Origin: Embleya scabrispora
Lineage (GTDB): Bacteria; Actinomycetota; Actinomycetes; Streptomycetales; Streptomycetaceae
Assembly (NCBI RefSeq): GCF_002024165.1
Contig: NZ_MWQN01000001.1
Coordinates: forward strand, 5,952,001 to 6,016,000
Reading direction: 5' to 3'
Length of the DNA: 64,000 nucleotides
This document shows positions 1 to 64,000 of this stretch, piece after piece. How positions within the stretch are numbered: position 1 is the stretch's first letter; every line of letters starts with the position of its first letter. The notes under the pieces are model-generated. The model saw only the letters and a program-made list of their open reading frames with translations. It did no database searches and was not told where the DNA came from. Both the position numbers and the translations under genes were made by a program.

Positions 1-977
<977 letters not shown>

Positions 978-1021
978 TCACACACCGCGCGAACCACCGG
1001 GACCGGAGCGGTCACCGGGGT

Positions 1022-1102
1022 TCAGTGGGACATGCGACACGCCATGCTGGTCACGCGCACGAGATCCACGTGGCGGCGACTGACGAGCATGGGGCAGGAC
1101 AT
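1022..1102 (-). CDS. Putative cysteine-type leader peptide upstream of the sulfhydrylase gene
   Basis: A short reading frame starts at ATG 1102 (26 aa) or ATG 1090 (22 aa). It contains the core SRRHVDLVRVTSMACR and stops soon after the cysteine. This matches the actinobacterial leader-peptide pattern SRRHVDLxRVxSxxC, often annotated as 'putative leader peptide' in front of sulfur and amino-acid genes. A TACACT hexamer (1110-1115) ends 7 nt before ATG 1102, which would give a leaderless transcript starting at or next to the start codon. The stop lies 311 nt before the sulfhydrylase start, leaving room for an attenuator. The function is inferred; the match to the peptide pattern is direct. Confidence 0.75.
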   Translation of the reverse strand: MSCPMLVSRRHVDLVRVTSMACRMSH

Positions 1103-1295
1103 GGCCGCGAGTGTAGGCGGCCCGACGCGGTTTGCGCCACGGGGTGGCGCGCGCCACCCGCCACCGGTCGGCGCCGGACCCGTGCCTCGGCCGTCGACGG
1201 CCGCGATGTCCGACCCGTCCCCTTACGCGTCGTCGACCGCATGTGACGGAAAGTCCGCTGGACCAACACGCCTTCGTCGTGCTTACATCACGGCC

Positions 1296-1382
1296 ATGAC
1301 TCCGCGTCAGGTCGCTTCCGCGCTGCTCGACCCCTTCTGGGTGGGTCGACGAGCCGACCACTTCGACCAGATCTGTCGCTGA
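1296..1382 (+). CDS. Candidate second leader peptide, upstream of the oxygenase-sulfhydrylase fusion
   Basis: A 28-codon frame (ATG 1296, TGA 1380-1382) ends in VGRRADHFDQICR. It has a double arginine, an aspartate and a penultimate cysteine, so it loosely resembles the minus-strand leader. It lies about 240 nt upstream of the fusion gene on the same strand. No ribosome binding site is evident. A TTACAT/TACATC hexamer (1283-1289) sits about 6-7 nt before the ATG, so a leaderless message is possible. The frame is open for a long way upstream because of base composition, so the start is uncertain. It could be chance. Confidence 0.35.
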   Translation: MTPRQVASALLDPFWVGRRADHFDQICR

Positions 1383-1623
1383 CCCCTGCGCTCGTGCGGT
1401 GCGCTTTCGCGCCGCCGAGCAGGTGTGTGCCCGCCCCCGCGTGACCTGTGTCGGTCCGCCGCGCGCCGGCCCGCCCGCCTTCCGCGTCGCCGCCCTTCGG
1501 GCCGGCCGCGCCGTCCGTACCCGATCTCGCCCCACCCGCCGCGAATCCGCCGTGCCGCGCCCCGCCCTCTCCCGGGCCGGCGCCCGGTCCGGCGTGCCCG
1601 AGGCTGTACCGAGGACCCCAGTC

Positions 1624-3987
1624 ATGGCAACCAGCGCACCGCCCACCACCCTGCCCGTGATCGACATCTCCCGATTCCGCGACCCCGCCGCGGACCCGGC
1701 CGCCTTCCTGGCCGAACTCCGCTACGCCGCACGGGAGATCGGCTTCTTCTACGTGATCGGCCACGGCGTCGACCCGGAGCTGCGGGCCCGCGCCCTCGCG
1801 GTCTCGAAGCGCTTCTTCGCGCTGCCCGAGGCGGACCGGCTCGCGGTGGAGAACATCAACTCGCCGCAGTTTCGCGGGTACACCCGCACCGGCACCGAAT
1901 ACACCGAGGGCGGCCCGGACTGGCGCGAACAACTGGACATCGGCCCCGAGCGGGCGGCGCTCGACCTCGGCCCGGACGATCCCGCCTACCTGCGACTGAT
2001 CGGCCCCAACCAGTGGCCGGCCGCGCTGCCCGAGCTGCGCGAGACCGTACTCGCCTGGCAGGCCGAGGCGTTGCGGGTCAGCCGTGAGGTGCTGCGGGCG
2101 CTGGCCGCCGCGCTCGGCCAGGACAGCGGCTACTTCGACCAGTGGTTCGACGAGGAGGCCGCGGTCCACGTCAAGGTGGTGCACTATCCGGGGCGGCCCA
2201 GCGCCGACGTGGACCAGGGGGTGGGAGCGCACAAGGACTACGGCTACCTCGCACTGCTCCAGCAGGACGAGATCGGCGGCCTCCAGGTGCAGGCCCGGGA
2301 CGGCTCCTGGATCGACGCGACGCCGCTGCCGGACGCGTTCGTGTTCAACATCGGCGAGATGCTGGAGATCGCCACCCGCGGCTACCTGCGGGCCACTCGG
2401 CACCGGGTGGTCGCCCCGCAACCGGGCGTCGACCGCTACTCGTTGCCGTTCTTCCTCGGCCCGCGCCTGGACGCGGTGGTCGAACCGCTGGACCTGCCCG
2501 CCGAGTTGGCCGCCGAGGCCGACGGGGTCACCGAGGATCCGAACAATCCGCTCAAGCCCGCCTACGGGGAGAACGCGCTGATCGGGTGGCTGCGGTCGCA
2601 TCCGCGCGTGGTGGAGCGGTGGTGGTCGGACCTGCTCCCGGGCGCCGACGAACCGCCCGAGCCCCGACCCGCCTTCGAGACCCTCCAGGTCCACGCCGGT
2701 GCCCGCCCCGACCCGGCCACCGGCGCCCGCGCCGTGCCGATCTACCTGACCAGCAGCTACGTCTTCCGCGACGCGGCGCACGCGGCCGACACGTTCGCGC
2801 TCACCGACCTGGAGACGCACGCCTACACCCGGCTGTCCAACCCCACCACCGCCGTGGTGGAGGAGCGCGTCGCCGCACTGGAAGGCGGCACCGCGGCGGT
2901 GGCCGTGGGCAGCGGTCAGGCCGCCACCACCCTCGCGCTGCTCAACCTGGCCCGCGCCGGCGACCACCTCGTCGCGGCGGCGTCCCTGTACGGCGGCACC
3001 CGCACCCTGCTCGAACACACCTTCGCCGACCTGGGTATCGAGGTGACCTTCGTCGACGACCCGGACGACCTCGACGCGTGGCGCGCCGCGATCCGACCGA
3101 CCACGAAGGCGCTGTTCGGCGAGAGCGTCGGCAACCCGCGCGGCAACGTGCTCGACCTGGCCGCCGTCGCGGAGATCGCGCACACCGCCGGTGTCCCGTT
3201 CGTGGTCGACAACACGGTACCCACGCCGTACCTGCTCCGGCCGATCGAGCACGGCGCCGACATCGTGGTGCACTCCACCACCAAGTTCCTCGGCGGACAC
3301 GGCACCGCGATCGGCGGCATCGTGGTCGACGGCGGCACCTTCGACTTCGGCGCGCACGCCGACCGCTACCCGGGCCTGGTCGCGCCCGACCCGACCTATC
3401 AGGGCCTCTCCTTCTGGGAGCGGTTCGGCCCGGACCGGATCGCGTACGCGCTGCGCCTGCGGGTACGGCTGTTGCGCGACCTCGGCCCGGCGGTGTCGCC
3501 GCTGAACAGCTTCCTGCTGCTCCAGGGCATCGAGACGTTGTCGCTGCGCCTGGACCGGCACACCGCCAACGCCGAGCGGGTGGCGGCCTGGCTCGCCGCG
3601 CGGCCCGAGGTGGTACGGGTGGACCACCCGAGCCTGCCCACCAGCCCCTGGCACGCGGCGGCTCGGCGCTACCTGCCACGCGGCGCGGGAGCGGTACTGT
3701 CGGTGGACCTGGCCGGCGGCCTGGCGGCCGGGCGGCGCTTCGTCGAGGGACTGCGGCTGTTCAGCCACCTGGCCAACATCGGCGACGCGCGCAGCCTGGC
3801 GATCCACCCCGCGTCCACGACCCACGCGCAACTGGACCCCGATCAGCGGCTGCACGCCGGGGTGACCCCCGGACTGGTCCGGTTGTCCGTCGGCCTGGAG
3901 GGTATCGACGACCTGCTCGCCGACTTGGCAGGCGGGTTGGCGGCCGCCGCGGCCGGCACCGACAGCTCCGCGGAGGGTTCCCGATGA
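1624..3987 (+). CDS. Bifunctional 2OG-Fe(II) oxygenase (IPNS-like) fused to O-acetylhomoserine sulfhydrylase
   Basis: 787 residues with two complete enzyme domains. Residues 1-335 are an isopenicillin-N-synthase-family oxygenase: LPVIDISRF at the N-terminus, [10 protein letters not shown], iron ligands H203, D205 and H260, and the 2-oxoglutarate-binding R271-Y-S273. After a Pro/Glu-rich linker (about 336-350), residues 351-787 are an O-acetylhomoserine sulfhydrylase with [34 protein letters not shown] and PLP lysine K554 in [10 protein letters not shown]. There is no stop or frameshift between the domains. The start at ATG 1624 is chosen because the IPNS family N-terminus follows at once; upstream open frame looks non-coding. 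The next gene overlaps by ATGA. The fusion suggests that a sulfur compound released by the oxygenase is handed to the sulfhydrylase; the substrate is unknown. Confidence 0.92.
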
Positions 3988-4826
3988 CCACCCGTCAGGC
4001 CGTACACGAGAGCCGGATCCGCGGTGCCCGCGGCGAGTTCCACCTACGCGTATGGCCGGTCGCGGGCGAACCCGTCGCGGTCGTGCTCTTCCTGCACGGA
4101 CTCGGCGAACACGCCGGTCTGCACGAGCCGTTGGCGCGTCGACTCAACGCCGACGGGATCGAGGTGTGGGCCCCCGACCAGATCGGCCACGGCCTCAGCG
4201 ATGGCACCCGGGTCCTGGTGGAGAGCCTGGACGCGCTCGCCGACGACGCCGAACTGGTCCTGGCGCGGATCACGGCGGGCCGCCCCGGCGTACCGCTGAT
4301 CCTGGCCGGCCACTCGCTCGGCTCGGCCGTCACCCTGCTGCTCGCGGGCGAGCGGGCCGCCGCCGCGTCCGCCCGCGCGCTGGTCCTGGCCGGCGCCGGG
4401 ACCGGGTTGTCGGCGGGCGAAAGCGGTCTGCGCGCGCTGCTCGCCGAACACGGCATCGACCCGATGTCGCTGCGCAAGGACCCGAGCGAACTGTGCACGA
4501 ACGCCGAGTACGCCGAGCGGTTGCGCAACGACCCGCTGGTCTGGTCCGGCGGCCTGCGCCCCGAGACGCTGGACGCGCTGGAAGCCGGCGGCGCGCGGAT
4601 CGCCGCACTGATCGCCGGCGGCACGATCACGCGGCCGGTGCTCTTCGTCCACGGCGAGGCCGACGACCTCGCGCCCGCGAGCGCGGTCCGCGCCGCCGCC
4701 GAAACGCTGCCCGACGCCCGGGCCCGAATCTTCCCCGGCGACCTGCACAACGTGCTCGCCGAACAGGACAGCGCCCAAGTGCACGACGAGATCGCCGAGT
4801 TCGTGCTGGCCGCCGCCCGCGCCTGA
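3984..4826 (+). CDS. Alpha/beta hydrolase (monoacylglycerol-lipase / serine aminopeptidase S33 type)
   Basis: 280 residues. The start overlaps the stop of the fusion gene (ATGA), so translation is probably coupled. Features of the Hydrolase_4 family are visible: oxyanion segment LFLHGLGEHAG, nucleophile S111 in GHSLGS, acid in HGEADDLAP and base in GDLHNV near the C-terminus. No signal peptide, so probably cytoplasmic. It would cleave an ester, thioester or amide. In this context it may release the oxygenase substrate from an imported conjugate; that role is inferred only. Confidence 0.88.
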   Translation: MTTRQAVHESRIRGARGEFHLRVWPVAGEPVAVVLFLHGLGEHAGLHEPLARRLNADGIEVWAPDQIGHGLSDGTRVLVESLDALADDAELVLARITAGRPGVPLILAGHSLGSAVTLLLAGERAAAASARALVLAGAGTGLSAGESGLRALLAEHGIDPMSLRKDPSELCTNAEYAERLRNDPLVWSGGLRPETLDALEAGGARIAALIAGGTITRPVLFVHGEADDLAPASAVRAAAETLPDARARIFPGDLHNVLAEQDSAQVHDEIAEFVLAAARA

Positions 4827-4925
4827 GCCCCCGGGCCGGCCGGCCCCGAAGCCGCACGGCCCCGCCGCCCCGCGCGGCCCCACGTCACCCCCGCACCACT
4901 TCACCCGCAAGGAGATCGATCCACC

Positions 4926-6479
4926 ATGCGCCGCTCCGCGCTCCGCATCGCCGCCGTCCTCGCCCTGGCCGGACCGGTCCTCGCCGCGTGCGGCTCCGGC
5001 GGCACCCCGAATCCCACCGCCAACGGCGCCAATACCCAGGCCCCGGCGCCCGCGGACAGCGCGCTCGACCCGAACGCCACGGCCCGGGTGCGACTGGTCC
5101 TGGAGCCCACCAGCCTCAACCTGACCACCACCGCCGGCGTCGCGCTGGAACAGGTTCTGCTCGACAACGTCTATCAGGGACTGCTCGGCGTCGACACCAA
5201 CGCCGACAACAAGATCGTGCCCGCCCTGGCCTCCGGCTTCGAGACATCCCCCGACGGCCTCACCTACACCTTCCACCTCACCCCCGGCGCCGCGTTCCAC
5301 GACGGTTCGCCGGTCACCGCCGAGGACGCCGTCTGGTCGCTCCAGCAGGTGCTCGCGCCCGGCTCCAAGCAGCCGAACGCCAAGACCCTGGCCTCGATCG
5401 CGGGCGTGGCCGCACCCGACCCGGCCACCGTGGTGATCACCCTCAAGCAGCGCGACACCAACCTCACCTGGGCGCTGACCCAGCGTCAGGGCGTGATCTA
5501 CAAGAAGGGCACCGACTTCGCCCGGCTGGACACCACGGAGAACGGCACCGGCCCGTTCAAGCTCGACGGCTGGCAACGCGGCTCGGCGATCACCCTCGTG
5601 CGCAACGACGCGTACAAGGGCGCCAAGGCGAAGGTGGCCAAGGTCGTGCTCAGCTACATCCCCGACCGCAACGCCGCGAACAACGCGCAGGCCACCGGGC
5701 AGACCGACATCGAGACCGCCGCCGAGGCCACGCTGCTCCAACCCTTCACGGGCAACGACAGGTTCACCGTGCTGCGCGGCACCACCACCGACAAGTACAC
5801 GCTGGCGATCAACAACGCCAAGGCACCGTTGAACAACCCGGCCGTGCGGCACGCCATCCGGCGCGCGATCGACAAGGACGCGCTGATCAAGTCCCTCGGT
5901 GGAGCGGGAGTTCGGCTCGGCGGCCCGATACCCACCTCCGACCCCGGCTACCAGGACCTGACCACCATCGACCCGCACGACGCGGCGGCGGCGAAGAAGG
6001 CGCTCGCCGACGCCGGGGTCACCGATCTCAAGCTCACCCTGAAGATCCCCAACATCTACCCGGCCGCGATCGGCGACGTCCTGGTCTCCAACCTCAAGGA
6101 CGCCGGTATCGAACTCACGGTCAAGCAGCAGGAGTTCACCGCCTGGCTGAGCGAGGTCTACACCGCGAGGGACTACGACCTGAGCCTGGTGAACCACGCC
6201 GAGCCGCACGACGTCGGCAACTTCGCCACCCCCGGCTACTACTTCGGCTACGACAACGCGCAGGTGCGCGAGTGGTACGCGCAGGCCGTGGCCGCGCCCG
6301 ACGAGCGCACCCGCACCGATCTGCTCGCCAAGGTCGGCCGCCAGGTCGCCGAGGACGCCGGCGCCGACTGGCTGTACCAGGCCCAGACACTGACCGTGGT
6401 GCGCAAGGGCGTCAGCGGCGCACCCCAGCACCACACCAGCAGCCGACTCGACCTCGCCCGCATCGGGATCACCAAGTGA
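4926..6479 (+). CDS. ABC transporter substrate-binding lipoprotein, family 5 (peptide/nickel type)
   Basis: 517 residues. The N-terminus is a lipoprotein signal with lipobox LAAC (C22), so the protein is anchored outside the membrane. The SBP_bac_5 fold is recognisable (FETSPDGLTYTFHL, FHDGSPVTAEDAVWSL, NNPAVRHAIRRAIDK). AAGGAG at 4909-4914 supports ATG 4926. It delivers oligopeptide-like or other small solutes to the DppBCDF-type importer encoded directly downstream. In this family the ligand cannot be read from the sequence; association with the sulfhydrylase fusion suggests an organosulfur compound or a conjugate of one. Confidence 0.93.
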   Translation: MRRSALRIAAVLALAGPVLAACGSGGTPNPTANGANTQAPAPADSALDPNATARVRLVLEPTSLNLTTTAGVALEQVLLDNVYQGLLGVDTNADNKIVPALASGFETSPDGLTYTFHLTPGAAFHDGSPVTAEDAVWSLQQVLAPGSKQPNAKTLASIAGVAAPDPATVVITLKQRDTNLTWALTQRQGVIYKKGTDFARLDTTENGTGPFKLDGWQRGSAITLVRNDAYKGAKAKVAKVVLSYIPDRNAANNAQATGQTDIETAAEATLLQPFTGNDRFTVLRGTTTDKYTLAINNAKAPLNNPAVRHAIRRAIDKDALIKSLGGAGVRLGGPIPTSDPGYQDLTTIDPHDAAAAKKALADAGVTDLKLTLKIPNIYPAAIGDVLVSNLKDAGIELTVKQQEFTAWLSEVYTARDYDLSLVNHAEPHDVGNFATPGYYFGYDNAQVREWYAQAVAAPDERTRTDLLAKVGRQVAEDAGADWLYQAQTLTVVRKGVSGAPQHHTSSRLDLARIGITK

Positions 6480-6540
6480 TCTCGCACCGCCGGCCGCCGC
6501 GCGCCCGGCCGTCGCGACCCGGCCCGGATCGGGGTCCGGC

Positions 6541-7509
6541 ATGACCGTGTTCGTCGTGCGCCGGCTCGGACTGCTCGCACTGTCCCTGCTCGGCGCGAGC
6601 ATCCTGACCTTCGCCCTGCTGCGACTGCTCCCCGGCGACGCCGCCGCCTCGGTCGGCGGCATCACCGCCGACAAGGCGCAACTGCGTTCCATTCGGCACG
6701 ACTTGGGCCTCGATCGGCCGCTGATCGTGCAGTACTGGACCTGGCTGACCGAGGTACCCACCGGCGACCTCGGCCACTCGCAGCTCAACGGCTCCTCGGT
6801 CACCGGCGAACTCGGCGAGAAACTACGGGTCACCGGCCCGCTCGTGCTCGGCGCGCTGGCCCTGGCGCTGGCCTTCGCGGTACCGCTGGGAATGCTCGCG
6901 GCGGTGCGCCGAGAGCGGCGCGACGGTACCGCGATCAGCGTGGCGAGCCAGCTCGGGATTGCCCTGCCCACGCTGTGGGTGGGCCTGTTGCTGATCCTGC
7001 TGTTCGCCGTGCAGACCCCGCTGCTGCCCGCCCAGGGCTTCCCCGTGGACGGCTGGGCCGACCCCGGCGAGGCGAGCCGCAGTCTGGTGTTGCCGACGCT
7101 GACCCTCGCCCTGTCCGAGGGCGCGGTGCTGCTGCGCTTCGTGCGCTCGGCCACGCTCGACGTCCTGCACCGCGACTACCTGCGAACCGCACGCGCCGCC
7201 GGGCGCACCCGCACCGGCGCGCTGCTTCGGCACGGGCTGCGCAACGCGGCCGGGCCGGTGTTGTCCATGCTCGGTGTGCAGGTCGCCGCCCTCCTGGTCG
7301 GAGCGATCGTGGTGGAGAAGGTGTTCACCCTCCCCGGCGTCGGCTCGATGCTGGTCGCCGACGTGGGCAACCGGGACCTGGTCAAGGTGCAGGGCGAGGT
7401 GATGCTCCTGGTGGCGATCGTGCTGTTCGTCGGGTTCCTGGTGGACATCGCCCAACGGCTGATCGACCCGCGCCTGGCGGACGTTCGGGTCCGGGAGGTG
7501 TCCGGATGA
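6541..7509 (+). CDS. ABC transporter permease, DppB/OppB type
   Basis: 322 residues with about six membrane segments. The N-terminus FVVRRLGLLALSLLGASIL is typical of DppB, and the EAA-loop sequence DYLRTARAAGRTRTGALLRHG contacts the ATPase. It ends with DIAQRLIDPRL, the usual DppB C-terminus. It pairs with the permease domain of the next gene, whose start codon overlaps the TGA of this one. 61 bp separate it from the binding-protein gene. Confidence 0.93.
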   Translation: MTVFVVRRLGLLALSLLGASILTFALLRLLPGDAAASVGGITADKAQLRSIRHDLGLDRPLIVQYWTWLTEVPTGDLGHSQLNGSSVTGELGEKLRVTGPLVLGALALALAFAVPLGMLAAVRRERRDGTAISVASQLGIALPTLWVGLLLILLFAVQTPLLPAQGFPVDGWADPGEASRSLVLPTLTLALSEGAVLLRFVRSATLDVLHRDYLRTARAAGRTRTGALLRHGLRNAAGPVLSMLGVQVAALLVGAIVVEKVFTLPGVGSMLVADVGNRDLVKVQGEVMLLVAIVLFVGFLVDIAQRLIDPRLADVRVREVSG

Positions 7510-9257
7510 GGGCGCGAGACGCCGGCGGCCCGGTGGTGCGCGCGCTGCTGCGCGACCGCAACGGCCTGATCGGCGGCACGCTGGTCGCGATCCTGGTCGG
7601 CGCGGTGCTGCTGTCGCTCGTGTGGACTCCGTACGACCCGACCGCCGTCGACCCGAACTCGCCCTGGCTGCTCCCGTTTTCGGACGGACACGTGCTCGGG
7701 ACCGACATGCTCGGACGGGACCAGTTCAGCCTGATCCTGGCCGGCTCCCGGGAGACCCTGGCAATCGCGCTCGGCTCGGCCGGGATCGCCGCCGCGCTCG
7801 GCGTGCCACTGGCGCTGGCGGCCGCGCTCGGGCCGCGCCGGGTCGCGGCCGGAGTGGTGCAACTGGTCGACGTGGCCATCGCGTTCCCGGCGCTGCTCAC
7901 CGCGATGATCCTGGCCGCCGTGTTCGGCGGGTCGGTGTGGACCGCCGCGAGCGCGATCGGCGTGGCGTTCGGAGTACACCTGGCCCGGATCGCCCGGGCC
8001 GAGATCGAGCGGGTGGCCGGTACCGACTACGTCCTGGCCGCCGCCGCGAGCGGATCGAGCACGTGGCGCACCGTTCGGCGACACATCCTGCCGAACATCG
8101 CGCCGACCCTGCTGGTCCAGCTCTCGCTGGTGATGGCGGTGGCCTCGCTGACCGAGGCCGCGCTGTCCTACCTCGGGTACGGCAGCCCCGCGCCGGCCGT
8201 GTCCTGGGGCCGGATCCTGCACGACCAACAGCCCTACATCTCGGCCCGGCCGCTGCTCGTGGTCTGGCCCGGACTCGCCGTCGCGCTCACCGTTTTGGGC
8301 TTCAACCTGCTCGGCGACGCGCTGCGCGACGCCACCGATCCGCGCCTGCGGCACGGGGGATCGGGGCCGGTCGCCAAGGCCGACGTCGAGCGCGCGGTGC
8401 GGGCGACCCGCCCGCCCGCCGCGGTCGACGGCGCGCTCCTGGAGATCACCGACCTCACCATCCGGATCGCCGGCCGCACCGTGGTGGACGGCGTCGACCT
8501 GACCCTCGCGCCCGGCGAACGGCTCGGCCTGATCGGCGAGTCCGGCTCCGGCAAGTCGCTCACCGCGCTGGCCGTGCTGGGCCTGCTGCCCGAGGGCGCC
8601 GAGGTCACCGGCAGCATCCGGCTCGACGGCGCCGAACTGCTCGGCCGCTCCGAGCGCGAACTCGCCCGCATTCGCGGCGATCGGGTCGCCATGGTCTTCC
8701 AGGAACCGCTCACCGCGCTCGACCCGACCATGCGCGTCGGCCGGCAGATCGCCGAACCGCTGCGCCTGCACCGGGGCCTGACCCGCCGTCGGGCCGACGA
8801 GGCGGCGATCGAGCTGGCCGCGCGGGTGGGCCTGCCGGATCCGGCCGACCTGGTCCGGGCCCGGCCGCACCAGCTCTCCGGCGGGCAGCGCCAGCGGGTG
8901 GGCATCGCGATCGCCCTGGCCTGCCGACCGGCGCTGTTGATCGCGGACGAGCCGACCACCGCGCTGGACGTGACCGTACAGCGGGACATCCTCGCGCTGC
9001 TCGACGAGCAGGCCCGGGAGCAGGGCACCGCGCTGCTGTTCATCACGCACGACCTCGCGGTGGTGTCGTCGGTGAGCGATCGCATCGCGGTGCTGCGCGG
9101 CGGGCGTACGGTCGAACAGGGGCCGCTGCGGACGATCCTGCACGACCCGCGCGCGCCCTACACGCGCGCGCTCCTCGCCGCCGCGCGGGCGACGGCGTTC
9201 ACCCCGATCGAGGCGCCGACCGAGATTCCCACCGACTCCGTGGAGGCCGCGTCGTGA
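7506..9257 (+). CDS. ABC transporter permease-ATPase fusion (DppC + DppD)
   Basis: 583 residues. About 1-290 form a DppC-type permease (LGTDMLGRDQFSLILAGSR, EAA loop DYVLAAAASGSSTWRTVRRH, ending DALRDATDPRL). About 305-583 form a DppD-type ATPase: Walker A GESGSGKS, signature LSGGQRQRVG, Walker B LLIADEPTTALD, switch histidine in FITHDLAVV. In most dipeptide importers these are two polypeptides; the fusion also occurs in other actinobacteria. The ATG at 7506 overlaps the preceding stop (ATGA) and the stop overlaps the next GTG (GTGA), so the cassette is translationally coupled. Confidence 0.93.
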   Translation: MRARDAGGPVVRALLRDRNGLIGGTLVAILVGAVLLSLVWTPYDPTAVDPNSPWLLPFSDGHVLGTDMLGRDQFSLILAGSRETLAIALGSAGIAAALGVPLALAAALGPRRVAAGVVQLVDVAIAFPALLTAMILAAVFGGSVWTAASAIGVAFGVHLARIARAEIERVAGTDYVLAAAASGSSTWRTVRRHILPNIAPTLLVQLSLVMAVASLTEAALSYLGYGSPAPAVSWGRILHDQQPYISARPLLVVWPGLAVALTVLGFNLLGDALRDATDPRLRHGGSGPVAKADVERAVRATRPPAAVDGALLEITDLTIRIAGRTVVDGVDLTLAPGERLGLIGESGSGKSLTALAVLGLLPEGAEVTGSIRLDGAELLGRSERELARIRGDRVAMVFQEPLTALDPTMRVGRQIAEPLRLHRGLTRRRADEAAIELAARVGLPDPADLVRARPHQLSGGQRQRVGIAIALACRPALLIADEPTTALDVTVQRDILALLDEQAREQGTALLFITHDLAVVSSVSDRIAVLRGGRTVEQGPLRTILHDPRAPYTRALLAAARATAFTPIEAPTEIPTDSVEAAS

Positions 9258-10066
9258 CCGCGCCCGCCGTACTGCTGCGCGCCGAGGGCCTGACCCGGAC
9301 GTATCGGCTGCCGCGTCGTTCGTTGTGGGCCCCACCGGGGCGGCGGTACGCGCTGCGCGGGGTGGATCTGGCGCTGGCCGAGGGCGGCGCGCTCGGCGTG
9401 GTCGGCGAGTCCGGCGCGGGCAAATCCACCCTGATCCGGCTGCTGCTCGGCCTGGACCGGGCCGACGGCGGCACGGTCCGCTACCGCGACCGCGAGGTCC
9501 GACCCGGGCCGGCCCGCGGCCTGACCTGGTTCCGGCGCGAGGTGCAGATCGTGCTCCAGGACCCGATGAGCTCGCTCGACCCCCGCGCGCGGGTGCGCGA
9601 CATCGTGGCCGAACCGCTCGAATGCCTGGGCGTCGCCGGCGACCACGACGCGCGGGTGGACGAGGTGCTGGCCGCCGTCGGCCTGGACCCCGACACGCGC
9701 GACCGGTACCCGCACGAGTTCTCCGGCGGCCAACGGCAGCGTGTCGCCATCGCCCGAGCCCTCGCCCCCGCCCCGCGCGTGCTGGTCGCCGACGAGCCGG
9801 TCAGCGCGCTCGACGTGTCCGTCCGGGCGCAGATCCTCGATCTGCTCGGCGACCTCAAAACCCGACTCGGCCTGTCCCTCGTGCTGGTCTCGCACGACCT
9901 CGGCGTGGTGCAACACCTGTGCGACGAGGTCTTGGTCCTGAAGGCGGGCGAGGCCGTGGAGTCCGGCCCGACGGCGCGGGTCCTGGGCGACCCCGGCCAC
10001 GCGTACACCCGGGCCCTGCTCGCGGCGGTCCCCACGCTGCCCGCGCCGAGGGGGTCGGTCGTGTAG
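9254..10066 (+). CDS. ABC transporter ATP-binding protein, DppF/OppF type
   Basis: 270 residues starting at GTG 9254, which overlaps the stop of the permease-ATPase fusion. Walker A is GESGAGKST, the signature is FSGGQRQRVAIARAL, Walker B is VLVADEPVSALD and the switch is LVSHDLGVVQHL. It lacks the long C-terminal iron-sulfur or regulatory tail of some OppF proteins. Together with the ATPase half of the previous protein it forms the nucleotide-binding dimer of the importer. Confidence 0.93.
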   Translation: MTAPAVLLRAEGLTRTYRLPRRSLWAPPGRRYALRGVDLALAEGGALGVVGESGAGKSTLIRLLLGLDRADGGTVRYRDREVRPGPARGLTWFRREVQIVLQDPMSSLDPRARVRDIVAEPLECLGVAGDHDARVDEVLAAVGLDPDTRDRYPHEFSGGQRQRVAIARALAPAPRVLVADEPVSALDVSVRAQILDLLGDLKTRLGLSLVLVSHDLGVVQHLCDEVLVLKAGEAVESGPTARVLGDPGHAYTRALLAAVPTLPAPRGSVV

Positions 10067-10138
10067 CGCGCGTGGAGGGCGGGTAGCAGCGCTGATCCCG
10101 GGTCGGCACGGCTCGGGTGCGCCCACCCCGGAGGGACC

Positions 10139-10621
10139 ATGTCGATCGAGGCCGCCGCCGACGAAGTGGAACTGCGGGTCAACGGGGACCCGCGCCGGAT
10201 CCGCGTCGACCCGCGCGTCACCCTGTTGGACGCGCTGCGCGACGAGTTCGGGCTGACCGGCCCGAAGAAGGGCTGCGACCTGGGCCAGTGCGGCAGTTGT
10301 ACCGTGCTGCTCGACGGTCGCCGGATCACCTCGTGCCTGACCTTCGCGGTGATGCACGACGGGTGCGAGGTGACCACCATCGAGGGCCTGGGCGGGGATC
10401 CCGAGGGGGAGTTGCACCCCGTACAGCGGGCGTTCGTCGACCACGACGCGTTCCAGTGCGGTTTTTGCACGCCCGGGCAGATCATGGCCGCGGTCGCGCT
10501 GCTGGACGAGGGCCACGCGGGGGACGACGACGAGATCCGCGAATGGATGAGCGGCAACCTGTGCCGGTGTGCCGCGTATCCGAACATCGTCACGGCGATC
10601 GCCGCCGCGGCCGGGCGGTAG
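10139..10621 (+). CDS. Molybdenum hydroxylase [2Fe-2S] subunit (PaoA/YagT or CoxS type)
   Basis: 160 residues. The plant-type ferredoxin cluster ligands are C46, C51, C54 and C66 ([13 protein letters not shown]). The second, helical [2Fe-2S] cluster ligands are C107, C110, C142 and C144 (CGFCTPGQ and LCRCAAYPN). There is no Tat signal, unlike E. coli PaoA, so the enzyme is probably cytoplasmic. GGAGGG lies just before ATG 10139. It passes electrons from the molybdenum centre to FAD. It lies 72 bp after the importer, same strand. Confidence 0.94.
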
Positions 10622-10626
10622 CCGCG

Positions 10627-11616
10627 ATGCGTCCCTTCACCTACACCCGTCCGGACGAACCCGCGCATGCCTGGGCCGAGCTGGGCCCGGACGCGATGTA
10701 CATCGCCGGCGGCACCAACCTCGTCGACCTGATGAAGTGCGGTGTGGCGGACCCGGCCCGGCTGGTCGACATCGGCGGGCTGCCGCTGGGCGGGATCGGG
10801 CCCGACGGCGACACGCTCCGGATCGGCGCCCTCGTCCGCAACAGCGACCTGGCCGCGCACCCCGTGGTGGCCGAGCGCCTGCCGGTGCTCGCGCAGGCCC
10901 TGCTCGCCGGCGCCTCGCCCCAACTGCGCAACCTCGCCACGCTCGGCGGCAACCTGATGCAGCGCACCCGGTGCGGCTACTTCCGCGACCCGTCGATGCC
11001 GTGCAACAAGCGGCTGCCGGAGAGCGGCTGCGCGGCGCTGGACGGCGACCACCGGGGGCACGCGGTGCTCGGGACCAGCGAGCGGTGCATCGCCACCCAC
11101 CCGTCCGACCTCGCGGTCGCGCTGCTCGCGCTGGGCGCCCGGGTGCGGATCGACGGGCCCGGCGGCCCGCGCGAGGAGCCGATCGACGCCTTCCATCTGC
11201 CGCCGGGGGACACCCCCGAGCGGGAGACCACGCTCGTGCACGGCGAGTTGATCACCGGGGTCGAGGTGCCGCTGACGGCACTGGGTGCCCATTCGTACTA
11301 CCTCAAGGTGCGCGAGCGGGCCTCGTTCGCGTTCGCGATGTGCTCGGTGGCGGTCGCCCTGGACGTCCGTGAGGGCACCGTTCACGACGCCCGGATCGTG
11401 CTCGGCGGTGTGGCGACCACGCCGTGGCGGGCGGTCGCGGCCGAGACCGCGCTGATCGGCGCGCCGCCGAGCACCGCCGCGTTCGCCCGGGCGGGGGAGG
11501 CGGCCACCGAGGGCGCCCGGCCGCTGCGGGACAACGGGTACAAGGTCGAATTGATCCGTCGCGTCGTCGCCCGGGCGCTGACCACGCTGACCGCCGGGGA
11601 AGGGGAACGCGGATGA
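10627..11616 (+). CDS. Molybdenum hydroxylase FAD subunit with [4Fe-4S] insert (PaoB/YagS type)
   Basis: 329 residues. The FAD-binding PCMH fold shows [15 protein letters not shown] and [17 protein letters not shown]. The segment [21 protein letters not shown], followed by a cysteine in [11 protein letters not shown], matches the extra [4Fe-4S] site known in PaoB-type subunits and absent from ordinary CoxM proteins. The start lies 5 nt after the stop of the 2Fe-2S gene, and the stop overlaps the start of the molybdopterin subunit. The PaoB resemblance suggests an aldehyde oxidoreductase rather than a xanthine or CO dehydrogenase. Confidence 0.92.
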
Positions 11617-13820
11617 GCCCGGAACAGGCGTGGATCGGCCGACCCCTGACGCGGGTGGACGGCCCGGTCAAGGTCACCGGTACCGCGATGTACACCGGCG
11701 ACACGGTCCTGCCCGATCTCGCCCACGCCGTGCTGGTGCAGAGCACCGTCGCCAAGGGCCGGATCCTCGAGACGGACGTCGCCGCCGCCGAGCGCGCGCC
11801 CGGTGTGCTGGCGGTGTGCGCCTCCGACGGCTCGTTGGGCATCGGCCCGGTGGCGTCCTTCTACTCGGCGGACGGCGGGCCGATGGGCGACGGCCGGACA
11901 CCGCTGTCCGACGCGGTGATCCACCACCACGGGCAACATGTCGCGATGGTGGTCGCGGAGTCCCGGGAGCAGGCGGTTGCCGGCGCCGAGTCGATCCGGA
12001 TGCGCTATCGGGAAGAGGCACCGCTGACGCGGATCGAGGACGCGATTGCGCAGACTCCGCCGGGTCGCGAGGACGTGGTCCGGGGCGACCTGGCCACGGG
12101 TCTGGCGGTGGCCGACGCGACGGTCGAGGCGTACTACGAGACCCCGCCGCAGCACATGAACGCGATGGAGCCGTGCACCACCACCGCGCGCTGGACGGGC
12201 AATCGGCTCACCGTCTACGACTCGACGCAGTACGTCTTCGGGGTGCGCGCGGCGCTGGCCGAGGCATTCGGGCTGCGGCCCGAGGACGTTCGGGTGTTGT
12301 CCGGGTTCGTCGGCGGCGGCTTCGGCAGCAAGGGCACGGTGTGGCCGCACGTGTTGTTGGCCGCGGCGGCGGCGCGGCTGGTCGGCCGACCGGTGCGCCT
12401 CGCGCTCACCCGGCCGCAGATGTTCACCTCGTGCGGCGTGCGCCCGCCCACCCGGCAGCGGGTGGTGCTCGGCGCGCGGCGGGACGGCCGGTTGACCGCG
12501 ATCGCCCACGACGGCACCACGGCGACGTCCTTCGGGGAGAACGTGGTGGAGAACACCGGCGGGCCGACCGCGATGTTGTACGCCTGCCCGAACGTGACGA
12601 TCCGGCAGCGCATCGTGCGGCTCGACATGCAGCCGCCGACCTTCCAGCGTGCGCCCGGCCGCGCCCCGGGATCGTTCGCGCTGGAGTCGGCCCTGGACGA
12701 GTTGGCGCACGAACTGAGACTCGACCCGGTGGAGTTGCGGCTGCGCAATCACGCCGACACCGATCCCTCGTCGGGTCGACCGTGGTCGGGTAAACACCTG
12801 CGCGAGTGTTACCGCCTGGGCGCCGAGCGGTTCGGCTGGGACCCCACCGACCGCACGCCGGGCACCCGTCGCGACGGCGATGTGCTGATCGGCAGCGGGA
12901 TGGCGAGCGCCACGCACGAGATGGACCCGGGGCCGGCCGCGGCCTATGCCGAACTGCGCGTCGACGGCACCGCCGTGGTGGGCGTCGCCTCGCACGAGAT
13001 CGGCACCGGGACGTACACCGTGTTCGCGCAGATCGCCGCCGACGTGCTGGGCATCGGGCCGGATCGCATCTTCGTCAGGCTCGGCGACAGCGAACTGCCC
13101 GAGGCGCCACCCTCGATCGGCTCCCAGACCGTGGCCTACGTCGGCCCGGCGATCCGGCGGGCCTGCGAATCGGTACGGGACGACCTGCTGGCCGGCGCCC
13201 TGGCCGACCCGGAATCGCCGCTGTACGGGCGGGAGATCGCCGGGATCGAGTTCGGCCCCGACACCTTCGTGGGCGAGCTGTCCCGGATCGGCTCGCCGTC
13301 GATCTCGGCGATCGGCCACGCCCATCCGGACGCCGGATCGCCCTACGCCGTGCACTCGTTCGGCGCGCAGTTCGCCGAGGTCGCGGTGGACGCGCTGACC
13401 GGAGTGGTGCGGGTGCGGCGGATGGTCGGCGCGTTCGACATCGGCCGGGTGATCAATCCGCGCACGGCGCGCAGCCAACTCCTGGGCGGGATGACCTTCG
13501 GTCTGGCCCAGGCGTTGATGGAGGCGACCACGATCGACCCGCGCCGGGGGCACGTGGTCGAACCGCACCTGGCGGGCTATCACCTGCCGGTGAACGCCGA
13601 TGTCGGCGCGCTCGACGTGCTGTTCGTGGACGTCCCCGACCCGCATATCGGCGACGTCGGCGCGCGGGGCGCGGGCGAGATCGGCGTGGTCGGCGCGGCG
13701 GCGGCGGTCGCCAACGCGGTCTTCCACGCGACGGGGGTACGGGTGCGAACGTTGCCGATCGCGCCGGACCGGGTGGTGGCGGCCGGGTCAGGGCTGGGGT
13801 GGGGGGACTTCGGCGAGTGA
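11613..13820 (+). CDS. Molybdenum hydroxylase molybdopterin-binding subunit (PaoC/YagR type)
   Basis: 735 residues, the usual length. It begins with [15 protein letters not shown] and contains the molybdopterin loop [10 protein letters not shown], the arginine segment [22 protein letters not shown] and the catalytic glutamate E689 in GAGEIG. It hydroxylates its substrate (aldehydes in PaoC) with water as the oxygen source. ATG 11613 overlaps the previous stop. No XdhC/PaoD cofactor-insertion chaperone gene follows; the next gene is on the opposite strand, and the 3' ends overlap by 33 bp. Confidence 0.93.
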
Positions 13821-15461
13821 CCGGGGTTTCCCGCCACGGTGGGCCGTGCGGCGCTCGGACGCGGTCTCGGGGCCGGGGCGTTCGGCGTCGGGTCCGTCGG
13901 CCGACGGGAGGGTGAACACGATGCGGGTACCGGTCGTGTACTCGGGGTCCAACCCGATCGTGCCGCCGTGGAATTCGACGATCTTCTTGCACATCGCCAG
14001 GCCCATGCCGTTGCCCGAATAGGCCTCGCGGGTGTGCAGGCGCTGGAATATCACGAAGATCCGGTCGGCCTGGGACGGATCGATGCCGATGCCGTCGTCG
14101 GATACGGAGATCCGCCACATGCCGTCCATCGCCTCGGCTTCGACCGAGACCCGGACCGGCCGGTCCGGCTTGCGGAACTTCACCGCGTTGGCGATCAGGT
14201 TCTGCATGACCAGGGAGAGCTGGGTGCGGTCGCCGCGCACGGTGGGCAGCGGATCGTGCCGGACCTCGGCGTGGGCGTCCCGGATGGCCAGATCCAGATC
14301 ACCGATCACCGTCTCGTACACGGCGTTCAGGTCCACCGACGTCTCCGTCGCCGGACTGCGGCCCACCCGGGAGAAGGCGAGCAGGTCGTCGATCAAGGTC
14401 TGCATCCGCACCGCGCCGTCCACCGCGAAGTCCAGGTAGCGGTCGGCCCGTTCGTCCAGCTGCCCGTGGTATCGCTTGTCCAGCAGGCGGCAGAAGCTCG
14501 CGATCTTGCGCAGCGGCTCCTGGAGATCGTGCGAGGCGACGTAGGCGAACTGCTCCAGGTCGGCGTTGGAGCGGCGCAGTTCGGTGGCCTGCTCGTCCAG
14601 GCGGCGCCGGGTGTCGTCGGAGAACGCCAATTCGTCGGCGAGTCGGCGGCGCATCGCCTCCATCGCGTCGGCCAGCGCGCGCAGGTCGGCGGGGCCGGTG
14701 GGGGTGATCTCATGCCGGAAGTCGCCCCCGGCCACCGCGTTGGCGTCCGCCACCAGTCGGCTCATCGGCCGGGTCACGCCGTGCCGCAACCCCGCGAACA
14801 CCATGATCGCGCCGCCCACGACCACCAGCGCGATCCCGCTGAACACCCAGGTGCGCAGATCGCGGACGTCCTGGAGGTCGGCCCTGGCGCTGTCGCGCTG
14901 CCGCTGGAGCCGGTGCTGCTGTTCGCGGGCGGCGGTGCGCAGCGCCGGATAGGCGGAGGTGTCGGCGACGGCCGCGCGCACCTCCGCCGGCGGCTCGCTC
15001 CCGGGCGGGACGGCGAGCACGGGCCGGACCACCCGGTCCTGCCACGCCCGCGCCCGCTCCTGCACCACCCGCAGCTCGTTGCTCGCGGTCGGGTCGTCGC
15101 GAAACAGCTCGCGCAGTACGGCCGCCTGCTCCTGCTCGGTGGCGCGGCCCATCGCGTAGCCGTCCAAAAGCGAGGCGTCGCCGGTCCACACGTAGCCGCG
15201 CACCGCGGCGTCCTGGTCGGCGTACGCCGTCTCCAGGCGCACCGCGGCGATCAGCGCCGGCGAACTGTAGTCCACCAGCCGTCCGTTCACCGCGGTGGAG
15301 TGCGAGAACACCCACGCGCCGAGCGCCGAGAGCAGGGCCGATACGACCAGCGTCGTGGTGACCCCGACGAGCAGCCAACGTCTGGTGTCCCAGGCGTGCC
15401 GCCGCGTTCCGATCCGCGGCGCCCCCGACCCGGCGCCGCCCCCCTCGTGTCGCTCCACCAC
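13788..15461 (-). CDS. CHASE3-domain sensor histidine kinase
   Basis: 557 residues. A membrane segment (about 27-53) is followed by an extracellular CHASE3 domain (AAVRLETAYADQDAAVRGYV, then a helical region to about 200), a second membrane segment (about 205-229), HAMP (MSRLVADANAVAGGDF), a HisKA domain with H311 in ASHDLQEPLRKI, and a HATPase domain (NLIANAVKFRK, SDDGIGID, GNGMGLAMCKKIVEFHGG). The HDLQEPLR form resembles phytochrome-type kinases. No response regulator lies beside it, so it is an orphan. Its 3' end overlaps the convergent molybdopterin subunit gene. The CHASE3 signal is unknown. Confidence 0.92.
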   Translation of the reverse strand: MVERHEGGGAGSGAPRIGTRRHAWDTRRWLLVGVTTTLVVSALLSALGAWVFSHSTAVNGRLVDYSSPALIAAVRLETAYADQDAAVRGYVWTGDASLLDGYAMGRATEQEQAAVLRELFRDDPTASNELRVVQERARAWQDRVVRPVLAVPPGSEPPAEVRAAVADTSAYPALRTAAREQQHRLQRQRDSARADLQDVRDLRTWVFSGIALVVVGGAIMVFAGLRHGVTRPMSRLVADANAVAGGDFRHEITPTGPADLRALADAMEAMRRRLADELAFSDDTRRRLDEQATELRRSNADLEQFAYVASHDLQEPLRKIASFCRLLDKRYHGQLDERADRYLDFAVDGAVRMQTLIDDLLAFSRVGRSPATETSVDLNAVYETVIGDLDLAIRDAHAEVRHDPLPTVRGDRTQLSLVMQNLIANAVKFRKPDRPVRVSVEAEAMDGMWRISVSDDGIGIDPSQADRIFVIFQRLHTREAYSGNGMGLAMCKKIVEFHGGTIGLDPEYTTGTRIVFTLPSADGPDAERPGPETASERRTAHRGGKPRSLAEVPPPQP

Positions 15462-15573
15462 ACCGTCCCCATCGTGCCCATCGCGCCGAGCCCGCCGGCG
15501 GCGGACCGGACATCGTGCGAGGACCGATACCTGCCCGAAACGGCGATCTTTGCACCTGCCGGGCGGCGGGGGA

Positions 15574-16080
15574 TCAGGCGCCGGTGGAGGATCCCGGCCG
15601 GGCGATCATCAAGACGGTCACGGTGGCCCAGAGGAGGTTGAACACGCCGGTGAGCATGCCCAGGCGCACGGTCGCGCGGTGGAAGGGGGACACGGGATCG
15701 GCGGCCGGGGCCGTCGCGGTGGCCGTTCCGTCGTCCGCCGTCCCGATGTCGGCCAGCAGCGCGCTCTGTCGGGGCAGTACCGCCGACCCGAGGAGCGCGG
15801 CGGCGATCGCGGTCAACACCATCGACACGACCAGCCACGCGTCCCCCACCACGCCCATCTGCACGGCGACCCCGAACCCGAAGACCGGCACCACCACGCC
15901 TACGACCGCGTAGATCCGACAGGTCCGATGCAGCCCGCGCACCACGGCCGCGGCCTGCTCGTCCTCCGGATGGGCCCGCGCCTTCCGGGCGGCGGGCGGG
16001 AACATACTCGCGGCAACGGTCACCGGCCCGACCGCCAAAATCGCGGCAAGCACATGTACGGCAAGCAGAAACTTGGTCAC
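15574..16080 (-). CDS. Small integral membrane protein (DUF2269-like)
   Basis: 168 residues, probable GTG start at 16080. Four hydrophobic helices are visible: FLLAVHVLAAILAVGPVTVA, YAVVGVVVPVFGFGVAVQM, LVVSMVLTAIAAALLGSAVL and a last one near LGMLTGVFNLLWATVTVLMI. The N-terminal histidine-containing helix resembles DUF2269 and related predicted membrane proteins. Function unknown. It diverges from the alpha-glucosidase gene across a region with a short palindrome. Confidence 0.72.
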   Translation of the reverse strand: MTKFLLAVHVLAAILAVGPVTVAASMFPPAARKARAHPEDEQAAAVVRGLHRTCRIYAVVGVVVPVFGFGVAVQMGVVGDAWLVVSMVLTAIAAALLGSAVLPRQSALLADIGTADDGTATATAPAADPVSPFHRATVRLGMLTGVFNLLWATVTVLMIARPGSSTGA

Positions 16081-16115
16081 CCGCCGAGGCTAAAACTCAC
16101 CCCTGCCCGACAGGA

Positions 16116-16131
16116 GTGGCAACGGTGCCAC
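16116..16131. promoter_or_regulatory. Palindrome in the divergent promoter region of the membrane protein and GH13 genes
   Basis: GTGGCA-ACGG-TGCCAC: perfect 6-bp arms with a 4-bp spacer, followed by a partial second copy TTGCCAACGG at 16132-16141. Its position, 36 bp upstream of the membrane protein start and about 190 bp upstream of the glucosidase, fits a repressor operator. The cognate regulator is unknown. Confidence 0.35.
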
Positions 16132-16261
16132 TTGCCAACGGATTATCGCCAAGGGCTGCCGCGCCGCCGGCCCCCGCGTGCCGCGCTTGAAATCCGGGGT
16201 TCGCGGACGCGGGGGCGGCCGGCGGGTGACAGTGGAGGGGCCGGGGTGCTCCGGGCGCTCC

Positions 16262-16297
16262 GCGTGCTTCGTGTTCGTGCTTCGTGCTTCGTGCTTC
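16262..16297 (+). repeat. Heptanucleotide tandem repeat just upstream of the GH13 gene
   Basis: Imperfect tandem copies of GTGCTTC (about four, plus one shortened unit) end roughly 20 bp before the GTG start at 16318. Length variation here would alter the distance between upstream elements and the ribosome binding site. No function is proven. Confidence 0.55.
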
Positions 16298-16317
16298 GGG
16301 AGAGGGGTTGGTGGGGC

Positions 16318-18039
16318 GTGGCGAGTGGTGACGGGGAGTGGGTGGAGGAGCCCTGGTGGAAGTCGGCGGTGGTCTATCAGATCTATCCGCGCAGTTTCGC
16401 GGACTCCGACGGGGACGGGATCGGGGATCTGGGCGGGATCCTGGCTCGGCTCGATCATCTGGTCGGGCTCGGGGTGGATGTCCTGTGGTTGTCGCCCGTG
16501 TATCCGTCGCCGCAGGACGACAACGGGTACGACATCAGCGACTACCGGGACATCGAGCCGATGTTCGGTACGTTGGCCGACTTCGATCGGCTGGTGGCCG
16601 CCGTACACGAGCGTGGGATGCGGCTGGTGATGGACCTCGTGGTCAACCACACCTCGGATGAGCACGCGTGGTTTCGGGAATCGCGCGAGGGGCCGAACAG
16701 CGCCAAGCGGGACTGGTATTGGTGGCGCCCCGGGCGGCCGGAGCGCGGGGTCGTGGGGGAGGACTCGGCTGCGCCGAACAACTGGGGGTCGTTCTTCTCC
16801 GGGTCGGCGTGGCAGTACGACGACGCGAGCGGGGAGTACTACCTGCATCTGTTCTCGCCGAAGCAGCCCGATCTGAACTGGGAGAACCCGCAGGTCCGCC
16901 AGGCGATCCACGCGATGATGCGCTGGTGGCTCGACCGCGGGGTGGACGGGTTCCGGATGGACGTGATCAACCTGATCTCGAAGCGTCCGGACCTGCCGGA
17001 CGGCGAGTCGGCGGGCGACGGGCTGTACGGCGACGGGTCGCCGTACTACGTATGCGGGCCCCGGGTGCACGAATACCTCGCGGAGATGCGTCGTGAGGTA
17101 TTCGCCGATCGTCCGGAACGGGTGCTCACCGTGGGCGAGATGCCCGAGGTGACGCTGGAGCAGGCGCGGCTGTTCACCGACCCGGCGCGCGGCGAGGTGG
17201 ACATGGTGTTCCAATTCGAGCACGTGGGGCTGGACTTCGGGCGGCACAAGTTCGACGTGCGGCCGCTGCGGCTGACCGCGCTCAAGGAGTCGTTGGGCCG
17301 GTGGCAGACGGGCCTGGCCGAGGTGGGCTGGAACAGCCTGTACTGGAACAACCACGACCAGCCCCGGGTGGTGTCCAGGTTCGGCGACGACGGGCCTCGA
17401 TACCGGGTGCGCTCGGCGACGATGCTGGCCACCGTTCTGCACCTGCACCGGGGCACGCCCTACATCTACCAGGGCGAGGAACTGGGCATGACCAACGCGC
17501 CGTTCGCCTCGATCGAGGACGTGCGGGACATCGAGGCGCTGGGCCACTATCGGCAGGCGATCCGGGTCGGCGAGGATCCGGAACGGGTGCTGGACGGACT
17601 GCGGGCGCGGGGGCGGGACAACGCGCGTACGCCGATGCAGTGGGACGCGTCCGAACACGCCGGGTTCACCACCGGCACACCGTGGTTGCCGGTCAACCCG
17701 AACCACACCACGATCAACGCGGCGGCGGCACTGGCCGACCCGGAGTCGGTGTACCACCACTACCGGCGCCTGATCGCCCTGCGACACAGTGAACCGACCG
17801 TCGTGCACGGTGACTTCACGATGCTGCTCGCGGAGGACGAACGGCTGTACGCGTTCACCCGGCGCCACCGCGACACCACCTTGCTGACGCTGGCCAACTT
17901 CACCGGCGAGCCGGTCGAGCTTCCGGCGGCGCTCGCGAGCGAGTGGGCATCGGCCCCGCTCGTCCTCGGCAACGTGGGCACGGCGATCGACCCGACGGTG
18001 CTGCAACCGTGGGAGGCCCGCGTACAGCGAAAGGGATAG
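16318..18039 (+). CDS. GH13 alpha-glucosidase (oligo-1,6-glucosidase/MalL type)
   Basis: 573 residues from GTG 16318, preceded by GGGAGAGGGG at 16298-16307; the family N-terminus (EEPWWKSAVVYQIYPRSFAD) follows directly. GH13 signatures: DLVVNHTSDEH, nucleophile D215 in GFRMDVIN, acid/base E274 in VGEMPEV, stabiliser D347 in WNNHDQPR. There is no signal peptide, so it acts inside the cell on short alpha-glucosides. Length and order match the alpha-glucosidase/trehalose-synthase-like subfamily; the C-terminal beta domain is present. It appears to be transcribed alone, and no sugar transporter is adjacent. Confidence 0.93.
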   Translation: MASGDGEWVEEPWWKSAVVYQIYPRSFADSDGDGIGDLGGILARLDHLVGLGVDVLWLSPVYPSPQDDNGYDISDYRDIEPMFGTLADFDRLVAAVHERGMRLVMDLVVNHTSDEHAWFRESREGPNSAKRDWYWWRPGRPERGVVGEDSAAPNNWGSFFSGSAWQYDDASGEYYLHLFSPKQPDLNWENPQVRQAIHAMMRWWLDRGVDGFRMDVINLISKRPDLPDGESAGDGLYGDGSPYYVCGPRVHEYLAEMRREVFADRPERVLTVGEMPEVTLEQARLFTDPARGEVDMVFQFEHVGLDFGRHKFDVRPLRLTALKESLGRWQTGLAEVGWNSLYWNNHDQPRVVSRFGDDGPRYRVRSATMLATVLHLHRGTPYIYQGEELGMTNAPFASIEDVRDIEALGHYRQAIRVGEDPERVLDGLRARGRDNARTPMQWDASEHAGFTTGTPWLPVNPNHTTINAAAALADPESVYHHYRRLIALRHSEPTVVHGDFTMLLAEDERLYAFTRRHRDTTLLTLANFTGEPVELPAALASEWASAPLVLGNVGTAIDPTVLQPWEARVQRKG

Positions 18040-18081
18040 CCGGCCGGGTGGGGAATACTGGGGGTCTACCAAAGGAATCTC

Positions 18082-19263
18082 ATGATTCGCAGGACCCGCA
18101 TGACTCTCGGCATTCTCGGCTCCTCACTCAAGGAGAACGAGCACCGATTGCCGGTCCACCCGCTGCATGTCGAGCGGATCGCGCCGGACGTCCGCGAACA
18201 CCTCTTCCTGGAGGAGGGCTACGGCGAGCGCTTCGGCGTCGCCGACGCGGAACTCGTGCGGCACGTGGCCGGCCTGCTTCCGCGCAAACGCCTGCTTGCC
18301 GAGAGTGACGTGGTGCTGCTCCCCAAACCGACCCACGAGGACGTGGCCGCGATGCGCGACGGCCAGGTGTTGTGGGGCTGGCCGCACTGTGTGCAGGATC
18401 CGACGATGACCCAGCTGGGCATCGATCGCAAGCTGACGATGATCGCGTGGGAGGAGATGAATCACTGGACCGCGGCCGGCGCGTTCAGTGTCCACGTGTT
18501 CCACAAGAACAACGAACTCGCGGGCTACTGCTCGGTGTTGCATGCCCTCGCACTCGGCGGCGCGACCGGCAGCTACGGCCGCCGGATGCGCGCGGCGGTG
18601 CTCAGCTTCGGCGCGACGGCGCGCGGCGCGGTGATAGCCCTGGAGGCGATGGGCATCTCGGACGTCACGGTGTTGACCGCGCGCGACGCGGTCGCGGTGG
18701 CGTCGCCGATGCCCTCGGTCGTGATGAGTCACTTCCGCTTCGGCGAGGACGACCCGTCACGTCTGGAGGCGCTCACCGAGGACGGACCGGTGCCGTTGGG
18801 CAGCCACCTCGCCGGCTACGACATCGTGGTGAACTGCATTCGGCAGGACACCGACGCGCCGTTGACGTTCGTACTCAACGAGGATCTGCCGCGGTATCGG
18901 CCCGGTTCGTTCTTCATCGACGTCTCCTGCGACGACGGCATGGGCTTCGAATGGGCCCACCCGACCACCTTCGACGCACCCGCCTTCACGGTCGGGGACA
19001 ACTGCCACTACTACGCGGTCGACCACAGCCCGTCCTATCTGTGGGACTCCGCCACGTGGGAGATCAGCAAGGCCCTCGTCCCCTACCTCGACACGGTCAT
19101 GGCCGGCCCGACCGCCTGGGACGCGGACGCGACCATCGCCAACGCGATCGAAATGCGCGACGGCGTGATCCGAAACCCGAAGATCCTGTCCTTCCAGAAC
19201 CGCTCGACCGACTACCCACACGCCCGCGCGGTGGGCGCGGGGGTCTCACCCGGCGGGTCATAG
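18082..19263 (+). CDS. Alanine dehydrogenase / N5-(carboxyethyl)ornithine synthase-like enzyme
   Basis: 393 residues with an AAAGGA site before ATG 18082. The N-terminus TLGILGSSLKENEHRLPVHP is the AlaDh/PNT substrate-binding motif (KENEHR). The Rossmann region has been replaced by VLSFGATARGAVIALEAMG. Near the C-terminus are FFIDVSCDDGMGFEWAHPT and DNCHYYAVDHSPSYLW. In the family this fold catalyses NAD(P)H-dependent reductive amination or its reverse; proteins of exactly this type are annotated either as alanine dehydrogenase or as N5-(carboxyethyl)ornithine synthase. I favour the latter group, without proof of substrate. Confidence 0.82.
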   Translation: MIRRTRMTLGILGSSLKENEHRLPVHPLHVERIAPDVREHLFLEEGYGERFGVADAELVRHVAGLLPRKRLLAESDVVLLPKPTHEDVAAMRDGQVLWGWPHCVQDPTMTQLGIDRKLTMIAWEEMNHWTAAGAFSVHVFHKNNELAGYCSVLHALALGGATGSYGRRMRAAVLSFGATARGAVIALEAMGISDVTVLTARDAVAVASPMPSVVMSHFRFGEDDPSRLEALTEDGPVPLGSHLAGYDIVVNCIRQDTDAPLTFVLNEDLPRYRPGSFFIDVSCDDGMGFEWAHPTTFDAPAFTVGDNCHYYAVDHSPSYLWDSATWEISKALVPYLDTVMAGPTAWDADATIANAIEMRDGVIRNPKILSFQNRSTDYPHARAVGAGVSPGGS

Positions 19264-19405
19264 GGCCGGGGCGGGGGCGGTCGGCGCCTGGAAGGGATCT
19301 CCGGCTCGTGCGACTCGCGTTTGCCGGGTTCGCATAGACACCCGTTATCGGCCCTGATCACGGCAACAGTGGCGCGGGTGTTGCGGGCCCGAGCGGGGTG
19401 CCGGG

Positions 19406-20584
19406 TCAGGGGCGGGGGGTGGTGGCCTGGCGGAGGATGGGGAGCGAGGCCAGGAGCAGGATGGGCAGGAGCAGGAACGCGGTGCGGACCGGCATCAGGT
19501 CGGTGGCCACGCCGAGCAGGAAGGGCGCACCGCCGGCGGCCAGGGTGGTGGCCCCGGCGAGGCGGGAGACGGCCAGGTCGGTGCGCCCGCCCGCCGCGCG
19601 GATCGCCGTCGCGGTGGCGAGGGGGAACTGTACGGACAGGCCCAGGCCGGAGAGGAACAGGCCGGTATAGCCGAGCCACGGCACCGAGGCCGTCCAGAAC
19701 ACCGCGAAACCGACCAGGTTGACCGCGACGGCCCCGCCGTACAGCCGATCCAACGGCACGCGCAACATCAGCCGCCCGCCCGCCAGTCGACCCAGACACA
19801 GGCCGGCCACCACGGCGGTCATCGCGGTGGCGGCGGCGCTCTCCGACATCCCCGTGCGGTCGCGCAACAGCGTGGAGGCCCACAGCGACAACGAGAACTC
19901 CACCGCCACCGAACACACCGTCAACGACCAGGCCCACCAGTAGGCGCGCGGCAGCCCCCGGGTCGGCGCCTCGGGACGGTCCGGTGTCGGTCGGGTCGGC
20001 GGGGGTGGATCCGGGATCGGGGTCCGGCCGTACACCAGGGCCAGAGCGGCGAAGAGCACGGGGACCACGACCATGGCCCAGCGCCAACCGGGGCCGGAGG
20101 AATCCATCACGCCGATCAGCAGCGGAGCGGCGGTACCCACGCCGGCCGCCAGGCCGTTGGCCTCGCTGAGCGCGCTCGGCCCGGCGATCGGGCCGTGGTG
20201 GTCGGCCAGCGCCGTACCGGCCACGTTCACCACCAGGAACGCACCGAACCCGCACAGCAGCGCCGCGCCCAACGACACGGCCGCGGTGGCCGCCGCGCAG
20301 TACGCGAGCACACCCAGGCACAGCACCACACACCCGGTCCACAACGTGCGCCCGCGCCCGAAGCGGCGCATCGGCCGGTCGCCGAGCAGCGCGATCAACA
20401 CGCCCGCCGCCGCATAGGCCGTACTGTGCAGCGCGGCCACCGCGTTGCTCACGCCCAGTTCGTTACCGAGCAGCGTGACGGAGGGGCCGAAGCAGTACAG
20501 GAAGTAGCCGAACGCGGCCATGTGCAGGTACAACGACCAGGTCGCCCGGTCGCGGACAAGGCCCGGCGCGGAGCCGTCGATCAC
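19406..20584 (-). CDS. MFS transporter
   Basis: 392 residues with twelve predicted hydrophobic segments. Short cytoplasmic loops carry charged motifs (GDRPMRRFGRGRTLW, GRLAGGRLMLRVPLDRLYG). The GTG at 20584 is chosen because the first membrane helix (WSLYLHMAAFGYFLYCFG) begins about 15 residues later; no strong ribosome binding site is visible, so an alternative start at the internal ATG is possible. It is convergent with the alanine-dehydrogenase-like gene. Substrate unknown. Confidence 0.82.
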   Translation of the reverse strand: MIDGSAPGLVRDRATWSLYLHMAAFGYFLYCFGPSVTLLGNELGVSNAVAALHSTAYAAAGVLIALLGDRPMRRFGRGRTLWTGCVVLCLGVLAYCAAATAAVSLGAALLCGFGAFLVVNVAGTALADHHGPIAGPSALSEANGLAAGVGTAAPLLIGVMDSSGPGWRWAMVVVPVLFAALALVYGRTPIPDPPPPTRPTPDRPEAPTRGLPRAYWWAWSLTVCSVAVEFSLSLWASTLLRDRTGMSESAAATAMTAVVAGLCLGRLAGGRLMLRVPLDRLYGGAVAVNLVGFAVFWTASVPWLGYTGLFLSGLGLSVQFPLATATAIRAAGGRTDLAVSRLAGATTLAAGGAPFLLGVATDLMPVRTAFLLLPILLLASLPILRQATTPRP

Positions 20585-20980
20585 GCGAGATCGCCCACAG
20601 TCGTCCCCATCCGCATCGTGTGGGCCCCGTCGCGGATGAACCCGCCCCCGCCCGGATCGTATGCGATCCATATGAACGCCCGATGCCCAAACGACCACAG
20701 AACCCGGACCCGGGCCGCACGAGCCTTCGGCCACGAGCCTCGGCCGCACGGGCCCGCGCACACTGGCCCCGGACAGACAGCGGCCGCATGCCGCCACGTG
20801 GCCACGCCCCGAAGCGGTCACGCCCCCCGCGCTCCGAAGCCGGCCGGCGCGACGCCCGCCCGACGCCCCGGCCACCCCCGGCCGGCCCGATCCGGACCGC
20901 CCGCCCCCGTCTCCCCGTCTCCCCGTCTCCCCCCGACCCCCGACCCCCGTCCCCCTCCCGCACCGACGCCGACCGCCCGC
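20585..20980. other. Intergenic, no gene recognised
   Basis: 396 bp of C-rich sequence between the MFS transporter start and the kinase gene end. It includes a short tandem CCGTCTCCC run near 20908-20935 and long cytosine tracts. I see no coding pattern with correct codon bias and no clear hairpin followed by T residues. Confidence 0.5.
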
Positions 20981-22006
20981 TCAGCCCACCCCCGCCGACC
21001 ACCCTTCCCGCAGCCGCCGCTCCGCCGCCCCGTCCTCGTCAACTGGCGCCCGGCCCTCGCCGCGCAGGCGATCGAGTCCGAGCAGGGCAGCGCCCACCAC
21101 CGGAGGATCCGACGCGACCTTCAGCACCGCCCTCGGCGCGACCCCCAACACCCGCCGGGCCACCGCCGCCATCAGCAGCGGCGGCTCCGCGGCCAGCACG
21201 CCGCCGCCCAGGACGACGTCGGCCGCCTCGCCCAGCAGGTCCAGCCGACCCAGCGCCGTCACCGCCAGGACCGCGATCTCGGCCGCCTGCCGCTCGACCA
21301 CCTCGCCCGCCACCGGGTCGCCCGCCTCGGCCACCCGGAACAACAACGGAACCAGTTCGTGCAGCCGCTCGGCCGGCAGCTCGCCCAGGTGCACCGCCTC
21401 GGCCACCGCGGTCGCCGACGGCAGGCCGAAGTGCTCGGACGTGGCCGCCGCCAGTGCCGTGGCCGGCCCCCGACCGTCCTCGGCCCGTACCGACGACCAC
21501 ATCACCTCCTCCATCAGGCCGATCCCGCCGCCCCAGTCGCCGGTCATCCGCCCGAGGGCCGGGAAGCGCGCGGTGCGCCCGTCCGGCAGCAGACCCACAC
21601 AGTTGATCCCCGCGCCGCACACCACCGCGACCCCGCGCGGCGCGTCCGTGCCCGAACGCAGCACCGCGAAGGTGTCGTTCCCGACGGTGACCGTCCGGCT
21701 CCACCCCCGATCCTCGAACTCCTTGCGCAGCCGCAACTCCTCCACCGGCAGGTCGATGTTGGCCAGGTAGGCCGCGACATGCTCCACCGGCCCGACCCCC
21801 GCCGCCGCCCGCAGTACCTCCTCGACCAGCTCGGCGACCGCCTCCGCCGCCGCTTCGTGGCCGAGCACGTACGGCTTGTAGCCCGGCCCCCGCGCCCGGC
21901 CCCATACCCGACCGTCCGCGTCGACCACCGCGACATCGGTCTTCGAATTGCCCGCGTCGATCGCGAGCACGGCCGGTGCCGGCGGGGGCGAGGCGTCCCC
22001 GGTCAC
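20981..22006 (-). CDS. BadF/BadG/BcrA/BcrD-type sugar kinase (N-acetylglucosamine-kinase-like)
   Basis: 341 residues. The GTG at 22006 overlaps the stop of the GH4 gene (GTGA). Actin-fold ATPase motifs are visible: phosphate-1 AIDAGNSKTDVAVVD, VVCGAGINCVG, GDWGGGIGLMEE and adenosine-type VVLGGGVLAA. Members phosphorylate amino sugars or glucose derivatives with ATP. As the last gene of the ABC-importer/GH4 operon it probably phosphorylates the imported sugar or disaccharide, giving the substrate that the GH4 enzyme needs. Confidence 0.88.
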   Translation of the reverse strand: MTGDASPPPAPAVLAIDAGNSKTDVAVVDADGRVWGRARGPGYKPYVLGHEAAAEAVAELVEEVLRAAAGVGPVEHVAAYLANIDLPVEELRLRKEFEDRGWSRTVTVGNDTFAVLRSGTDAPRGVAVVCGAGINCVGLLPDGRTARFPALGRMTGDWGGGIGLMEEVMWSSVRAEDGRGPATALAAATSEHFGLPSATAVAEAVHLGELPAERLHELVPLLFRVAEAGDPVAGEVVERQAAEIAVLAVTALGRLDLLGEAADVVLGGGVLAAEPPLLMAAVARRVLGVAPRAVLKVASDPPVVGAALLGLDRLRGEGRAPVDEDGAAERRLREGWSAGVG

Positions 22007-23289
22007 CGCGCCCACGGAAGGTGCTCCTTGCCCGCGGCAAGGAGCCGATCGGTGAGCGACTCGGCGATGTCGTACTGCCCGACCAGCGGGTGCGCCAACA
22101 ACGCGGTGAACACCCGGTCCCGCCCGCCGTGCAGCGCCGCGTCCAAGGCCAACTCCTCGTACGCCGCGACATGCGCGATCAGCCCGGCCTGCAACGGCCC
22201 CACCGGCGCCACCGGCAGCGGCGTCGCGCCGTTCGCGTCGATCCGGGACTGCACCTCGATCACCGCGTCGTCCGGCAGGAACGGCAAAATGCCGTTGTTG
22301 CGCACGTCGGCGACCTGGACCCGGGCCGCCTCGTCGGTGCCCTTGCCCATCAGCGCCGCGACCAGCGCCACCGCCGCCTCCGAGTAGTACGCCCCGCCCC
22401 GGCGCTCCAAAAGCTCCGGCTTGGTGTCCAGGGTCGGATCCTTGTACAGCTCCAGCAGTTCGCGCTCGATCGCGGCCACCTCCTCGGCTCGCGAACCGGT
22501 GTGCCGCTGCGCGGACACCACCGCGTCGTGTGCGTAGAAGTAGCGCAAGTAGTAGGAGGGAACCGTGTTCTGCCGGTACATCAGATCCACCGGCAACTCG
22601 ATGTCCGCCGCGATCGTGGCCCCGTGCTCGGCCAGCAGGCGCGGCAGCAGGTCCGGCCCGGGCGCGCCCAGGTCGTCCACCACGTGGATGCCCCGCTCCC
22701 AGGTCAGGTGGTTGAGCCCGACATGGTCCAGGCGCAGCCGATCCGGCGCCACGTCCAACAACGCGGCGAAACGCCGCTGGAAGGTGATCGCGACGTTGCA
22801 CAACCCCACCGCACGATGGCCCGCGTCGAGCAGCGCCCGGGTGACGATGCCCACCGGGTTCGTGAAGTCCACGATCCACGCCTGCGGCGCGACCCGGCGG
22901 ACCCGCTCGGCCGCGTCCAGCACCACCGGCACCGTGCGCAGCGCCTTGGCCAGGCCGCCCGCCCCGGTGGTCTCCTGCCCCACGCAGCCGCAGTCCAGCG
23001 GCCACGCCTCGTCCTGCGCCCGGGCCTGCTGACCGCCCACCCGGAGCTGGAAGAGCACCGCGTCGGCCCCCTCGGCGCCCGCGTCCAGGTCGTCGGTCAA
23101 CACCACCCGGGCCGGGTGTCCGTAGCGGGCCAGGATGCGGCGCACGACCGCGCCGACCGATTCCAGGCGTTCCAACACCGGGTCCACGAGCACGAGTTCG
23201 TCGACCGGCAAGGTCTCGCGCAAGCGGCCGAGGCCGTCCGCGAGTTCGGGAGTGTAGGTGGACCCACCGCCCACCACCGCAAGCTTCAA
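22003..23289 (-). CDS. GH4 6-phospho-beta-glucosidase
   Basis: 428 residues from TTG 23289, which overlaps the permease stop (TTGA) and has GGGAGTAAAGG just upstream. The NAD-binding start KLAVVGGGSTYTPEL, metal ligand C164 in LCNVAITF and H194 in GLNHLTWERG, and DFTNPVGIVT are hallmarks of NAD+/Mn2+-dependent family 4 glycosidases. These act by redox elimination on 6-phospho-glycosides. In other bacteria the phosphate comes from a PTS; here an ABC importer and a kinase flank the gene, so phosphorylation is probably intracellular. Confidence 0.92.
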   Translation of the reverse strand: MKLAVVGGGSTYTPELADGLGRLRETLPVDELVLVDPVLERLESVGAVVRRILARYGHPARVVLTDDLDAGAEGADAVLFQLRVGGQQARAQDEAWPLDCGCVGQETTGAGGLAKALRTVPVVLDAAERVRRVAPQAWIVDFTNPVGIVTRALLDAGHRAVGLCNVAITFQRRFAALLDVAPDRLRLDHVGLNHLTWERGIHVVDDLGAPGPDLLPRLLAEHGATIAADIELPVDLMYRQNTVPSYYLRYFYAHDAVVSAQRHTGSRAEEVAAIERELLELYKDPTLDTKPELLERRGGAYYSEAAVALVAALMGKGTDEAARVQVADVRNNGILPFLPDDAVIEVQSRIDANGATPLPVAPVGPLQAGLIAHVAAYEELALDAALHGGRDRVFTALLAHPLVGQYDIAESLTDRLLAAGKEHLPWAR

Positions 23290-24191
23290 CCCTTTACTCC
23301 CGTCAGTGTCACGCCCTCGATGAACGCCTTCTGGGCGAAGAAGAACACGAGGATCACCGGCGCCATCACCAAGAGGGTGGCGGCCATCATGAGATTCCAA
23401 TTGACCTGATGTGCGCCCTTGAACGACTCCAGGCCGTACGACAACGTCCACGCGCCCGGATTCTCCGAGGCGTACACCTGTGGACCGAAGTAGTCGTTCC
23501 AGCAATAGAAGAACTGGAACAGCGCCACCGCCGCGATCGCCGGCCGGATCATCGGCAGCACGATCGAGATCAGGATGCGCAGCTCGCCGCACCCGTCCAC
23601 CCGGGCCGCGTCCAGGTACTCGGACGGGATGGTGAGCAGGAACTGGCGGAGCAGGAAGATGGTGAACGCGTCGCCGAAGGCCATCGGGATGATCAGCGGC
23701 CACAACGTCCCGCTCAGGTGCATCTGCTTGGCCCAGAAGATGTACATCGGGATGACGATCACCTGGGGCGGCAACATCATCGACGAGATCACCAGCATCA
23801 GCGCCACGCCCCGGAAGCGGAACCGGAACTTGGCCAGCGCGTAGGCCACCGGCAGGCTGGAGACCACGGTGAACAGGGTGCCGAGCCCGGCGTACATCAG
23901 CGTGTTGCGCCACCACGTGCCGAAGCCGGGGGTCTTCATCACCTCGGTGTAGTTGCCCCACTCCCACGACGTGGGCCACAGGTGGCTGGTCAACGCCTGT
24001 TTGTCGGACATCACCGAGGTCAGGAACAGGAACACGAACGGAAGGATGAAGAACAGCACGGCGGTGACGGCGAGCGTGTGCACGCCGATCCAGCTCAGTA
24101 CACGCTTGCGCCGATGCGGCTGCGCCGGTGTCCGGGCGGGCACGGGCGGCGGCACGACGCCGGCCGCCTCGACCGTGACGGTCTGGGCCAT
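23286..24191 (-). CDS. Carbohydrate ABC transporter permease (MalG type)
   Basis: 301 residues, about six membrane helices, with the MalG-type EAA loop EYLDAARVDGCGELRILISI and C-terminus AFIEGVTLTGVKG. The Pro-rich N-terminus (about 1-28) is cytoplasmic. It lies 82 bp downstream of the MalF-type gene, and its stop overlaps the GH4 start. Confidence 0.93.
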   Translation of the reverse strand: MAQTVTVEAAGVVPPPVPARTPAQPHRRKRVLSWIGVHTLAVTAVLFFILPFVFLFLTSVMSDKQALTSHLWPTSWEWGNYTEVMKTPGFGTWWRNTLMYAGLGTLFTVVSSLPVAYALAKFRFRFRGVALMLVISSMMLPPQVIVIPMYIFWAKQMHLSGTLWPLIIPMAFGDAFTIFLLRQFLLTIPSEYLDAARVDGCGELRILISIVLPMIRPAIAAVALFQFFYCWNDYFGPQVYASENPGAWTLSYGLESFKGAHQVNWNLMMAATLLVMAPVILVFFFAQKAFIEGVTLTGVKG

Positions 24192-24273
24192 GTAACCGAT
24201 CCCTTCTGGGCACGGTGGATCGTCGAACTCGAGGTTTCGGCAGGGTGTTTCGCCGAGGAACGGGCAGCCGGGC

Positions 24274-25239
24274 TCAGTCGTCGTCCAACAGCCCCGACCG
24301 CCGCCGAAGCAGCACGAACGTGAACGCCATCGCGATGGCGAACAGGATCAGCGAGATCACACACGCCGCACCGGTGTTGAAGGTGGAGAACCCTTCCTGG
24401 TACACGAGTTGCGGCAGCGTCAGCGTGGTGCCCTGCGGATACCCCGGCTCGAACGGCTGGCCGGAGTTGCCGATGATGCCGCTGGCGACCTTCCCGGCGA
24501 CCATCGCCTGCGTGTAGTACTGCATCGTCTGGATCACCCCGGTGACCACCGCGAACAGCACCACCGGCGTGATCGCGGGCCAGGTGACGTAGCGGAACTT
24601 CTGCCACGGCCCGACACCGTCCAACTCGGCCGCCTCGTACTGCTCGCGCGGCACGTCGAGCAGCGACGCGGTGAAGATCACCAGCAGGTCGCCGATGCCC
24701 CACAGGGCGAGCAGGGTGAGTGCCGGCTTGGACCAGTCCGGGTCGGTGAACCAGCCCGGCTGCGGCAGTCCGGCGTCGCCGAGCAGGTTGTTCACCGGTC
24801 CGGTACCGGGGTTGAGCAGGAACGCGAAGCCGATCGTGGCGGCCACCGGCGGCGCCAGATACGGCAGATAGGACAGTGTGCGGAACAACCCGGCCCCGCT
24901 CTTGAGCCGGATCGCCAGCATGCCCAGAGCGAGCCCGAAGATCACCCGCAGGGTGACCATCACCACGACCAGCCACAGCGTGTTGCGCAACGCCTGCCAC
25001 AGCGCCGGATAGTCGTTGAGGACGTAGTTCCAGTTGCGGGTGCCCACCCACACGGGCGGGTTGATCAGGTCGTAGCGCGTGAACGAGTAGTACACGGTCG
25101 CGCCGAGCGGATACGCGAAGAAGACCGAGAAGCCGATCAGCCACGGGGACAGGAACGCCAGCGTGCGCAGGTTCCGCCGGCGGCGCTGCCTGCGCAGCGC
25201 CGCCGGGACCTTCGCCGCCGCGGGGGCGGTCGTGGTCAT
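24274..25239 (-). CDS. Carbohydrate ABC transporter permease (MalF type)
   Basis: 321 residues. It begins with a basic cytoplasmic stretch RRQRRRRNLRTLAFLSPWLIG, has about six helices and an EAA loop EQYEAAELDGVGPWQKFRYVT. It starts 4 bp after the binding-protein stop, so the two are co-transcribed. No dedicated ATPase is encoded in the operon; a shared MsiK-type ATPase elsewhere is usual in Streptomyces. Confidence 0.93.
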   Translation of the reverse strand: MTTTAPAAAKVPAALRRQRRRRNLRTLAFLSPWLIGFSVFFAYPLGATVYYSFTRYDLINPPVWVGTRNWNYVLNDYPALWQALRNTLWLVVVMVTLRVIFGLALGMLAIRLKSGAGLFRTLSYLPYLAPPVAATIGFAFLLNPGTGPVNNLLGDAGLPQPGWFTDPDWSKPALTLLALWGIGDLLVIFTASLLDVPREQYEAAELDGVGPWQKFRYVTWPAITPVVLFAVVTGVIQTMQYYTQAMVAGKVASGIIGNSGQPFEPGYPQGTTLTLPQLVYQEGFSTFNTGAACVISLILFAIAMAFTFVLLRRRSGLLDDD

Positions 25240-25243
25240 CGGA

Positions 25244-26599
25244 TCACTGGACCTGGGCCACGTCGGTGTCGATCTGCTTGTCCAGATCGGCCAGGCCCTT
25301 GCTCGGGTCGCCGCCCCCGCCGGCCTCCCACTTGTACGCGAACTCCTGGAACGTCACCTGGTACTTGCCCCCGTTGGGGCTGGCGGGCGTGGTGTTGCTC
25401 GCCGGGTGCTTGAAGGCGTCGATGAAGGGCTTGAAGTGCTCGTCGTTCGCCAGCGGCGACGCGGCCAGCGCGGCGTTGGTGGTGGGCACGTTGTGGATCG
25501 CCCCCGCGAGCTGGTTCAGCGCGTCGGTGTCGGTGGTGACGAACTTGACGAACTCCCAGGCGGCCCGCTGGTGGTGGCTGGACTTGGCGATGCCGATGGT
25601 GGTGCCGGTCAGGTAGCTGCGGCCGTACTTGTCCTGCTGGTCGTCCGGGACCGGGAACGGCGCGGTGCCGTAGTTCAGGTTCGGCGCGTCCTTCGCGATC
25701 ATCGCGGTGCGCCACTCGCCGTCCATGGTCATCGCGAGCTTGCCGCTCATGAACGGGTTCTCCGCGGAGAACTCCTCACCGAAGGTGGTGCGGAACTTCT
25801 CCAGCTTGTCGAACCCGCCCTGGCTCTCCACGAATTGCTTCTGCCAGGCGAGGAACTGCGGGACGCTCGGGTCCTTGGACAGGGCCGACTTGCCGTCGGG
25901 CGTCTGGTAGGTCGGACCGTACTGGGCGAGCACGTGCGCCGGAGTGAACTCGTAGGCGTGGAAGGTGGGCAGGAAGCCCGCGACCTTGAACGTGCCGTCG
26001 CCGTTGAGTTGATTGAGCTTCTTGGCGGTCTCGACGAGTTCGGACATCGTCTTCGGCGGCCCCGCGATGCCCGCCGCGGCGAACATGTCCTTGTTGTAGT
26101 AGAGCCCGTAGGAGTCCGCGAGCAGCGGCAGCGCGCAGCGCTTGCCCTGGAACTGGGTGTAGTCCATCACCGCCTTCGGGAAGGTGGTGGCGGGGTCGAT
26201 GTTGGACTGCGCCAGCCACGGCGCGAGGTCGATCCACGAGCCCGACGAACAGAACTGGCCGACGTTGTCCGTGGTGAACGAGGAGACCACGTCCGGGCCC
26301 TTGCCCGAGCGGATGCCCTGGGTGATCTTGTCGTCGGTCACGTTGGAGACGATCTTGACCGTGATGTTCGGGTGCGACGCGTTGAACTTGGCGACCAGGT
26401 CCTTGACGGCCTTGGTCTCGCTCTCGGCGCTCCAGCCGTGCCAGAAGGTGATGGTGACCTTCTTGTCGGGCGCCTCCGAGGCGCCGGTGCCGGACCCCGA
26501 GCCGCCGTCGTCGCCGGCGCACGCGGAGGCCATCAGGGCGAGCGTGGCGGCGCACGCGAGGGTCGTGAGGGAACGACGGAGCCGTGGGAGTCTGTGCAC
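25244..26599 (-). CDS. Sugar ABC transporter substrate-binding lipoprotein
   Basis: 451 residues. Signal peptide with lipobox ASAC (C27), then a Gly/Ser-rich tether. The family 1 binding-protein pattern is clear: KVTITFWHGWSAESETKAVKDL, PDVVSSFTTDNVGQF, LPLLADSYGLYYNKDMF, GKLAMTMDGEWRTAM. A GGAGGAGGA site precedes ATG 26599. It is the first gene of a five-gene leftward operon. The downstream GH4 and kinase suggest a beta-linked disaccharide or amino-sugar ligand. Confidence 0.93.
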   Translation of the reverse strand: MHRLPRLRRSLTTLACAATLALMASACAGDDGGSGSGTGASEAPDKKVTITFWHGWSAESETKAVKDLVAKFNASHPNITVKIVSNVTDDKITQGIRSGKGPDVVSSFTTDNVGQFCSSGSWIDLAPWLAQSNIDPATTFPKAVMDYTQFQGKRCALPLLADSYGLYYNKDMFAAAGIAGPPKTMSELVETAKKLNQLNGDGTFKVAGFLPTFHAYEFTPAHVLAQYGPTYQTPDGKSALSKDPSVPQFLAWQKQFVESQGGFDKLEKFRTTFGEEFSAENPFMSGKLAMTMDGEWRTAMIAKDAPNLNYGTAPFPVPDDQQDKYGRSYLTGTTIGIAKSSHHQRAAWEFVKFVTTDTDALNQLAGAIHNVPTTNAALAASPLANDEHFKPFIDAFKHPASNTTPASPNGGKYQVTFQEFAYKWEAGGGGDPSKGLADLDKQIDTDVAQVQ

Positions 26600-26884
26600 T
26601 GGGTCCTCCTCCGGAGATGGCGGCGGCGCGGCCGGGACGAGCGGCGCCGTGGTCCTGGCGGTGGTACTGGTGCTGCCGGTGGCGCTGAGGTGTGCCTGGA
26701 CGGGGGTGTGCCCGGGCGAGGGTGGGCCCGAGGCGGGATACGCCCGGGTGCCGACGGGTCGCGGCGATGGTCGGCGTCGGGTGGCGCGCGTACGGGGATG
26801 GGCGTACGAGGACGGGCGTGCGTGTATGAGGTGGGCGTACCGGGTGTGCGTGCGGGTGGGGCCTGCGGGCGGTGCCGTGGTGCG
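26600..26884. other. Promoter region of the sugar operon; no gene
   Basis: 285 bp between the binding-protein start and the ROK regulator stop, same strand. It should contain the operon promoter, but I find no clear copy of the ROK palindrome TTAGGAA-N3-TTCCTAA here. The sequence is GT-rich with repeated GGCGTACG-like words near 26788-26850. Confidence 0.45.
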
Positions 26885-28096
26885 TCAGGTCGTGGTGAAG
26901 ACGACGTCGCGGGCGACGTCGAGCGCCGCGTGCACGGCGCCGGTGAGCACGGGGTTGGCGGGGACGTCGCCGAGCACGACGCGTGGGCGCGGGATCGCGA
27001 GGCGGTGCAACTCGTCCACCACGCGTGAGCGCAGCGCTTCGCCGCCGGCCATCGGGATGGCCCCCGACAACACGACGAGCCCCGGATCCAGGACCGAGAC
27101 GATCACCGCGATCCCCACCGCCAGCCGGTTCGCCAGCTCGTCGAGGAAGGCGCCGCCGCGCGGTTCGGTCGCCCGCACCGCCCGGGCGACGGCCTGGGGC
27201 GCGGTACGACTGCCCACGCCGTAGGCGCGGGCCAGGGACAACACCGCGGGGGCGCCCGCGAGTTGCTGGAAGCCGCCGGTATTGCGCCGGCTGACGTCGT
27301 GCGGCAGCGGCGCGCCGGGCATCGGCATGTAGCCGACCTCGCCCGCGCCGCCGGTCGAGCCTCGGTGCAGTCGGCCGCCGATCACGATCGCGCAGCCGAT
27401 TCCCTCGTCGACCCACAGCAGCACGAAGTCGCCCGCGTCGCGGGCCGATCCGTCCCGCTGCTCGGCGAGCGCGGCGAGGTTGACGTCGTTCTCCACGTCC
27501 ACTGTCAGGCCCAGCGCCTCGCGGATCTGGTCCAGCACCCCGGGGGAGTGCCAGCCCGCGAGGTGGCGGCCGTAGCGGAACTGCTCGGTGGTCGGGTCGA
27601 ACGCGCCCGGGATGCCGATCACCATGTGCGCGAGATCGGCGAGGTCGAGCCCGGCCGGCTTGGCGGCGGCCCGGACCGCCTCCCGGATCCTTCCCGGAGT
27701 ATCGGCCGACTCCCGGCGAGGGGTGGACAGTTCGTGCTCGCCCACCACCCGCCCGGTCAGATCGGCGATGGCCACCCGGATCCGGGCGGGTGTGACGTCC
27801 AGGCCCGCGACGTGCCCCGCCGCCGGGTTGATCTCGTACAACTGGGCGCCGGGCCCCCGGCCGCCCTCGGTGGTACCGACCCCGACGACCAGGCCCGCCG
27901 CCTCCAGGCGGGAGAGCAGCTGGGAGGCGGTCGGCTTCGACAAACCGGTCATCGAGCCGATCTGGCCCCGGGACAGCCGCCCGTGCCGCAAGAGGAGTTC
28001 GAGCGCGGCCCGGTCGTTGATGGCCCGCAAAAGGCTCGGCCGCCCGGCCTGCTCCCGCCCGGACGCTGCCGCGCCGCGCTCGGTGCTCCCGGCCAT
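26885..28096 (-). CDS. ROK-family transcriptional repressor
   Basis: 403 residues from ATG 28096, which has GGGAGA at 6 nt spacing (an in-frame GTG 21 nt upstream is less well placed). Residues about 20-75 are a winged helix (LLRHGRLSRGQIGSMTGLSK). The rest is a ROK sugar-kinase fold (HVAGLDVTPARIRVAIADLTG, LWVDEGIGCAIVIGG, GAGEVGYMP). The cysteine-rich zinc motif typical of ROK proteins is absent in the segment after GEVGYMPMPG. It probably represses the adjacent sugar operon and itself, and is released by a sugar. Confidence 0.9.
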   Translation of the reverse strand: MAGSTERGAAASGREQAGRPSLLRAINDRAALELLLRHGRLSRGQIGSMTGLSKPTASQLLSRLEAAGLVVGVGTTEGGRGPGAQLYEINPAAGHVAGLDVTPARIRVAIADLTGRVVGEHELSTPRRESADTPGRIREAVRAAAKPAGLDLADLAHMVIGIPGAFDPTTEQFRYGRHLAGWHSPGVLDQIREALGLTVDVENDVNLAALAEQRDGSARDAGDFVLLWVDEGIGCAIVIGGRLHRGSTGGAGEVGYMPMPGAPLPHDVSRRNTGGFQQLAGAPAVLSLARAYGVGSRTAPQAVARAVRATEPRGGAFLDELANRLAVGIAVIVSVLDPGLVVLSGAIPMAGGEALRSRVVDELHRLAIPRPRVVLGDVPANPVLTGAVHAALDVARDVVFTTT

Positions 28097-28119
28097 GAGC
28101 GGTCTCCCTTTCGCCACTG

Positions 28120-28136
28120 TTAGGAAACCTTCCTAA
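28120..28136. promoter_or_regulatory. Palindromic operator upstream of the ROK gene
   Basis: TTAGGAA-ACC-TTCCTAA is a perfect 7-bp inverted repeat 23 bp upstream of the ROK start codon. It is of the TTAGGAAANTTTCCTAA kind reported for actinobacterial ROK regulators. It overlaps the expected promoter, which suggests negative autoregulation. Confidence 0.7.
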
Positions 28137-28255
28137 GAGTTGTAGAGGAAATTAGGCCCGCTCTCTCGGCACTGTCAAGGGTGTCCGGCAAGGTCGTTCG
28201 CCTTGCCCGACAAGGGAGTCCGTCCACTCGGGCCGGCGAAGGGCCCCGACGTGCG

Positions 28256-28293
28256 GCTGCCCGGCAGGCCCACCTGCGGGCCTGCCGGGCAGC
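28256..28293. terminator. Perfect 16-bp hairpin between the M4 protease and ROK genes
   Basis: Arms 28256-28271 and 28278-28293 are exact reverse complements (GCTGCCCGGCAGGCCC) around a 6-nt loop. It lies 164 bp past the stop of the leftward M4 protease gene. It has no T tract, as is common for actinobacterial terminators. A weaker 7-bp hairpin (GGCAAGG/CCTTGCC) follows at 28187-28207. Confidence 0.65.
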
Positions 28294-28314
28294 ACGATCG
28301 AAAAACCGGAAACG

Positions 28315-28374
28315 GGAACCACGAGTGGAACCACGGATGGAACTACGAGTGGAACCAGGGGTGGAGCTGCGGAC
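28315..28374 (+). repeat. 12-bp minisatellite
   Basis: Five tandem 12-bp units of the form GGAACCACGAGT with a few substitutions, the last most divergent. It lies between the 16-bp hairpin and the 3' end of the M4 protease gene. Non-coding; probably slippage-prone. Confidence 0.6.
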
Positions 28375-28456
28375 GGGGGCTACCGGTGGGTACTACCGAC
28401 CCGAGATACCCACGGATCGCCTCGACTTCGCGCGGGTTGCGCGCGGGCCGGCGTCC

Positions 28457-30805
28457 TCAGCACGGTCCGAGGTCGAGCCACACCCCCCACTGTCCGGTCG
28501 TTCCGGGAGTCTCGCCCTGGGTCCACCACTTGGCGCGGTAGGTGTGCCCCTGGTACGAGACCGTGTTGCCGCCCACGTAGACGGTGTTGGCGTCCCAGGC
28601 GGGTGCGGAGCAGTTGCCCGGACCGGTGCCGACCGTCAACCGGTAGTCCACGCTGTGCGTGGTGCCGGTGCCGGTGGCGGTGACCGTCACCGTGTACGTG
28701 CCCGGCGTCGCCGCGGAACTGGCGGACAACTTCAGCGACGACGACGCGCCGGACTGGATGGTGTCGGGAGTGAACACGGCGGTCACGCCGCCGGGCAGGC
28801 CCCCGGCGGCCAGCGTGAGCTGCTGCGGGGTGCCACTGATGGTCGCCGTGGTCAGCGACGTGGTGACATCCCCGCCGGGCGTCACGGTGCCCTGGGTCGG
28901 GTTGAGCGAGAGGGAGAAGTCGGGGTTGCCCGGACCGGAACCGACCGTCAGCTGATACTGCGCGCTGTGCGTGGTGGCGGTGCCGGTTGCGGTGATCGTG
29001 ATCGGGAACGTCCCCTGGGCCGCACCCGAACTCGCCGTGAACTTCAGCGACGAGCTGCCGCCCGACTGGACGGTGCCCGGGGTGAACACGGCGGTCACGC
29101 CGCTGGGCAGGGTCCCGGTGGACAGGGTGAGCTGCTGTGCGTTGCCACCCGTGGTCGCGGTGGCGACGGAGGTGGTGACGTCACCGCCGGGCTGCACGCT
29201 GCCCGAGGTCGGGTTGAGCGAGAGGGAGAAGTCGTCCGGGTTGCCGACGCAGGTCGGGTCGCCGGTCTGGGCCGGCAGGCTGACGGCGTCCCACGCGGCC
29301 TTGGTCTTGTTGAACAGCGCGCAGGTCGGGTCGAGGCTCTTCGCCGCGGTCAGCGTCGTGGTGCGGTACTTCTTGTAGGTCATGCCGCTGGTCTTGAGCA
29401 GCATGCCGCCGTAGAAGACCTTGCCCGCCTGCTGGATGCCGACGCCGGACAGGGTGGTCTGGTTGCAGGTCGGGCTGCCGGGCTTGCCGGGACCGTTGGC
29501 GGCCGTGCCCTCGGCCAGCAGGTAGAACCAGTGGTTCAGCGGTCCGGCCGCCTTGTGTACCTCGGTGCTGGGAATCGAGGAGCTGTAGCAGTCGGGGTCG
29601 CCGTTGGTGGACGGCTTGTACATGTAGCGGATCGGGCCCTGACCGACCAGGTTGACGGTCTCGCCGACGGTGTAGTCGGGTGTGTCGTACGGCGACGGCT
29701 CGGCGGTGTACGCCTCGGTCAGCGCACCGAAGATGTCGCCGGTGCCCTCGCCGAGTCCGGCCTCGCGGCTGGTGCCGCCGGGGGTGAACTGGTCGATGCC
29801 GTGGCCGAATTCGTGGCCCACGACGTCCATCGAACCGATCCACTGGTTGGACTGGTTGTGGCCGATGGAGACGGAGGAGCCGTCCCAGTAGGCGTTGACG
29901 TCGTTCAGGCCGACCTTGACCGGCCAGCTGCCGCCGCTGCCGTTGTGGCCGTTGCGACCCAGCCAGTCCTTGAGCATGTTCCATTCCTTCTGCGCCGCCC
30001 ACATGACGTCGACGCAGCCGGTCTCCTTGCTCGACGCCTGACCGTTGCCCCACGAGTCGGTGGACTTCGTGAAGACCTGGCCGGTGGCGTTGTCGGCGCA
30101 GCTCAGCCCCGGGCGGGTGGTGTCGCGCAGGGAGTAGGAGCTGCCCGAACCGCTGGTCTGGATGGTCAGCGGATTGGGGCCGTTCCACTGGCTGTTGCCG
30201 GTGCCCGCCTTGACGTCGTCGACCTTGTCGAGGACCTGGCCGGTGTTCGCGTCGACGAACACGTGCAGGCGGCTGGGGGCGGTGTCGGTACGGCCGGCGA
30301 CCACCGTCTCCCACGCCAGGTTGCTGTTGCCGTCCAGGACGTGGACGACGAGGCGGTGCGATTCGACCTTGTCCACGACCGGAAGCTGCGCCTTGGACGT
30401 GGCCTCGGCGGTACCGGCGGCCACGGTCGCCCGGGTCGGGACGGCTATCTGCGCGCTGGTCGCGGCCTGGGTCCCGCGGACCCGGCCCTGACCGTCGGCC
30501 ATGACCACCGCGTCGCCGCCGACGACCGGCAGGCCGCGGTAGGTGCGCTGGTACGCGACCGAGTACAGGTCGTTGATCCAGGGGGTGACGAGCTGACGTT
30601 CGAACTTCTCGTCCGGGCCCTTCGCCAGGGCGTCCAGACCGTTCGCGACTGCCCGGTCGGCGGCGGATACCGCCTTGTCCTGCGAGCTTGCGGGGGGAGG
30701 GGTGGAAAGTTCGTCGGTACCGGCCGAGGACGAGCCGGCCGCGCCGATCGCCAGGCCGGCGATCAGGGCGAGGACGGTCCCGGCCGTGGTCGTTCTGCGA
30801 TTCAT
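28457..30805 (-). CDS. Secreted M4 (thermolysin-family) metalloprotease with C-terminal carbohydrate-binding module
   Basis: 782 residues; ATG 30805 has AAGGAG upstream and begins a signal peptide ([19 protein letters not shown]). An FTP/PepSY-type propeptide follows, then the M4 catalytic domain with H331-E332-x-x-H335 (GHEFGHG) and the third ligand in GLGEGTGD. After it come two Ig-like repeats (each FSLSLNPT...TPGGDVTTS...YxLTVGSG) and a 45-50 residue CBM5/12 chitin-binding-like domain ([24 protein letters not shown]). It is an extracellular endoprotease, possibly targeted to chitin or cell wall. A longer paralog with an extra M28 domain is at 53306-56500. Confidence 0.95.
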
Positions 30806-30898
30806 CGAGGCTCCTTGGGAGGGGACATGCCTCGACCACGTCGCCGACGTGCACCGCGGCGCTGGGGAGCGACACGGGCGACCGTGCAGGCCGGGTAC

Positions 30899-30977
30899 GT
30901 GCCCGAGCGAGCGAAACACTCACACGGGTGTGGGGCGGCGGAGAAGCGCCCGGCGGCGATCGGCTAGTTCTGGCAAA
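30899..30977 (-). promoter_or_regulatory. Upstream block shared with the second M4 protease gene
   Basis: A 37-bp stretch (30899-30935, 94 bp before the start) is identical to 56597-56633 in front of the other M4 gene. It contains CACAC-GG-GTGTG. A second shared word, TTCTGGCAAA (TTTGCCAGAA on the coding strand), lies at 30968-30977, at the same relative distance as in the paralog. Sequence between and around the two is diverged, so the conserved parts are probably promoter or operator. Confidence 0.6.
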
Positions 30978-31195
30978 TGCTCGGGGCCGAACGGGATCCC
31001 GGGGAACGCCTTCCGGCCGCCTGCCGATGATTAGCGGCGAAATATCGGGCAACTCTCAAGATCCGGCAACCGGGCCGGATCCGGGACACCGTACGGGCCG
31101 CCCCGGACCGGACGGGCGCACCGGGTCGGGACGGGGCGTCCCGACTCGTGCGGGGCGCACCGACCCGCACGGACGCACGGATCCAGGAGGCGACG

Positions 31196-32662
31196 TTGGC
31201 CGGCAGCACAGCGACGACCGGGCAGTCGAGCGGCGGTGGCGACGGAGCCTCGGGCGGTGGTTCCGGCGGCGGCTATTCGGAGAACCTCGGCCACGTCATC
31301 TTCATCACGGCCGCCGCCGCCATGGGCGGATTCCTCTTCGGCTACGACAGTTCGGTGATCAACGGCGCGGTCGAGGGCATCCGGGGCAAGTTCTCGCCGG
31401 GTTCCAGCCTGCTCGCCCAGGTGGTCGCCGCCGCGCTGGTCGGTTGCGCGATCGGGGCCGCGATCGCCGGCCGGATCGCCGACCGGATCGGACGCATCCG
31501 GGTGATGCAGATCGCCGCCGTGCTGTTCGCGGCCAGCGCGGTGGGATCCGCGTTGCCGTTCGCGCTGTGGGACCTGGCCCTGTGGCGGGTTCTGGGCGGT
31601 ACGGCGATCGGGATGGCCTCGGTGATCGGTCCGGCGTACATCGCCGAGGTCGCCCCGCCGGCCTATCGCGGCCGGCTCGGCTCGTTCCAGCAGGCCGCCA
31701 TCGTCACCGGCATCGCGGTCTCCCAGTTGGTCAACTGGGGCATCCTCAACCTGGCCGACGACGACCAGCGCGGCAAGGTGATCTTCGGCTTGGAGGCGTG
31801 GCAGGTGATGCTCGGCGTGATGGTGCTGCCGGCCGTGCTGTACGGCCTGTTCACCTTCACCATCCCCGAGTCGCCGCGCTTCCTGCTCTCCGTCGGGCGG
31901 GAGGCCCAGGCGCGGAAGGTGCTCGCCGAGGTCGAGGCCGACGGCGTCGACCTGGACGCGCGGGTGGCGGAGATCCGCGACGCGATGCGGCGCGAGCACA
32001 AGTCCACGTTCAAGGACCTGTTGGGCGGCGGCGGGTTCGTGTTCCTGCCGATCGTGTGGATCGGCATCGGGCTGTCGGTGTTTCAGCAGCTCGTCGGGAT
32101 CAACGTGATCTTCTACTACTCGGCGTCGCTGTGGCAGTCGGTGGGCATCGACCCGAACAGCTCGTTCCTGTACTCGTTCACCACCTCGATCATCAATATC
32201 ATCGGCACGCTCATCGCCATCTCGCTGGTCGACCGGGTGGGCCGCAAGCCGCTCGCGCTGGTCGGTTCGACGGGCATGGCGATCTCGCTCGGCCTGGTGG
32301 CGTGGGCCTTCTCGGCCCGCACCGGGAAGGGCGAGAACATCAAGCTCCCGGACACCGAGGGCACCGTCGCGCTGATCGCGGCCCACTCGTTCGTGCTGTT
32401 CTTCGCGCTGTCGTGGGGCGTGGTGGTGTGGGTCTTCCTCGGCGAGATGTTCCCCAACCGGATCCGCGCGGCGGCGCTGGGGGTGGCGGCGTCGGCGCAG
32501 TGGATCGCGAACTGGGTGATCACGGTGTCGTTTCCGACGTTGTCGGACTGGAATCTGTCGGCCACGTATGTGATGTACGCGTGCTTCGCGGTGTTGTCGA
32601 TCCCGTTCGTGCTGAAGTTCGTGCCGGAGACGAAGGGCAAGACGTTGGAGGAGATGGGGTGA
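31196..32662 (+). CDS. MFS sugar porter (sugar:H+ symporter)
   Basis: 488 residues from TTG 31196, chosen for AGGAGG at 31185-31190 (an ATG 48 nt upstream is in frame but lacks a site). A Gly/Ser-rich N-terminal tail of about 30 residues is followed by twelve helices with sugar-porter signatures: GFLFGYDSSVINGA, GRIADRIGRIRVM, ESPRFLL, QQLVGINVIFYYS and the C-terminal VPETKGKTLEEM. It probably imports a monosaccharide such as glucose, xylose or arabinose. It diverges from the M4 protease gene. Confidence 0.92.
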   Translation: MAGSTATTGQSSGGGDGASGGGSGGGYSENLGHVIFITAAAAMGGFLFGYDSSVINGAVEGIRGKFSPGSSLLAQVVAAALVGCAIGAAIAGRIADRIGRIRVMQIAAVLFAASAVGSALPFALWDLALWRVLGGTAIGMASVIGPAYIAEVAPPAYRGRLGSFQQAAIVTGIAVSQLVNWGILNLADDDQRGKVIFGLEAWQVMLGVMVLPAVLYGLFTFTIPESPRFLLSVGREAQARKVLAEVEADGVDLDARVAEIRDAMRREHKSTFKDLLGGGGFVFLPIVWIGIGLSVFQQLVGINVIFYYSASLWQSVGIDPNSSFLYSFTTSIINIIGTLIAISLVDRVGRKPLALVGSTGMAISLGLVAWAFSARTGKGENIKLPDTEGTVALIAAHSFVLFFALSWGVVVWVFLGEMFPNRIRAAALGVAASAQWIANWVITVSFPTLSDWNLSATYVMYACFAVLSIPFVLKFVPETKGKTLEEMG

Positions 32663-32705
32663 GGGCCGGGGCCGGCCTGGGTCGAGGTGCGGCTCGGGCT
32701 TCGGC

Positions 32706-34352
32706 TCAGTCGAGGTCGCGGTGGCGCAGGCCGGTCAGGCCCACGATGGGCAGGATGGCGGCGAGGGTGAGCAGGTAGGCGTACGGCGTGGCGGTGACGT
32801 CGGCGCCGGGCAGCTTCGGCAGGTGGGCGAACGGTGATACGTCCAGGAGCGCCTGCGGCAACTTCAGCGCCGGGCCGAGCCAGCCGAGTGCGATGACCAG
32901 GCCGACCAGGCCCCAGACCGCCGGGGTGAGGCGGGGCAGCGCGCCGACGATCAGGACGGCCAGGCCGGTCATCACCCACACGGCGGGCGTCTGGGCCAGG
33001 GTGGCGAGCAGGACGCGGGGGAGTTGGCCGGAAACATCCCCCACGGTGATCCCGTACGACAGGCCCATCGCGAGGCCGCCGGCGGTCAGGACGACGGCCG
33101 TACCGAGGTAGGCGGCCAGCAGGTGTCCGCCGGCCCAGCGCAGTCGGCCGACCGCGTTGGCGAGCAGCGGTTCGGCCCGGGCGGCGGTCTCCTCGTCGCG
33201 CAGGCGCAGGATCGAACCGGCCGCGAACACCACGCAGATCAGGCCGAGCAGGCCGATCAGGGTGGACAGGAACGCGTCGGTCAGGTCGACGTGGCCGCCC
33301 ATGCGGCGGACCAGGTCACGGGTGCCGTCGTTGTCGCCGACGATGTCCTTGGCGCCGTCGGCGATGCCGCCGAACACCGCGCCGCCGAAGGCGAGGCCGA
33401 CCGCCCAGGCCGCGAGGGTGCCGCGGTGGAGGCGCCAGGCCAGGCCGTATACGCCGGCCAACGACGAGGGGGCGTGGGCCGGTCCGGGGCGTGGGCGGAT
33501 GAAACCGGCGCCGATGTCGCGCCGACCGGCGAGGGCGTACGCGAGCACGGCGCACCCGGCCGCGAGGGCGGCGGAGGGGAGCAGGGCCCACCAGCGGTCG
33601 CCGGCGAAGGGGCGGACGTTTTCGGCCCAGCCGAGCGGGGTCGCCCACACGAGTGGATGGCTGCCCCCGTCGGCCGCGGGCCGCGCCGCGTCGCCCGCGG
33701 CGCGCAGGACGAAGGCGACGCCGAGGGCGGCGACGGCGATGCCGCGGGCGAGGCGGGTGTTCTCGGTCAGTTGCGCGGCCACCGCCGCGATGCCGGCGAA
33801 GACCATGCCGGTCAGCGCCACGGCGGTGCCGAACGCGAGGGAGCCGGCGGTGGGTTGGCCGGCGCCGCGCAGGACGGCGGTACACAGGACCAGGAGCGCG
33901 AGGTTGGCCAGGGCGGCGCCGACCAGGGCCGCGGTGAGGGGCGCGCGGCGGCCGACCATCGCGGCGGACAGGGCCTCCTGGCGGCCCGTCTCCTCCTCGT
34001 CACGGGTGTGCCGGATCACCACGAGCACGCTCATCAGTCCGGCGAGCAGGGCGACGGTGGCGCCGACGCGCCAGACGGTGAGGGCGCCGTAGGAGTCGGC
34101 GTAGACCGCGCCGTACAGGGCCCGGAACGAGCCGTTGGCGTTCATGTCGTGTGCGACGTCGGCGCGCTCGGCGGCGGTGTCGTACAACTTTTCGAGGGAG
34201 CGTTCGGTGCTGGATAGGGTGCCGACCAGGGCCACCACCCAGACCGGGATCAACACGCGGTCGCGGCGCAGCGCGAGGCGGATGAGGGTGGGGGTGCCGG
34301 CGAGGTGGCGGGCCGACGCGGTGGGGGCGGCGGCGATGGTGGCGGCGGTCAT
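32706..34352 (-). CDS. ABC-2 type exporter membrane protein
   Basis: 548 residues with about twelve hydrophobic segments in two similar halves, the architecture of actinobacterial 'polyketide antibiotic transporter' permeases. [22 protein letters not shown] in the first half and [22 protein letters not shown] in the second are the repeated cytoplasmic motif. ATG 34352 overlaps the ATPase stop (ATGA). It probably exports a hydrophobic drug or peptide. Confidence 0.9.
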
Positions 34353-35272
34353 CGCGACACCGCCGCGTGCTCCGGCGCGGGCCGGGTGTCCTCGGTGCGG
34401 TAGTGGCGCAGGAACAACTCCTCCAGGGTGGGCGGGCTGCTGGTCAGGCCGCGTACGCCGATGTCGGCCAGCCGGCGCAGCACCGGGTTCAGGTGCTCGT
34501 TGTCCACCTGGAGGACGGTGTGGTCGGCTTCGCCGCGCAGGTCGTGGACGCCAGGGAGGTCGGCCAGGCCGTCGGCCGGGCCGGTGAGTTGGGCGCGTAC
34601 GGTGGTCCGGCTCAGGTGGCGCAGGTCGGTGAGCGAACCGGACTCGACGGTGCGTCCGTTGCGGATGATGCTGACCCGATCGCACAGCGCCTCGACCTCG
34701 GCCAGGATGTGGCTGGACAGCAGCACGGTGCGGCCGCGGTCGCGTTCCTCGGCGACGCAGGTGCGGAAGACCTCCTCCATCAGCGGGTCCAGGCCGGAGG
34801 TGGGCTCGTCCAGGATCAGGACGTCCACGTCGGAGGCGAACGCGGCGACCAGGGCCACCTTTTGCCGGTTGCCCTTGGAGTAGGCGCGGCCCTTCTTGGT
34901 CGGATCGAGTTCGAACCGCTCCAGCAGGTCGGCGCGCCGGGCCGGGTCCAGGCCGCCGCGCAGCCGGCCGTACAGGTCGATCACCTCGCCGCCGCTGAGA
35001 TTGCGCCAGAGGGTGACGTCGCCCGGTACGTAGGCGATCCGCCGATGCAGGGCCACCGCGTCGCGCCACGGGTCGCCGTCGAGGAGGGTGACGTCGCCCC
35101 GGTCGGCGCGGATCAGGCCGAGGAGGACGCGGATGGTCGTGGACTTGCCGGCGCCGTTGGGGCCGAGGAAGCCGTGTACCTCGCCGGTCGCGACCTGGAG
35201 ATCCAGGCCGTCGAGGGCGTGCGTGCGTCCGAAGGACTTGTGCAGACCGGAGACGCTGATCGCCGTGTTCAT
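34349..35272 (-). CDS. ABC-2 exporter ATP-binding protein
   Basis: 307 residues. Walker [10 protein letters not shown], signature [11 protein letters not shown] in place of LSGGQ (as in related drug exporters), Walker [15 protein letters not shown], and switch [14 protein letters not shown]. The C-terminal ~80 residues form the DrrA-type extension. It is the first gene of a two-gene unit with the permease and diverges from a MarR/GbsR-like regulator, the usual layout of a drug-inducible exporter. Confidence 0.93.
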
Positions 35273-35323
35273 GTTTCAGAACATACGCGTCCTTCAGAAA
35301 GTTGTGAAGTTAAGGAAAGTCAA
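35273..35323 (-). promoter_or_regulatory. Promoter/operator of the ABC-2 exporter, probably leaderless
   Basis: Reading leftward, TTCACA (35301-35306), 17 nt, TATGTT (35278-35283), then 5-7 nt to the ATG at 35272, so transcription would begin at or near the start codon. ATGTT-TCAG-AACAT (35271-35284) is an inverted repeat over the -10 region, and the word TTCAGAA recurs 18 bp away (35275-35281 and 35293-35299). Both fit binding of the divergent regulator. Confidence 0.5.
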
Positions 35324-35389
35324 GAATCATGAAGACGGAGCAGCAGCGTGCTTCGTGGGTGCCCGGAGGGTGGTCGTAAGGTGAGCCGG

Positions 35390-35887
35390 ATGCGAGAAGA
35401 AGAGTCGGTGGCGAAGCGCGACGAGGCGGCCGTCGCGCGCTATGTCGAGCGCTTCGCGGGCGAGTTGACGGATGCGGGCATGCAGCGGATGGGCGCGCGA
35501 GTGTTCGCAGCCCTCCTGGCGGCCGACTCGGCGAGCATGACCTCGGCCGAACTGGCCGAGTCGCTGCGGATCAGCCCGGCGGCGGTGTCCTCGGCGATCG
35601 GCTATCTCACCCAGGTACGGATGGTCCACCGCGAACGCGAGCCGGGTTCGCGGCGGGACCGCTACTGCCTGCACGACGAACTCTGGTACGAGACCTACGG
35701 CGAGCGCGACAAACTCCTGAGCCGCTTCGAGGCGATCCTGCGAGACGGCGCCCAATCCCTGGGCCCGGACACCCCGGCAGGCGCCCGAGCCCTGGAATCC
35801 GCCGACTTCTTCGCCTTCCTCCAGGAAGAATTCATCGGAGTAATGCAACGCTGGCGCTCCCGAACCACCAAACACCCCAGCCCCTGA
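35390..35887 (+). CDS. MarR/GbsR-like winged-helix regulator
   Basis: 165 residues from ATG 35390 with AAGGTGA upstream (an in-frame ATG 42 nt earlier lacks a site). The winged helix is at about 25-95: RMGARVFAALLAADSASMTSAELAESLRISPAAVSSAIGYL and HREREPGSRRDRY. An amphipathic C-terminal dimerisation region follows. Proteins of this type sit divergently to DrrAB-like exporters and repress them until a drug binds. Confidence 0.88.
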   Translation: MREEESVAKRDEAAVARYVERFAGELTDAGMQRMGARVFAALLAADSASMTSAELAESLRISPAAVSSAIGYLTQVRMVHREREPGSRRDRYCLHDELWYETYGERDKLLSRFEAILRDGAQSLGPDTPAGARALESADFFAFLQEEFIGVMQRWRSRTTKHPSP

Positions 35888-35903
35888 CCGACCCCCCGGC
35901 ACC

Positions 35904-36296
35904 CCGTCCGGCGTTCGAGGACGCCTACGCAAGTACGCGCGAACGGCAGCCTGGCTCGCCGAAGCCACCTATCTCAGCCCGTCCGGCGTTTGAGGACGCC
36001 CGCGCAGGCACCCGCGAACGGCAGCCCGGTTCGCGGAACCCATCCATCTCAGCCCGTCCGGCGTTTGAGGACGCCTGCGCAGGCATTCGTGAACGGCAGC
36101 CCGGTTCGCGGAACCCATCCATCTCAGCCCGTCCGGCGTTTGAGGACGCCTGCGCAAGCATGCGTGAACGGCGACCTGGTTCGCCGAACCCATCTCAGCC
36201 CGTCCGGCGTTTGAGGACGCCCGCGCAGGCACCCGCGAACGGCAGCCCGGTTCGCCGAAGCCGACCCAGCCCAGCCCGCCCGGCGCATGAGGGCCC
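35904..36296. repeat. Tandem array of ~75-bp repeats
   Basis: Five full units start at 35904, 35979, 36054, 36129 and 36200 (spacing 75, 75, 75, 71 bp) and a partial sixth begins near 36276. Each unit opens with CCGTCCGGCGTTTGAGGACG; on the other strand this is CTCAAACGCCGGACGG, an intergenic word common in Streptomyces. The array fills the space between two convergent genes (regulator at 35390-35887 and the HNH gene at 36297-37013). The period is a multiple of 3, so open frames run through both strands, but no start with a ribosome binding site is seen. Confidence 0.9.
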
Positions 36297-37013
36297 TCAG
36301 AGCGTGCCGGGCTCGATCGGCACGTTGGGACACTGCGCGCTCAGGCGCTGGAGCGTGTCGAACTCGGTCGGGTCGACCGCCAAGTCGTACTTGGTCTTCA
36401 CGGTCACCCAGTCCGTCAGGTACGTACAGCGCGCCCCCTCATACGGCGGCAGCCACGTGCTCGGGTCCTGATCGGCCTTGGAGCGGTTGTACTTCCCCGT
36501 CACGGCCACCAACGCCCGCGGCTGGTCGAGGTCGTTGGCATACGCCTCACGCTGCTTCGGAGTCCACGCGGATGCGCCCGAGTCCCACGCCTCGGCAAGC
36601 GGGACCATGTGGTCGATGTCCAGACCGGCCGCGCCGTCGACGTAGGCGTCCTCGTAATAGGAGTACCAACGGCCGCCGGTCAACGCGCACTTGGCGCCGA
36701 TCTCGGGCGGGTTCACCGCCTCGTCGATCAGCACCTCGTGGCGGGTCGTGCAGCCGTTCTTGTCCGCGTCGATCCAATGCCGGAACGCGGACCGGTCGTA
36801 GCCGGAACGATCCTCCTCCGCCACCCGGAGATTGGCGATCGCGTCCCGTAGCGGAATGCGCGTGGCCGACGCCGCCGCGCCCGTGGCCGGCGCCGCCACC
36901 GCCGTGCCCGGCGTGAACAGCAGCGCGCCGATGCTCGTGGCCGCCACCACAAGGGAGGCCATCCGGCGCCCGGTGGTCCTCGTCCTCGTCACCGTCATGT
37001 GAGTCGTCGTCAT
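36297..37013 (-). CDS. Secreted HNH-family nuclease (DUF1524/GmrSD C-terminal type)
   Basis: 238 residues. The N-terminus has arginines followed by a hydrophobic stretch and an AVA-A signal cleavage region, so it is exported. The HNH-like core shows DIDHMVPLAEAWDSGAS, then YANDLDQPRALVAV and KYNRSKADQDPSTWLPP, the pattern of the DUF1524 secreted nucleases of Streptomyces. Paired cysteines (KNGCTT/AKCALTG, ARCTY/SAQCP) fit extracellular disulfides. It probably degrades external DNA. Confidence 0.88.
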   Translation of the reverse strand: MTTTHMTVTRTRTTGRRMASLVVAATSIGALLFTPGTAVAAPATGAAASATRIPLRDAIANLRVAEEDRSGYDRSAFRHWIDADKNGCTTRHEVLIDEAVNPPEIGAKCALTGGRWYSYYEDAYVDGAAGLDIDHMVPLAEAWDSGASAWTPKQREAYANDLDQPRALVAVTGKYNRSKADQDPSTWLPPYEGARCTYLTDWVTVKTKYDLAVDPTEFDTLQRLSAQCPNVPIEPGTL

Positions 37014-37280
37014 CGTGTCGCCCCGGAGTCGTCGTGATCAGGTTCGCGGTCCCGTTGTAGCGACTGCCGGGACGGGATAGGCGACGACGCGGATCAGGCC
37101 ACTCGAAAGAGTGGACCGGCATGGGCGGATCGGGCCTCGGCGTGTTCCGGGTGGATCGCGGCCCGGGGTTGGTGGCGGCGACAATCCGGGAGCCGCCGCT
37201 TTGACGGGAGCGACGACGACGGCCCCGGTACTCCCCCGTACGTTGTGCCGACCAGGCGCGAACGGAGAGTGGAGCCCAGG

Positions 37281-38774
37281 ATGAGCGAACGAATACCGTC
37301 GGAGATTCCGCGGTCGGCGCCCGCGGCCGGCAGACGCACGCTCGGCGTACTGCCCCTGGTCGGAATCTTCTTCTTCACGGTGTCCGGCGGCCCCTTCGGG
37401 CTCGAAAACTCACTCGCCGCCGCCGGTCCGGGCATGACCCTGTTGATGATCGTCCTGGTGCCGGTGGTCTTCGGCGTCCCCAACGCGCTGGTGGCAGCGG
37501 AGTTGAGTGCCGCGATACCGGTCGACGGCGGTTACTACCACTGGACGAAGATCGCGCTCGGCAAAGGTGCGGCATTCGTGTTCGGAGCCTGGAATTCGAT
37601 CGGGTCCGTGCTGAACCTCGCCCTCTATCCGATCCTGCTGGTCGACTACCTGGCCACGTGGGCCCCCGACATCGCCCGCGGGAAGGGCCTGGTGATCGTG
37701 GACCTGTTCCACGGCGGTTTCGTCGTGGACCTGCACTGGATCGTCACCGTCGCCCTCATCCTCCCGATGGCGTACCTGAACTACCGCGGCTCGAAGGCGG
37801 TGAGCGAGTACTCGGTCGGGATGATGCTGGTGATCCTCACACCGTTCGCGGTGCTGACGGTCCTCGGCATCCGGCACGCGGTCGGCAACGGGATCGACGT
37901 GCTCTCGCCCTTCACGGTGCCGGATCAAAGCGTGCACTCGTCGGTGGCCGGCGCGCTCGGCGTGATCGTGTGGCTCTACCTCGGCTTCGACGGTCCGAGC
38001 ACCGTGCTGGGCGAGGTCGCCGACGCGCACCGGACCTACACCCGGGCCCTGCTCATCTCGGTACCGCTGATCATCACCGCCTACCTGCTGCCCACCATCG
38101 CCGCCGTCGGCAGCGGGTTGCACCGGGATTCGCCCGCCGACTGGGTCCAGGGCGACTTCGTCGTGGTCGGTGACGCCCTGGGTGGAATCTGGCTGAAGGT
38201 GCTGATCTCGCTGGGATCGGCGCTCTCCCTGGTCGGGCTGTTCATGGCGATCCTGCTGACCAGTACCCGGGTCCCGCGGGCGCTCGCCGCCGACGCGTAC
38301 CTGCCGCGCTGGATGGCCCGGGACAGCAGACGCTTCAACACGCCCGTGGGTGCGCTGGCGGCCAGCACCACCGTCGTCATCGTGCTCGCCGCCGTCGACT
38401 TCGGCTCGATCCTGCGGGCCACGGTGCTGCTCACCCTGGCCTCGATCCTGCTGGAATTCGCGGCCTTTCTGGTCCTGCGCTGGAGGTATCCGCAGATGTC
38501 GCGGCCGGTTCGCGTCCCCGGCGGTTGGCCCGGGGCGGTCCTGGTCGTCGCGCTGCCCACGGCGATGATCGTGTACCTGGCATGGAGTACGGCGGTCGAC
38601 GAGCCCGCGACGTTCGCCACGAGTGTCGTGGTGGCGCTAGTGGCCGTGCTGCTGTACCCACTGTGCCGACGTTTCGTCAAAGGCGATCGGCCGGACGCCG
38701 AGATCGACTCCTCCCGGGTCGAGTTGGGTCCGGACCGTTTCGCGGGATTCGGTTCTCGGAAAGCGAGTGTCTGA
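37281..38774 (+). CDS. APC-family amino-acid permease
   Basis: 497 residues, about twelve helices. ATG 37281 has a GGAG site. Early motif FFFTVSGGPFGLENSLAAAGPG is the unwound substrate-binding helix of APC transporters; ELSAAIPVDGGYYHWTKIALG is the second conserved motif. The stop overlaps the start of the next gene (TGATG). Next to a PucR-regulated serine hydrolase and a PLP decarboxylase, it probably imports an amino acid or amine. Confidence 0.92.
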   Translation: MSERIPSEIPRSAPAAGRRTLGVLPLVGIFFFTVSGGPFGLENSLAAAGPGMTLLMIVLVPVVFGVPNALVAAELSAAIPVDGGYYHWTKIALGKGAAFVFGAWNSIGSVLNLALYPILLVDYLATWAPDIARGKGLVIVDLFHGGFVVDLHWIVTVALILPMAYLNYRGSKAVSEYSVGMMLVILTPFAVLTVLGIRHAVGNGIDVLSPFTVPDQSVHSSVAGALGVIVWLYLGFDGPSTVLGEVADAHRTYTRALLISVPLIITAYLLPTIAAVGSGLHRDSPADWVQGDFVVVGDALGGIWLKVLISLGSALSLVGLFMAILLTSTRVPRALAADAYLPRWMARDSRRFNTPVGALAASTTVVIVLAAVDFGSILRATVLLTLASILLEFAAFLVLRWRYPQMSRPVRVPGGWPGAVLVVALPTAMIVYLAWSTAVDEPATFATSVVVALVAVLLYPLCRRFVKGDRPDAEIDSSRVELGPDRFAGFGSRKASV

Positions 38775-40366
38775 TGGATGTGAAACCGGACGTGCACCAA
38801 GTGCTCTCGGGCCTTGCGGAGCAGTTGCGGACCCGGTGGCCGGTGCCGGGGATCGCGATCAGCGTCGTCGACGGGAGCGGCGAGTCGGCGTTCGTCACCG
38901 CGGGATTCGCGAACGCGGAGTCCGGGGCGCCGATCTCGCGTCGCACGCGCTTCGAGATCGGCTCCATCAGCAAGACCTTCACCGCCTTCCTGTTCGGCGT
39001 ACTGGCGGACGAGGGGAAGGTGGACCTCGACGCGGCCGTCGCCGATCACCTGCCCTGGTTCGCCCCGAACGGCGGCTCCCGCGCGATCACCGTCCGCCAC
39101 CTTCTCCAGCACACCTCCGGCCTGGTGGCCGGGGCCGACGCGCTGCCCGATGCCGCCGCACGCGGCTACGCGCTGCGCGATGCGCGGACCTGGGTCGAAC
39201 CGGGTGAGCTGTTCCACTACTCCAACGAGGGCTACAACCTGCTGGGGTTGATCGTCGAGCAGGTGACGGGGCAGTCGACGGCGGACGCCATGACCGAACG
39301 GCTGCTGCGGCCCCTGGGCATGCGCGACTCGGCGGCGCGGATCGTCCACGAGGAGATCGCCGAACTCGCCACCGGATACCGGTTCCTGCGCGACGACCGC
39401 CCGCCGCTGCCGTCGGCCCCGCTCGCGCCGGCCGGCTTCTTCGAGTACGCGTCGGCCGACGGGAACGTCCTGGCGACCGCTTCCGACCTGGGCCGGTTCG
39501 CCCGCATGTTGCTGGGCCGGGGCACCCTGGACGGAGCCACGATCGTCGAGCCCGAGCGTTTCCGACAGCTCCTCACGATGCCGGCCGACACGGTCGGTCC
39601 CGACTACGCGTGCGGCGTGGGCGTGGAAACGATCGACGGCCGCACCTGGCTGACACACGCCGGCGGGATGGTCGGATACCGCTCGTACCTCGCCGTCGAC
39701 ATCGACGGCGGGCACGGTGTCGCCGTGCTGACCAACGCCCCCGGCGAGTGCCAGATCATCAGCCGCTTCGCCCGCCATGCGCTCGCCGTCGTCCAGGGAG
39801 CCCCGGCGGACCCGGCGCTGTTCGACCCGGAGCGGATCCCCGACGCCCGGCGCTACGTCGGGGTCCACGGAACGGCGCCGCGTGGGATCCGCGTCGAGTC
39901 CGTCGGAGACGATCGCCTCTCGCTCACCTCGGAAGGGGTGACCGGCAAGCTGTACGACGCGGGGGACGGGCGGCTGGTGTGCGACCACCCGAAGTGGTCC
40001 GCCTACCACCACTCCTGGGACGGACGCTGGCTCTACGGACCCGAGTCACTGGGCCCAGGCCCCTCCGCGCCGACCGCCCCACCGCGCGCACTCGTGGGTC
40101 GCTACCGGAGCTACACCCCCTGGTATCCCGCTTTCGACATCGTGCAACGGGCGGGACGCCTGCACATGATCGCCGCGACCGGCGTGGAAGCGCCGTACGA
40201 CGAACCGGAACTCGTTCCGCTCGACGACGAGACGTTCCGCGTCGGAGCCGACCCCCGGCTGCCGGAGCGACTGACGGCGGGACCCGCCCCGGACGGCGCG
40301 GTGCTCTGGGTCGACGTGGACGGGTGCCGCTACACGCGCTCGTTCCGGGATCAGCCGGAGTCGTGA
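38774..40366 (+). CDS. Serine hydrolase, beta-lactamase class C / D-aminopeptidase type
   Basis: 530 residues, no signal peptide visible. The penicillin-binding fold covers about 1-345: S64-x-x-K67 (GSISKTF), Y149-S-N (HYSNEGYN), and a C-terminal HAGG motif (THAGGMVGYRS) in place of KTG. About 180 further residues form a separate beta-rich region, reminiscent of multidomain D-aminopeptidases and esterases of this family. Translation is coupled to the permease (TGATG). The 3' end overlaps the convergent PucR gene by 16 bp. Cleavage of a D-amino-acid amide or peptide is a guess from context. Confidence 0.87.
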   Translation: MDVKPDVHQVLSGLAEQLRTRWPVPGIAISVVDGSGESAFVTAGFANAESGAPISRRTRFEIGSISKTFTAFLFGVLADEGKVDLDAAVADHLPWFAPNGGSRAITVRHLLQHTSGLVAGADALPDAAARGYALRDARTWVEPGELFHYSNEGYNLLGLIVEQVTGQSTADAMTERLLRPLGMRDSAARIVHEEIAELATGYRFLRDDRPPLPSAPLAPAGFFEYASADGNVLATASDLGRFARMLLGRGTLDGATIVEPERFRQLLTMPADTVGPDYACGVGVETIDGRTWLTHAGGMVGYRSYLAVDIDGGHGVAVLTNAPGECQIISRFARHALAVVQGAPADPALFDPERIPDARRYVGVHGTAPRGIRVESVGDDRLSLTSEGVTGKLYDAGDGRLVCDHPKWSAYHHSWDGRWLYGPESLGPGPSAPTAPPRALVGRYRSYTPWYPAFDIVQRAGRLHMIAATGVEAPYDEPELVPLDDETFRVGADPRLPERLTAGPAPDGAVLWVDVDGCRYTRSFRDQPES

Positions 40367-41964
40367 GAAGCGCTCGTCCGCAGCTCGCGCACCCGCAGTT
40401 GGAGGTGCGCGAGCAGCATGGCGTCGGCATCGGCGAAGTCGAGCCCGGAGACCTCGCGGATGCGGCGCAGCCGATAACGCATGGTGTTGGGGTGGATGTG
40501 CAGGGCCTCGGCCGCGGTGTCGGTGGCTCCCGCGGCGGCGAGGTAGGCGGCCAGGGTCGCCGCCAGCGGACCATCGCTGCCCTCTTCCCGGCGCAGCCGC
40601 CGCAGCGCGCCGCCGGCCTCCGGCAGACCCAGCGCCTCGGTCGCGTCGGCGAGGTGCAGGAGCAGCACCGCCAGCGCCGTGTCCTCCACGGTGCGCACGG
40701 CCGGTCCGCGGACGGCCGGATGCCGCAGCGCCCGCAACGCGGCGTCCGCCTGCGCCCGCACGTCGGCGACCCGGCCCATCGATTCGGCCGGGCCGCCGAC
40801 GGCGACCACGTAGTCACCGGCCAATGGGGTCCGGGCGAGGAAGTCGCGGGCCAGGGCGACGGCCGACTCCGCGGCCGTGGCATGTTCCGCGGGCCAGGCG
40901 GCCAGTACGTACACCACTCCGGTGCCGGTCACCACGGCTGAACGCGGGTGCACCGCCGCCAGAAAGTACTCCAGCGTGTCGGCGAACCGGCGCAGCCCGG
41001 CGGCGGCCGGCGCGTCGGAGCCCGCGTCTCCGGCCGCCCGTGGGGCCGCGGCCAGGACGCAGATCGGGCCGGGGCCCAGGTGGAGCCGGCCGGCCTCGAC
41101 CGGGTCGGCGGCCCCGCCGAGTACCGCGGCGGCCAGCTCGCCGCGCTGGCGGCGGGCGTAGCCGGTCTCCGTGCGCAGACCCACCAGTTGCAGGGCGACC
41201 ACGGGCGCGAATTCGCGCAACCGGGCCGTGGCCTCTTCGTCGAGCGGCCCGGTGACGGCGGCCCAGATGTAGCCGAGGACGTCCGAACCGGCCCGGACCG
41301 CGATCGCCACCCTTGCCAGCCGGCCCGCCCCGGTCGCCGCCATGTACACCGGTTCGGTGCCGGCATGGAGCCGCTCGAACTCCTGGCGCGCGCGCTGTTC
41401 GGCGAGCGTGCGCTGATGCACGGCCCGCCCCAGGATGGTCTCGATTCGCTCGGAGTCGGTCCGGTCCTGCCCACGCGACCAGGCGACCAGCGCGGAGAAG
41501 CGGTCCTCGATGGTGACCGGGGCGCCGACGGCCTCGTAGATGGCGTTCGCCAGTGCGAACAGCTCCGCGCCGCTGTCGGCCGAGCGCACACGTGTCCGCG
41601 CATCCGCGAGCAGCTGCTCGCGCACCGTCGTCGCCACGTGCATCCAGGACGCGTCCCGGTTGACCTCGATGATCGCCGGCGCGTCGTCGGCCGACGACGG
41701 CACCGGAGCCTTGACCGCCAGCACCTCCGCGCCGGCCTGCCGCATGGCCGCGGTCAGCTCGCGCAACTCGGCCTCCGTGGTCACGCCGACCCCCAACACC
41801 ACGCACCCGGGTCCGAGTTGTGTCGGCGCACCGGGGGCATGGATGGCGACGTCGGTGAGCGGCCCGCCGCCGGTCCCCTCCTGAACCAGGCGCAGCAGCG
41901 CCGGACCGATGTTGTCCACAAGCTGACGGACAGGCGGGTTCCCCCGGGCGCCGGACTCCCGCAT
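40351..41964 (-). CDS. PucR-family transcriptional regulator
   Basis: 537 residues. GGGAG precedes ATG 41964. The N-terminal part (about 20-120) resembles the PucR purine-catabolism domain, the middle is a GGDEF-like CdaR domain, and the C-terminus is HTH_30: TAAEALHIHPNTMRYRLRRI. In actinobacteria these regulate use of purines, proline, polyamines and other amino compounds. It is divergent from the DAP-decarboxylase-like gene and convergent with the serine hydrolase, so it may control both. Confidence 0.9.
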   Translation of the reverse strand: MRESGARGNPPVRQLVDNIGPALLRLVQEGTGGGPLTDVAIHAPGAPTQLGPGCVVLGVGVTTEAELRELTAAMRQAGAEVLAVKAPVPSSADDAPAIIEVNRDASWMHVATTVREQLLADARTRVRSADSGAELFALANAIYEAVGAPVTIEDRFSALVAWSRGQDRTDSERIETILGRAVHQRTLAEQRARQEFERLHAGTEPVYMAATGAGRLARVAIAVRAGSDVLGYIWAAVTGPLDEEATARLREFAPVVALQLVGLRTETGYARRQRGELAAAVLGGAADPVEAGRLHLGPGPICVLAAAPRAAGDAGSDAPAAAGLRRFADTLEYFLAAVHPRSAVVTGTGVVYVLAAWPAEHATAAESAVALARDFLARTPLAGDYVVAVGGPAESMGRVADVRAQADAALRALRHPAVRGPAVRTVEDTALAVLLLHLADATEALGLPEAGGALRRLRREEGSDGPLAATLAAYLAAAGATDTAAEALHIHPNTMRYRLRRIREVSGLDFADADAMLLAHLQLRVRELRTSASHDSG

Positions 41965-42018
41965 CGTGCACTCCCGACTCGACGGACTGTGGTGGGCGTC
42001 AAGTCTGGGAGGCCCACA

Positions 42019-42031
42019 TTGACGATGTCAA
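42019..42031. promoter_or_regulatory. Candidate PucR operator
   Basis: TTGAC-GAT-GTCAA is a perfect 5-bp inverted repeat in the divergent gap between the PucR gene and the decarboxylase gene. A second inverted pair, ACTGTGG (41986-41992) and CCACAGT (42039-42045), brackets it. The link to PucR is inferred from position. Confidence 0.4.
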
Positions 42032-42102
42032 CGATGATCCACAGTGATCGGAGCGCGAGCATGACGGGAGAGCGGGACGGATCACCGGCACAAGGAGCGC
42101 GG

Positions 42103-43413
42103 ATGGCAGCGACACAGACGCAGACGCAGGCGGGTCGGGCACTGCTGGGGTTGTTCCCGCCCGGGACCACCCGGGACGGGAGCGGCGCACTGGTCATCGG
42201 CGGCGTACGGGCGGCCGAACTCGCCGAGTCCTACGGCGCCCCAGCGCTGATCCTCGACGAGGCGTCGGTACGCGCCCGCGCCCGCCGGTACGCCGACGGC
42301 CTGGCCGCCCGTTGGCCGAACTCCCGCGTCACCTTCGCCTCCAAGGCATTCCCCTGCACCGCCGTCATGCGGCTGCTCGCGGAGGAGGGCATCGGCATCG
42401 ACGTGGCCGGCGGTGGCGAGTTGACCCTCGCCCTCGCGGCAGGCGCGGACCCGGCCGGGCTGGTCGTGCACGGCAACGCCAAGACCGAGGAGGAACTGCG
42501 CCTCGCCGTCGAGGCCGGCGCCGGGACGATCGTCGTCGACAACTTCGACGACATCGACCGGCTGGAGAAGATCCTCGCCGGCACCGCGGTGGAGCAGGGA
42601 GTACTGGTCCGGCTCACACCCGGCATCCGCCCCGACACCCACGCCGCCGTGTCCACCGGCCAGAACGGCTCCAAGTTCGGTCTGCCCCTGCCGCAGGCCC
42701 GGGAGGCGATCGCGCGACTGCGCGGCAGCGACCGGCTGCGGCTGGACGGCGTCCACGTGCACGTCGGGTCGCAGATCCTGGACCTGGCACCCTTCGCGCA
42801 GGCCGTCGAAGCGGTCGCCGAACTCGGCGAGTTCGCCGTCTACGACCTGGGCGGCGGCCTCGGATCGCGCTACACCTACGCCGATCGACCGCCCACGGTG
42901 GAGGCGTACCTCGACGCGGTCACCGACGTCGCCCGGCGCCTGCTGCCCGCCGACGCCCGCATCCTCGTCGAGCCGGGCCGCTCGATGGTCGCCGAATCCG
43001 GCGTCTCGTTGTACCGGGTCGTCTCCGTCAAGCGCGGCGGGGGACACACCTTCGTCGCCGTCGACGGCGGTATGGGCGACAACCTCGAAGTCTCCCTCTA
43101 CCAGCAGCGCTTCGAGGCCGCCGTCGCCGACCGCCCGACGGGCGAGGGCGAGCTGTGCCGCCTGGTGGGCCGGCACTGCGAGTCCGGCGACACCCTCAGC
43201 GCCGGCGTCCCGCTGGCGGACCCGCGCGTGGGGGATCTGATCGCCGTGCCGGTCACCGGCGCCTACACCTACGCGCTGAGCAACAACTACAACGGCGCGC
43301 GCCGCCCGCCGCTGGTCTTCGTCCGCGACGGCGCGCACCGCGCCGTGGTGCGCCGCGAGACCTACGCCGACCTGATGCGGCGGGACCTGCCCTCGTGGGC
43401 TCCGAACCCGTGA
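42103..43413 (+). CDS. Diaminopimelate-decarboxylase-like PLP enzyme (fold type III)
   Basis: 436 residues from ATG 42103 with AAGGAG 6-11 nt upstream. PLP lysine K81 in FASKAFP, HVHVGSQI, the phosphate-binding glycine loop in YDLGGGLGSRY, EPGRSMV, and the active-site cysteine C359 in HCESGDTL are all as in LysA. The housekeeping lysA is normally elsewhere with thrA/hom, so this copy, beside a PucR regulator, permease and serine hydrolase, may serve a catabolic or alternative D-amino-acid decarboxylation. Confidence 0.85.
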   Translation: MAATQTQTQAGRALLGLFPPGTTRDGSGALVIGGVRAAELAESYGAPALILDEASVRARARRYADGLAARWPNSRVTFASKAFPCTAVMRLLAEEGIGIDVAGGGELTLALAAGADPAGLVVHGNAKTEEELRLAVEAGAGTIVVDNFDDIDRLEKILAGTAVEQGVLVRLTPGIRPDTHAAVSTGQNGSKFGLPLPQAREAIARLRGSDRLRLDGVHVHVGSQILDLAPFAQAVEAVAELGEFAVYDLGGGLGSRYTYADRPPTVEAYLDAVTDVARRLLPADARILVEPGRSMVAESGVSLYRVVSVKRGGGHTFVAVDGGMGDNLEVSLYQQRFEAAVADRPTGEGELCRLVGRHCESGDTLSAGVPLADPRVGDLIAVPVTGAYTYALSNNYNGARRPPLVFVRDGAHRAVVRRETYADLMRRDLPSWAPNP

Positions 43414-43445
43414 CGGTCGAACGCGTGGTCGGGCATCGTGTGCCC

Positions 43446-43973
43446 ATGGACGAAATGGAGAGCCCGCTCGGGCCCGAAGCTCGGTCGGGGGCTGCCTTCA
43501 TGGCGCTGTCGGAGGTGGCGTGGTGCTACCCGGTGGACGAGGTCGAGCCGGCGGATCTGCCGATGATCGCCGCCGAGGCGTTGGCGGCCGGGTTGGAATC
43601 GCCGGCGCTGTGCGAGTTGGCGGGGCTGGGCCGGGGTGACGATGTTCGTGACCTGCGGGATCTCTTCGAGCAGGCGCTCGCGGAGACGGGGATCGAACTG
43701 CCGAGTTCCGGTCCGGCGTGGCGCTACGCGCTGCGGCGACTGGCGGCGAGGATCATCGACGGAAATGTTGTTCTCGCCGATGTGGCTTGGGGCGGTTGGT
43801 CGGACCTGGCGGTCGAGACCGAGGAGGAGCGGGAGTTCGTCTCGCTGTTGCCCGAGTGCGCGTGTTGCGTGGAGTACACCTTGGGGTACGACGCGGAGCG
43901 TTGGGCGAGCGAGGTGCGGGCGGCGGCGATCGTGTTGAATTCGTCGCCCGGGCGGGTCGGTCCCGCGCGCTGA
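43446..43973 (+). CDS. Hypothetical protein
   Basis: About 175 residues, acidic and mostly helical (PADLPMIAAEALAAGLESPAL, RALRRLAARIIDG-like), with a CACC motif in LLPECACCVEYTLG. No family recognised. Start uncertain: GTG 43410 overlaps the stop of the decarboxylase gene (GTGA) and would add 12 residues by coupling; ATG 43446 has no clear ribosome binding site. Codon bias is normal for the window. Confidence 0.65.
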   Translation: MDEMESPLGPEARSGAAFMALSEVAWCYPVDEVEPADLPMIAAEALAAGLESPALCELAGLGRGDDVRDLRDLFEQALAETGIELPSSGPAWRYALRRLAARIIDGNVVLADVAWGGWSDLAVETEEEREFVSLLPECACCVEYTLGYDAERWASEVRAAAIVLNSSPGRVGPAR

Positions 43974-44005
43974 TTCGTTGTGGTCGAGCCGGTGTCAGGG
44001 TGTGG

Positions 44006-44701
44006 TCAGGGCCGGGCTTCGCGGAGGTCTTCCCACGACGGGTGATGGTGCATGGTGTCCCGGCCGCAGGGGCAGTAGAGGGCGGCTCGCCGGTCGAGGA
44101 CGAAGACGATGCCGATCCAGTAGTGGCGGAGGGCGCGCAGGCACCACTGGTAGGGGAGGACTTCGTCGCCCGGGGCCAGGCCGGCCAGGTAGGTGCCGAG
44201 GTTGGCGCCCAGTGGTACGAGGTCCATCGGTTGCGGGAGCAGGGTTTGCCAGATGCCCCGGTCGGTGAGGACGAGGCCGGCGTCGTCGTCGGTGACCACG
44301 CCGATCGTCATGGGGCGGTCGGGTGCGGAAGGGTGTTCGGTCGTCGGGCGCCGGAAGGTCGCCGACGTGCCGTTTGCCGCAGTCGCCTCCAGATCCCCGG
44401 CGCGGTGGGCGCCGACCGGCCAGACGTGCATGGTCGCGTCGACCCGGCCCAGGTACTCCGGGACTTCCTCGAACCAGCCGACCAGGTTTCGTTCGTCGTC
44501 GAACGCGCGGGGGATGGGGGTGCCGGGCGCGCTCCAGGCCAGGGTTGCGTGGCCGCCCGGGACGCTCGGGAGGAGGTGGACGTCGGCCAGGGAGAGGCAT
44601 CTCAGGAAGGTACGAGCGGTCTCGAATGTCTGAAGCAGCCCGACCACTCTTTCGGGTGACATCAAGTGGCTGCCGGTGGCACAGGGTTGGTTTTCGGACA
44701 C
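44006..44701 (-). CDS. Hypothetical protein of the WhiJ-like locus
   Basis: 231 residues. The GTG at 44701 is chosen for GGAG about 5 nt upstream; a TTG 21 nt earlier is also in frame. There is a tryptophan-rich C-terminal part (PYQWCLRALRHYWIGIVFVLDR) and a CPCGRDTMHHHPSW motif that could bind metal. Family not recognised. It follows the ATP-binding protein gene on the same strand by 45 bp, so the two are probably co-transcribed. Confidence 0.7.
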   Translation of the reverse strand: MSENQPCATGSHLMSPERVVGLLQTFETARTFLRCLSLADVHLLPSVPGGHATLAWSAPGTPIPRAFDDERNLVGWFEEVPEYLGRVDATMHVWPVGAHRAGDLEATAANGTSATFRRPTTEHPSAPDRPMTIGVVTDDDAGLVLTDRGIWQTLLPQPMDLVPLGANLGTYLAGLAPGDEVLPYQWCLRALRHYWIGIVFVLDRRAALYCPCGRDTMHHHPSWEDLREARP

Positions 44702-44746
44702 GACAACTCCGTTTCGTTGCAAGAGAATCCGGGGGCGGCGTCCGGT

Positions 44747-45193
44747 TCAGCCCAGCTCGGACGCCGCGCCGAACTCGCCCGCGTTCATGTCGAGTTCGGT
44801 GGCAATCACTGCCCGAACCCACTTGCCGCCACCGCGAACGGGCCCCGACCCGAGCCCGCATCCCAGGGCCCAGACAAGAAACAACCCACGCCCGCAGCAG
44901 TCTTCCTCGTCGGGCGGCGGTTCCACCCGGAGTGCGAACGGGCCGCCACCGTCGACGACTTCGACCACGACACCCCGGTCGCCCACCACGCACGAGATGG
45001 ACCGGGCCCCACCGCCATGCCGGACGGCGTTACCCACCAACTCGGACGCCACGAGTCGCAGCACGTCCACGACATCTCCGGCGCCGTGCGCGGTGCTGGA
45101 TATGGCTACGAACTCCCTGGCGGCAGCGGCGGCTTCGGGGCCGGGCGGCAGATCGATCCGGCTCGTCGTGGGCATTTGGGGCATCACGCTCAC
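44747..45193 (-). CDS. ATP-binding protein, RsbW/SpoIIAB-like (HATPase_c_2)
   Basis: 148 residues. GHKL ATPase motifs: N-box SELVGNAVRHGGG, G1 EVVDGGGPF and G2 GRGLFLVWALG. In the family such proteins are anti-sigma serine kinases or, in Streptomyces, companions of WhiJ-type regulators with unclear targets. It diverges from the XRE/DUF397 pair, the usual whiJ-cluster layout. A second ATG at codon 4 is possible. Confidence 0.87.
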   Translation of the reverse strand: MSVMPQMPTTSRIDLPPGPEAAAAAREFVAISSTAHGAGDVVDVLRLVASELVGNAVRHGGGARSISCVVGDRGVVVEVVDGGGPFALRVEPPPDEEDCCGRGLFLVWALGCGLGSGPVRGGGKWVRAVIATELDMNAGEFGAASELG

Positions 45194-45421
45194 TCCTCAC
45201 TGTCACAGGGCGCGGAGATACCGCACCGTTCCGCGCCTCGTGATCGTTCGGGCGCAGAGGGTGACTGAAACGAGACTGCTCTCTCGTCGTGCGTACGTCA
45301 AGCTGGTTTCACGCAAAATGCAAGAGGGATGCATACGAGGTGATCGATGGATACGCTCCAGCTGTCCGCAATGCTGTCCGCAGCGCGATCACTCATCCGC
45401 GTACCAGGACGAGGGGAAGAC

Positions 45422-46285
45422 ATGGCGAGCACAGGACCAGGCAACTTGAAGGCCCGGCGAGACCTCGGTGATCAGCTCCGAAAGCTCAGGGGAAAACGCA
45501 CTGCGACGAGCGTCGCGGCGGAGATCGGCGTGAGCCCGTCCACCGTGACACGCACCGAGACCGGCGAACGCCTGTGCACCGAGGAGTATTTCCACACGCT
45601 GGCCGACGCTTTGGGCCTCGCCGGCGAGAAGCGCCAAGCGCTCGAAGAACTGGCCATGGCGGTTTGGGATGCGGATCCTCCGTGGTGGGCCAAGTTCGCC
45701 GACGTCCTGTCGGCGAACTACGGCGCGTTGCTCGAATACGAGGAGACGGCGCTCAGTCGTCGGGACTACCAAATCAACCTGGTCCCGGCTCACCTGCAAA
45801 CAGCGGCATATTCCGAAGCGGTCACGGCTGTGGATTTCGCGGGATTGAGTCGCGACACGATCGACGATCTCGTTGCCGTCAGACTCGAGCGTCAGCGCCG
45901 GGTGTTCGGCGGGACGGACCCGCGCCTTGAGATCGAAGCCGTCGTGACGGAAGGGGTGTTGCGATGGGTGGTAGGCGGTCCCGTGGTGCATCGCGAACAA
46001 TTGGCGCGGCTCTTGGAGGTCACGGAACTGCCGAACGTCTCACTGCGGGTGATCCCGTTCTCGGCCGGGGCGGGTGGTACCTACGCCAGTTCGTTCCAGA
46101 TCCTGTCGTACGGTGGCGAGGAGCCCGAGGTTGTGTTCGGTCAGGGCGTGTCCGGAAGTACGTTCATGAACGACCCGCGCGAGGTGCGGCGATTCGGCCG
46201 GTTGTTTGCCACCCTGTCCAAGCACGCACTGAGCTTGGAAGATAGCCGTGCACTGATCGCAACCATCAAGAAAGACACCACATGA
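45422..46285 (+). CDS. XRE-family regulator with DUF5753 (WhiJ-like)
   Basis: 287 residues from ATG 45422, preceded by GAGGGGAAG. Helix-turn-helix at about 15-60 (LRGKRTATSVAAEIGVSPST, VTRTETGERL). The rest is DUF5753 (LLEYEETALSRRDYQINLVPAHLQT, RLERQRRVF, SLRVIPFSAGAGG). Such regulators, paired with DUF397 proteins, modulate development and antibiotic production in streptomycetes. Its stop overlaps the next start (ATGA). Confidence 0.92.
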   Translation: MASTGPGNLKARRDLGDQLRKLRGKRTATSVAAEIGVSPSTVTRTETGERLCTEEYFHTLADALGLAGEKRQALEELAMAVWDADPPWWAKFADVLSANYGALLEYEETALSRRDYQINLVPAHLQTAAYSEAVTAVDFAGLSRDTIDDLVAVRLERQRRVFGGTDPRLEIEAVVTEGVLRWVVGGPVVHREQLARLLEVTELPNVSLRVIPFSAGAGGTYASSFQILSYGGEEPEVVFGQGVSGSTFMNDPREVRRFGRLFATLSKHALSLEDSRALIATIKKDTT

Positions 46286-46476
46286 CTCCGGTTACAGGTA
46301 CCAACACCCCTCTGACCTGGCGGAAGAGCACGTTCAGTGGAGCCAACGACGACTGTGTCGAGACGGCGCCGACTTCAACCACCATGGCGATACGGGACAG
46401 CAAGGACCCCTCCGTTGGGCTCCTTGCTGTCCCGAAGGGCTCCTGGACATGCCTGACGGAGGCCCTCAAGGGCTGA
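46282..46476 (+). CDS. DUF397 protein
   Basis: 64 residues with the family signature WRKSTFSGANDDCVETA followed by AIRDSKDP and a final WTCLTEALKG. The start overlaps the stop of the XRE gene (ATGA). DUF397 proteins are thought to bind or antagonise the partner WhiJ-type regulator. A perfect 14-bp inverted repeat lies inside the gene. Confidence 0.92.
   Translation: MTPVTGTNTPLTWRKSTFSGANDDCVETAPTSTTMAIRDSKDPSVGLLAVPKGSWTCLTEALKG
46393..46434 (+). repeat. 14-bp inverted repeat inside the DUF397 gene
   Basis: CGGGACAGCAAGGA (46393-46406) and its exact reverse complement (46421-46434) flank a 14-nt loop. The stem covers codons for RDSKD and LLAVP. In mRNA it would form a strong hairpin 42 nt before the stop codon. 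It may be an internal terminator or RNase processing site. Confidence 0.7.
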
Positions 46477-46480
46477 GCGC

Positions 46481-46511
46481 GAGGCCGCCTCTGGTGCTTC
46501 GGAGCGGCCTC
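46481..46511 (+). terminator. Hairpin after the DUF397 gene
   Basis: GAGGCCGC (46481-46488) and GCGGCCTC (46504-46511) form an 8-bp stem with a 15-nt loop just past the DUF397 stop. The methyltransferase gene converges from the other side, so it may act on both transcripts. Confidence 0.55.
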
Positions 46512-46551
46512 CGGGGCACCGGTGGCTTCGGTGTGTCGAAGTTCGTTCGGG

Positions 46552-47673
46552 TCAGGTGGCGGTCAGGCGCCACAGGGATGTGGTTTCTGCGGCTCGGGCT
46601 GTGTGTAGTGGGGTTTTGGGGTTGCTTGCTCTTGGGTGGTGGGGCTTGGTCGTGAACCTGTCCCGCACCTTGAGGCCGGCTGCTTCGATGGCGTCGGGGA
46701 CCTCGTGGGGGGTTCTGAGGCCCAGGTGTTCGGCGAGGTCCGACAGGATCAGCCAAGCCTCGCCGTCCGGTGTGAGGTGGGAGGGCAGACCCTTCAGGAA
46801 GGCTCGGAGCATGGTGCTGTTCGGGTCGTAGACGCCCTGTTCCACTACGGATGTCGGGTGGGCCGGGATCCAGGGTGGGTTGCAGACGACCAGGTCGGCG
46901 CGGTCTTCCGGGAAGAGGCACGGGCCGACCACTTCGATGCGGTCCGTGAGGTCGAGTCGGCGGATGTTGTCCCGGGCGCAGGACAGTGCTCGCGGATTGA
47001 TGTCGGTGGCCACCACGTGGTCGATTCCTCGGTGGGCCAGGACTGCGGCGAGTACGCCCGTTCCCGTGCCGAGGTCGAAGGCGGTGCGGCCGGGGCCGTC
47101 GCCGGAAAGCGGTGCCTGTGCGACCAGGTCGACGTACTCGCCCCTGAGCGGAGAGAAGACGCCGTAGTGCGGATGGATGCGGGCGTCGAGCGCCGGAATC
47201 TCCACGCCCTTCTCGCGCCACTGCCGCGCTCCGATCACGCCCAGCAGCTCGGAGAGCGAAACCGCCGAAGGGCCGCATGGTGGACCGTACGCCTCGGTGC
47301 ACGCCCGACGGACGTCGGGGGCTCTGCGCAGCACCAGGGAGTGGTCCTCTTCCAGCAGTACGAGGAGTTTGCCCAGTACCCGGGCCCGGTGACTTCGGGC
47401 ACGCCGGTGGAGATGGAAGGACTCGGCCGGACTGTCGCCCGAACGGGGAGGCTTCCGGTCGAGACGGTGGTTCATTGCGCGCAGCAGCTGCCGTGCGTTG
47501 TGGTAGTCGCCGCGCCACACCATCGCCGTGCCTTCGCAGGCCAGACGGTATGCGGTATCGGCTTTCATCCGGTCGTCCGCGACGACGACGCGTCCGGGAG
47601 GCGGTGCTGCGCTCTCGGAATGCCAACGGGCGGATCGGACCGTGTGGGCTTCGGTCCAGTGGATCGTGGACAC
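46552..47673 (-). CDS. SAM-dependent methyltransferase (HemK/RsmC small-domain type)
   Basis: 373 residues from GTG 47673 (second of two adjacent GTG codons, with AGGAG at 6 nt). The class I fold begins at FDLGTGTGVLAAVLAHRGID, with VVATDINPRALSCARDNI and the catalytic motif VVCNPPWIP characteristic of N-methyltransferases acting on glutamine, adenine or guanine. The N-terminal ~170 residues are Arg/His-rich and lack an obvious domain. Target unknown: release factor, rRNA or small molecule. Confidence 0.85.
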   Translation of the reverse strand: MSTIHWTEAHTVRSARWHSESAAPPPGRVVVADDRMKADTAYRLACEGTAMVWRGDYHNARQLLRAMNHRLDRKPPRSGDSPAESFHLHRRARSHRARVLGKLLVLLEEDHSLVLRRAPDVRRACTEAYGPPCGPSAVSLSELLGVIGARQWREKGVEIPALDARIHPHYGVFSPLRGEYVDLVAQAPLSGDGPGRTAFDLGTGTGVLAAVLAHRGIDHVVATDINPRALSCARDNIRRLDLTDRIEVVGPCLFPEDRADLVVCNPPWIPAHPTSVVEQGVYDPNSTMLRAFLKGLPSHLTPDGEAWLILSDLAEHLGLRTPHEVPDAIEAAGLKVRDRFTTKPHHPRASNPKTPLHTARAAETTSLWRLTAT

Positions 47674-47958
47674 CACGTACTCCTCGTGTGATCGAACGTG
47701 CGGGGCACGAAGAGCACTTCGACGAGGAGCACGAGGAAACGACGCGCGTGCGCTACGGCACAGGCGCGCGTGTCGGGGCAGGCAGGGCTACCGCTCCCGC
47801 GTCGAAGCGCGAGAGGAGACGTCGCCGAGAACCATGCCGAGCGTCACGACCGACCCTTTCAGGGAGGTGGTGGAGAGATGACAGGTGAGGCTCGCACAGT
47901 TCTCGGCGCACGGGCAACCCGGGGGAGGCGCGGGCCCCCCGGGTGATGCCCCGTTTCG
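47674..47958. other. Intergenic, no gene recognised
   Basis: 285 bp between the methyltransferase start and the AhpD-like stop. It must contain the methyltransferase promoter. Short open frames here lack codon bias and ribosome binding sites. Confidence 0.45.
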
Positions 47959-48408
47959 CTACCAGGACTTGCCGGCCTGCTCGTTCGTGGTGCGGTTGAT
48001 GCGGTTGAAGAAGTTGGTCAGGGCGATCTCCAGGGTGATCGCGCCCAGTTGCTCCTGGGTGAAGTGCCCGGCGGCGGCCTCCCAGATCTCGTCGGTGACG
48101 CCCGGGGCGCCGTCCTGGATGCGGGTGGCGGCCTCGGTCAGCTCGAAGGCCGCCCGCTCGTCGTCGGTGAAGAAGGGTGTTTCGCGCCAGGCGGCCACGC
48201 TGTGCAGTCGCTCGTCCGTTTCGCCGGCCTTCTTAGCCGCGTCGATCGAGGCGTACACGCACGGGCTGCAGCTGTTGATCTGGCTGACCCGCAGATGGAT
48301 CAGCGACAGCAGGCGCGGCTCGACGCCTCCGGCGTGGATCGCCTTGAAAAGGTGTTGGAAAGCGGTGGTCAGGTCGGGACCGGGCGCGCTTTTCAGCCGT
48401 GCTTCCAT
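47959..48408 (-). CDS. Carboxymuconolactone decarboxylase / AhpD-like protein
   Basis: 149 residues from ATG 48408 with AAGGAG. The redox CxxC is in INSCSPCVYAS, with the proton-relay histidine region in LLSLIHLRVSQ; C-terminus FFNRINRTTNE is typical. AhpD-like proteins are the standard genomic partner of ECF41 sigma factors, here encoded divergently. Probably a disulfide reductase or peroxidase helper; the true substrate in ECF41 systems is unknown. Confidence 0.92.
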   Translation of the reverse strand: MEARLKSAPGPDLTTAFQHLFKAIHAGGVEPRLLSLIHLRVSQINSCSPCVYASIDAAKKAGETDERLHSVAAWRETPFFTDDERAAFELTEAATRIQDGAPGVTDEIWEAAAGHFTQEQLGAITLEIALTNFFNRINRTTNEQAGKSW

Positions 48409-48427
48409 GGGTCCTGCTCCTTCATCG

Positions 48428-48455
48428 GTTACCTGCGCCCCTTCGGGCCCGTCAT
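48428..48455 (+). promoter_or_regulatory. ECF41-type promoter of the sigma factor gene
   Basis: GTTACC (48428-48433), 16 nt, CGTCAT (48450-48455), 36 nt before the sigma gene ATG. It resembles the published ECF41 consensus TGTCACA-N16-CGTC with one change in the -35 core. An exact mirror copy lies on the other strand, so autoregulation is likely. Confidence 0.75.
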
Positions 48456-48460
48456 CACCC

Positions 48461-48488
48461 ATGACGGAGCGGATCCGAGGAAGGTAAC
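48461..48488 (-). promoter_or_regulatory. ECF41-type promoter of the AhpD-like gene
   Basis: On the minus strand GTTACC (48488-48483), 16 nt, CGTCAT (48466-48461), 52 nt before the AhpD-like ATG. Hexamers and spacing are identical to the plus-strand promoter. The two -10 elements form a CGTCAT-N5-ATGACG palindrome. The -35 overlaps the ribosome binding region of the sigma gene. Confidence 0.75.
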
Positions 48489-48491
48489 AAC

Positions 48492-49358
48492 ATGTCCGGC
48501 ACCACCCCGATGGTCGAGGCGTTCGAATCCCGGCGTGAGCGACTGCGCGCCATCGCCTACCGCATGCTCGGGTCGCACTCCGACGCCGAGGACGTGGTCC
48601 AGGAGGCCTGGCTGCGGCTCTCCCGCCAGGACGCGGTGACCATCCACAACCTCGGCGGCTGGCTGACCACGGTGGTCGGCCGGATCAGCCTGGACGTACT
48701 GCGCTCGCGGCAGGCCCGCCCCGAGGCGTCCTACGACGAGCGGCTGCCCGAACTGGTCGTGACGATCGACGACGGCCGCGCGCCGGAGGACGAAGCGGTG
48801 CTCGCCGACTCGGTCGGGCTCGCGCTCCTGGTCGTGCTCGAATCGTTGCGGCCGAACGAACGGCTCGCGTTCGTGCTGCACGACCTGTTCGCGGTGCCGT
48901 TCGACGAGATCGGCAGGATCCTCGGCAAATCCGCCGACGCCACCAAGATGCTCGCCAGTCGCGCCCGCCGGAAGGTGCGGGCCACCGAGCAGCCGGCGGA
49001 GGGCGGGCCGGAACAGCGGGAAGTGGTGCGGGCCTTCCTGGCGGCGGCCCGGCACGGCGCCTTCGAGGAGTTGTTGCGGGTGCTCGACCCCGAGGTGCGG
49101 CTGACGGTCGACAGTCCCGGGGGTACGGTCGTGGTCATCGGCGCCACCAAGGTCGTCGCCGGTGCGCGGTTGGCCGCCGGCGCGGCCAGGGGGCGGCCGG
49201 TGTTCGTCGACGGCTCTCCCGGGGTGCTCTCGTGGGACGAGGACGGCTCCCCGCTCGCGCTGCTCGCCTTCGGTGTGGTCGACGGCCGGATCGTGGAGAT
49301 CAGGGCCCTGGTCGACCCGGCCAAGCTGGCCCTGTTGGACCTGCCGGATCCGGAGTGA
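48492..49358 (+). CDS. ECF sigma factor, SigJ/ECF41 family
   Basis: 288 residues; GAGGAAGG precedes ATG 48492. Sigma-2 region: LRAIAYRMLGSHSDAEDVVQEAWLR; sigma-4 region: LVVLESLRPNERLAFVLHDLF and FDEIGRILGKSADATKMLASRARRKV. A C-terminal SnoaL-like extension of about 110 residues is the ECF41 hallmark and controls activity in cis; it ends with VDPAKLALLDL, the place of the NPDKL motif. The usual DGGGR motif is not obvious (DGSPGV is at that place). There is no anti-sigma gene. Confidence 0.93.
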   Translation: MSGTTPMVEAFESRRERLRAIAYRMLGSHSDAEDVVQEAWLRLSRQDAVTIHNLGGWLTTVVGRISLDVLRSRQARPEASYDERLPELVVTIDDGRAPEDEAVLADSVGLALLVVLESLRPNERLAFVLHDLFAVPFDEIGRILGKSADATKMLASRARRKVRATEQPAEGGPEQREVVRAFLAAARHGAFEELLRVLDPEVRLTVDSPGGTVVVIGATKVVAGARLAAGAARGRPVFVDGSPGVLSWDEDGSPLALLAFGVVDGRIVEIRALVDPAKLALLDLPDPE

Positions 49359-49416
49359 GCCACGGCGGGCGCCCGTTCCGGACCGGTCGGTCGTCCGCCG
49401 GCACCCCGCGGGGGTG

Positions 49417-50601
49417 TCAGCTCGGGTTCGGGCCTGGCGTGCGGAACGGGCGGAAGAACGTGCGCAGTTCCTCGGCGTACAGCTCGGGCTCCTCGAACGC
49501 CGCGAAGTGGCCGCCGCGTTCGGCCTCGGTCACCCGCACGACGTTCGTGCTGCGCTCCATCCACGCGCGCGGCGGGCGGACCAGGTCGCCGGGGAACAGC
49601 GTGAATCCGGACGGGACTTCCACGCGGCGGGCGAGCTGCGCGGGCGGGATCGAGCCGTTGGCGCGATACATCCGCATCGACGAGCCGATCGTCTCGGTGA
49701 GCCAGTAGATGGTGACGTTGGTCAGGATCTCGTCCTTGGTGAAGCTGCGCTCGATGTCACCGTCGCAGTCGCTCCACGCGCGAAGCTTCTCCACGATCCA
49801 GGCGGCGAGGCCGGCCGGCGAGTCGGTGAGGCCGACGGCGGCGGTCTGCGGCTTCGTACGGTGCATCGCGGCGTAGGCGCCCTCGGCCGCCCCCCAGGCG
49901 GCGACCTCCCGGAACCACTCGCGCTCCTCGGGCGTGAACTCGGCGAGATCGCCGGAGACGACGGGTACACCGGCGTCGGTGCGGTGCACGGCCACCACCC
50001 GGTCGGGGTGGTCGAGGGCAAGGTAGCGGCTGACGTGGCTGCCGATGTCCCCACCCGCCGCGCCGAATCGGGCGTAGCCGAGCCCGTCCATCAACTCGGC
50101 CCACAGACCGGCGACGGCGACGGAGTCGAGGGGCGGACCGGTCGGGCGATCGGAATACCCGTAGCCCGGCATGTCCGGTACGACGACGTCGAACGCGTCG
50201 GCCGGATCACCGCCGTGCGCGCCGGGATCGGTCAGCAGCGAAATCACCTTGGTGTAGCGCCAGAACGAATCCGGCCACCCGTGCGCGAGCACCAACGGCA
50301 ACACGGGCCCGGTCGGCGCGACGGCCCGGGCATGCACGTAGTGGATCCCGAGCCCACCGACCGTCGCCCGAAAGCGCGGCAGCCGATTGAGCGCGGCCTC
50401 CTGCGCGTCCCAGTCGAACCCGTCCGCCCAGTAGCCCACCAACTCCCGGAGGTAACCGAGATCGACCCCGAGCCCCCAACCGGCCTCCTCCGGCGCATCC
50501 GGCCACCGCGTGGCCCGCAACCGCGCCCGAAGGTCGGAAAGCACGGCGGGCTCGGTGCGCCCGACGAACGACTGCGGCTGGGAAACCTTTTCCTCCGACA
50601 T
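49417..50601 (-). CDS. Epoxide hydrolase
   Basis: 394 residues. The N-terminal EHN domain (DLRARLRATRWPD, WDAQEAALNRLPRF) and the alpha/beta hydrolase fold with HGWPDSFW (oxyanion HGWP), nucleophile D185 in GGDIGSHVS and a final HFAAFEEPE (catalytic histidine in GGHFAAFE) match microsomal-type bacterial epoxide hydrolases. It is convergent with the sigma factor gene. It opens an epoxide to a diol; natural substrate unknown. Confidence 0.93.
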   Translation of the reverse strand: MSEEKVSQPQSFVGRTEPAVLSDLRARLRATRWPDAPEEAGWGLGVDLGYLRELVGYWADGFDWDAQEAALNRLPRFRATVGGLGIHYVHARAVAPTGPVLPLVLAHGWPDSFWRYTKVISLLTDPGAHGGDPADAFDVVVPDMPGYGYSDRPTGPPLDSVAVAGLWAELMDGLGYARFGAAGGDIGSHVSRYLALDHPDRVVAVHRTDAGVPVVSGDLAEFTPEEREWFREVAAWGAAEGAYAAMHRTKPQTAAVGLTDSPAGLAAWIVEKLRAWSDCDGDIERSFTKDEILTNVTIYWLTETIGSSMRMYRANGSIPPAQLARRVEVPSGFTLFPGDLVRPPRAWMERSTNVVRVTEAERGGHFAAFEEPELYAEELRTFFRPFRTPGPNPS

Positions 50602-50678
50602 GGGGGCATGCTAACTCCGCGACGATCACACCCCGAAGCGGACACGCGCCCCCGCCGACCCGGCCGCGACGGCGGCGG

Positions 50679-51197
50679 TCATGTGCGGAAGCGGGCCCAC
50701 AGGTTGGGGTATTGGGTGGCCAGGGTGTCGTCGAATTCCAGGTTGACCGCGGTGCCGGCCGGGTCGACCGGTTGGGGTGGGAGGCCGATCGGGGGCATGG
50801 GGGCGCCGGTCATTTGTTCGTAGGCCTCGTCGCCGGCGTAGCCCAGGTCCTCGCCGTCGCCGTCGATGTCCGGATCGAACGTGTCGAGGAGGTCGGCCAG
50901 GTCGTCGGGGTCGCGGAGGGCCCCCTCGAAGACATCCCGGCCCTGGCCGATCAGCCAGCAGCGGAACGCGTCGAAGACGTCGTCGCTCGCGCCTTCGAGC
51001 AGGACCGCCGCCGCGCCCCAAAGGTCCCAGCGGTAGGCGCGGGTGTAGCGCGCCTCGAAGTGTTTGGCGAAGTCGCAGACGGATTCGGGATCGAGCTGTG
51101 TCAGGCGCTCCACCAGCAGGTCGGCCTGCTCCTCGGGGTCGCCCTCGGCCGCCTCGCGCGTGGCGTCAATGAGTTCCCAGAACTCGCTCTCGTCCAT
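50679..51197 (-). CDS. DUF4240 protein
   Basis: 172 residues from ATG 51197. The family N-terminus MDESEFWELIDATREAA and the ARYTRAYRWDLWGAA segment followed by FDAFRCWLIGQGRDVFEGAL are characteristic of DUF4240. It is acidic and probably cytosolic. Function unknown; related proteins occur as immunity-like single genes in Streptomyces. No ribosome binding site is clear. Confidence 0.85.
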   Translation of the reverse strand: MDESEFWELIDATREAAEGDPEEQADLLVERLTQLDPESVCDFAKHFEARYTRAYRWDLWGAAAVLLEGASDDVFDAFRCWLIGQGRDVFEGALRDPDDLADLLDTFDPDIDGDGEDLGYAGDEAYEQMTGAPMPPIGLPPQPVDPAGTAVNLEFDDTLATQYPNLWARFRT

Positions 51198-51296
51198 CAC
51201 GGTCGGATCATCGCACGCGCGGCGCCCAACGCCCGGGAGGACATGAAGGGCAATTCGGTTCGCCCGCCCGGCTCGACCCCAGGCCCGACCCCGGGC

Positions 51297-51947
51297 TCAA
51301 CGCTCGGCGTGCGAGCCGGCTCCGTCCAGGATCACCGCCACGGTACGCCGGGCGAAATCCGGCTCGACCGGAACCTGGCGGAAGACCACCCGCAGCCAGG
51401 CGGCACCGGCCAGCAGGTCCATCAGCAACATCGGGTCCGCGCCGGCGGCGAGTTCGCCCCGGGCGACGGCGCGCTCGAAGACGGGACGTTCGCGGGCCAG
51501 GCGGCCGGCGAAGAAGGTGCCGGCGTGTCCGGCGAGTTCGGCGCTGTGGGTGACCGCGCCCAGGGCGGCGACGGCGATGTCGGCCGTCGGCGGGGTGGTG
51601 AGCAGGGACACCATGGCGTCCAGCAGCGCCTCGAGGTCACCCCGGAGGCTGCCGGTGTCGGGCATGGGGAACTCCAGGCGCCGGGCACCGGCGAGCGCGG
51701 CGCCGAGGAGGGCCCCCTTCGACGGCCACCAGCGGTAGATCGTGGTCTTGTTCACCCCGGACCGCTCGGCTACTCCCTCGATGGTCAGCCCCGCGTAGCC
51801 CTTGTCGGCGAGAAGGTCGAGGGTGGCGTCGAAGATCGCCTGGGCCTTGCGCGGGCCGCCGCCGGACCCGGAGCCCGTGGCGATGCTGCCGCCGGTGCCG
51901 CTGCCGCCGCCGTCGGTGGGTTCCGCCGGGTGTTGTTCGTCGTTCAT
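51297..51947 (-). CDS. TetR-family regulator
   Basis: 216 residues. After a Gly/Ser-rich N-terminal tail (to about 32) the TetR helix-turn-helix is clear: IFDATLDLLADKGYAGLTIE, GVAERSGVNKTTIYRWWPSKG. The C-terminal ligand domain is of the TetR_C_16/AcrR-like type. It diverges from the SRPBCC gene; the gap holds a matching palindrome. Confidence 0.92.
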   Translation of the reverse strand: MNDEQHPAEPTDGGGSGTGGSIATGSGSGGGPRKAQAIFDATLDLLADKGYAGLTIEGVAERSGVNKTTIYRWWPSKGALLGAALAGARRLEFPMPDTGSLRGDLEALLDAMVSLLTTPPTADIAVAALGAVTHSAELAGHAGTFFAGRLARERPVFERAVARGELAAGADPMLLMDLLAGAAWLRVVFRQVPVEPDFARRTVAVILDGAGSHAER

Positions 51948-51970
51948 GCCGGGAGACTAACAGCTCGAAT

Positions 51971-51985
51971 GCAACGCTACGTTGC
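51971..51985. promoter_or_regulatory. Candidate TetR operator
   Basis: GCAACG-CTA-CGTTGC, perfect 6-bp arms, followed directly by additional GTTGC and GTTTTGC half-sites. It sits 24 bp upstream of the TetR start and 29 bp upstream of the SRPBCC start, so one dimer could repress both. Confidence 0.6.
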
Positions 51986-52013
51986 GTTGCGTTTTGCTGC
52001 TAGCGTGATGCCC

Positions 52014-52544
52014 ATGAAGCCTGGGAAGCACCACCCCGACCCCGACCCCGATCCCGAGCCGGTGGCGTCGACCGCGCGCGTCTGGGAGATCGAGGAATCG
52101 CTGACCGTGCCGCTCGCGCCGGAGGTCGTGTACCCGATCGTCGCCGACGTCCGGCGGATGAAGGACTGGAGCCCGGAGCTCTTCGCCGTTCGGTGCCGCG
52201 GGCGAGGCTTCGTCGGCTTCAACCGGCGGGGTCCGTGGGTCTGGTTCACCGTCTGCCGGATCGTGACCGCCGACCCGGGCCGGGAGTTCGCGTTCGACGT
52301 CACCTCCTTCGGCCTGCCCATCGCCCGCTGGGGCTACCGGTTCGCCCCGACGGAGGGCGGGACGGCGACGCTGGTCACCGAGTACTGGATCGACCGCCGC
52401 CGCGACGGATGGCGCCGCCGAGTCGCCGAGATACTCGGACTGGTCTTCACCGGTACCCCGGCCGCGCGGCGTGCCGAGCGCAACCGCGAGGGCATGCGCA
52501 CGACGCTGCGCCGCCTCCGAGCCGCGTGCGGCGGCGCCCCCTGA
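52014..52544 (+). CDS. SRPBCC-fold protein (polyketide cyclase/START-like)
   Basis: 176 residues from ATG 52014 (an ATG 6 nt earlier is equally possible). A His/Pro/Asp-rich start is followed by VWEIEESLTVPLAPEVVYPIVADVRRMKDWSPE and a beta-rich core with WVWFTVCRIVTADPGREFAFDV, the SRPBCC pattern. A TAGCGT hexamer at 52001-52006 ends 7 nt before ATG 52014, suggesting a leaderless message. Ligand unknown; control by the divergent TetR gene is likely. Confidence 0.82.
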   Translation: MKPGKHHPDPDPDPEPVASTARVWEIEESLTVPLAPEVVYPIVADVRRMKDWSPELFAVRCRGRGFVGFNRRGPWVWFTVCRIVTADPGREFAFDVTSFGLPIARWGYRFAPTEGGTATLVTEYWIDRRRDGWRRRVAEILGLVFTGTPAARRAERNREGMRTTLRRLRAACGGAP

Positions 52545-52547
52545 CCG

Positions 52548-53132
52548 CTACCGGGCCCCGCCCGCCCCGTACAACCGCCGGATCCGCGCCGAGTCCGCCG
52601 GCACCTCGCCCGACAGCGTGAGGAAGTGCTCGACCTGCCAGGCGCGCGTGCGCTCCGCCTGCCTGCCGGCCGGCGTAACCCACGGCGGGTACACCCGAAA
52701 TCCCCGCTTGCCCCCGACGCCGCCCACGGACAGGATGCCGCGCTCCGCCAGGACCGCCGTCGGAAACACGAACTGCCCGACGTGTTCGCCCTGTCGGCAA
52801 CCGATCACCACCAGGTCGATCGCGTCCTCGACCGCCGACGGCTCGATCGGCCCGGCGGCCGAGCGCCGCCACAGGGTGACGAACAGGCCGACCTTGGTCG
52901 GCGTGGTCCGCGCGCTCCGAAAGCGGATTCGGGCACCGGCCACGGTGAGGGTGTACGCCCCGTATTCGGCGCTCTCCGGCTCGGCGACCGGATGGGTACA
53001 CCCGAACCCGATCGGGTCGTAGACCATTTCCTTGGCGGCCGTCAGTTCGGCGGGCAGGGACGACGGCCCGTCGGCGGGCCAGGGCTCGACCCCCGGATCG
53101 GATCCGGGCGAAAGACCGGGGTTCGTGACCAT
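52548..53132 (-). CDS. MepB-like protein
   Basis: 194 residues from ATG 53132. The MepB family pattern is visible: EYGAYTLTVAGARIRFRSAR, TTPTKVGLFVTLWRR, HVGQFVFPTAVLAERGIL and GFRVYPPWVTPAGRQAERTRAWQ. In Staphylococcus MepB is encoded with the MepRA efflux system; its biochemical role is unknown. It is convergent with the SRPBCC gene (4 bp apart). Confidence 0.87.
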   Translation of the reverse strand: MVTNPGLSPGSDPGVEPWPADGPSSLPAELTAAKEMVYDPIGFGCTHPVAEPESAEYGAYTLTVAGARIRFRSARTTPTKVGLFVTLWRRSAAGPIEPSAVEDAIDLVVIGCRQGEHVGQFVFPTAVLAERGILSVGGVGGKRGFRVYPPWVTPAGRQAERTRAWQVEHFLTLSGEVPADSARIRRLYGAGGAR

Positions 53133-53196
53133 TCGGGCATCCTGCCGGCATGCCCCGACACCCCGGGAGCCGACCCCGAACGCCGACCCCGGACGG

Positions 53197-53239
53197 TGTG
53201 ATGCCCGGTGACCCAAACCTCGGGCCACCGGGCATCACA
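53197..53239. terminator. Perfect 14-bp hairpin past the M4-M28 protease gene
   Basis: TGTGATGCCCGGTG (53197-53210) and its exact reverse complement (53226-53239) enclose a 15-nt loop, 67 bp beyond the protease stop in its direction of transcription. A three-copy CTACGTG heptamer repeat lies between (about 53269-53289). Confidence 0.65.
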
Positions 53240-53305
53240 ATCGGGGAAAGCGGTCGTGCCGACTATCTACGTGCTACGTGCTACGTGCTGTGTCGGTGTG
53301 CGGCC

Positions 53306-56300
53306 TCAGCACGGTCCGAGGTCGAGCCACACCCCCCACTGCCCGGTGGTCCCGGGGGTCTCGCCCTGGGTCCACCACTTGGCGCGGTAGGTGTGGCCCT
53401 GGTACGAGACCACGTTGCCGCCCACGTAGACGGTGTTGGCGTCCCAGGCGGGCGCGGAGCAGTTGCCCGGACCGCCGTCGCCGACCGTCAGCGTGTACGT
53501 GGTCGAGTGCACGACCGAGCCCGTGCCCGTGATGGTGATCGGGTACGTACCGGCCGCGGTGCCCGCCGCGACGGTGATCGTCGCGGTCGAGGAGGTGCCG
53601 CTCTGGACCGACGTCGGGCTGAAGCTCACGCTGATGCCCGCCGGCGCGTTCGAGCCGAGCGTCACCGTCTGCGCCGTACCACTGGAGGTGGTGGTGTTCA
53701 CCGTCGTGGAGACGGTGGCACCGGGCTGCGCGTTGCCGGAGGACGGAACGGCCGAGATGGTGAAGTCGTTGGTGGGCGTGGTGCCGCCGACCGCGGTCTT
53801 CCAGATCGTGTACGCGACACCGTCCGCGCTGCGGTTGAGCACCGTGGCGCTGATGTTGGAGGTGGTGTCACACGAGGAGTGGTAGCAGGAGTCGTAGGAC
53901 TGGTTGGCCTGCCCGCCCCACTTCGTCGCCTGTGCCGAGGTCTTGCGCGCGTCGGCACCGGCCGCGTAGCCGGAGGTGGGGATGCCGGCCTGCTGGAAGG
54001 AGTAGTCGTCGGAGCGTCCCTGGCCCTCGACGTTCTCCTCCGGGCGCAGGTTCAGCGAGTCCCAGTAGGCCTTCATCGGCGCGGCGGTGGCGGAGTTGAT
54101 GTTGTTGATGAAGTAGCCGCCGTTGGGCGAGCCGACCATGTCGAAGTTGTAGTAGCCCTTGATCGCCGCGCGCTGCGTGGAGCCGAGCTGGCTGACGTAG
54201 AACTGCGAGCCCTGGAGGCCCTGTTCCTCGCCGGCCCACCAACCGAAGCGCACGTGCTTGGTCAGGCTGGGGTTGGCCTGGGCGAGCGCGAGCGCGTTCT
54301 CCAGGAGCGTGGCGGAACCCGAACCGTTGTCGTTGATGCCGGGGCCGGCACTGACGCTGTCCAGGTGGGCGCCGAACATGACGACCGAGTCGGCGGGGCC
54401 GCCGGGCCAGTCGGCGATCAGGTTGTTGGAGCGGTAGGTGCACGAGGTGCAGGTCTGCTCGCTGACCTGGAAACCGGCCGCCTGGAGCTTACCCTTCACG
54501 TACGCCACCGACGCGGTGTAACCGGCGCTGCCCGCACGGCGGTTGCCGCCGTTCTGGTTCGCGATCTGGTTGAGCTGCGTCAGGTGCGACTGCACGTTCG
54601 CGACGTTGATGTCCGGCGGGTCGCTCGGGTTGCCCGGCCCGCTGCCGACGGTCAACGCGTACTGCGCGGTGTGCGAGGTCGACGAACCGGTGCCCGTGAT
54701 GGTGATCGAGCTGGTGCCCGCGCTCGCCGACGCGCTCGCCGACAGGGTCAGCACGGAGGACTGGTTCGTGCCGATGGTCGCCGGGTTGAACGACGCGGTG
54801 ACCCCGGCCGGGAGCGGACCCGCGGACAGGGTGATGTTCTGCGCCGGACCCGAGACCAGCGTGGCGGTCACGGTCGTGGTCGTGGTGCCGCCGGGCGTCA
54901 CACTGCCGCTGGTCGGGCTGACCGCGAGGCTGAAGTCCGGAACCGGGTCGCCGTTGCAGACCGGGTCGCCGGTCTGGGCCGGCACGCTGATCGCGTCCCA
55001 CGCCGCCTTGGTCTTCTTGAACAGGTCACACGTGGGGTCGAGCGTCTTGGCCGCGGTGAGCGTCGCGGTGCGGTAGCGCTTGTAGGTCATGCCGCTGGTC
55101 TTGAGCAGCATGCCGCCGTAGAAGACCTTGCCGGCCTTCTGGATACCCACGCCGGTCAGGGTGGTGTTGTTGCAGGTCGGGCTGTTGGGCTTGCCGCCGC
55201 CGGGGTTGGTGCCCTCGGCGAGCAGGTAGAACCAGTGGTTGAGCGGTCCGGCCGCCGCGTGCTCCTCCGTGCTGGGAATCGAGGAGCTGTAGCAGTCGGG
55301 GTCGCCGTTGGTGGACGGCTTGTACATGTAGCGGATCGGGCCCTGGCCCACCAGGTTCACGGTCTCGCCGACGGTGTAGTCGGGAGCGTCGTACGGCGAG
55401 GGCTCGTTGGTGTACGCCTCGGTCAGCGCGCCCATGATGTCGCCGGTGGCCTCGCCGAGTCCGGCCTCGCCGCTGGTGCTGCCCGGGGTGAACTGGTCGA
55501 TGCCGTGGCCGAATTCGTGGCCGACGACGTCCATCGAGCCGATCCACTGGTTGCTCTGGTTGTGCCCGATGGAGATCGACGAGCCGTCCCAGTAGGCGTT
55601 GACGTCGTTCAGACCGACCTTGACCGGCCAACTACCGCCGTTGCCGTTGTGCCCGTTGCGACCGAGCCAGTCGCGGAGCATGTTCCATTCCTTCTGCGCC
55701 GCCCACATGACGTCGACGCAGCCGGTCTCCTTGCTCGACGCCTGACCGTTGCCCCACGAGTCGGTGGACTTCGAGAAGACCTGGCCGGAACTGTAGTCGG
55801 CGCAGGTCAGGCCGGGGCGGCTCGGGTCGCGCAGGGAGTACGAACCCCCGGAGTTGGTGGTGTCGATGGTCAGCGGGTTGGGCCCGTTCCACTGGCTGTT
55901 GCCGGTGCCGGCCTTGACCTCGTCGGTCGTGTCCAGCACCTTGCCGGTGGTCGCGTCGACGAACACGTGCAGCCGGCTGGGCGCGGTCGCGGTACGACCC
56001 GCCACCACCGTTTCCCAGGCCAGCGCGCTCTTGTCGTCCTTGACCCGGACGACGAGACGGTGCGATTCGACCTTGTCCACGACGGGGAGTTGGGCCCGGG
56101 ACGTGGCCTCGGCGGCACTGGCCGCCACCGTCGGTTGGGTGGTCACGGAGATGCGCGCGTCGGTCGAGGCCTGGGTCGCGTGGACTCGGCCCTTGCCGTC
56201 GGCCATGACCACCGCGTCGCCGCCGACGACCGGCAGGCCGCGGTAGGTGCGCTGGTACGCGACCGAGTACAGGTCGTTGATCCACGGCGTGACGACCTGG

Positions 56301-56500
56301 CGTTCGTACTGCTCGTCGGGACCCTTGGCGAGGGCGTCCAGGCCGCTTGCGGCCGCCCGGTCGGCGGCGGAGACCGCGAGTGCCTGCGGGTTTGCGGGGG
56401 GAGGTGACGGGTCGGCGACGGCCGGTGCTCCGGCCGTGCCGATCGCCAAGCCGGCGAGCATGGCCAGGACGGTCCCGGCCGTGGTCGTTCTGCGATTCAT
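53306..56500 (-). CDS. Secreted bifunctional protease: M4 metalloprotease + M28 aminopeptidase + carbohydrate-binding module
   Basis: 1064 residues; ATG 56500 (AAGGAG) begins [19 protein letters not shown], a signal peptide nearly identical to the paralog. Order: FTP/PepSY propeptide; M4 domain with H328-E329-x-x-H332 and GLGEATGD; Ig-like domain (about 540-640); M28 aminopeptidase (about 645-930) with metal ligands H712 (FGAHLDS), D in GINDNGSG, E758-E759 (WAGEEQG), D in NFDMVGS and H in CYHSSCD; second Ig-like domain; C-terminal CBM5/12 ([18 protein letters not shown]). All zinc ligands of both families appear intact, so one extracellular protein could cut peptides internally and trim N-termini. 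Confidence 0.95.
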
Positions 56501-56596
56501 CGAGGCTCCTTGGGAGGGGACATGCCTCGACCACGTCGCCGGCTTGCGCCGCGTACGCCTCGTGAGCGACGCGGGCGACCGTGCAGGCCGGGGTTC

Positions 56597-56675
56597 GTGC
56601 CCGAGCGAGCGAAACACTCACACGGGTGTGGGGACTTGGTGAAGTGATCGGCAACGGCCGGCAAATTCTGGCAAA
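56597..56675 (-). promoter_or_regulatory. Upstream block shared with the first M4 protease gene
   Basis: 56597-56633 is identical over 37 bp to 30899-30935, 97 bp before the start codon (94 in the paralog). TTCTGGCAAA recurs at 56666-56675, again 3 bp further out than in the paralog. Here it overlaps a second copy of the word, giving TTTGCCAGAATTTGCCGG on the coding strand. Confidence 0.6.
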
Positions 56676-56762
56676 CGCCAAGCAGCCCCCGGGAGTCGCG
56701 GGAGTGCCTGGTCACCCGGTCGGGCGGCGGTGCGATGCCCCGACGAGTTCGCCGACGACCGT

Positions 56763-58190
56763 TCAGTGACCCGGCATCTGCTCCAAGAGGTCGCGCACCT
56801 CCGGCAGATCGCTCCAATGTTGGGTCAGACGTCGGCGCAGGCCCAGTAGTTCCCGATTCGTGGTCGCGGTGCCCAGACCGGCGGCCTCGTGGACGACCGG
56901 AGCCGCGGTGATCACCGCCGCGTCGGGTCGGCCGGCGCAGGCGAGCGCGTCGGCCAGCCGTACGGTCAGCAACACCCGGGCGGGGCGCAGCGGAACGGGC
57001 AGCAGGTCCAACGCGGCCTCCACCGACTGGACCGCCGACCGGGCCGAGGCGAGATCGCCGGTACGCGCGGCCAGATCACGCAGCGCGCCGCCGATGGTGG
57101 CCTCCATGCGGAGTCGGCCGGCCAGTCCGGTCAGCCACGGTGCCTCGGCGCGATCGCGTTCGTCGAACCGGTTGATCTGCCGATGCGCGGTGGCGATTTC
57201 CTGGCGACACTCGCCGATGTTGCCGCCGAGCGCGTGGCCGCGGGCCTGGTAGAGCTTGGCGAGCGTGGTGATCCAGGCCCGGCCGGTGTCCACCGCCTCC
57301 AGTGCGCGGGCGTAGGCCAGTGCGGCCGTCGCGTCGCCGTCGAGGCGGGCCAGCGAGCATACGTCGCCGAGCAGCGAGGCGCGGGCGCCCGGACTCTCGC
57401 AGACATCCGCCCAGTTGAGGCCGCGGTCGTACCAGGCCATGCCGATCACGCTCTGACCCTGTTGCATCCGGAAGCGCCCGGCGAGTTGGGCGTAGTCGGC
57501 GGCCAGGCGCAGCTGCGCGTGCGGCGAACGGCCTTGCGCGTTCAGGGATTCGGCCCAGCTGACGATGCGGCGCAGCACGTACTCGACGGAGCCGACCAGG
57601 CCGGTGGTGGTGCCGCCGTGCAGGCCGGCCTGGGTGTAGCCGCCGAGCAGGGCGGTGAGTACGTGGACCACGTCGGGGTCGACGCCGGTCGGGTTGTTGC
57701 CGTCGATGCCGGCGAGGATGGTGAGCGCGTCGGTGTACGGCGGGACCTCGCACTCGTGGCAGCCGTCCTTGCCGTGCAGGGGGCAGGGCAGGCCGTGATA
57801 GGGCAGCCGATCGGGCCAGAACCGGTCGGCGAGGGGGGCGAGTCCGGCCGGGGCCTCGCCGCCGGGTATCACCGAGAAGTGCGTGCGGTGCAGCGCGGGC
57901 GGCGGGATGGCGCGGCTGGTCAGGAGGGCGGACAGGTCGCCGCCGGTGTCGAGGAGGTCGTCGAGCCGGCGCGGCAGGCCGGCCGGCGGCTCGCGCAGGC
58001 CCGCCTCCAGCTTGCTGATCAGGCTGTGGTGATAGCCGACGCGGAGCCCGAGTTGCTGCTGGGTCATTCCGGCGAGGCGGCGCCGGGTCCGCAGCGTGCG
58101 GCCGAACTCCGCCCACAGCGGTGTGGACGCGACCTTTAGAGGTGTGGACGCGACCTGTGTGGTGACGGGTGCGTTCGGGAGCCTGTTCAC
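56763..58190 (-). CDS. XRE-family regulator with TPR-like C-terminal region
   Basis: 475 residues from GTG 58190, preceded by GGGGAGG at 6 nt. Helix-turn-helix at about 28-75 (LRTRRRLAGMTQQQLGLRVGYHHSLISKLEAG). A cysteine/histidine cluster (GLPCPLHGKDGCHECEVPP) follows at about 150, then alpha-helical repeats resembling TPRs to the C-terminus. The first residues contain a duplicated VASTPL from a 16-bp DNA repeat (58120-58135 and 58141-58156). Typical actinobacterial signalling regulator; target unknown. Confidence 0.87.
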   Translation of the reverse strand: MNRLPNAPVTTQVASTPLKVASTPLWAEFGRTLRTRRRLAGMTQQQLGLRVGYHHSLISKLEAGLREPPAGLPRRLDDLLDTGGDLSALLTSRAIPPPALHRTHFSVIPGGEAPAGLAPLADRFWPDRLPYHGLPCPLHGKDGCHECEVPPYTDALTILAGIDGNNPTGVDPDVVHVLTALLGGYTQAGLHGGTTTGLVGSVEYVLRRIVSWAESLNAQGRSPHAQLRLAADYAQLAGRFRMQQGQSVIGMAWYDRGLNWADVCESPGARASLLGDVCSLARLDGDATAALAYARALEAVDTGRAWITTLAKLYQARGHALGGNIGECRQEIATAHRQINRFDERDRAEAPWLTGLAGRLRMEATIGGALRDLAARTGDLASARSAVQSVEAALDLLPVPLRPARVLLTVRLADALACAGRPDAAVITAAPVVHEAAGLGTATTNRELLGLRRRLTQHWSDLPEVRDLLEQMPGH

Positions 58191-58447
58191 GTTCGTCCTC
58201 CCCGAGGTAACTCCGGATGGTCGACGGTTGGTCACTGCCCGGAGCAGGGTGACAGACGGGAGTGCGAGTTGTCTCCGATGGAACGAGGCATTCCGCTTTT
58301 GGCGTGTGGTGGGGGTGGGGTTGGGTGGGGGGTGGGTGGCACGGGACGCGGTGTGACATATCACCCCGGGTTGGCGGGGGCGGGGTCGGCGGGCGGGCCA
58401 CGCGTGGTTGGGGGCGGGGGTGGGCCCGTGCGCCCGTTGGGTTGTTT

Positions 58448-58918
58448 GGCCTCCTGTGCCCGTTGGGTTGTTGGCCTCATGCGCCGGCCGGGCTGGTCTG
58501 GCCTCAAGCGCTGGCCGGGCTGGTCTGGCCTCAAGCGCCGGCCGGGCTTCTTGGGCTCAAGCGCTGGCCGGGTTGATCTGGCCTTATGCGCTGGGCGGGC
58601 TTTTTGGCCTCAAGCGCCGGCCGGGCTACTTGGCCTCAAGCGCCGGCCGGGCTGGGTGGCCTCAGACGCCGGCCGGGCTTCTTGGCCTCAGACGCTGGCC
58701 GGGTTGATCTGGCCTTATGCGCTGGGCGGGCTTTTTGGCCTCAAGCGCCGGCCGGGCTACTTGGCCTCAAGCGCCGGCCCGGCTGAGTGGCCTCAGACGC
58801 CGGCCGGGCTGGGTGGTTCAAGTGCTGGTCGGGCTGGGTGGCCTGAAGTGCTGGTTGGGCTGGTTTGGGCTCATGTGCTGGTTGGGCTGGGTGGGCTTGT
58901 GTGGTGGTTCGGGTGTTT
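58448..58918 (+). repeat. Array of about 18 tandem 26-27-bp repeats
   Basis: Units of the form GGCCTCAAGCGCCGGCCGG + GCTNNNT, 25-27 bp each, start at about 58448 and repeat regularly to about 58918, decaying at the right end. A higher-order copy of five units recurs with a 131-bp offset (for example 58572 onward equals 58703 onward over more than 70 bp). The core AGCGCCGGCCGGGCT is a near-perfect palindrome. It resembles the core of the 75-bp array at 35904. The left part is intergenic; the part from 58741 on is also the 3' end of the HxlR gene. Confidence 0.92.
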
Positions 58919-59535
58919 GGGCTTGGGGGGTGGGTGGGTTGGGTGAGGGTTGGTTTGGCGGGGGCTGGGGGTGGGTGGGTTGGGCTGGAATGGGGCTTGT
59001 GGTCGGTGGGTGGGTTAGGCCGTGGGGGTGGCCGTTGGGGGAGGTTTTTCAGGAGGCCGTCCTTTGCGCCTGGGCCCGGGGTTGCCTTCAGGGTTTCGGG
59101 GGTCAGGGGTTTCTGGCAGGCGGAGCAGATGTGGATCGCGGTTGTGGGGTGGCCGCACGCGGTGTGCTTGACGATCACCGGGGGGCCGTCGGGGGCGGCC
59201 CACTGGTCGCCCCATTGGCGCATGGCGTTGAGTACCGGCCACAGGGCGCGGCCCTTGTCGGTCAGGCGGTAGTCGTAGCGGACCGGCTTGTCCTGGTAGG
59301 CCGCGCGTTCGACGATGCCGTGCTCGATCAGGTGCTCCAGGCGCTGGGTGAGCACGTTGCGCGAGATGCCGAGCCGGTCGTGGAAGTCGTCGAAGCGGGT
59401 CACGCCGAGGAAGGCGTCCCGCACGATCAGCATCGTCCACCACTCGCCGCCCACCTCGAGGAACTGGGCGACCGAGCAGTGCATGTCCTGGAAGCTCTTG
59501 CGGCGCATGGCGTCAGTGTAATGGGTGAGTTGCAT
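58741..59535 (-). CDS. HxlR-family regulator with long repeat-encoded C-terminal tail
   Basis: 264 residues. The HxlR winged helix covers about 15-115 (CSVAQFLEVGGEWWTMLIVRDAF, ISRNVLTQRLEHLIEHGIV). A possible zinc ribbon follows (CGHPTTAIHICSACQKPL, about 126-146). From about 150 on the protein is Pro/Thr/Gln/His-rich low complexity, and about the last 59 codons are the tandem array read backward; the stop at 58741 lies in unit 12. Family members normally end near 110-160, so this tail is probably an acquired extension. It diverges from a DHA2 exporter. Confidence 0.85.
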   Translation of the reverse strand: MQLTHYTDAMRRKSFQDMHCSVAQFLEVGGEWWTMLIVRDAFLGVTRFDDFHDRLGISRNVLTQRLEHLIEHGIVERAAYQDKPVRYDYRLTDKGRALWPVLNAMRQWGDQWAAPDGPPVIVKHTACGHPTTAIHICSACQKPLTPETLKATPGPGAKDGLLKNLPQRPPPRPNPPTDHKPHSSPTHPPPAPAKPTLTQPTHPPSPNTRTTTQAHPAQPAHEPKPAQPALQATQPDQHLNHPARPASEATQPGRRLRPSSPAGA

Positions 59536-59549
59536 GATTGGACTCAGTT

Positions 59550-59603
59550 AGTTGCTTTATAGAACTCGCTCGCTCTAGGTTGGCTGAGTTGCTTCATAGG
59601 ACT
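59550..59603. promoter_or_regulatory. Direct-repeat operator between the HxlR and DHA2 exporter genes
   Basis: AGTTGCTTTATAGAACT (59550-59566) and AGTTGCTTCATAGGACT (59587-59603) are 17-bp direct repeats 37 bp apart. The first contains TATAAA on the minus strand, a likely -10 for the HxlR gene. The arrangement fits HxlR autoregulation and exporter control. Confidence 0.6.
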
Positions 59604-59635
59604 TACTTGCTCGGTGACCCGGGAGGGCTCTCGTT

Positions 59636-61117
59636 ATGGCCGGTAGTGGTTCGGATCGGCCGCCGCGTGCGTTTGCGGCGGTGTTGGTCTGTGCGGGCGT
59701 GGTGCTCGTCAACCTGGATCTGTTCATCGTCAACGTCGCGATGCCCTCGCTGGCCGAGACGTGGTCGGGCTCCTCGCTCGCCGATCTGTCCTGGGTGCTG
59801 AACGCCTACACGGTCGTCTTCGCCGCCCTCCTCGTGCCGGCCGGGCGGTTGTCCGATCGGATCGGGCACCGCCGTGCGTTCCTGGCCGGCGTCGCGGTCT
59901 TCACCCTGGCCTCCGCGCTGTGCGCCGCCGCGCCGGAGTTGGCGGTCCTGGTGGTCGCCCGACTCGGCCAGGCGGTCGGCGCCGCGCTGTTGATGCCCGC
60001 GTCGTTGGGGCTGTTGCTCACGTCGTACCCGCCCGAACGTCGCGGTACGGTGATCCGCGCCTGGGCCGCGATCGGCGGAATCGCCGCCGCGGTGGGCCCG
60101 GTTCTGGGTGGTCTGCTGCTCGAACCCGGTTGGCGCTGGGTCTTCGTGGTCAACCTGCCGATCGGTGTGCTGACGCTGGTATTCGGCGCACGCCGACTGC
60201 CCGACCCCGCGCCGACCGATCGCGGGCCGCTGCCGGACCTGGTGGGAGCCGCGCTGCTGACCGCCGCCATCGGCGCGTTGTCGCTGGGTGTGGTGCGGGC
60301 GCCGGACTGGGGCTGGTGGTCCGGCCGTACGGTCGGGGTGTGGGCGGCCACCCTGGTGTTGGTGGCCGGATTCGTGGTGCGCAACGGGCGGCATCCGCGT
60401 CCGGTGGTCGAGGGCGCGCTGGTGCGGAATCGGGTCTACGCGGTCTCCGGGGTGGCCAACATCCTGTTCGGTGTCGCGTTCGCCGGGATGCTGATCTCCG
60501 CCACGATGTGGATGCAGACCGTGTGGGGCTGGAGTGCGCTGCGGACCGGCTTGGGGACCGTTCCCGGGCCGCTGTGCGTGCCGTTCGTGACGGTTCTGGC
60601 CGGGCGGTACGCGGCCCGGGTCGGACCGGGGCCGCTGGTCGTGCTCGGCGGAATCTCGTTCAGTGCCGGTTTGGGTTGGTGGATCCTCCGACTCGAACCG
60701 CACGCGCACTACGCGCGCGACTTCCTGCCCGGTTCCATCCTCGGGGGCATCGGCGTCGGCCTGATCCTGCCGACCCTGATCGCCACCGCGACCGGTGCGT
60801 TGACCCCGGATCGGTTCGCCACCGGCTCGGGCGTGATCACCATGCTGCGGCAGGTCGGTGCGGCGCTGGGGGTCGCGGTGTTCGTCGCGGCGGTCGGTAC
60901 GGAGGCCACCCTCGACGGCTACGACCGAGCCTGGTACATCCTCGGCGGCGCGACGCTGCTCACCGCGCTCGCCGCCCTGTTCCTGCCGAGGGCGGGACGC
61001 GGCGCGGGTGCGGGAGCGGGCGTGGGTTCGGGACCCGGAGTGGGCACGGGGGCTGAGCCGGCCTCGGGAGCGGCGGCGGCTTCGGCCGGCTCGGCGGCTT
61101 CGGCCACGGTGAACTGA
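59636..61117 (+). CDS. DHA2-family drug exporter (EmrB/QacA type MFS)
   Basis: 493 residues, about fourteen helices, ATG 59636 with GGGAGGG upstream. Motif A GRLSDRIGHRRAFLAG, motif C-like GIAAAVGPVLGGLLL, and DLFIVNVAMPSL in helix 1 mark the DHA2 group. The tail is Gly/Ala-rich. The divergent HxlR gene and shared direct repeats suggest drug-inducible expression. Confidence 0.92.
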   Translation: MAGSGSDRPPRAFAAVLVCAGVVLVNLDLFIVNVAMPSLAETWSGSSLADLSWVLNAYTVVFAALLVPAGRLSDRIGHRRAFLAGVAVFTLASALCAAAPELAVLVVARLGQAVGAALLMPASLGLLLTSYPPERRGTVIRAWAAIGGIAAAVGPVLGGLLLEPGWRWVFVVNLPIGVLTLVFGARRLPDPAPTDRGPLPDLVGAALLTAAIGALSLGVVRAPDWGWWSGRTVGVWAATLVLVAGFVVRNGRHPRPVVEGALVRNRVYAVSGVANILFGVAFAGMLISATMWMQTVWGWSALRTGLGTVPGPLCVPFVTVLAGRYAARVGPGPLVVLGGISFSAGLGWWILRLEPHAHYARDFLPGSILGGIGVGLILPTLIATATGALTPDRFATGSGVITMLRQVGAALGVAVFVAAVGTEATLDGYDRAWYILGGATLLTALAALFLPRAGRGAGAGAGVGSGPGVGTGAEPASGAAAASAGSAASATVN

Positions 61118-61302
61118 CGGAACGCGAGGGGCGGGGAGCGCGAGGTGGGGGCGCCCGGGCGGGCGGTATGCCGGGACGGGCGGGGGCCGGCTCCGGCCGG
61201 GACTTCCGTCCGCTCAGGGCCCCTCCTCCGACCGGGATGCCTGCTGTCGGGGCTCCCCGGGGTCGGGCCTGTCGGCTCGGTTGGGGCTCGCTCCCTCCCC
61301 GG

Positions 61303-61899
61303 TCAGGTTTCCTTGGTTGCCTTCGCGGCCTTGGCGGCTCGTTTTGTTTCCTGTTTGTGGGCGCGGACCTTGGCCAGGGAATCGGGGCCGGTGATGTCGG
61401 CTACCGAGCGGTAGGAGCCGACCTCTCCGTAGGCGCCGGCCGCTTCGCGCCAGCCCTTGGGGGTCACGCCGTATTGTTTGCCGAGCAGGGCCAGGAAGAT
61501 CTGCGCCTTCTGCTTTCCGAAGCCGGGCAGTTCCTGGAGCCGCTTCAGCAGCTCGGTGCCGGTCTTCGCGTCGGCCCAGACCGCGCTCGCGTCGCCGTCG
61601 TAGTGCTCGACCAGATATCGGCACAGCTGCTGGACGCGGTGGGCCATCGAGCCGGGATAGCGGTGTACGGCGGGCTTTTCGACGAAGAGCGCGGTGAAGG
61701 CGTCCGGGTCGTAGGCGGCGATCTCGTGAGCGTCCAGGTCGGTGCCGCCCAGGCGTCGGGTGATCGTGTACGGGCCGGTGAAGGCCCACTCCATCGGGAT
61801 CTGCTGGTCCAGCAACATGCCGGTCAGCGCCGCCAACGCACTGCGTCCCAACAACTCGTCGGCCTCGGCCTGCTGGGCGAGGTGCACTGTCGTGTTCAT
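61303..61899 (-). CDS. HhH-GPD base-excision repair family protein
   Basis: 198 residues from ATG 61899. Helix-hairpin-helix LQELPGFGKQKAQIFLALLG and the upstream ALTGMLLDQQIPMEWAFTGP motif match the HhH-GPD family as found in Streptomyces. The catalytic aspartate of the GPD loop is not obvious, as is common in this subgroup, so glycosylase activity is uncertain. A basic tail (KQETKRAAKAAKA) may bind DNA. Confidence 0.88.
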   Translation of the reverse strand: MNTTVHLAQQAEADELLGRSALAALTGMLLDQQIPMEWAFTGPYTITRRLGGTDLDAHEIAAYDPDAFTALFVEKPAVHRYPGSMAHRVQQLCRYLVEHYDGDASAVWADAKTGTELLKRLQELPGFGKQKAQIFLALLGKQYGVTPKGWREAAGAYGEVGSYRSVADITGPDSLAKVRAHKQETKRAAKAAKATKET

Positions 61900-61981
61900 C
61901 CCCCGATGATCCCCCGGCCGGCCCCGGACCCGCACCCGGACTCGCCGCCGACCGTACCGCGCGCCCACCTCGTCGATCGGC

Positions 61982-62665
61982 TCAGCGGCCGCCGGTGCGC
62001 GGTACGACCAGGCCCGACTCGTACGCCACGACCACCGCCTGGACCCGGTCGCGCAGGCCGAGTCGGCGCAGCACCCGGCTCACGTGCGACTTGACCGTCT
62101 CCTCGCCGACCACCAGGTGCGCCGCGATCTCGGCGTTCGACAACCCCTGGGCGACCAGGCGCAGCACGTCCACCTCCCGCGGCGTCAGGTCGGCCACCCC
62201 GGGCGGATTCGGGCGCGGGCGCAACCGGGTGAACTCGCCGATCAGCCGCCGGGTGACGGTCGGCGCGAGCAGCGCCTCACCGGCGGCCACCACCCGCACC
62301 GCGTCGAACAACCGCTCGGCGGTCGCGTCCTTGATCAGGAATCCGCCGGCGCCCGCCACCAGCGCGTCGTAGACGTGCTCGTCGAGGTCGAAGGTGGTCA
62401 ACATCAGGATGCGCGGCGGCCCGTCGTCGGGGGTGCCCTCGCGGATGCGCCGCGTGGCCTCGATGCTGTCCATGACCGGCATCCGCACATCCATCAGCAC
62501 CACGTCGGGACGCTCCTCGCGGCACCGCCGAATGGCCTCGGCGCCATCGGCGGCGGTGCCGACCACGTGGAAATCCGGTTGGGTGTCGAGGAGCGCGGCG
62601 AAGCCGGCCCGCACCACCTCCTGGTCGTCGGCCACCACGATCCGCAGCACCGGCCGCTCGCTCAC
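61982..62665 (-). CDS. NarL/FixJ-type response regulator
   Basis: 227 residues from GTG 62665, which overlaps the kinase stop (GTGA). Receiver domain with acidic pocket D13-D14 and phosphoacceptor D59 (VVLMDVRMP), then a LuxR-type helix-turn-helix (LTPREVDVLRLVAQGLSNAEIA). Partner of the kinase encoded just upstream. Its target may be the palindrome array in front of the kinase and the divergent ABC gene. Confidence 0.94.
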   Translation of the reverse strand: MSERPVLRIVVADDQEVVRAGFAALLDTQPDFHVVGTAADGAEAIRRCREERPDVVLMDVRMPVMDSIEATRRIREGTPDDGPPRILMLTTFDLDEHVYDALVAGAGGFLIKDATAERLFDAVRVVAAGEALLAPTVTRRLIGEFTRLRPRPNPPGVADLTPREVDVLRLVAQGLSNAEIAAHLVVGEETVKSHVSRVLRRLGLRDRVQAVVVAYESGLVVPRTGGR

Positions 62666-63735
62666 GCCACCACTCCCACACCCGCCGGACGCGACGCGGG
62701 AAGGGTGGCCTCGACCAGGAAGCCGCCCACGCGCGGCGTGGCGGTGCGCAGTTCGCCGCCCACGCTGGCGGCGCGCTCGCGCATGCCGAGCAGACCGTGT
62801 CCGCCGGGTATGCCGTCGCCGTTCGGTCCGGGACCGTTGTCCCGGACGCGCACCAGCAGTACCTCCTCGTCGGTGTAGTCGAGCAGTACGTCGACCGCGG
62901 CGCCCGGAGCATGCCGTCGGGCATTGGTCAGCGACTCCTGGACGATGCGGTAGGCCGCGAGTTCGACGCCCGGGTCGAGCACCGCGATCCGGCCGCGCAC
63001 GATCAGCCGCACGCCCGCACCGGCATGGTCCCGGGACTCGTCGATCAGTTCGAGCAGTTGTTGCATTCCGGGCTGCGGCCGGCGGGTCGGCTCGGCGCCG
63101 GCGTCCTCGCGGAGCACGCCGAGCAGACGGCGCATCTCGGTCAGCGCCGCCCTCGCCGTGTCGCCGATCGCCAGCAGGCGCTCCGCACCCTCCTTCGGCA
63201 TGCCCGGGGTGGTCAGTCGGGCGGTCTCGGCCTGCACCGAGATCATCGAGATGTGGTGGGCGACGACGTCGTGCAACTCCCGGGCGATCCTGGCCCGTTC
63301 ACCGCGTGCGGTGAACTCCAGGAGGGTGCTCTCCAGGGCGTGCCGGGAGGCGTCGTGCGCCGCGCTGCGGATGCGGGCACCGCGCAACCGCCCCAGAAGT
63401 GACGCCGTCCACCCGATCAGCACCGCGATCGAGGCGACGATCGGCACCCCGTCGTAGAGCACGCCGACCGGCACCGCCGCCGCCGTGATCAGGACGGGCG
63501 CCGCTAGCGGGCGCCGGGCGACGAGGGCCAACGGCACGGTGGCGCACAGACCGAGCAGCAGGGCCGCGGGCAACAAACCCGCCGCGGCGCGGGTGCCCGA
63601 GAAGGTGCGCACGACCGACTCCGGGAGCGAGAGCGCGCCCAGTGCCACCGCGATGCCGAGCGGATGCCACAGCGACTCCAGCCGTCGGCGGCCGGAGCCG
63701 GCGGCGCGGGTGGGGAGGCGGTCGCTGCGTTCCAT
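62662..63735 (-). CDS. NarL-system sensor histidine kinase (HisKA_3)
   Basis: 357 residues. About four hydrophobic helices (40-130) without a large extracellular domain, HisKA_3 dimerisation domain with H155 in IARELHDVVAHHISMI, and a HATPase domain (NARRHAPGA, RDNGPGPNG, GHGLLGMRERAASVGG). This is the intramembrane-sensing type common next to ABC-2 exporters in Streptomyces. The adjoining divergent gene begins an ABC ATPase. Confidence 0.93.
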   Translation of the reverse strand: MERSDRLPTRAAGSGRRRLESLWHPLGIAVALGALSLPESVVRTFSGTRAAAGLLPAALLLGLCATVPLALVARRPLAAPVLITAAAVPVGVLYDGVPIVASIAVLIGWTASLLGRLRGARIRSAAHDASRHALESTLLEFTARGERARIARELHDVVAHHISMISVQAETARLTTPGMPKEGAERLLAIGDTARAALTEMRRLLGVLREDAGAEPTRRPQPGMQQLLELIDESRDHAGAGVRLIVRGRIAVLDPGVELAAYRIVQESLTNARRHAPGAAVDVLLDYTDEEVLLVRVRDNGPGPNGDGIPGGHGLLGMRERAASVGGELRTATPRVGGFLVEATLPASRPAGVGVVA

Positions 63736-63769
63736 GCGGCCATTGTCTCGGGCGGGCTCGGCGGCCGGC

Positions 63770-63864
63770 TTCCCCCAGGCCGGGGAATCGGCTTCCCCCG
63801 TGCAGGGAAAACCACTTCCCCCATGCAGGGGAGCCTGAGAGGGCACCCTCCCCCGCGCCGGGGG
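63770..63864. promoter_or_regulatory. Array of four palindromes between the kinase and ABC ATPase genes
   Basis: TTCCCC-N6-GGGGAA (63770-63787), TTCCC-N7-GGGAA (about 63793-63809), CTTCCCC-N5-GGGGAG (63815-63833) and CCCCC-GCGC-CGGGGG (63850-63864) follow one another at about 22-35 bp. They lie in the divergent promoter region and are likely binding sites for the adjacent response regulator. Confidence 0.55.
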
Positions 63865-63924
63865 GACCGGATTGGCTCGCTCGCGTGATGCCCCGCAGGT
63901 GTCCGGATTCGTAGCCTCTCGGAC

Positions 63925-64000
63925 ATGGAAGCCACCATCGAGGTCCGGGACCTGAACAAGCGCTTCGGCCCGCACGTCGCCGTCGACGGCCTGTCCTTCA
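63925..64000 (+). CDS. ABC transporter ATP-binding protein (5' end only)
   Basis: 25 codons from ATG 63925: EATIEVRDLNKRFGPHVAVDG, the start of an ABC ATPase just before Walker A. TAGCCT (63912-63917) ends 7 nt upstream of the ATG, so the transcript may be leaderless. Divergent from a NarL-type two-component system, it probably belongs to an ABC-2 exporter. Confidence 0.8.
   Translation, partial: MEATIEVRDLNKRFGPHVAVDGLSF

What the first reader, a model, noticed from the sequence alone, without database searches (positions are those of the whole stretch)
1624..3987. One polypeptide joins an IPNS-type 2OG-Fe(II) oxygenase to an O-acetylhomoserine sulfhydrylase
Both domains look complete and active: iron ligands H203, D205 and H260, 2OG-binding R271-x-S273, and PLP lysine K554. 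I know of these as separate enzymes, not as a characterised fusion. A direct link between an oxidative step and thiol capture would let a volatile or toxic thiol be channelled into homocysteine or methionine.
Basis: partly seen in the sequence, partly recalled or inferred. Interest (0 to 1): 0.82.

Follow-up and report, generated by a model that had tools for sequence, protein, structure and literature searches.

The report
Oxygenase fused to sulfur-capturing methionine enzyme
A soil actinomycete makes one protein that joins an oxygen-using iron enzyme to an enzyme that traps small sulfur compounds as an amino acid; gene neighbours and control signals suggest that the pair scavenges sulfur from organic compounds when sulfur is scarce.

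Summary
The fusion is real. Window 1624-3987 encodes 787 aa: an Fe(II)/2OG oxygenase, a short variable linker and an O-acetylhomoserine sulfhydrylase (MetY). Two Embleya and two Yinghuangia relatives share it; both domains are under purifying selection. It is derived: elsewhere the two are neighbouring genes, overlapping by four bases in 6 of 8 split junctions read. The pairing recurs in Alphaproteobacteria in both gene orders, and linked MetYs fall in four places of the MetY tree, suggesting repeated recruitment. Many other relatives have no MetY nearby.

Neighbours include organosulfur-scavenging genes and importers; in Chlorohelix, methylthio-alkane reductase-like genes. Short peptides with a cysteine near the end precede 34 of 66 actinomycete oxygenases, this one included, against 3 of 4730 background windows, pointing to control by cysteine supply.

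Best reading: under sulfur shortage the oxygenase frees a thiol from an imported thioether and MetY captures it as methionine or homocysteine. Substrate, reaction and channelling are inferred. It offers a candidate for the aerobic enzyme, called unknown in 2018, that makes methanethiol from 2-(methylthio)ethanol.

The parts
1624..3987 (+). Fused gene, 787 aa: Fe(II)/2OG oxygenase + O-acetylhomoserine sulfhydrylase (MetY)
   Evidence: fused in 5 genomes including this one
1651..2022 (+). DIOX_N domain (residues 10-133)
   Evidence: PF14226, 118.1 bits
2176..2463 (+). 2OG-FeII_Oxy core (residues 185-280) with H203, D205, H260, R271, S273
   Evidence: PF03171, 81.3 bits; residues invariant in 83 of 83
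2632..2670 (+). Inter-domain linker (about residues 337-349), variable in length between species
   Evidence: alignment A1
2677..3939 (+). Cys_Met_Meta_PP / OAH sulfhydrylase domain (residues 352-772), PLP lysine K554
   Evidence: PF01053, 417.7 bits; TIGR01326 598.8 vs cut-off 495.1; K554 in 107 of 107
1296..1382 (+). Conserved 28-aa leader-peptide ORF ending D-Q-I-C-R-stop (Cys codon TGT), 241 bp upstream of the fused gene; probable cysteine-responsive attenuator (inferred)
   Evidence: no NCBIfam hit
1022..1102 (-). Second leader-peptide ORF (26 aa, RRHVDLVRVTSMACR) ahead of the divergent metY; NCBIfam 'putative leader peptide'
   Evidence: NF042934 30.1 bits, cut-off 27; position
1..710 (-). 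Stand-alone MetY paralogue (70% identical), runs off the window; followed by metX in relatives
3984..4826 (+). Alpha/beta hydrolase (Hydrolase_4), ATGA overlap with the fused gene
4926..6479 (+). SBP_bac_5 substrate-binding protein of an ABC importer
   Evidence: PF00496, 255.3 bits
6541..7509 (+). ABC permease (BPD_transp_1)
7506..9257 (+). ABC permease joined to ATPase in one 583-aa ORF (two genes in Amycolatopsis, L055)
9254..10066 (+). Second ABC ATPase

Best explanation
The protein is the fused form of a widespread two-gene sulfur-scavenging unit. An SBP5-type ABC importer encoded downstream brings in an organosulfur compound, probably a thioether. The N-terminal Fe(II)/2OG oxygenase hydroxylates the carbon next to sulfur; the unstable hemithioacetal collapses to an aldehyde plus a small thiol, most likely methanethiol (H2S or another thiol is possible). 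The C-terminal MetY domain joins that thiol to O-acetylhomoserine, giving methionine from methanethiol or homocysteine from sulfide. Short Cys-containing leader peptides upstream make expression respond to cysteine shortage. SHOWN: the fusion, its conservation, intact catalytic motifs, repeated linkage to MetY, sulfur-gene neighbours, leader peptides. INFERRED: substrate class, C-S cleavage chemistry, thiol hand-over, the regulatory mechanism, and any benefit of the fusion itself (local delivery of a volatile product, or simply fixed stoichiometry).
For: Linkage: oxygenase and MetY lie side by side in 14 of the 80 loci kept (4 fused, 10 split) and on plasmid records of Azospirillum, Roseomonas, Pseudoroseomonas, Shinella, Sinorhizobium, Rhizobium, Ensifer and Methylobacterium, in both gene orders. 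Linked MetYs occupy four places in the MetY tree (30 of 107 rows; 5 changes against a shuffled mean of 26.5), suggesting repeated recruitment. Embleya, Yinghuangia and Frankia-type loci also keep a separate metY with metX, so the linked copy is a paralogue. Neighbours: of 11 annotated plasmid regions, 7 have MetY beside the oxygenase, 3 SsuD and 3 SfnB; 4 of 4 tested neighbouring monooxygenases are over the NtaA/DmoA-family cut-off (TIGR03860, 488-568 bits vs 279.7); BisC-family-like S/N-oxide reductases in Pantoea and Azospirillum (928.5 and 955.9 bits, below the 1017.55 cut-off). In 21 Pseudomonadota regions, 10 have a MetQ/MetI-type importer and 9 a MetY-family gene; 0 of 20 control stretches from the same genomes have either. 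Chlorohelix: the oxygenase follows nitrogenase-like genes matching MarD (475 bits to 9FMG vs 134 to the best nitrogenase) and MarK (419 vs 59 bits), with an annotated OAHS and an SBP5 importer about 6-9 kb away. Regulation: Cys leader peptides precede 34 of 66 actinomycete oxygenases; 0 of 66 antisense, mean 0.0 in 20 shuffles, 3 of 4730 background windows. Literature: OAHS uses methanethiol to make methionine, and the aerobic step from 2-(methylthio)ethanol to methanethiol was ascribed to unknown enzyme(s) (PMC5893883, 2018, passages).
Against: No substrate was tested and no usable structure was obtained. Many relatives are not next to MetY: 44 of the 53 loci handed back, mostly from the window's family, have none in the up to 1.5 kb held on each side. 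In the Pseudomonadota sample only 4 of 21 have a MetY of at least 50% identity directly beside the oxygenase; two have an enzyme closest to methionine gamma-lyase models, below their cut-offs, instead; the MetY-family hits of L227, L230 and L233 are 38-40% identical and about 4 kb away (that of L227 is closest to cystathionine gamma-synthase models; the other two were not scanned). In that sample SsuD (1 of 21 vs 1 of 20), flavin reductase (2 vs 1), LLM (1 vs 0) and SBP5-type binding proteins (0 vs 2) are not enriched over the controls. The Mar link rests on one record; MarD matched 0 of 385 and 0 of 116 genomes, so co-occurrence could not be tested. Importer types differ between lineages (SBP5, NrtA/SsuA, MetQ), so the substrate may differ. 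No leader motif was found in 37 loci of other phyla.
Confidence: 0.5

Rival explanations
1. The oxygenase desulfurises some other organosulfur compound (sulfonate, sulfone, S-oxide) and yields sulfite or sulfide that joins the general pool; MetY is merely co-expressed in the same starvation response and there is no direct hand-over.
For: SsuD, SfnB and sulfonate/sulfate transporters nearby on plasmids; leader peptides also precede 24 oxygenases with no MetY found nearby.
Against: Sulfite is not a MetY substrate (recalled). A MetY recruited more than once beside the oxygenase is better explained by a thiol or sulfide product.
Confidence: 0.2
2. The order is reversed: MetY first joins an imported thiol or another nucleophile to O-acetylhomoserine, and the oxygenase then oxidises that amino acid (biosynthetic or detoxifying pathway).
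For: The MetY relative FUB7 in the PDB list (8erb, 447 bits) is known for C-C bond formation from O-acetylhomoserine (recalled).
Against: The annotated neighbours are mostly uptake and scavenging genes; leader peptides point to starvation control; TIGR01326 scores well above its cut-off.
Confidence: 0.12
3. The fusion as such is neutral: overlapping genes of this lineage were joined by chance, and fused and split forms work alike. This does not exclude the best explanation of the module.
For: Genes can start in a 4-base overlap (ATGA/GTGA) in 6 of the 8 split junctions read; the same operon carries a second fusion, permease-ATPase, split in Amycolatopsis; linker length varies.
Against: The fusion is kept in two genera with both domains under purifying selection.
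Confidence: 0.45
4. The oxygenase is an ethylene-forming-enzyme-like protein acting on 2OG or arginine.
For: The top PDB hit, 9ovh, carries that name.
Against: 9OVH is a reconstructed ancestor (Anc357) that made only trace ethylene, and the extant relative PaIPNS behaved alike (PMC12329707, passages); true EFEs score only 55-64 bits.
Confidence: 0.03

Closest known systems
Methylthio-alkane reductase (Mar) with O-acetylhomoserine sulfhydrylase, Rhodospirillum rubrum
   Same: C-S cleavage of methylthio-alkanes to methanethiol (PMC12552129, abstract start and passages); Mar-like genes lie beside this oxygenase in Chlorohelix. Capture by OAHS as in PMC5893883 (passages).
   Different: Mar is a nitrogenase-like reductive system; here the enzyme looks like an O2-using 2OG oxygenase fused to or next to MetY.
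PaIPNS / PA4191 (PDB 6JYV), IPNS-family oxygenase of unknown function
   Same: Closest natural solved relative: 190 bits by phmmer, 245 by family profile; same iron ligands and RxS; reported to bind 2OG.
   Different: The aligned stretch stops before the family's conserved C-terminal LRSHP-type motif. Its gene neighbourhood was not examined here. That 6JYV is PA4191 is recalled.
DmoA / NtaA-family FMN monooxygenases
   Same: DmoA cleaves dimethyl sulfide to methanethiol and formaldehyde (recalled), the reaction type proposed here; family members lie near this oxygenase in some loci.
   Different: Flavin-dependent, unrelated fold.
Actinomycete MetY (O-acetylhomoserine sulfhydrylase, e.g. PDB 4kam)
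   Same: 562-bit match over the whole domain.
   Different: Here it is the C-terminal half of a fusion and belongs to a separate clade in which 12 of 12 rows are linked.
Cys-rich leader peptides of actinomycetes (NF042934, Ms4527A family)
   Same: RRHVD...C peptides precede metY in this window and 26 of 66 actinomycete oxygenases.
   Different: The peptide ahead of the fused gene is another type (LLDPFWxxRRADxFDQxCR) with no NCBIfam hit.

Membership tests
O-acetylhomoserine sulfhydrylase (TIGR01326) | Curated score cut-off | tested here: met
   598.8 vs 495.1 bits
O-acetylhomoserine sulfhydrylase (TIGR01326) | PLP lysine | tested here: met
   K554 in 107 of 107
O-acetylhomoserine sulfhydrylase (TIGR01326) | Activity with O-acetylhomoserine and sulfide or methanethiol | not testable with these tools
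   needs an assay
PRK07812 bifunctional OAH/OAS sulfhydrylase (NF005872) | Equivalog cut-off | tested here: not met
   689.5 vs 703 bits
Fe(II)/2OG oxygenase (DIOX_N + 2OG-FeII_Oxy) | Both Pfam domains above cut-off | tested here: met
   118.1 vs 27.3 and 81.3 vs 23 bits
Fe(II)/2OG oxygenase (DIOX_N + 2OG-FeII_Oxy) | HxD...H and RxS residues | tested here: met
   invariant in 83 of 83
Fe(II)/2OG oxygenase (DIOX_N + 2OG-FeII_Oxy) | 2OG turnover | not testable with these tools
   only a relative, PaIPNS, is reported to bind 2OG
Isopenicillin N synthase | Closest to true IPNS by sequence | tested here: not met
   104 bits to IPNS vs 245 to PaIPNS and 284 to Anc357
Ethylene-forming enzyme | Closest to a true EFE by sequence | tested here: not met
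   55-64 bits to EFEs vs 190 to PaIPNS
Mar-OAHS methanethiol module | Nitrogenase-like MarDK present | not tested
   MarD was not searched in the window's own genome
Cys-rich leader attenuator (NF042934) | Model cut-off, minus-strand leader of metY | tested here: met
   30.1 vs 27 bits
Cys-rich leader attenuator (NF042934) | Model cut-off, plus-strand leader of the fused gene | tested here: not met
   no NCBIfam hit listed up to E 10

The most novel reading that the evidence does not exclude
This oxygenase family is an undescribed class of O2- and 2OG-dependent C-S bond-cleaving enzymes: the aerobic counterpart of methylthio-alkane reductase. [quoted passage not shown]
Probability: 0.22. Interest if true: 0.88.

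Novelty: new variant of a known kind. Interest (0 to 1): 0.66.

Why it matters
The nearest natural relative with a solved structure, PaIPNS, is described as having no known function (PMC12329707, passages). Linkage and leader peptides now place the present family in sulfur scavenging. [quoted passage not shown] The repeated oxygenase-MetY pairing, and the fusion, give a ready test of whether a volatile sulfur intermediate is handed over directly.

Tried and rejected
Sequencing error at the junction: rejected, same fusion in four other genome records. EFE activity: unlikely on score and literature. True IPNS: rejected on score. Riboswitch control: no Rfam match at gathering scores in 8 related loci, none up to E 0.1 in window 1-12000. 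AlphaFold model of the fusion: too poor to use (5 close rows, mean pLDDT 37.8); nothing is drawn from it. Wider Mar-oxygenase co-occurrence: no MarD match in 385 genomes of the class of G651 or 116 of the family of G1208; the tool notes that such an empty answer shows nothing without a genome known to match. A plasmid search for MarD gave only Chlorohelix and a Treponema (40.8% identity), the latter not looked into. Alpha/beta hydrolase as a constant third partner: weakened; that of Chlorohelix matches the window's at 54 bits and that of Azospirillum thermophilum not at all. mtnA (TIGR00512) has two matches over cut-off in the own genome, in line with methylthioadenosine salvage but unspecific; the NtaA/DmoA family has two places over cut-off there, both over 1 Mb from... 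or on another contig than the window's contig stretch in the case of C2, not beside the fusion. Paper searches for the pairing showed nothing relevant; one search held 203 papers of which 10 were listed, seven of which 5 were listed; the library holds open-licence papers only. PMC9426449, PMC13039779 and others were seen as listings only.
Full report
OBSERVATION. Window 1624-3987 (+) is one open frame of 787 codons. Pfam places DIOX_N at residues 10-133, 2OG-FeII_Oxy at 185-280 and Cys_Met_Meta_PP at 352-772; NCBIfam TIGR01326 scores 598.8 against 495.1. The genome has 10.96 Mb; the protein is 98% identical to one in a record titled Embleya hyalina.

IS THE FUSION REAL AND WHERE? The same in-frame fusion is in E. 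hyalina, E. scabrispora, Yinghuangia soli and Y. seranimata. Of the four genomes held for the window's genus, G003 has a MetY but no oxygenase match at E <= 1e-60, and G020, of the genus of two other fused genomes, has none either. In other bacteria the parts are two genes. Eight split junctions were read: in six (L030, L051, L055, L066, L071, L083) the second gene can start in an ATGA or GTGA overlap; in L037 and L028 there is a gap. From an overlap, fusion needs a frameshift and loss of a stop (inference). The linker differs in length between species. Both halves evolve under purifying selection (dN/dS 0.05-0.20).

HOW WIDE IS THE PAIR? The oxygenase has matches in 155 of 297 genomes of the window's family (E <= 1e-60), 52 of 394 of its class (E <= 1e-90), 4 of 385 of the class of Geminicoccus and 21 of 398 of its phylum (E <= 1e-75, seed genome included). 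Of the 53 loci handed back (the best matches only), 9 have MetY beside the oxygenase (5 fused, 4 split) and 44 have none in the up to 1.5 kb held on each side. Of the 80 loci kept (out of 479), which was a search with the whole fusion, 14 hold both. On plasmids, 38 records cover at least 80% of the fusion query. Fourteen regions were fetched (three carry no gene table): of the 11 annotated ones, 7 have MetY and oxygenase as two genes side by side, MetY first in Roseomonas, Pseudoroseomonas and Shinella, oxygenase first in two Azospirillum, Sinorhizobium and Rhizobium; 4 (Pantoea, Klebsiella, Phyllobacterium, Chlorohelix) have no MetY directly beside it. These were picked from the top of the lists.

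TREES. In the oxygenase tree (83 non-redundant rows; linked = a MetY match within 400 bp on the same strand), 30 linked rows lie in three clades: the window's clade (13 of 15), a Frankia-type clade (5 of 5) and a Proteobacteria-Chlorohelix clade (12 of 17); a 34-row clade of the window's family, a 10-row clade of small actinobacterial genomes and two long branches are unlinked; the deepest joins are weakly supported. This argues for repeated recruitment of different MetYs beside the same oxygenase. Unlinked proteobacterial MetYs were not sampled, so the 11 of 11 carries little weight.

NEIGHBOURHOOD. In the window the fused gene is followed, with an ATGA overlap, by an alpha/beta hydrolase and then an SBP5-type ABC importer; divergently lies metY, followed in relatives by metX. 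Among the 11 annotated plasmid regions SsuD occurs in 3 and SfnB in 3, with sulfonate or sulfate transporters in others. Four neighbouring monooxygenases tested are all over the NtaA/DmoA-family cut-off. In Pantoea and Azospirillum a BisC-family-like S/N-oxide reductase lies nearby, below the family cut-off. In a less selected set of 21 Pseudomonadota regions (3, 18), 10 have a MetQ/MetI-type importer and 9 a MetY-family gene, 16 at least one of these; 20 control stretches of the same genomes have neither. In that set other sulfur labels are not enriched (SsuD 1 of 21 vs 1 of 20; flavin reductase 2 vs 1; SfnB 2 vs 0; LLM 1 vs 0; SBP5-type binding proteins 0 vs 2). Only 4 of the 21 have a MetY of at least 50% identity directly beside the oxygenase; L239 and L240 have an enzyme closest to methionine gamma-lyase models, below cut-off; the hits of L227, L230 and L233 are weak and about 4 kb off; five regions have neither importer nor MetY-type gene, two of them with another label (L228, L232).

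MAR LINK. On a plasmid of Candidatus Chlorohelix allophototropha the oxygenase (54% identical) follows genes annotated nifB, a NifB/NifX-type, nifH and two of nitrogenase component 1, and precedes a Hydrolase_4 protein; an OAHS and an SBP5 importer lie upstream. The component 1 proteins match 9FMG (475 bits) and 9d9u (419 bits) far better than any other chain (134 and 59 bits); 9FMG is the MarDK2H2 structure (PMC12552129, passages). One record is not proof, and no further case was found.

REGULATION. Aligning upstream regions showed a conserved 28-codon ORF at 1296-1382 ending ...RRADHFDQICR-stop. Its core LLDPFWxxRRADxFDQxCR (one locus has DEVCC) recurs upstream of eight oxygenases; the eight cores listed at codon level, one of them a second copy in L164, all use TGT for Cys, while six operon genes of the window use TGC 5 times and TGT 0 times. 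In five genomes searched with this peptide the only strong match is the one ahead of the oxygenase; all others have E 0.05 or worse. A second type, RRHVD...C, precedes 26 oxygenases, 24 of them in loci with no MetY found nearby, and precedes metY on the minus strand of this window (1022-1102), where NCBIfam names it 'putative leader peptide' above cut-off; two examples ahead of solitary oxygenases match the same models below cut-off. In all, 34 of 66 non-redundant actinomycete loci carry one within 600 bp, against 0 of 66 antisense, a mean of 0.0 in 20 shuffles and 3 of 4730 other 600-bp windows of actinomycete loci; those windows leave out the 1.2 kb upstream of oxygenases and MetYs and partly overlap between loci. 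The three lie upstream of luciferase-like monooxygenases (L043) or MFS genes (L044, L164). The motifs were chosen after seeing some of these loci, so the 34 is partly selected. None of 37 loci of other phyla has either motif. That such peptides act as cysteine-responsive attenuators in mycobacteria is recalled; the paper was not held.

LITERATURE. PMC5893883 (passages): in aerobic R. palustris 2-(methylthio)ethanol is turned into methanethiol by 'unknown enzyme(s)', and OAHS can use methanethiol to make methionine; whether the enzyme has been named since 2018 was not found out. [quoted passage not shown] PMC7423160 (passages) reports only similarity of PA4191 to plant O-demethylases. PMC10418091 (passages) ties Mar-like genes to methyl-sulfur clusters; the word oxygenase does not occur in it. 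No paper on the pairing was seen (listings only).

READING. A thiol- or sulfide-releasing oxygenase feeding MetY under sulfur shortage explains linkage, neighbours and leaders together. The chemistry (hydroxylation next to sulfur, collapse to aldehyde and thiol) has a flavin-enzyme precedent in DmoA (recalled). Methanethiol as the product is favoured by the Mar, DmoA-family and MetQ-type neighbours but not shown. Channelling is untested, and a second fusion in the same operon (permease-ATPase, 7506-9257) warns that the lineage may join overlapping genes without special need.

Noticed in passing
window 7506-9257: Second gene fusion in the same operon: ABC permease plus ATPase in one 583-aa ORF; two overlapping genes in Amycolatopsis (L055).
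   Followed up: partly
window 1296-1382: Leader peptide of a type without an NCBIfam hit (LLDPFWxxRRADxFDQxCR); the same core also precedes luciferase-like monooxygenases in L043 and MFS genes in L044 and L164.
   Followed up: partly
L111-L156 (oxygenases without MetY nearby): 24 such actinomycete oxygenases carry Cys leader peptides about 80-280 bp upstream of the aligned start, so they too look sulfur-regulated.
   Followed up: yes
window about 10630-13820: Molybdenum hydroxylase (xanthine/aldehyde oxidase type) genes after the importer operon; could handle an aldehyde product, or be unrelated.
   Followed up: no
L169 4849-12040: Mar-like cluster on a Chloroflexota plasmid together with the oxygenase.
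   Followed up: partly
L227, L230: Tandem duplicated oxygenases in two Pseudomonadota genomes.
   Followed up: no
L239, L240: The oxygenase lies next to an enzyme closest to methionine gamma-lyase models in place of MetY.
   Followed up: partly
L165: Relative of the oxygenase with a MetQ-type importer on a Klebsiella plasmid, beside purine-catabolism (hpx) genes.
   Followed up: no
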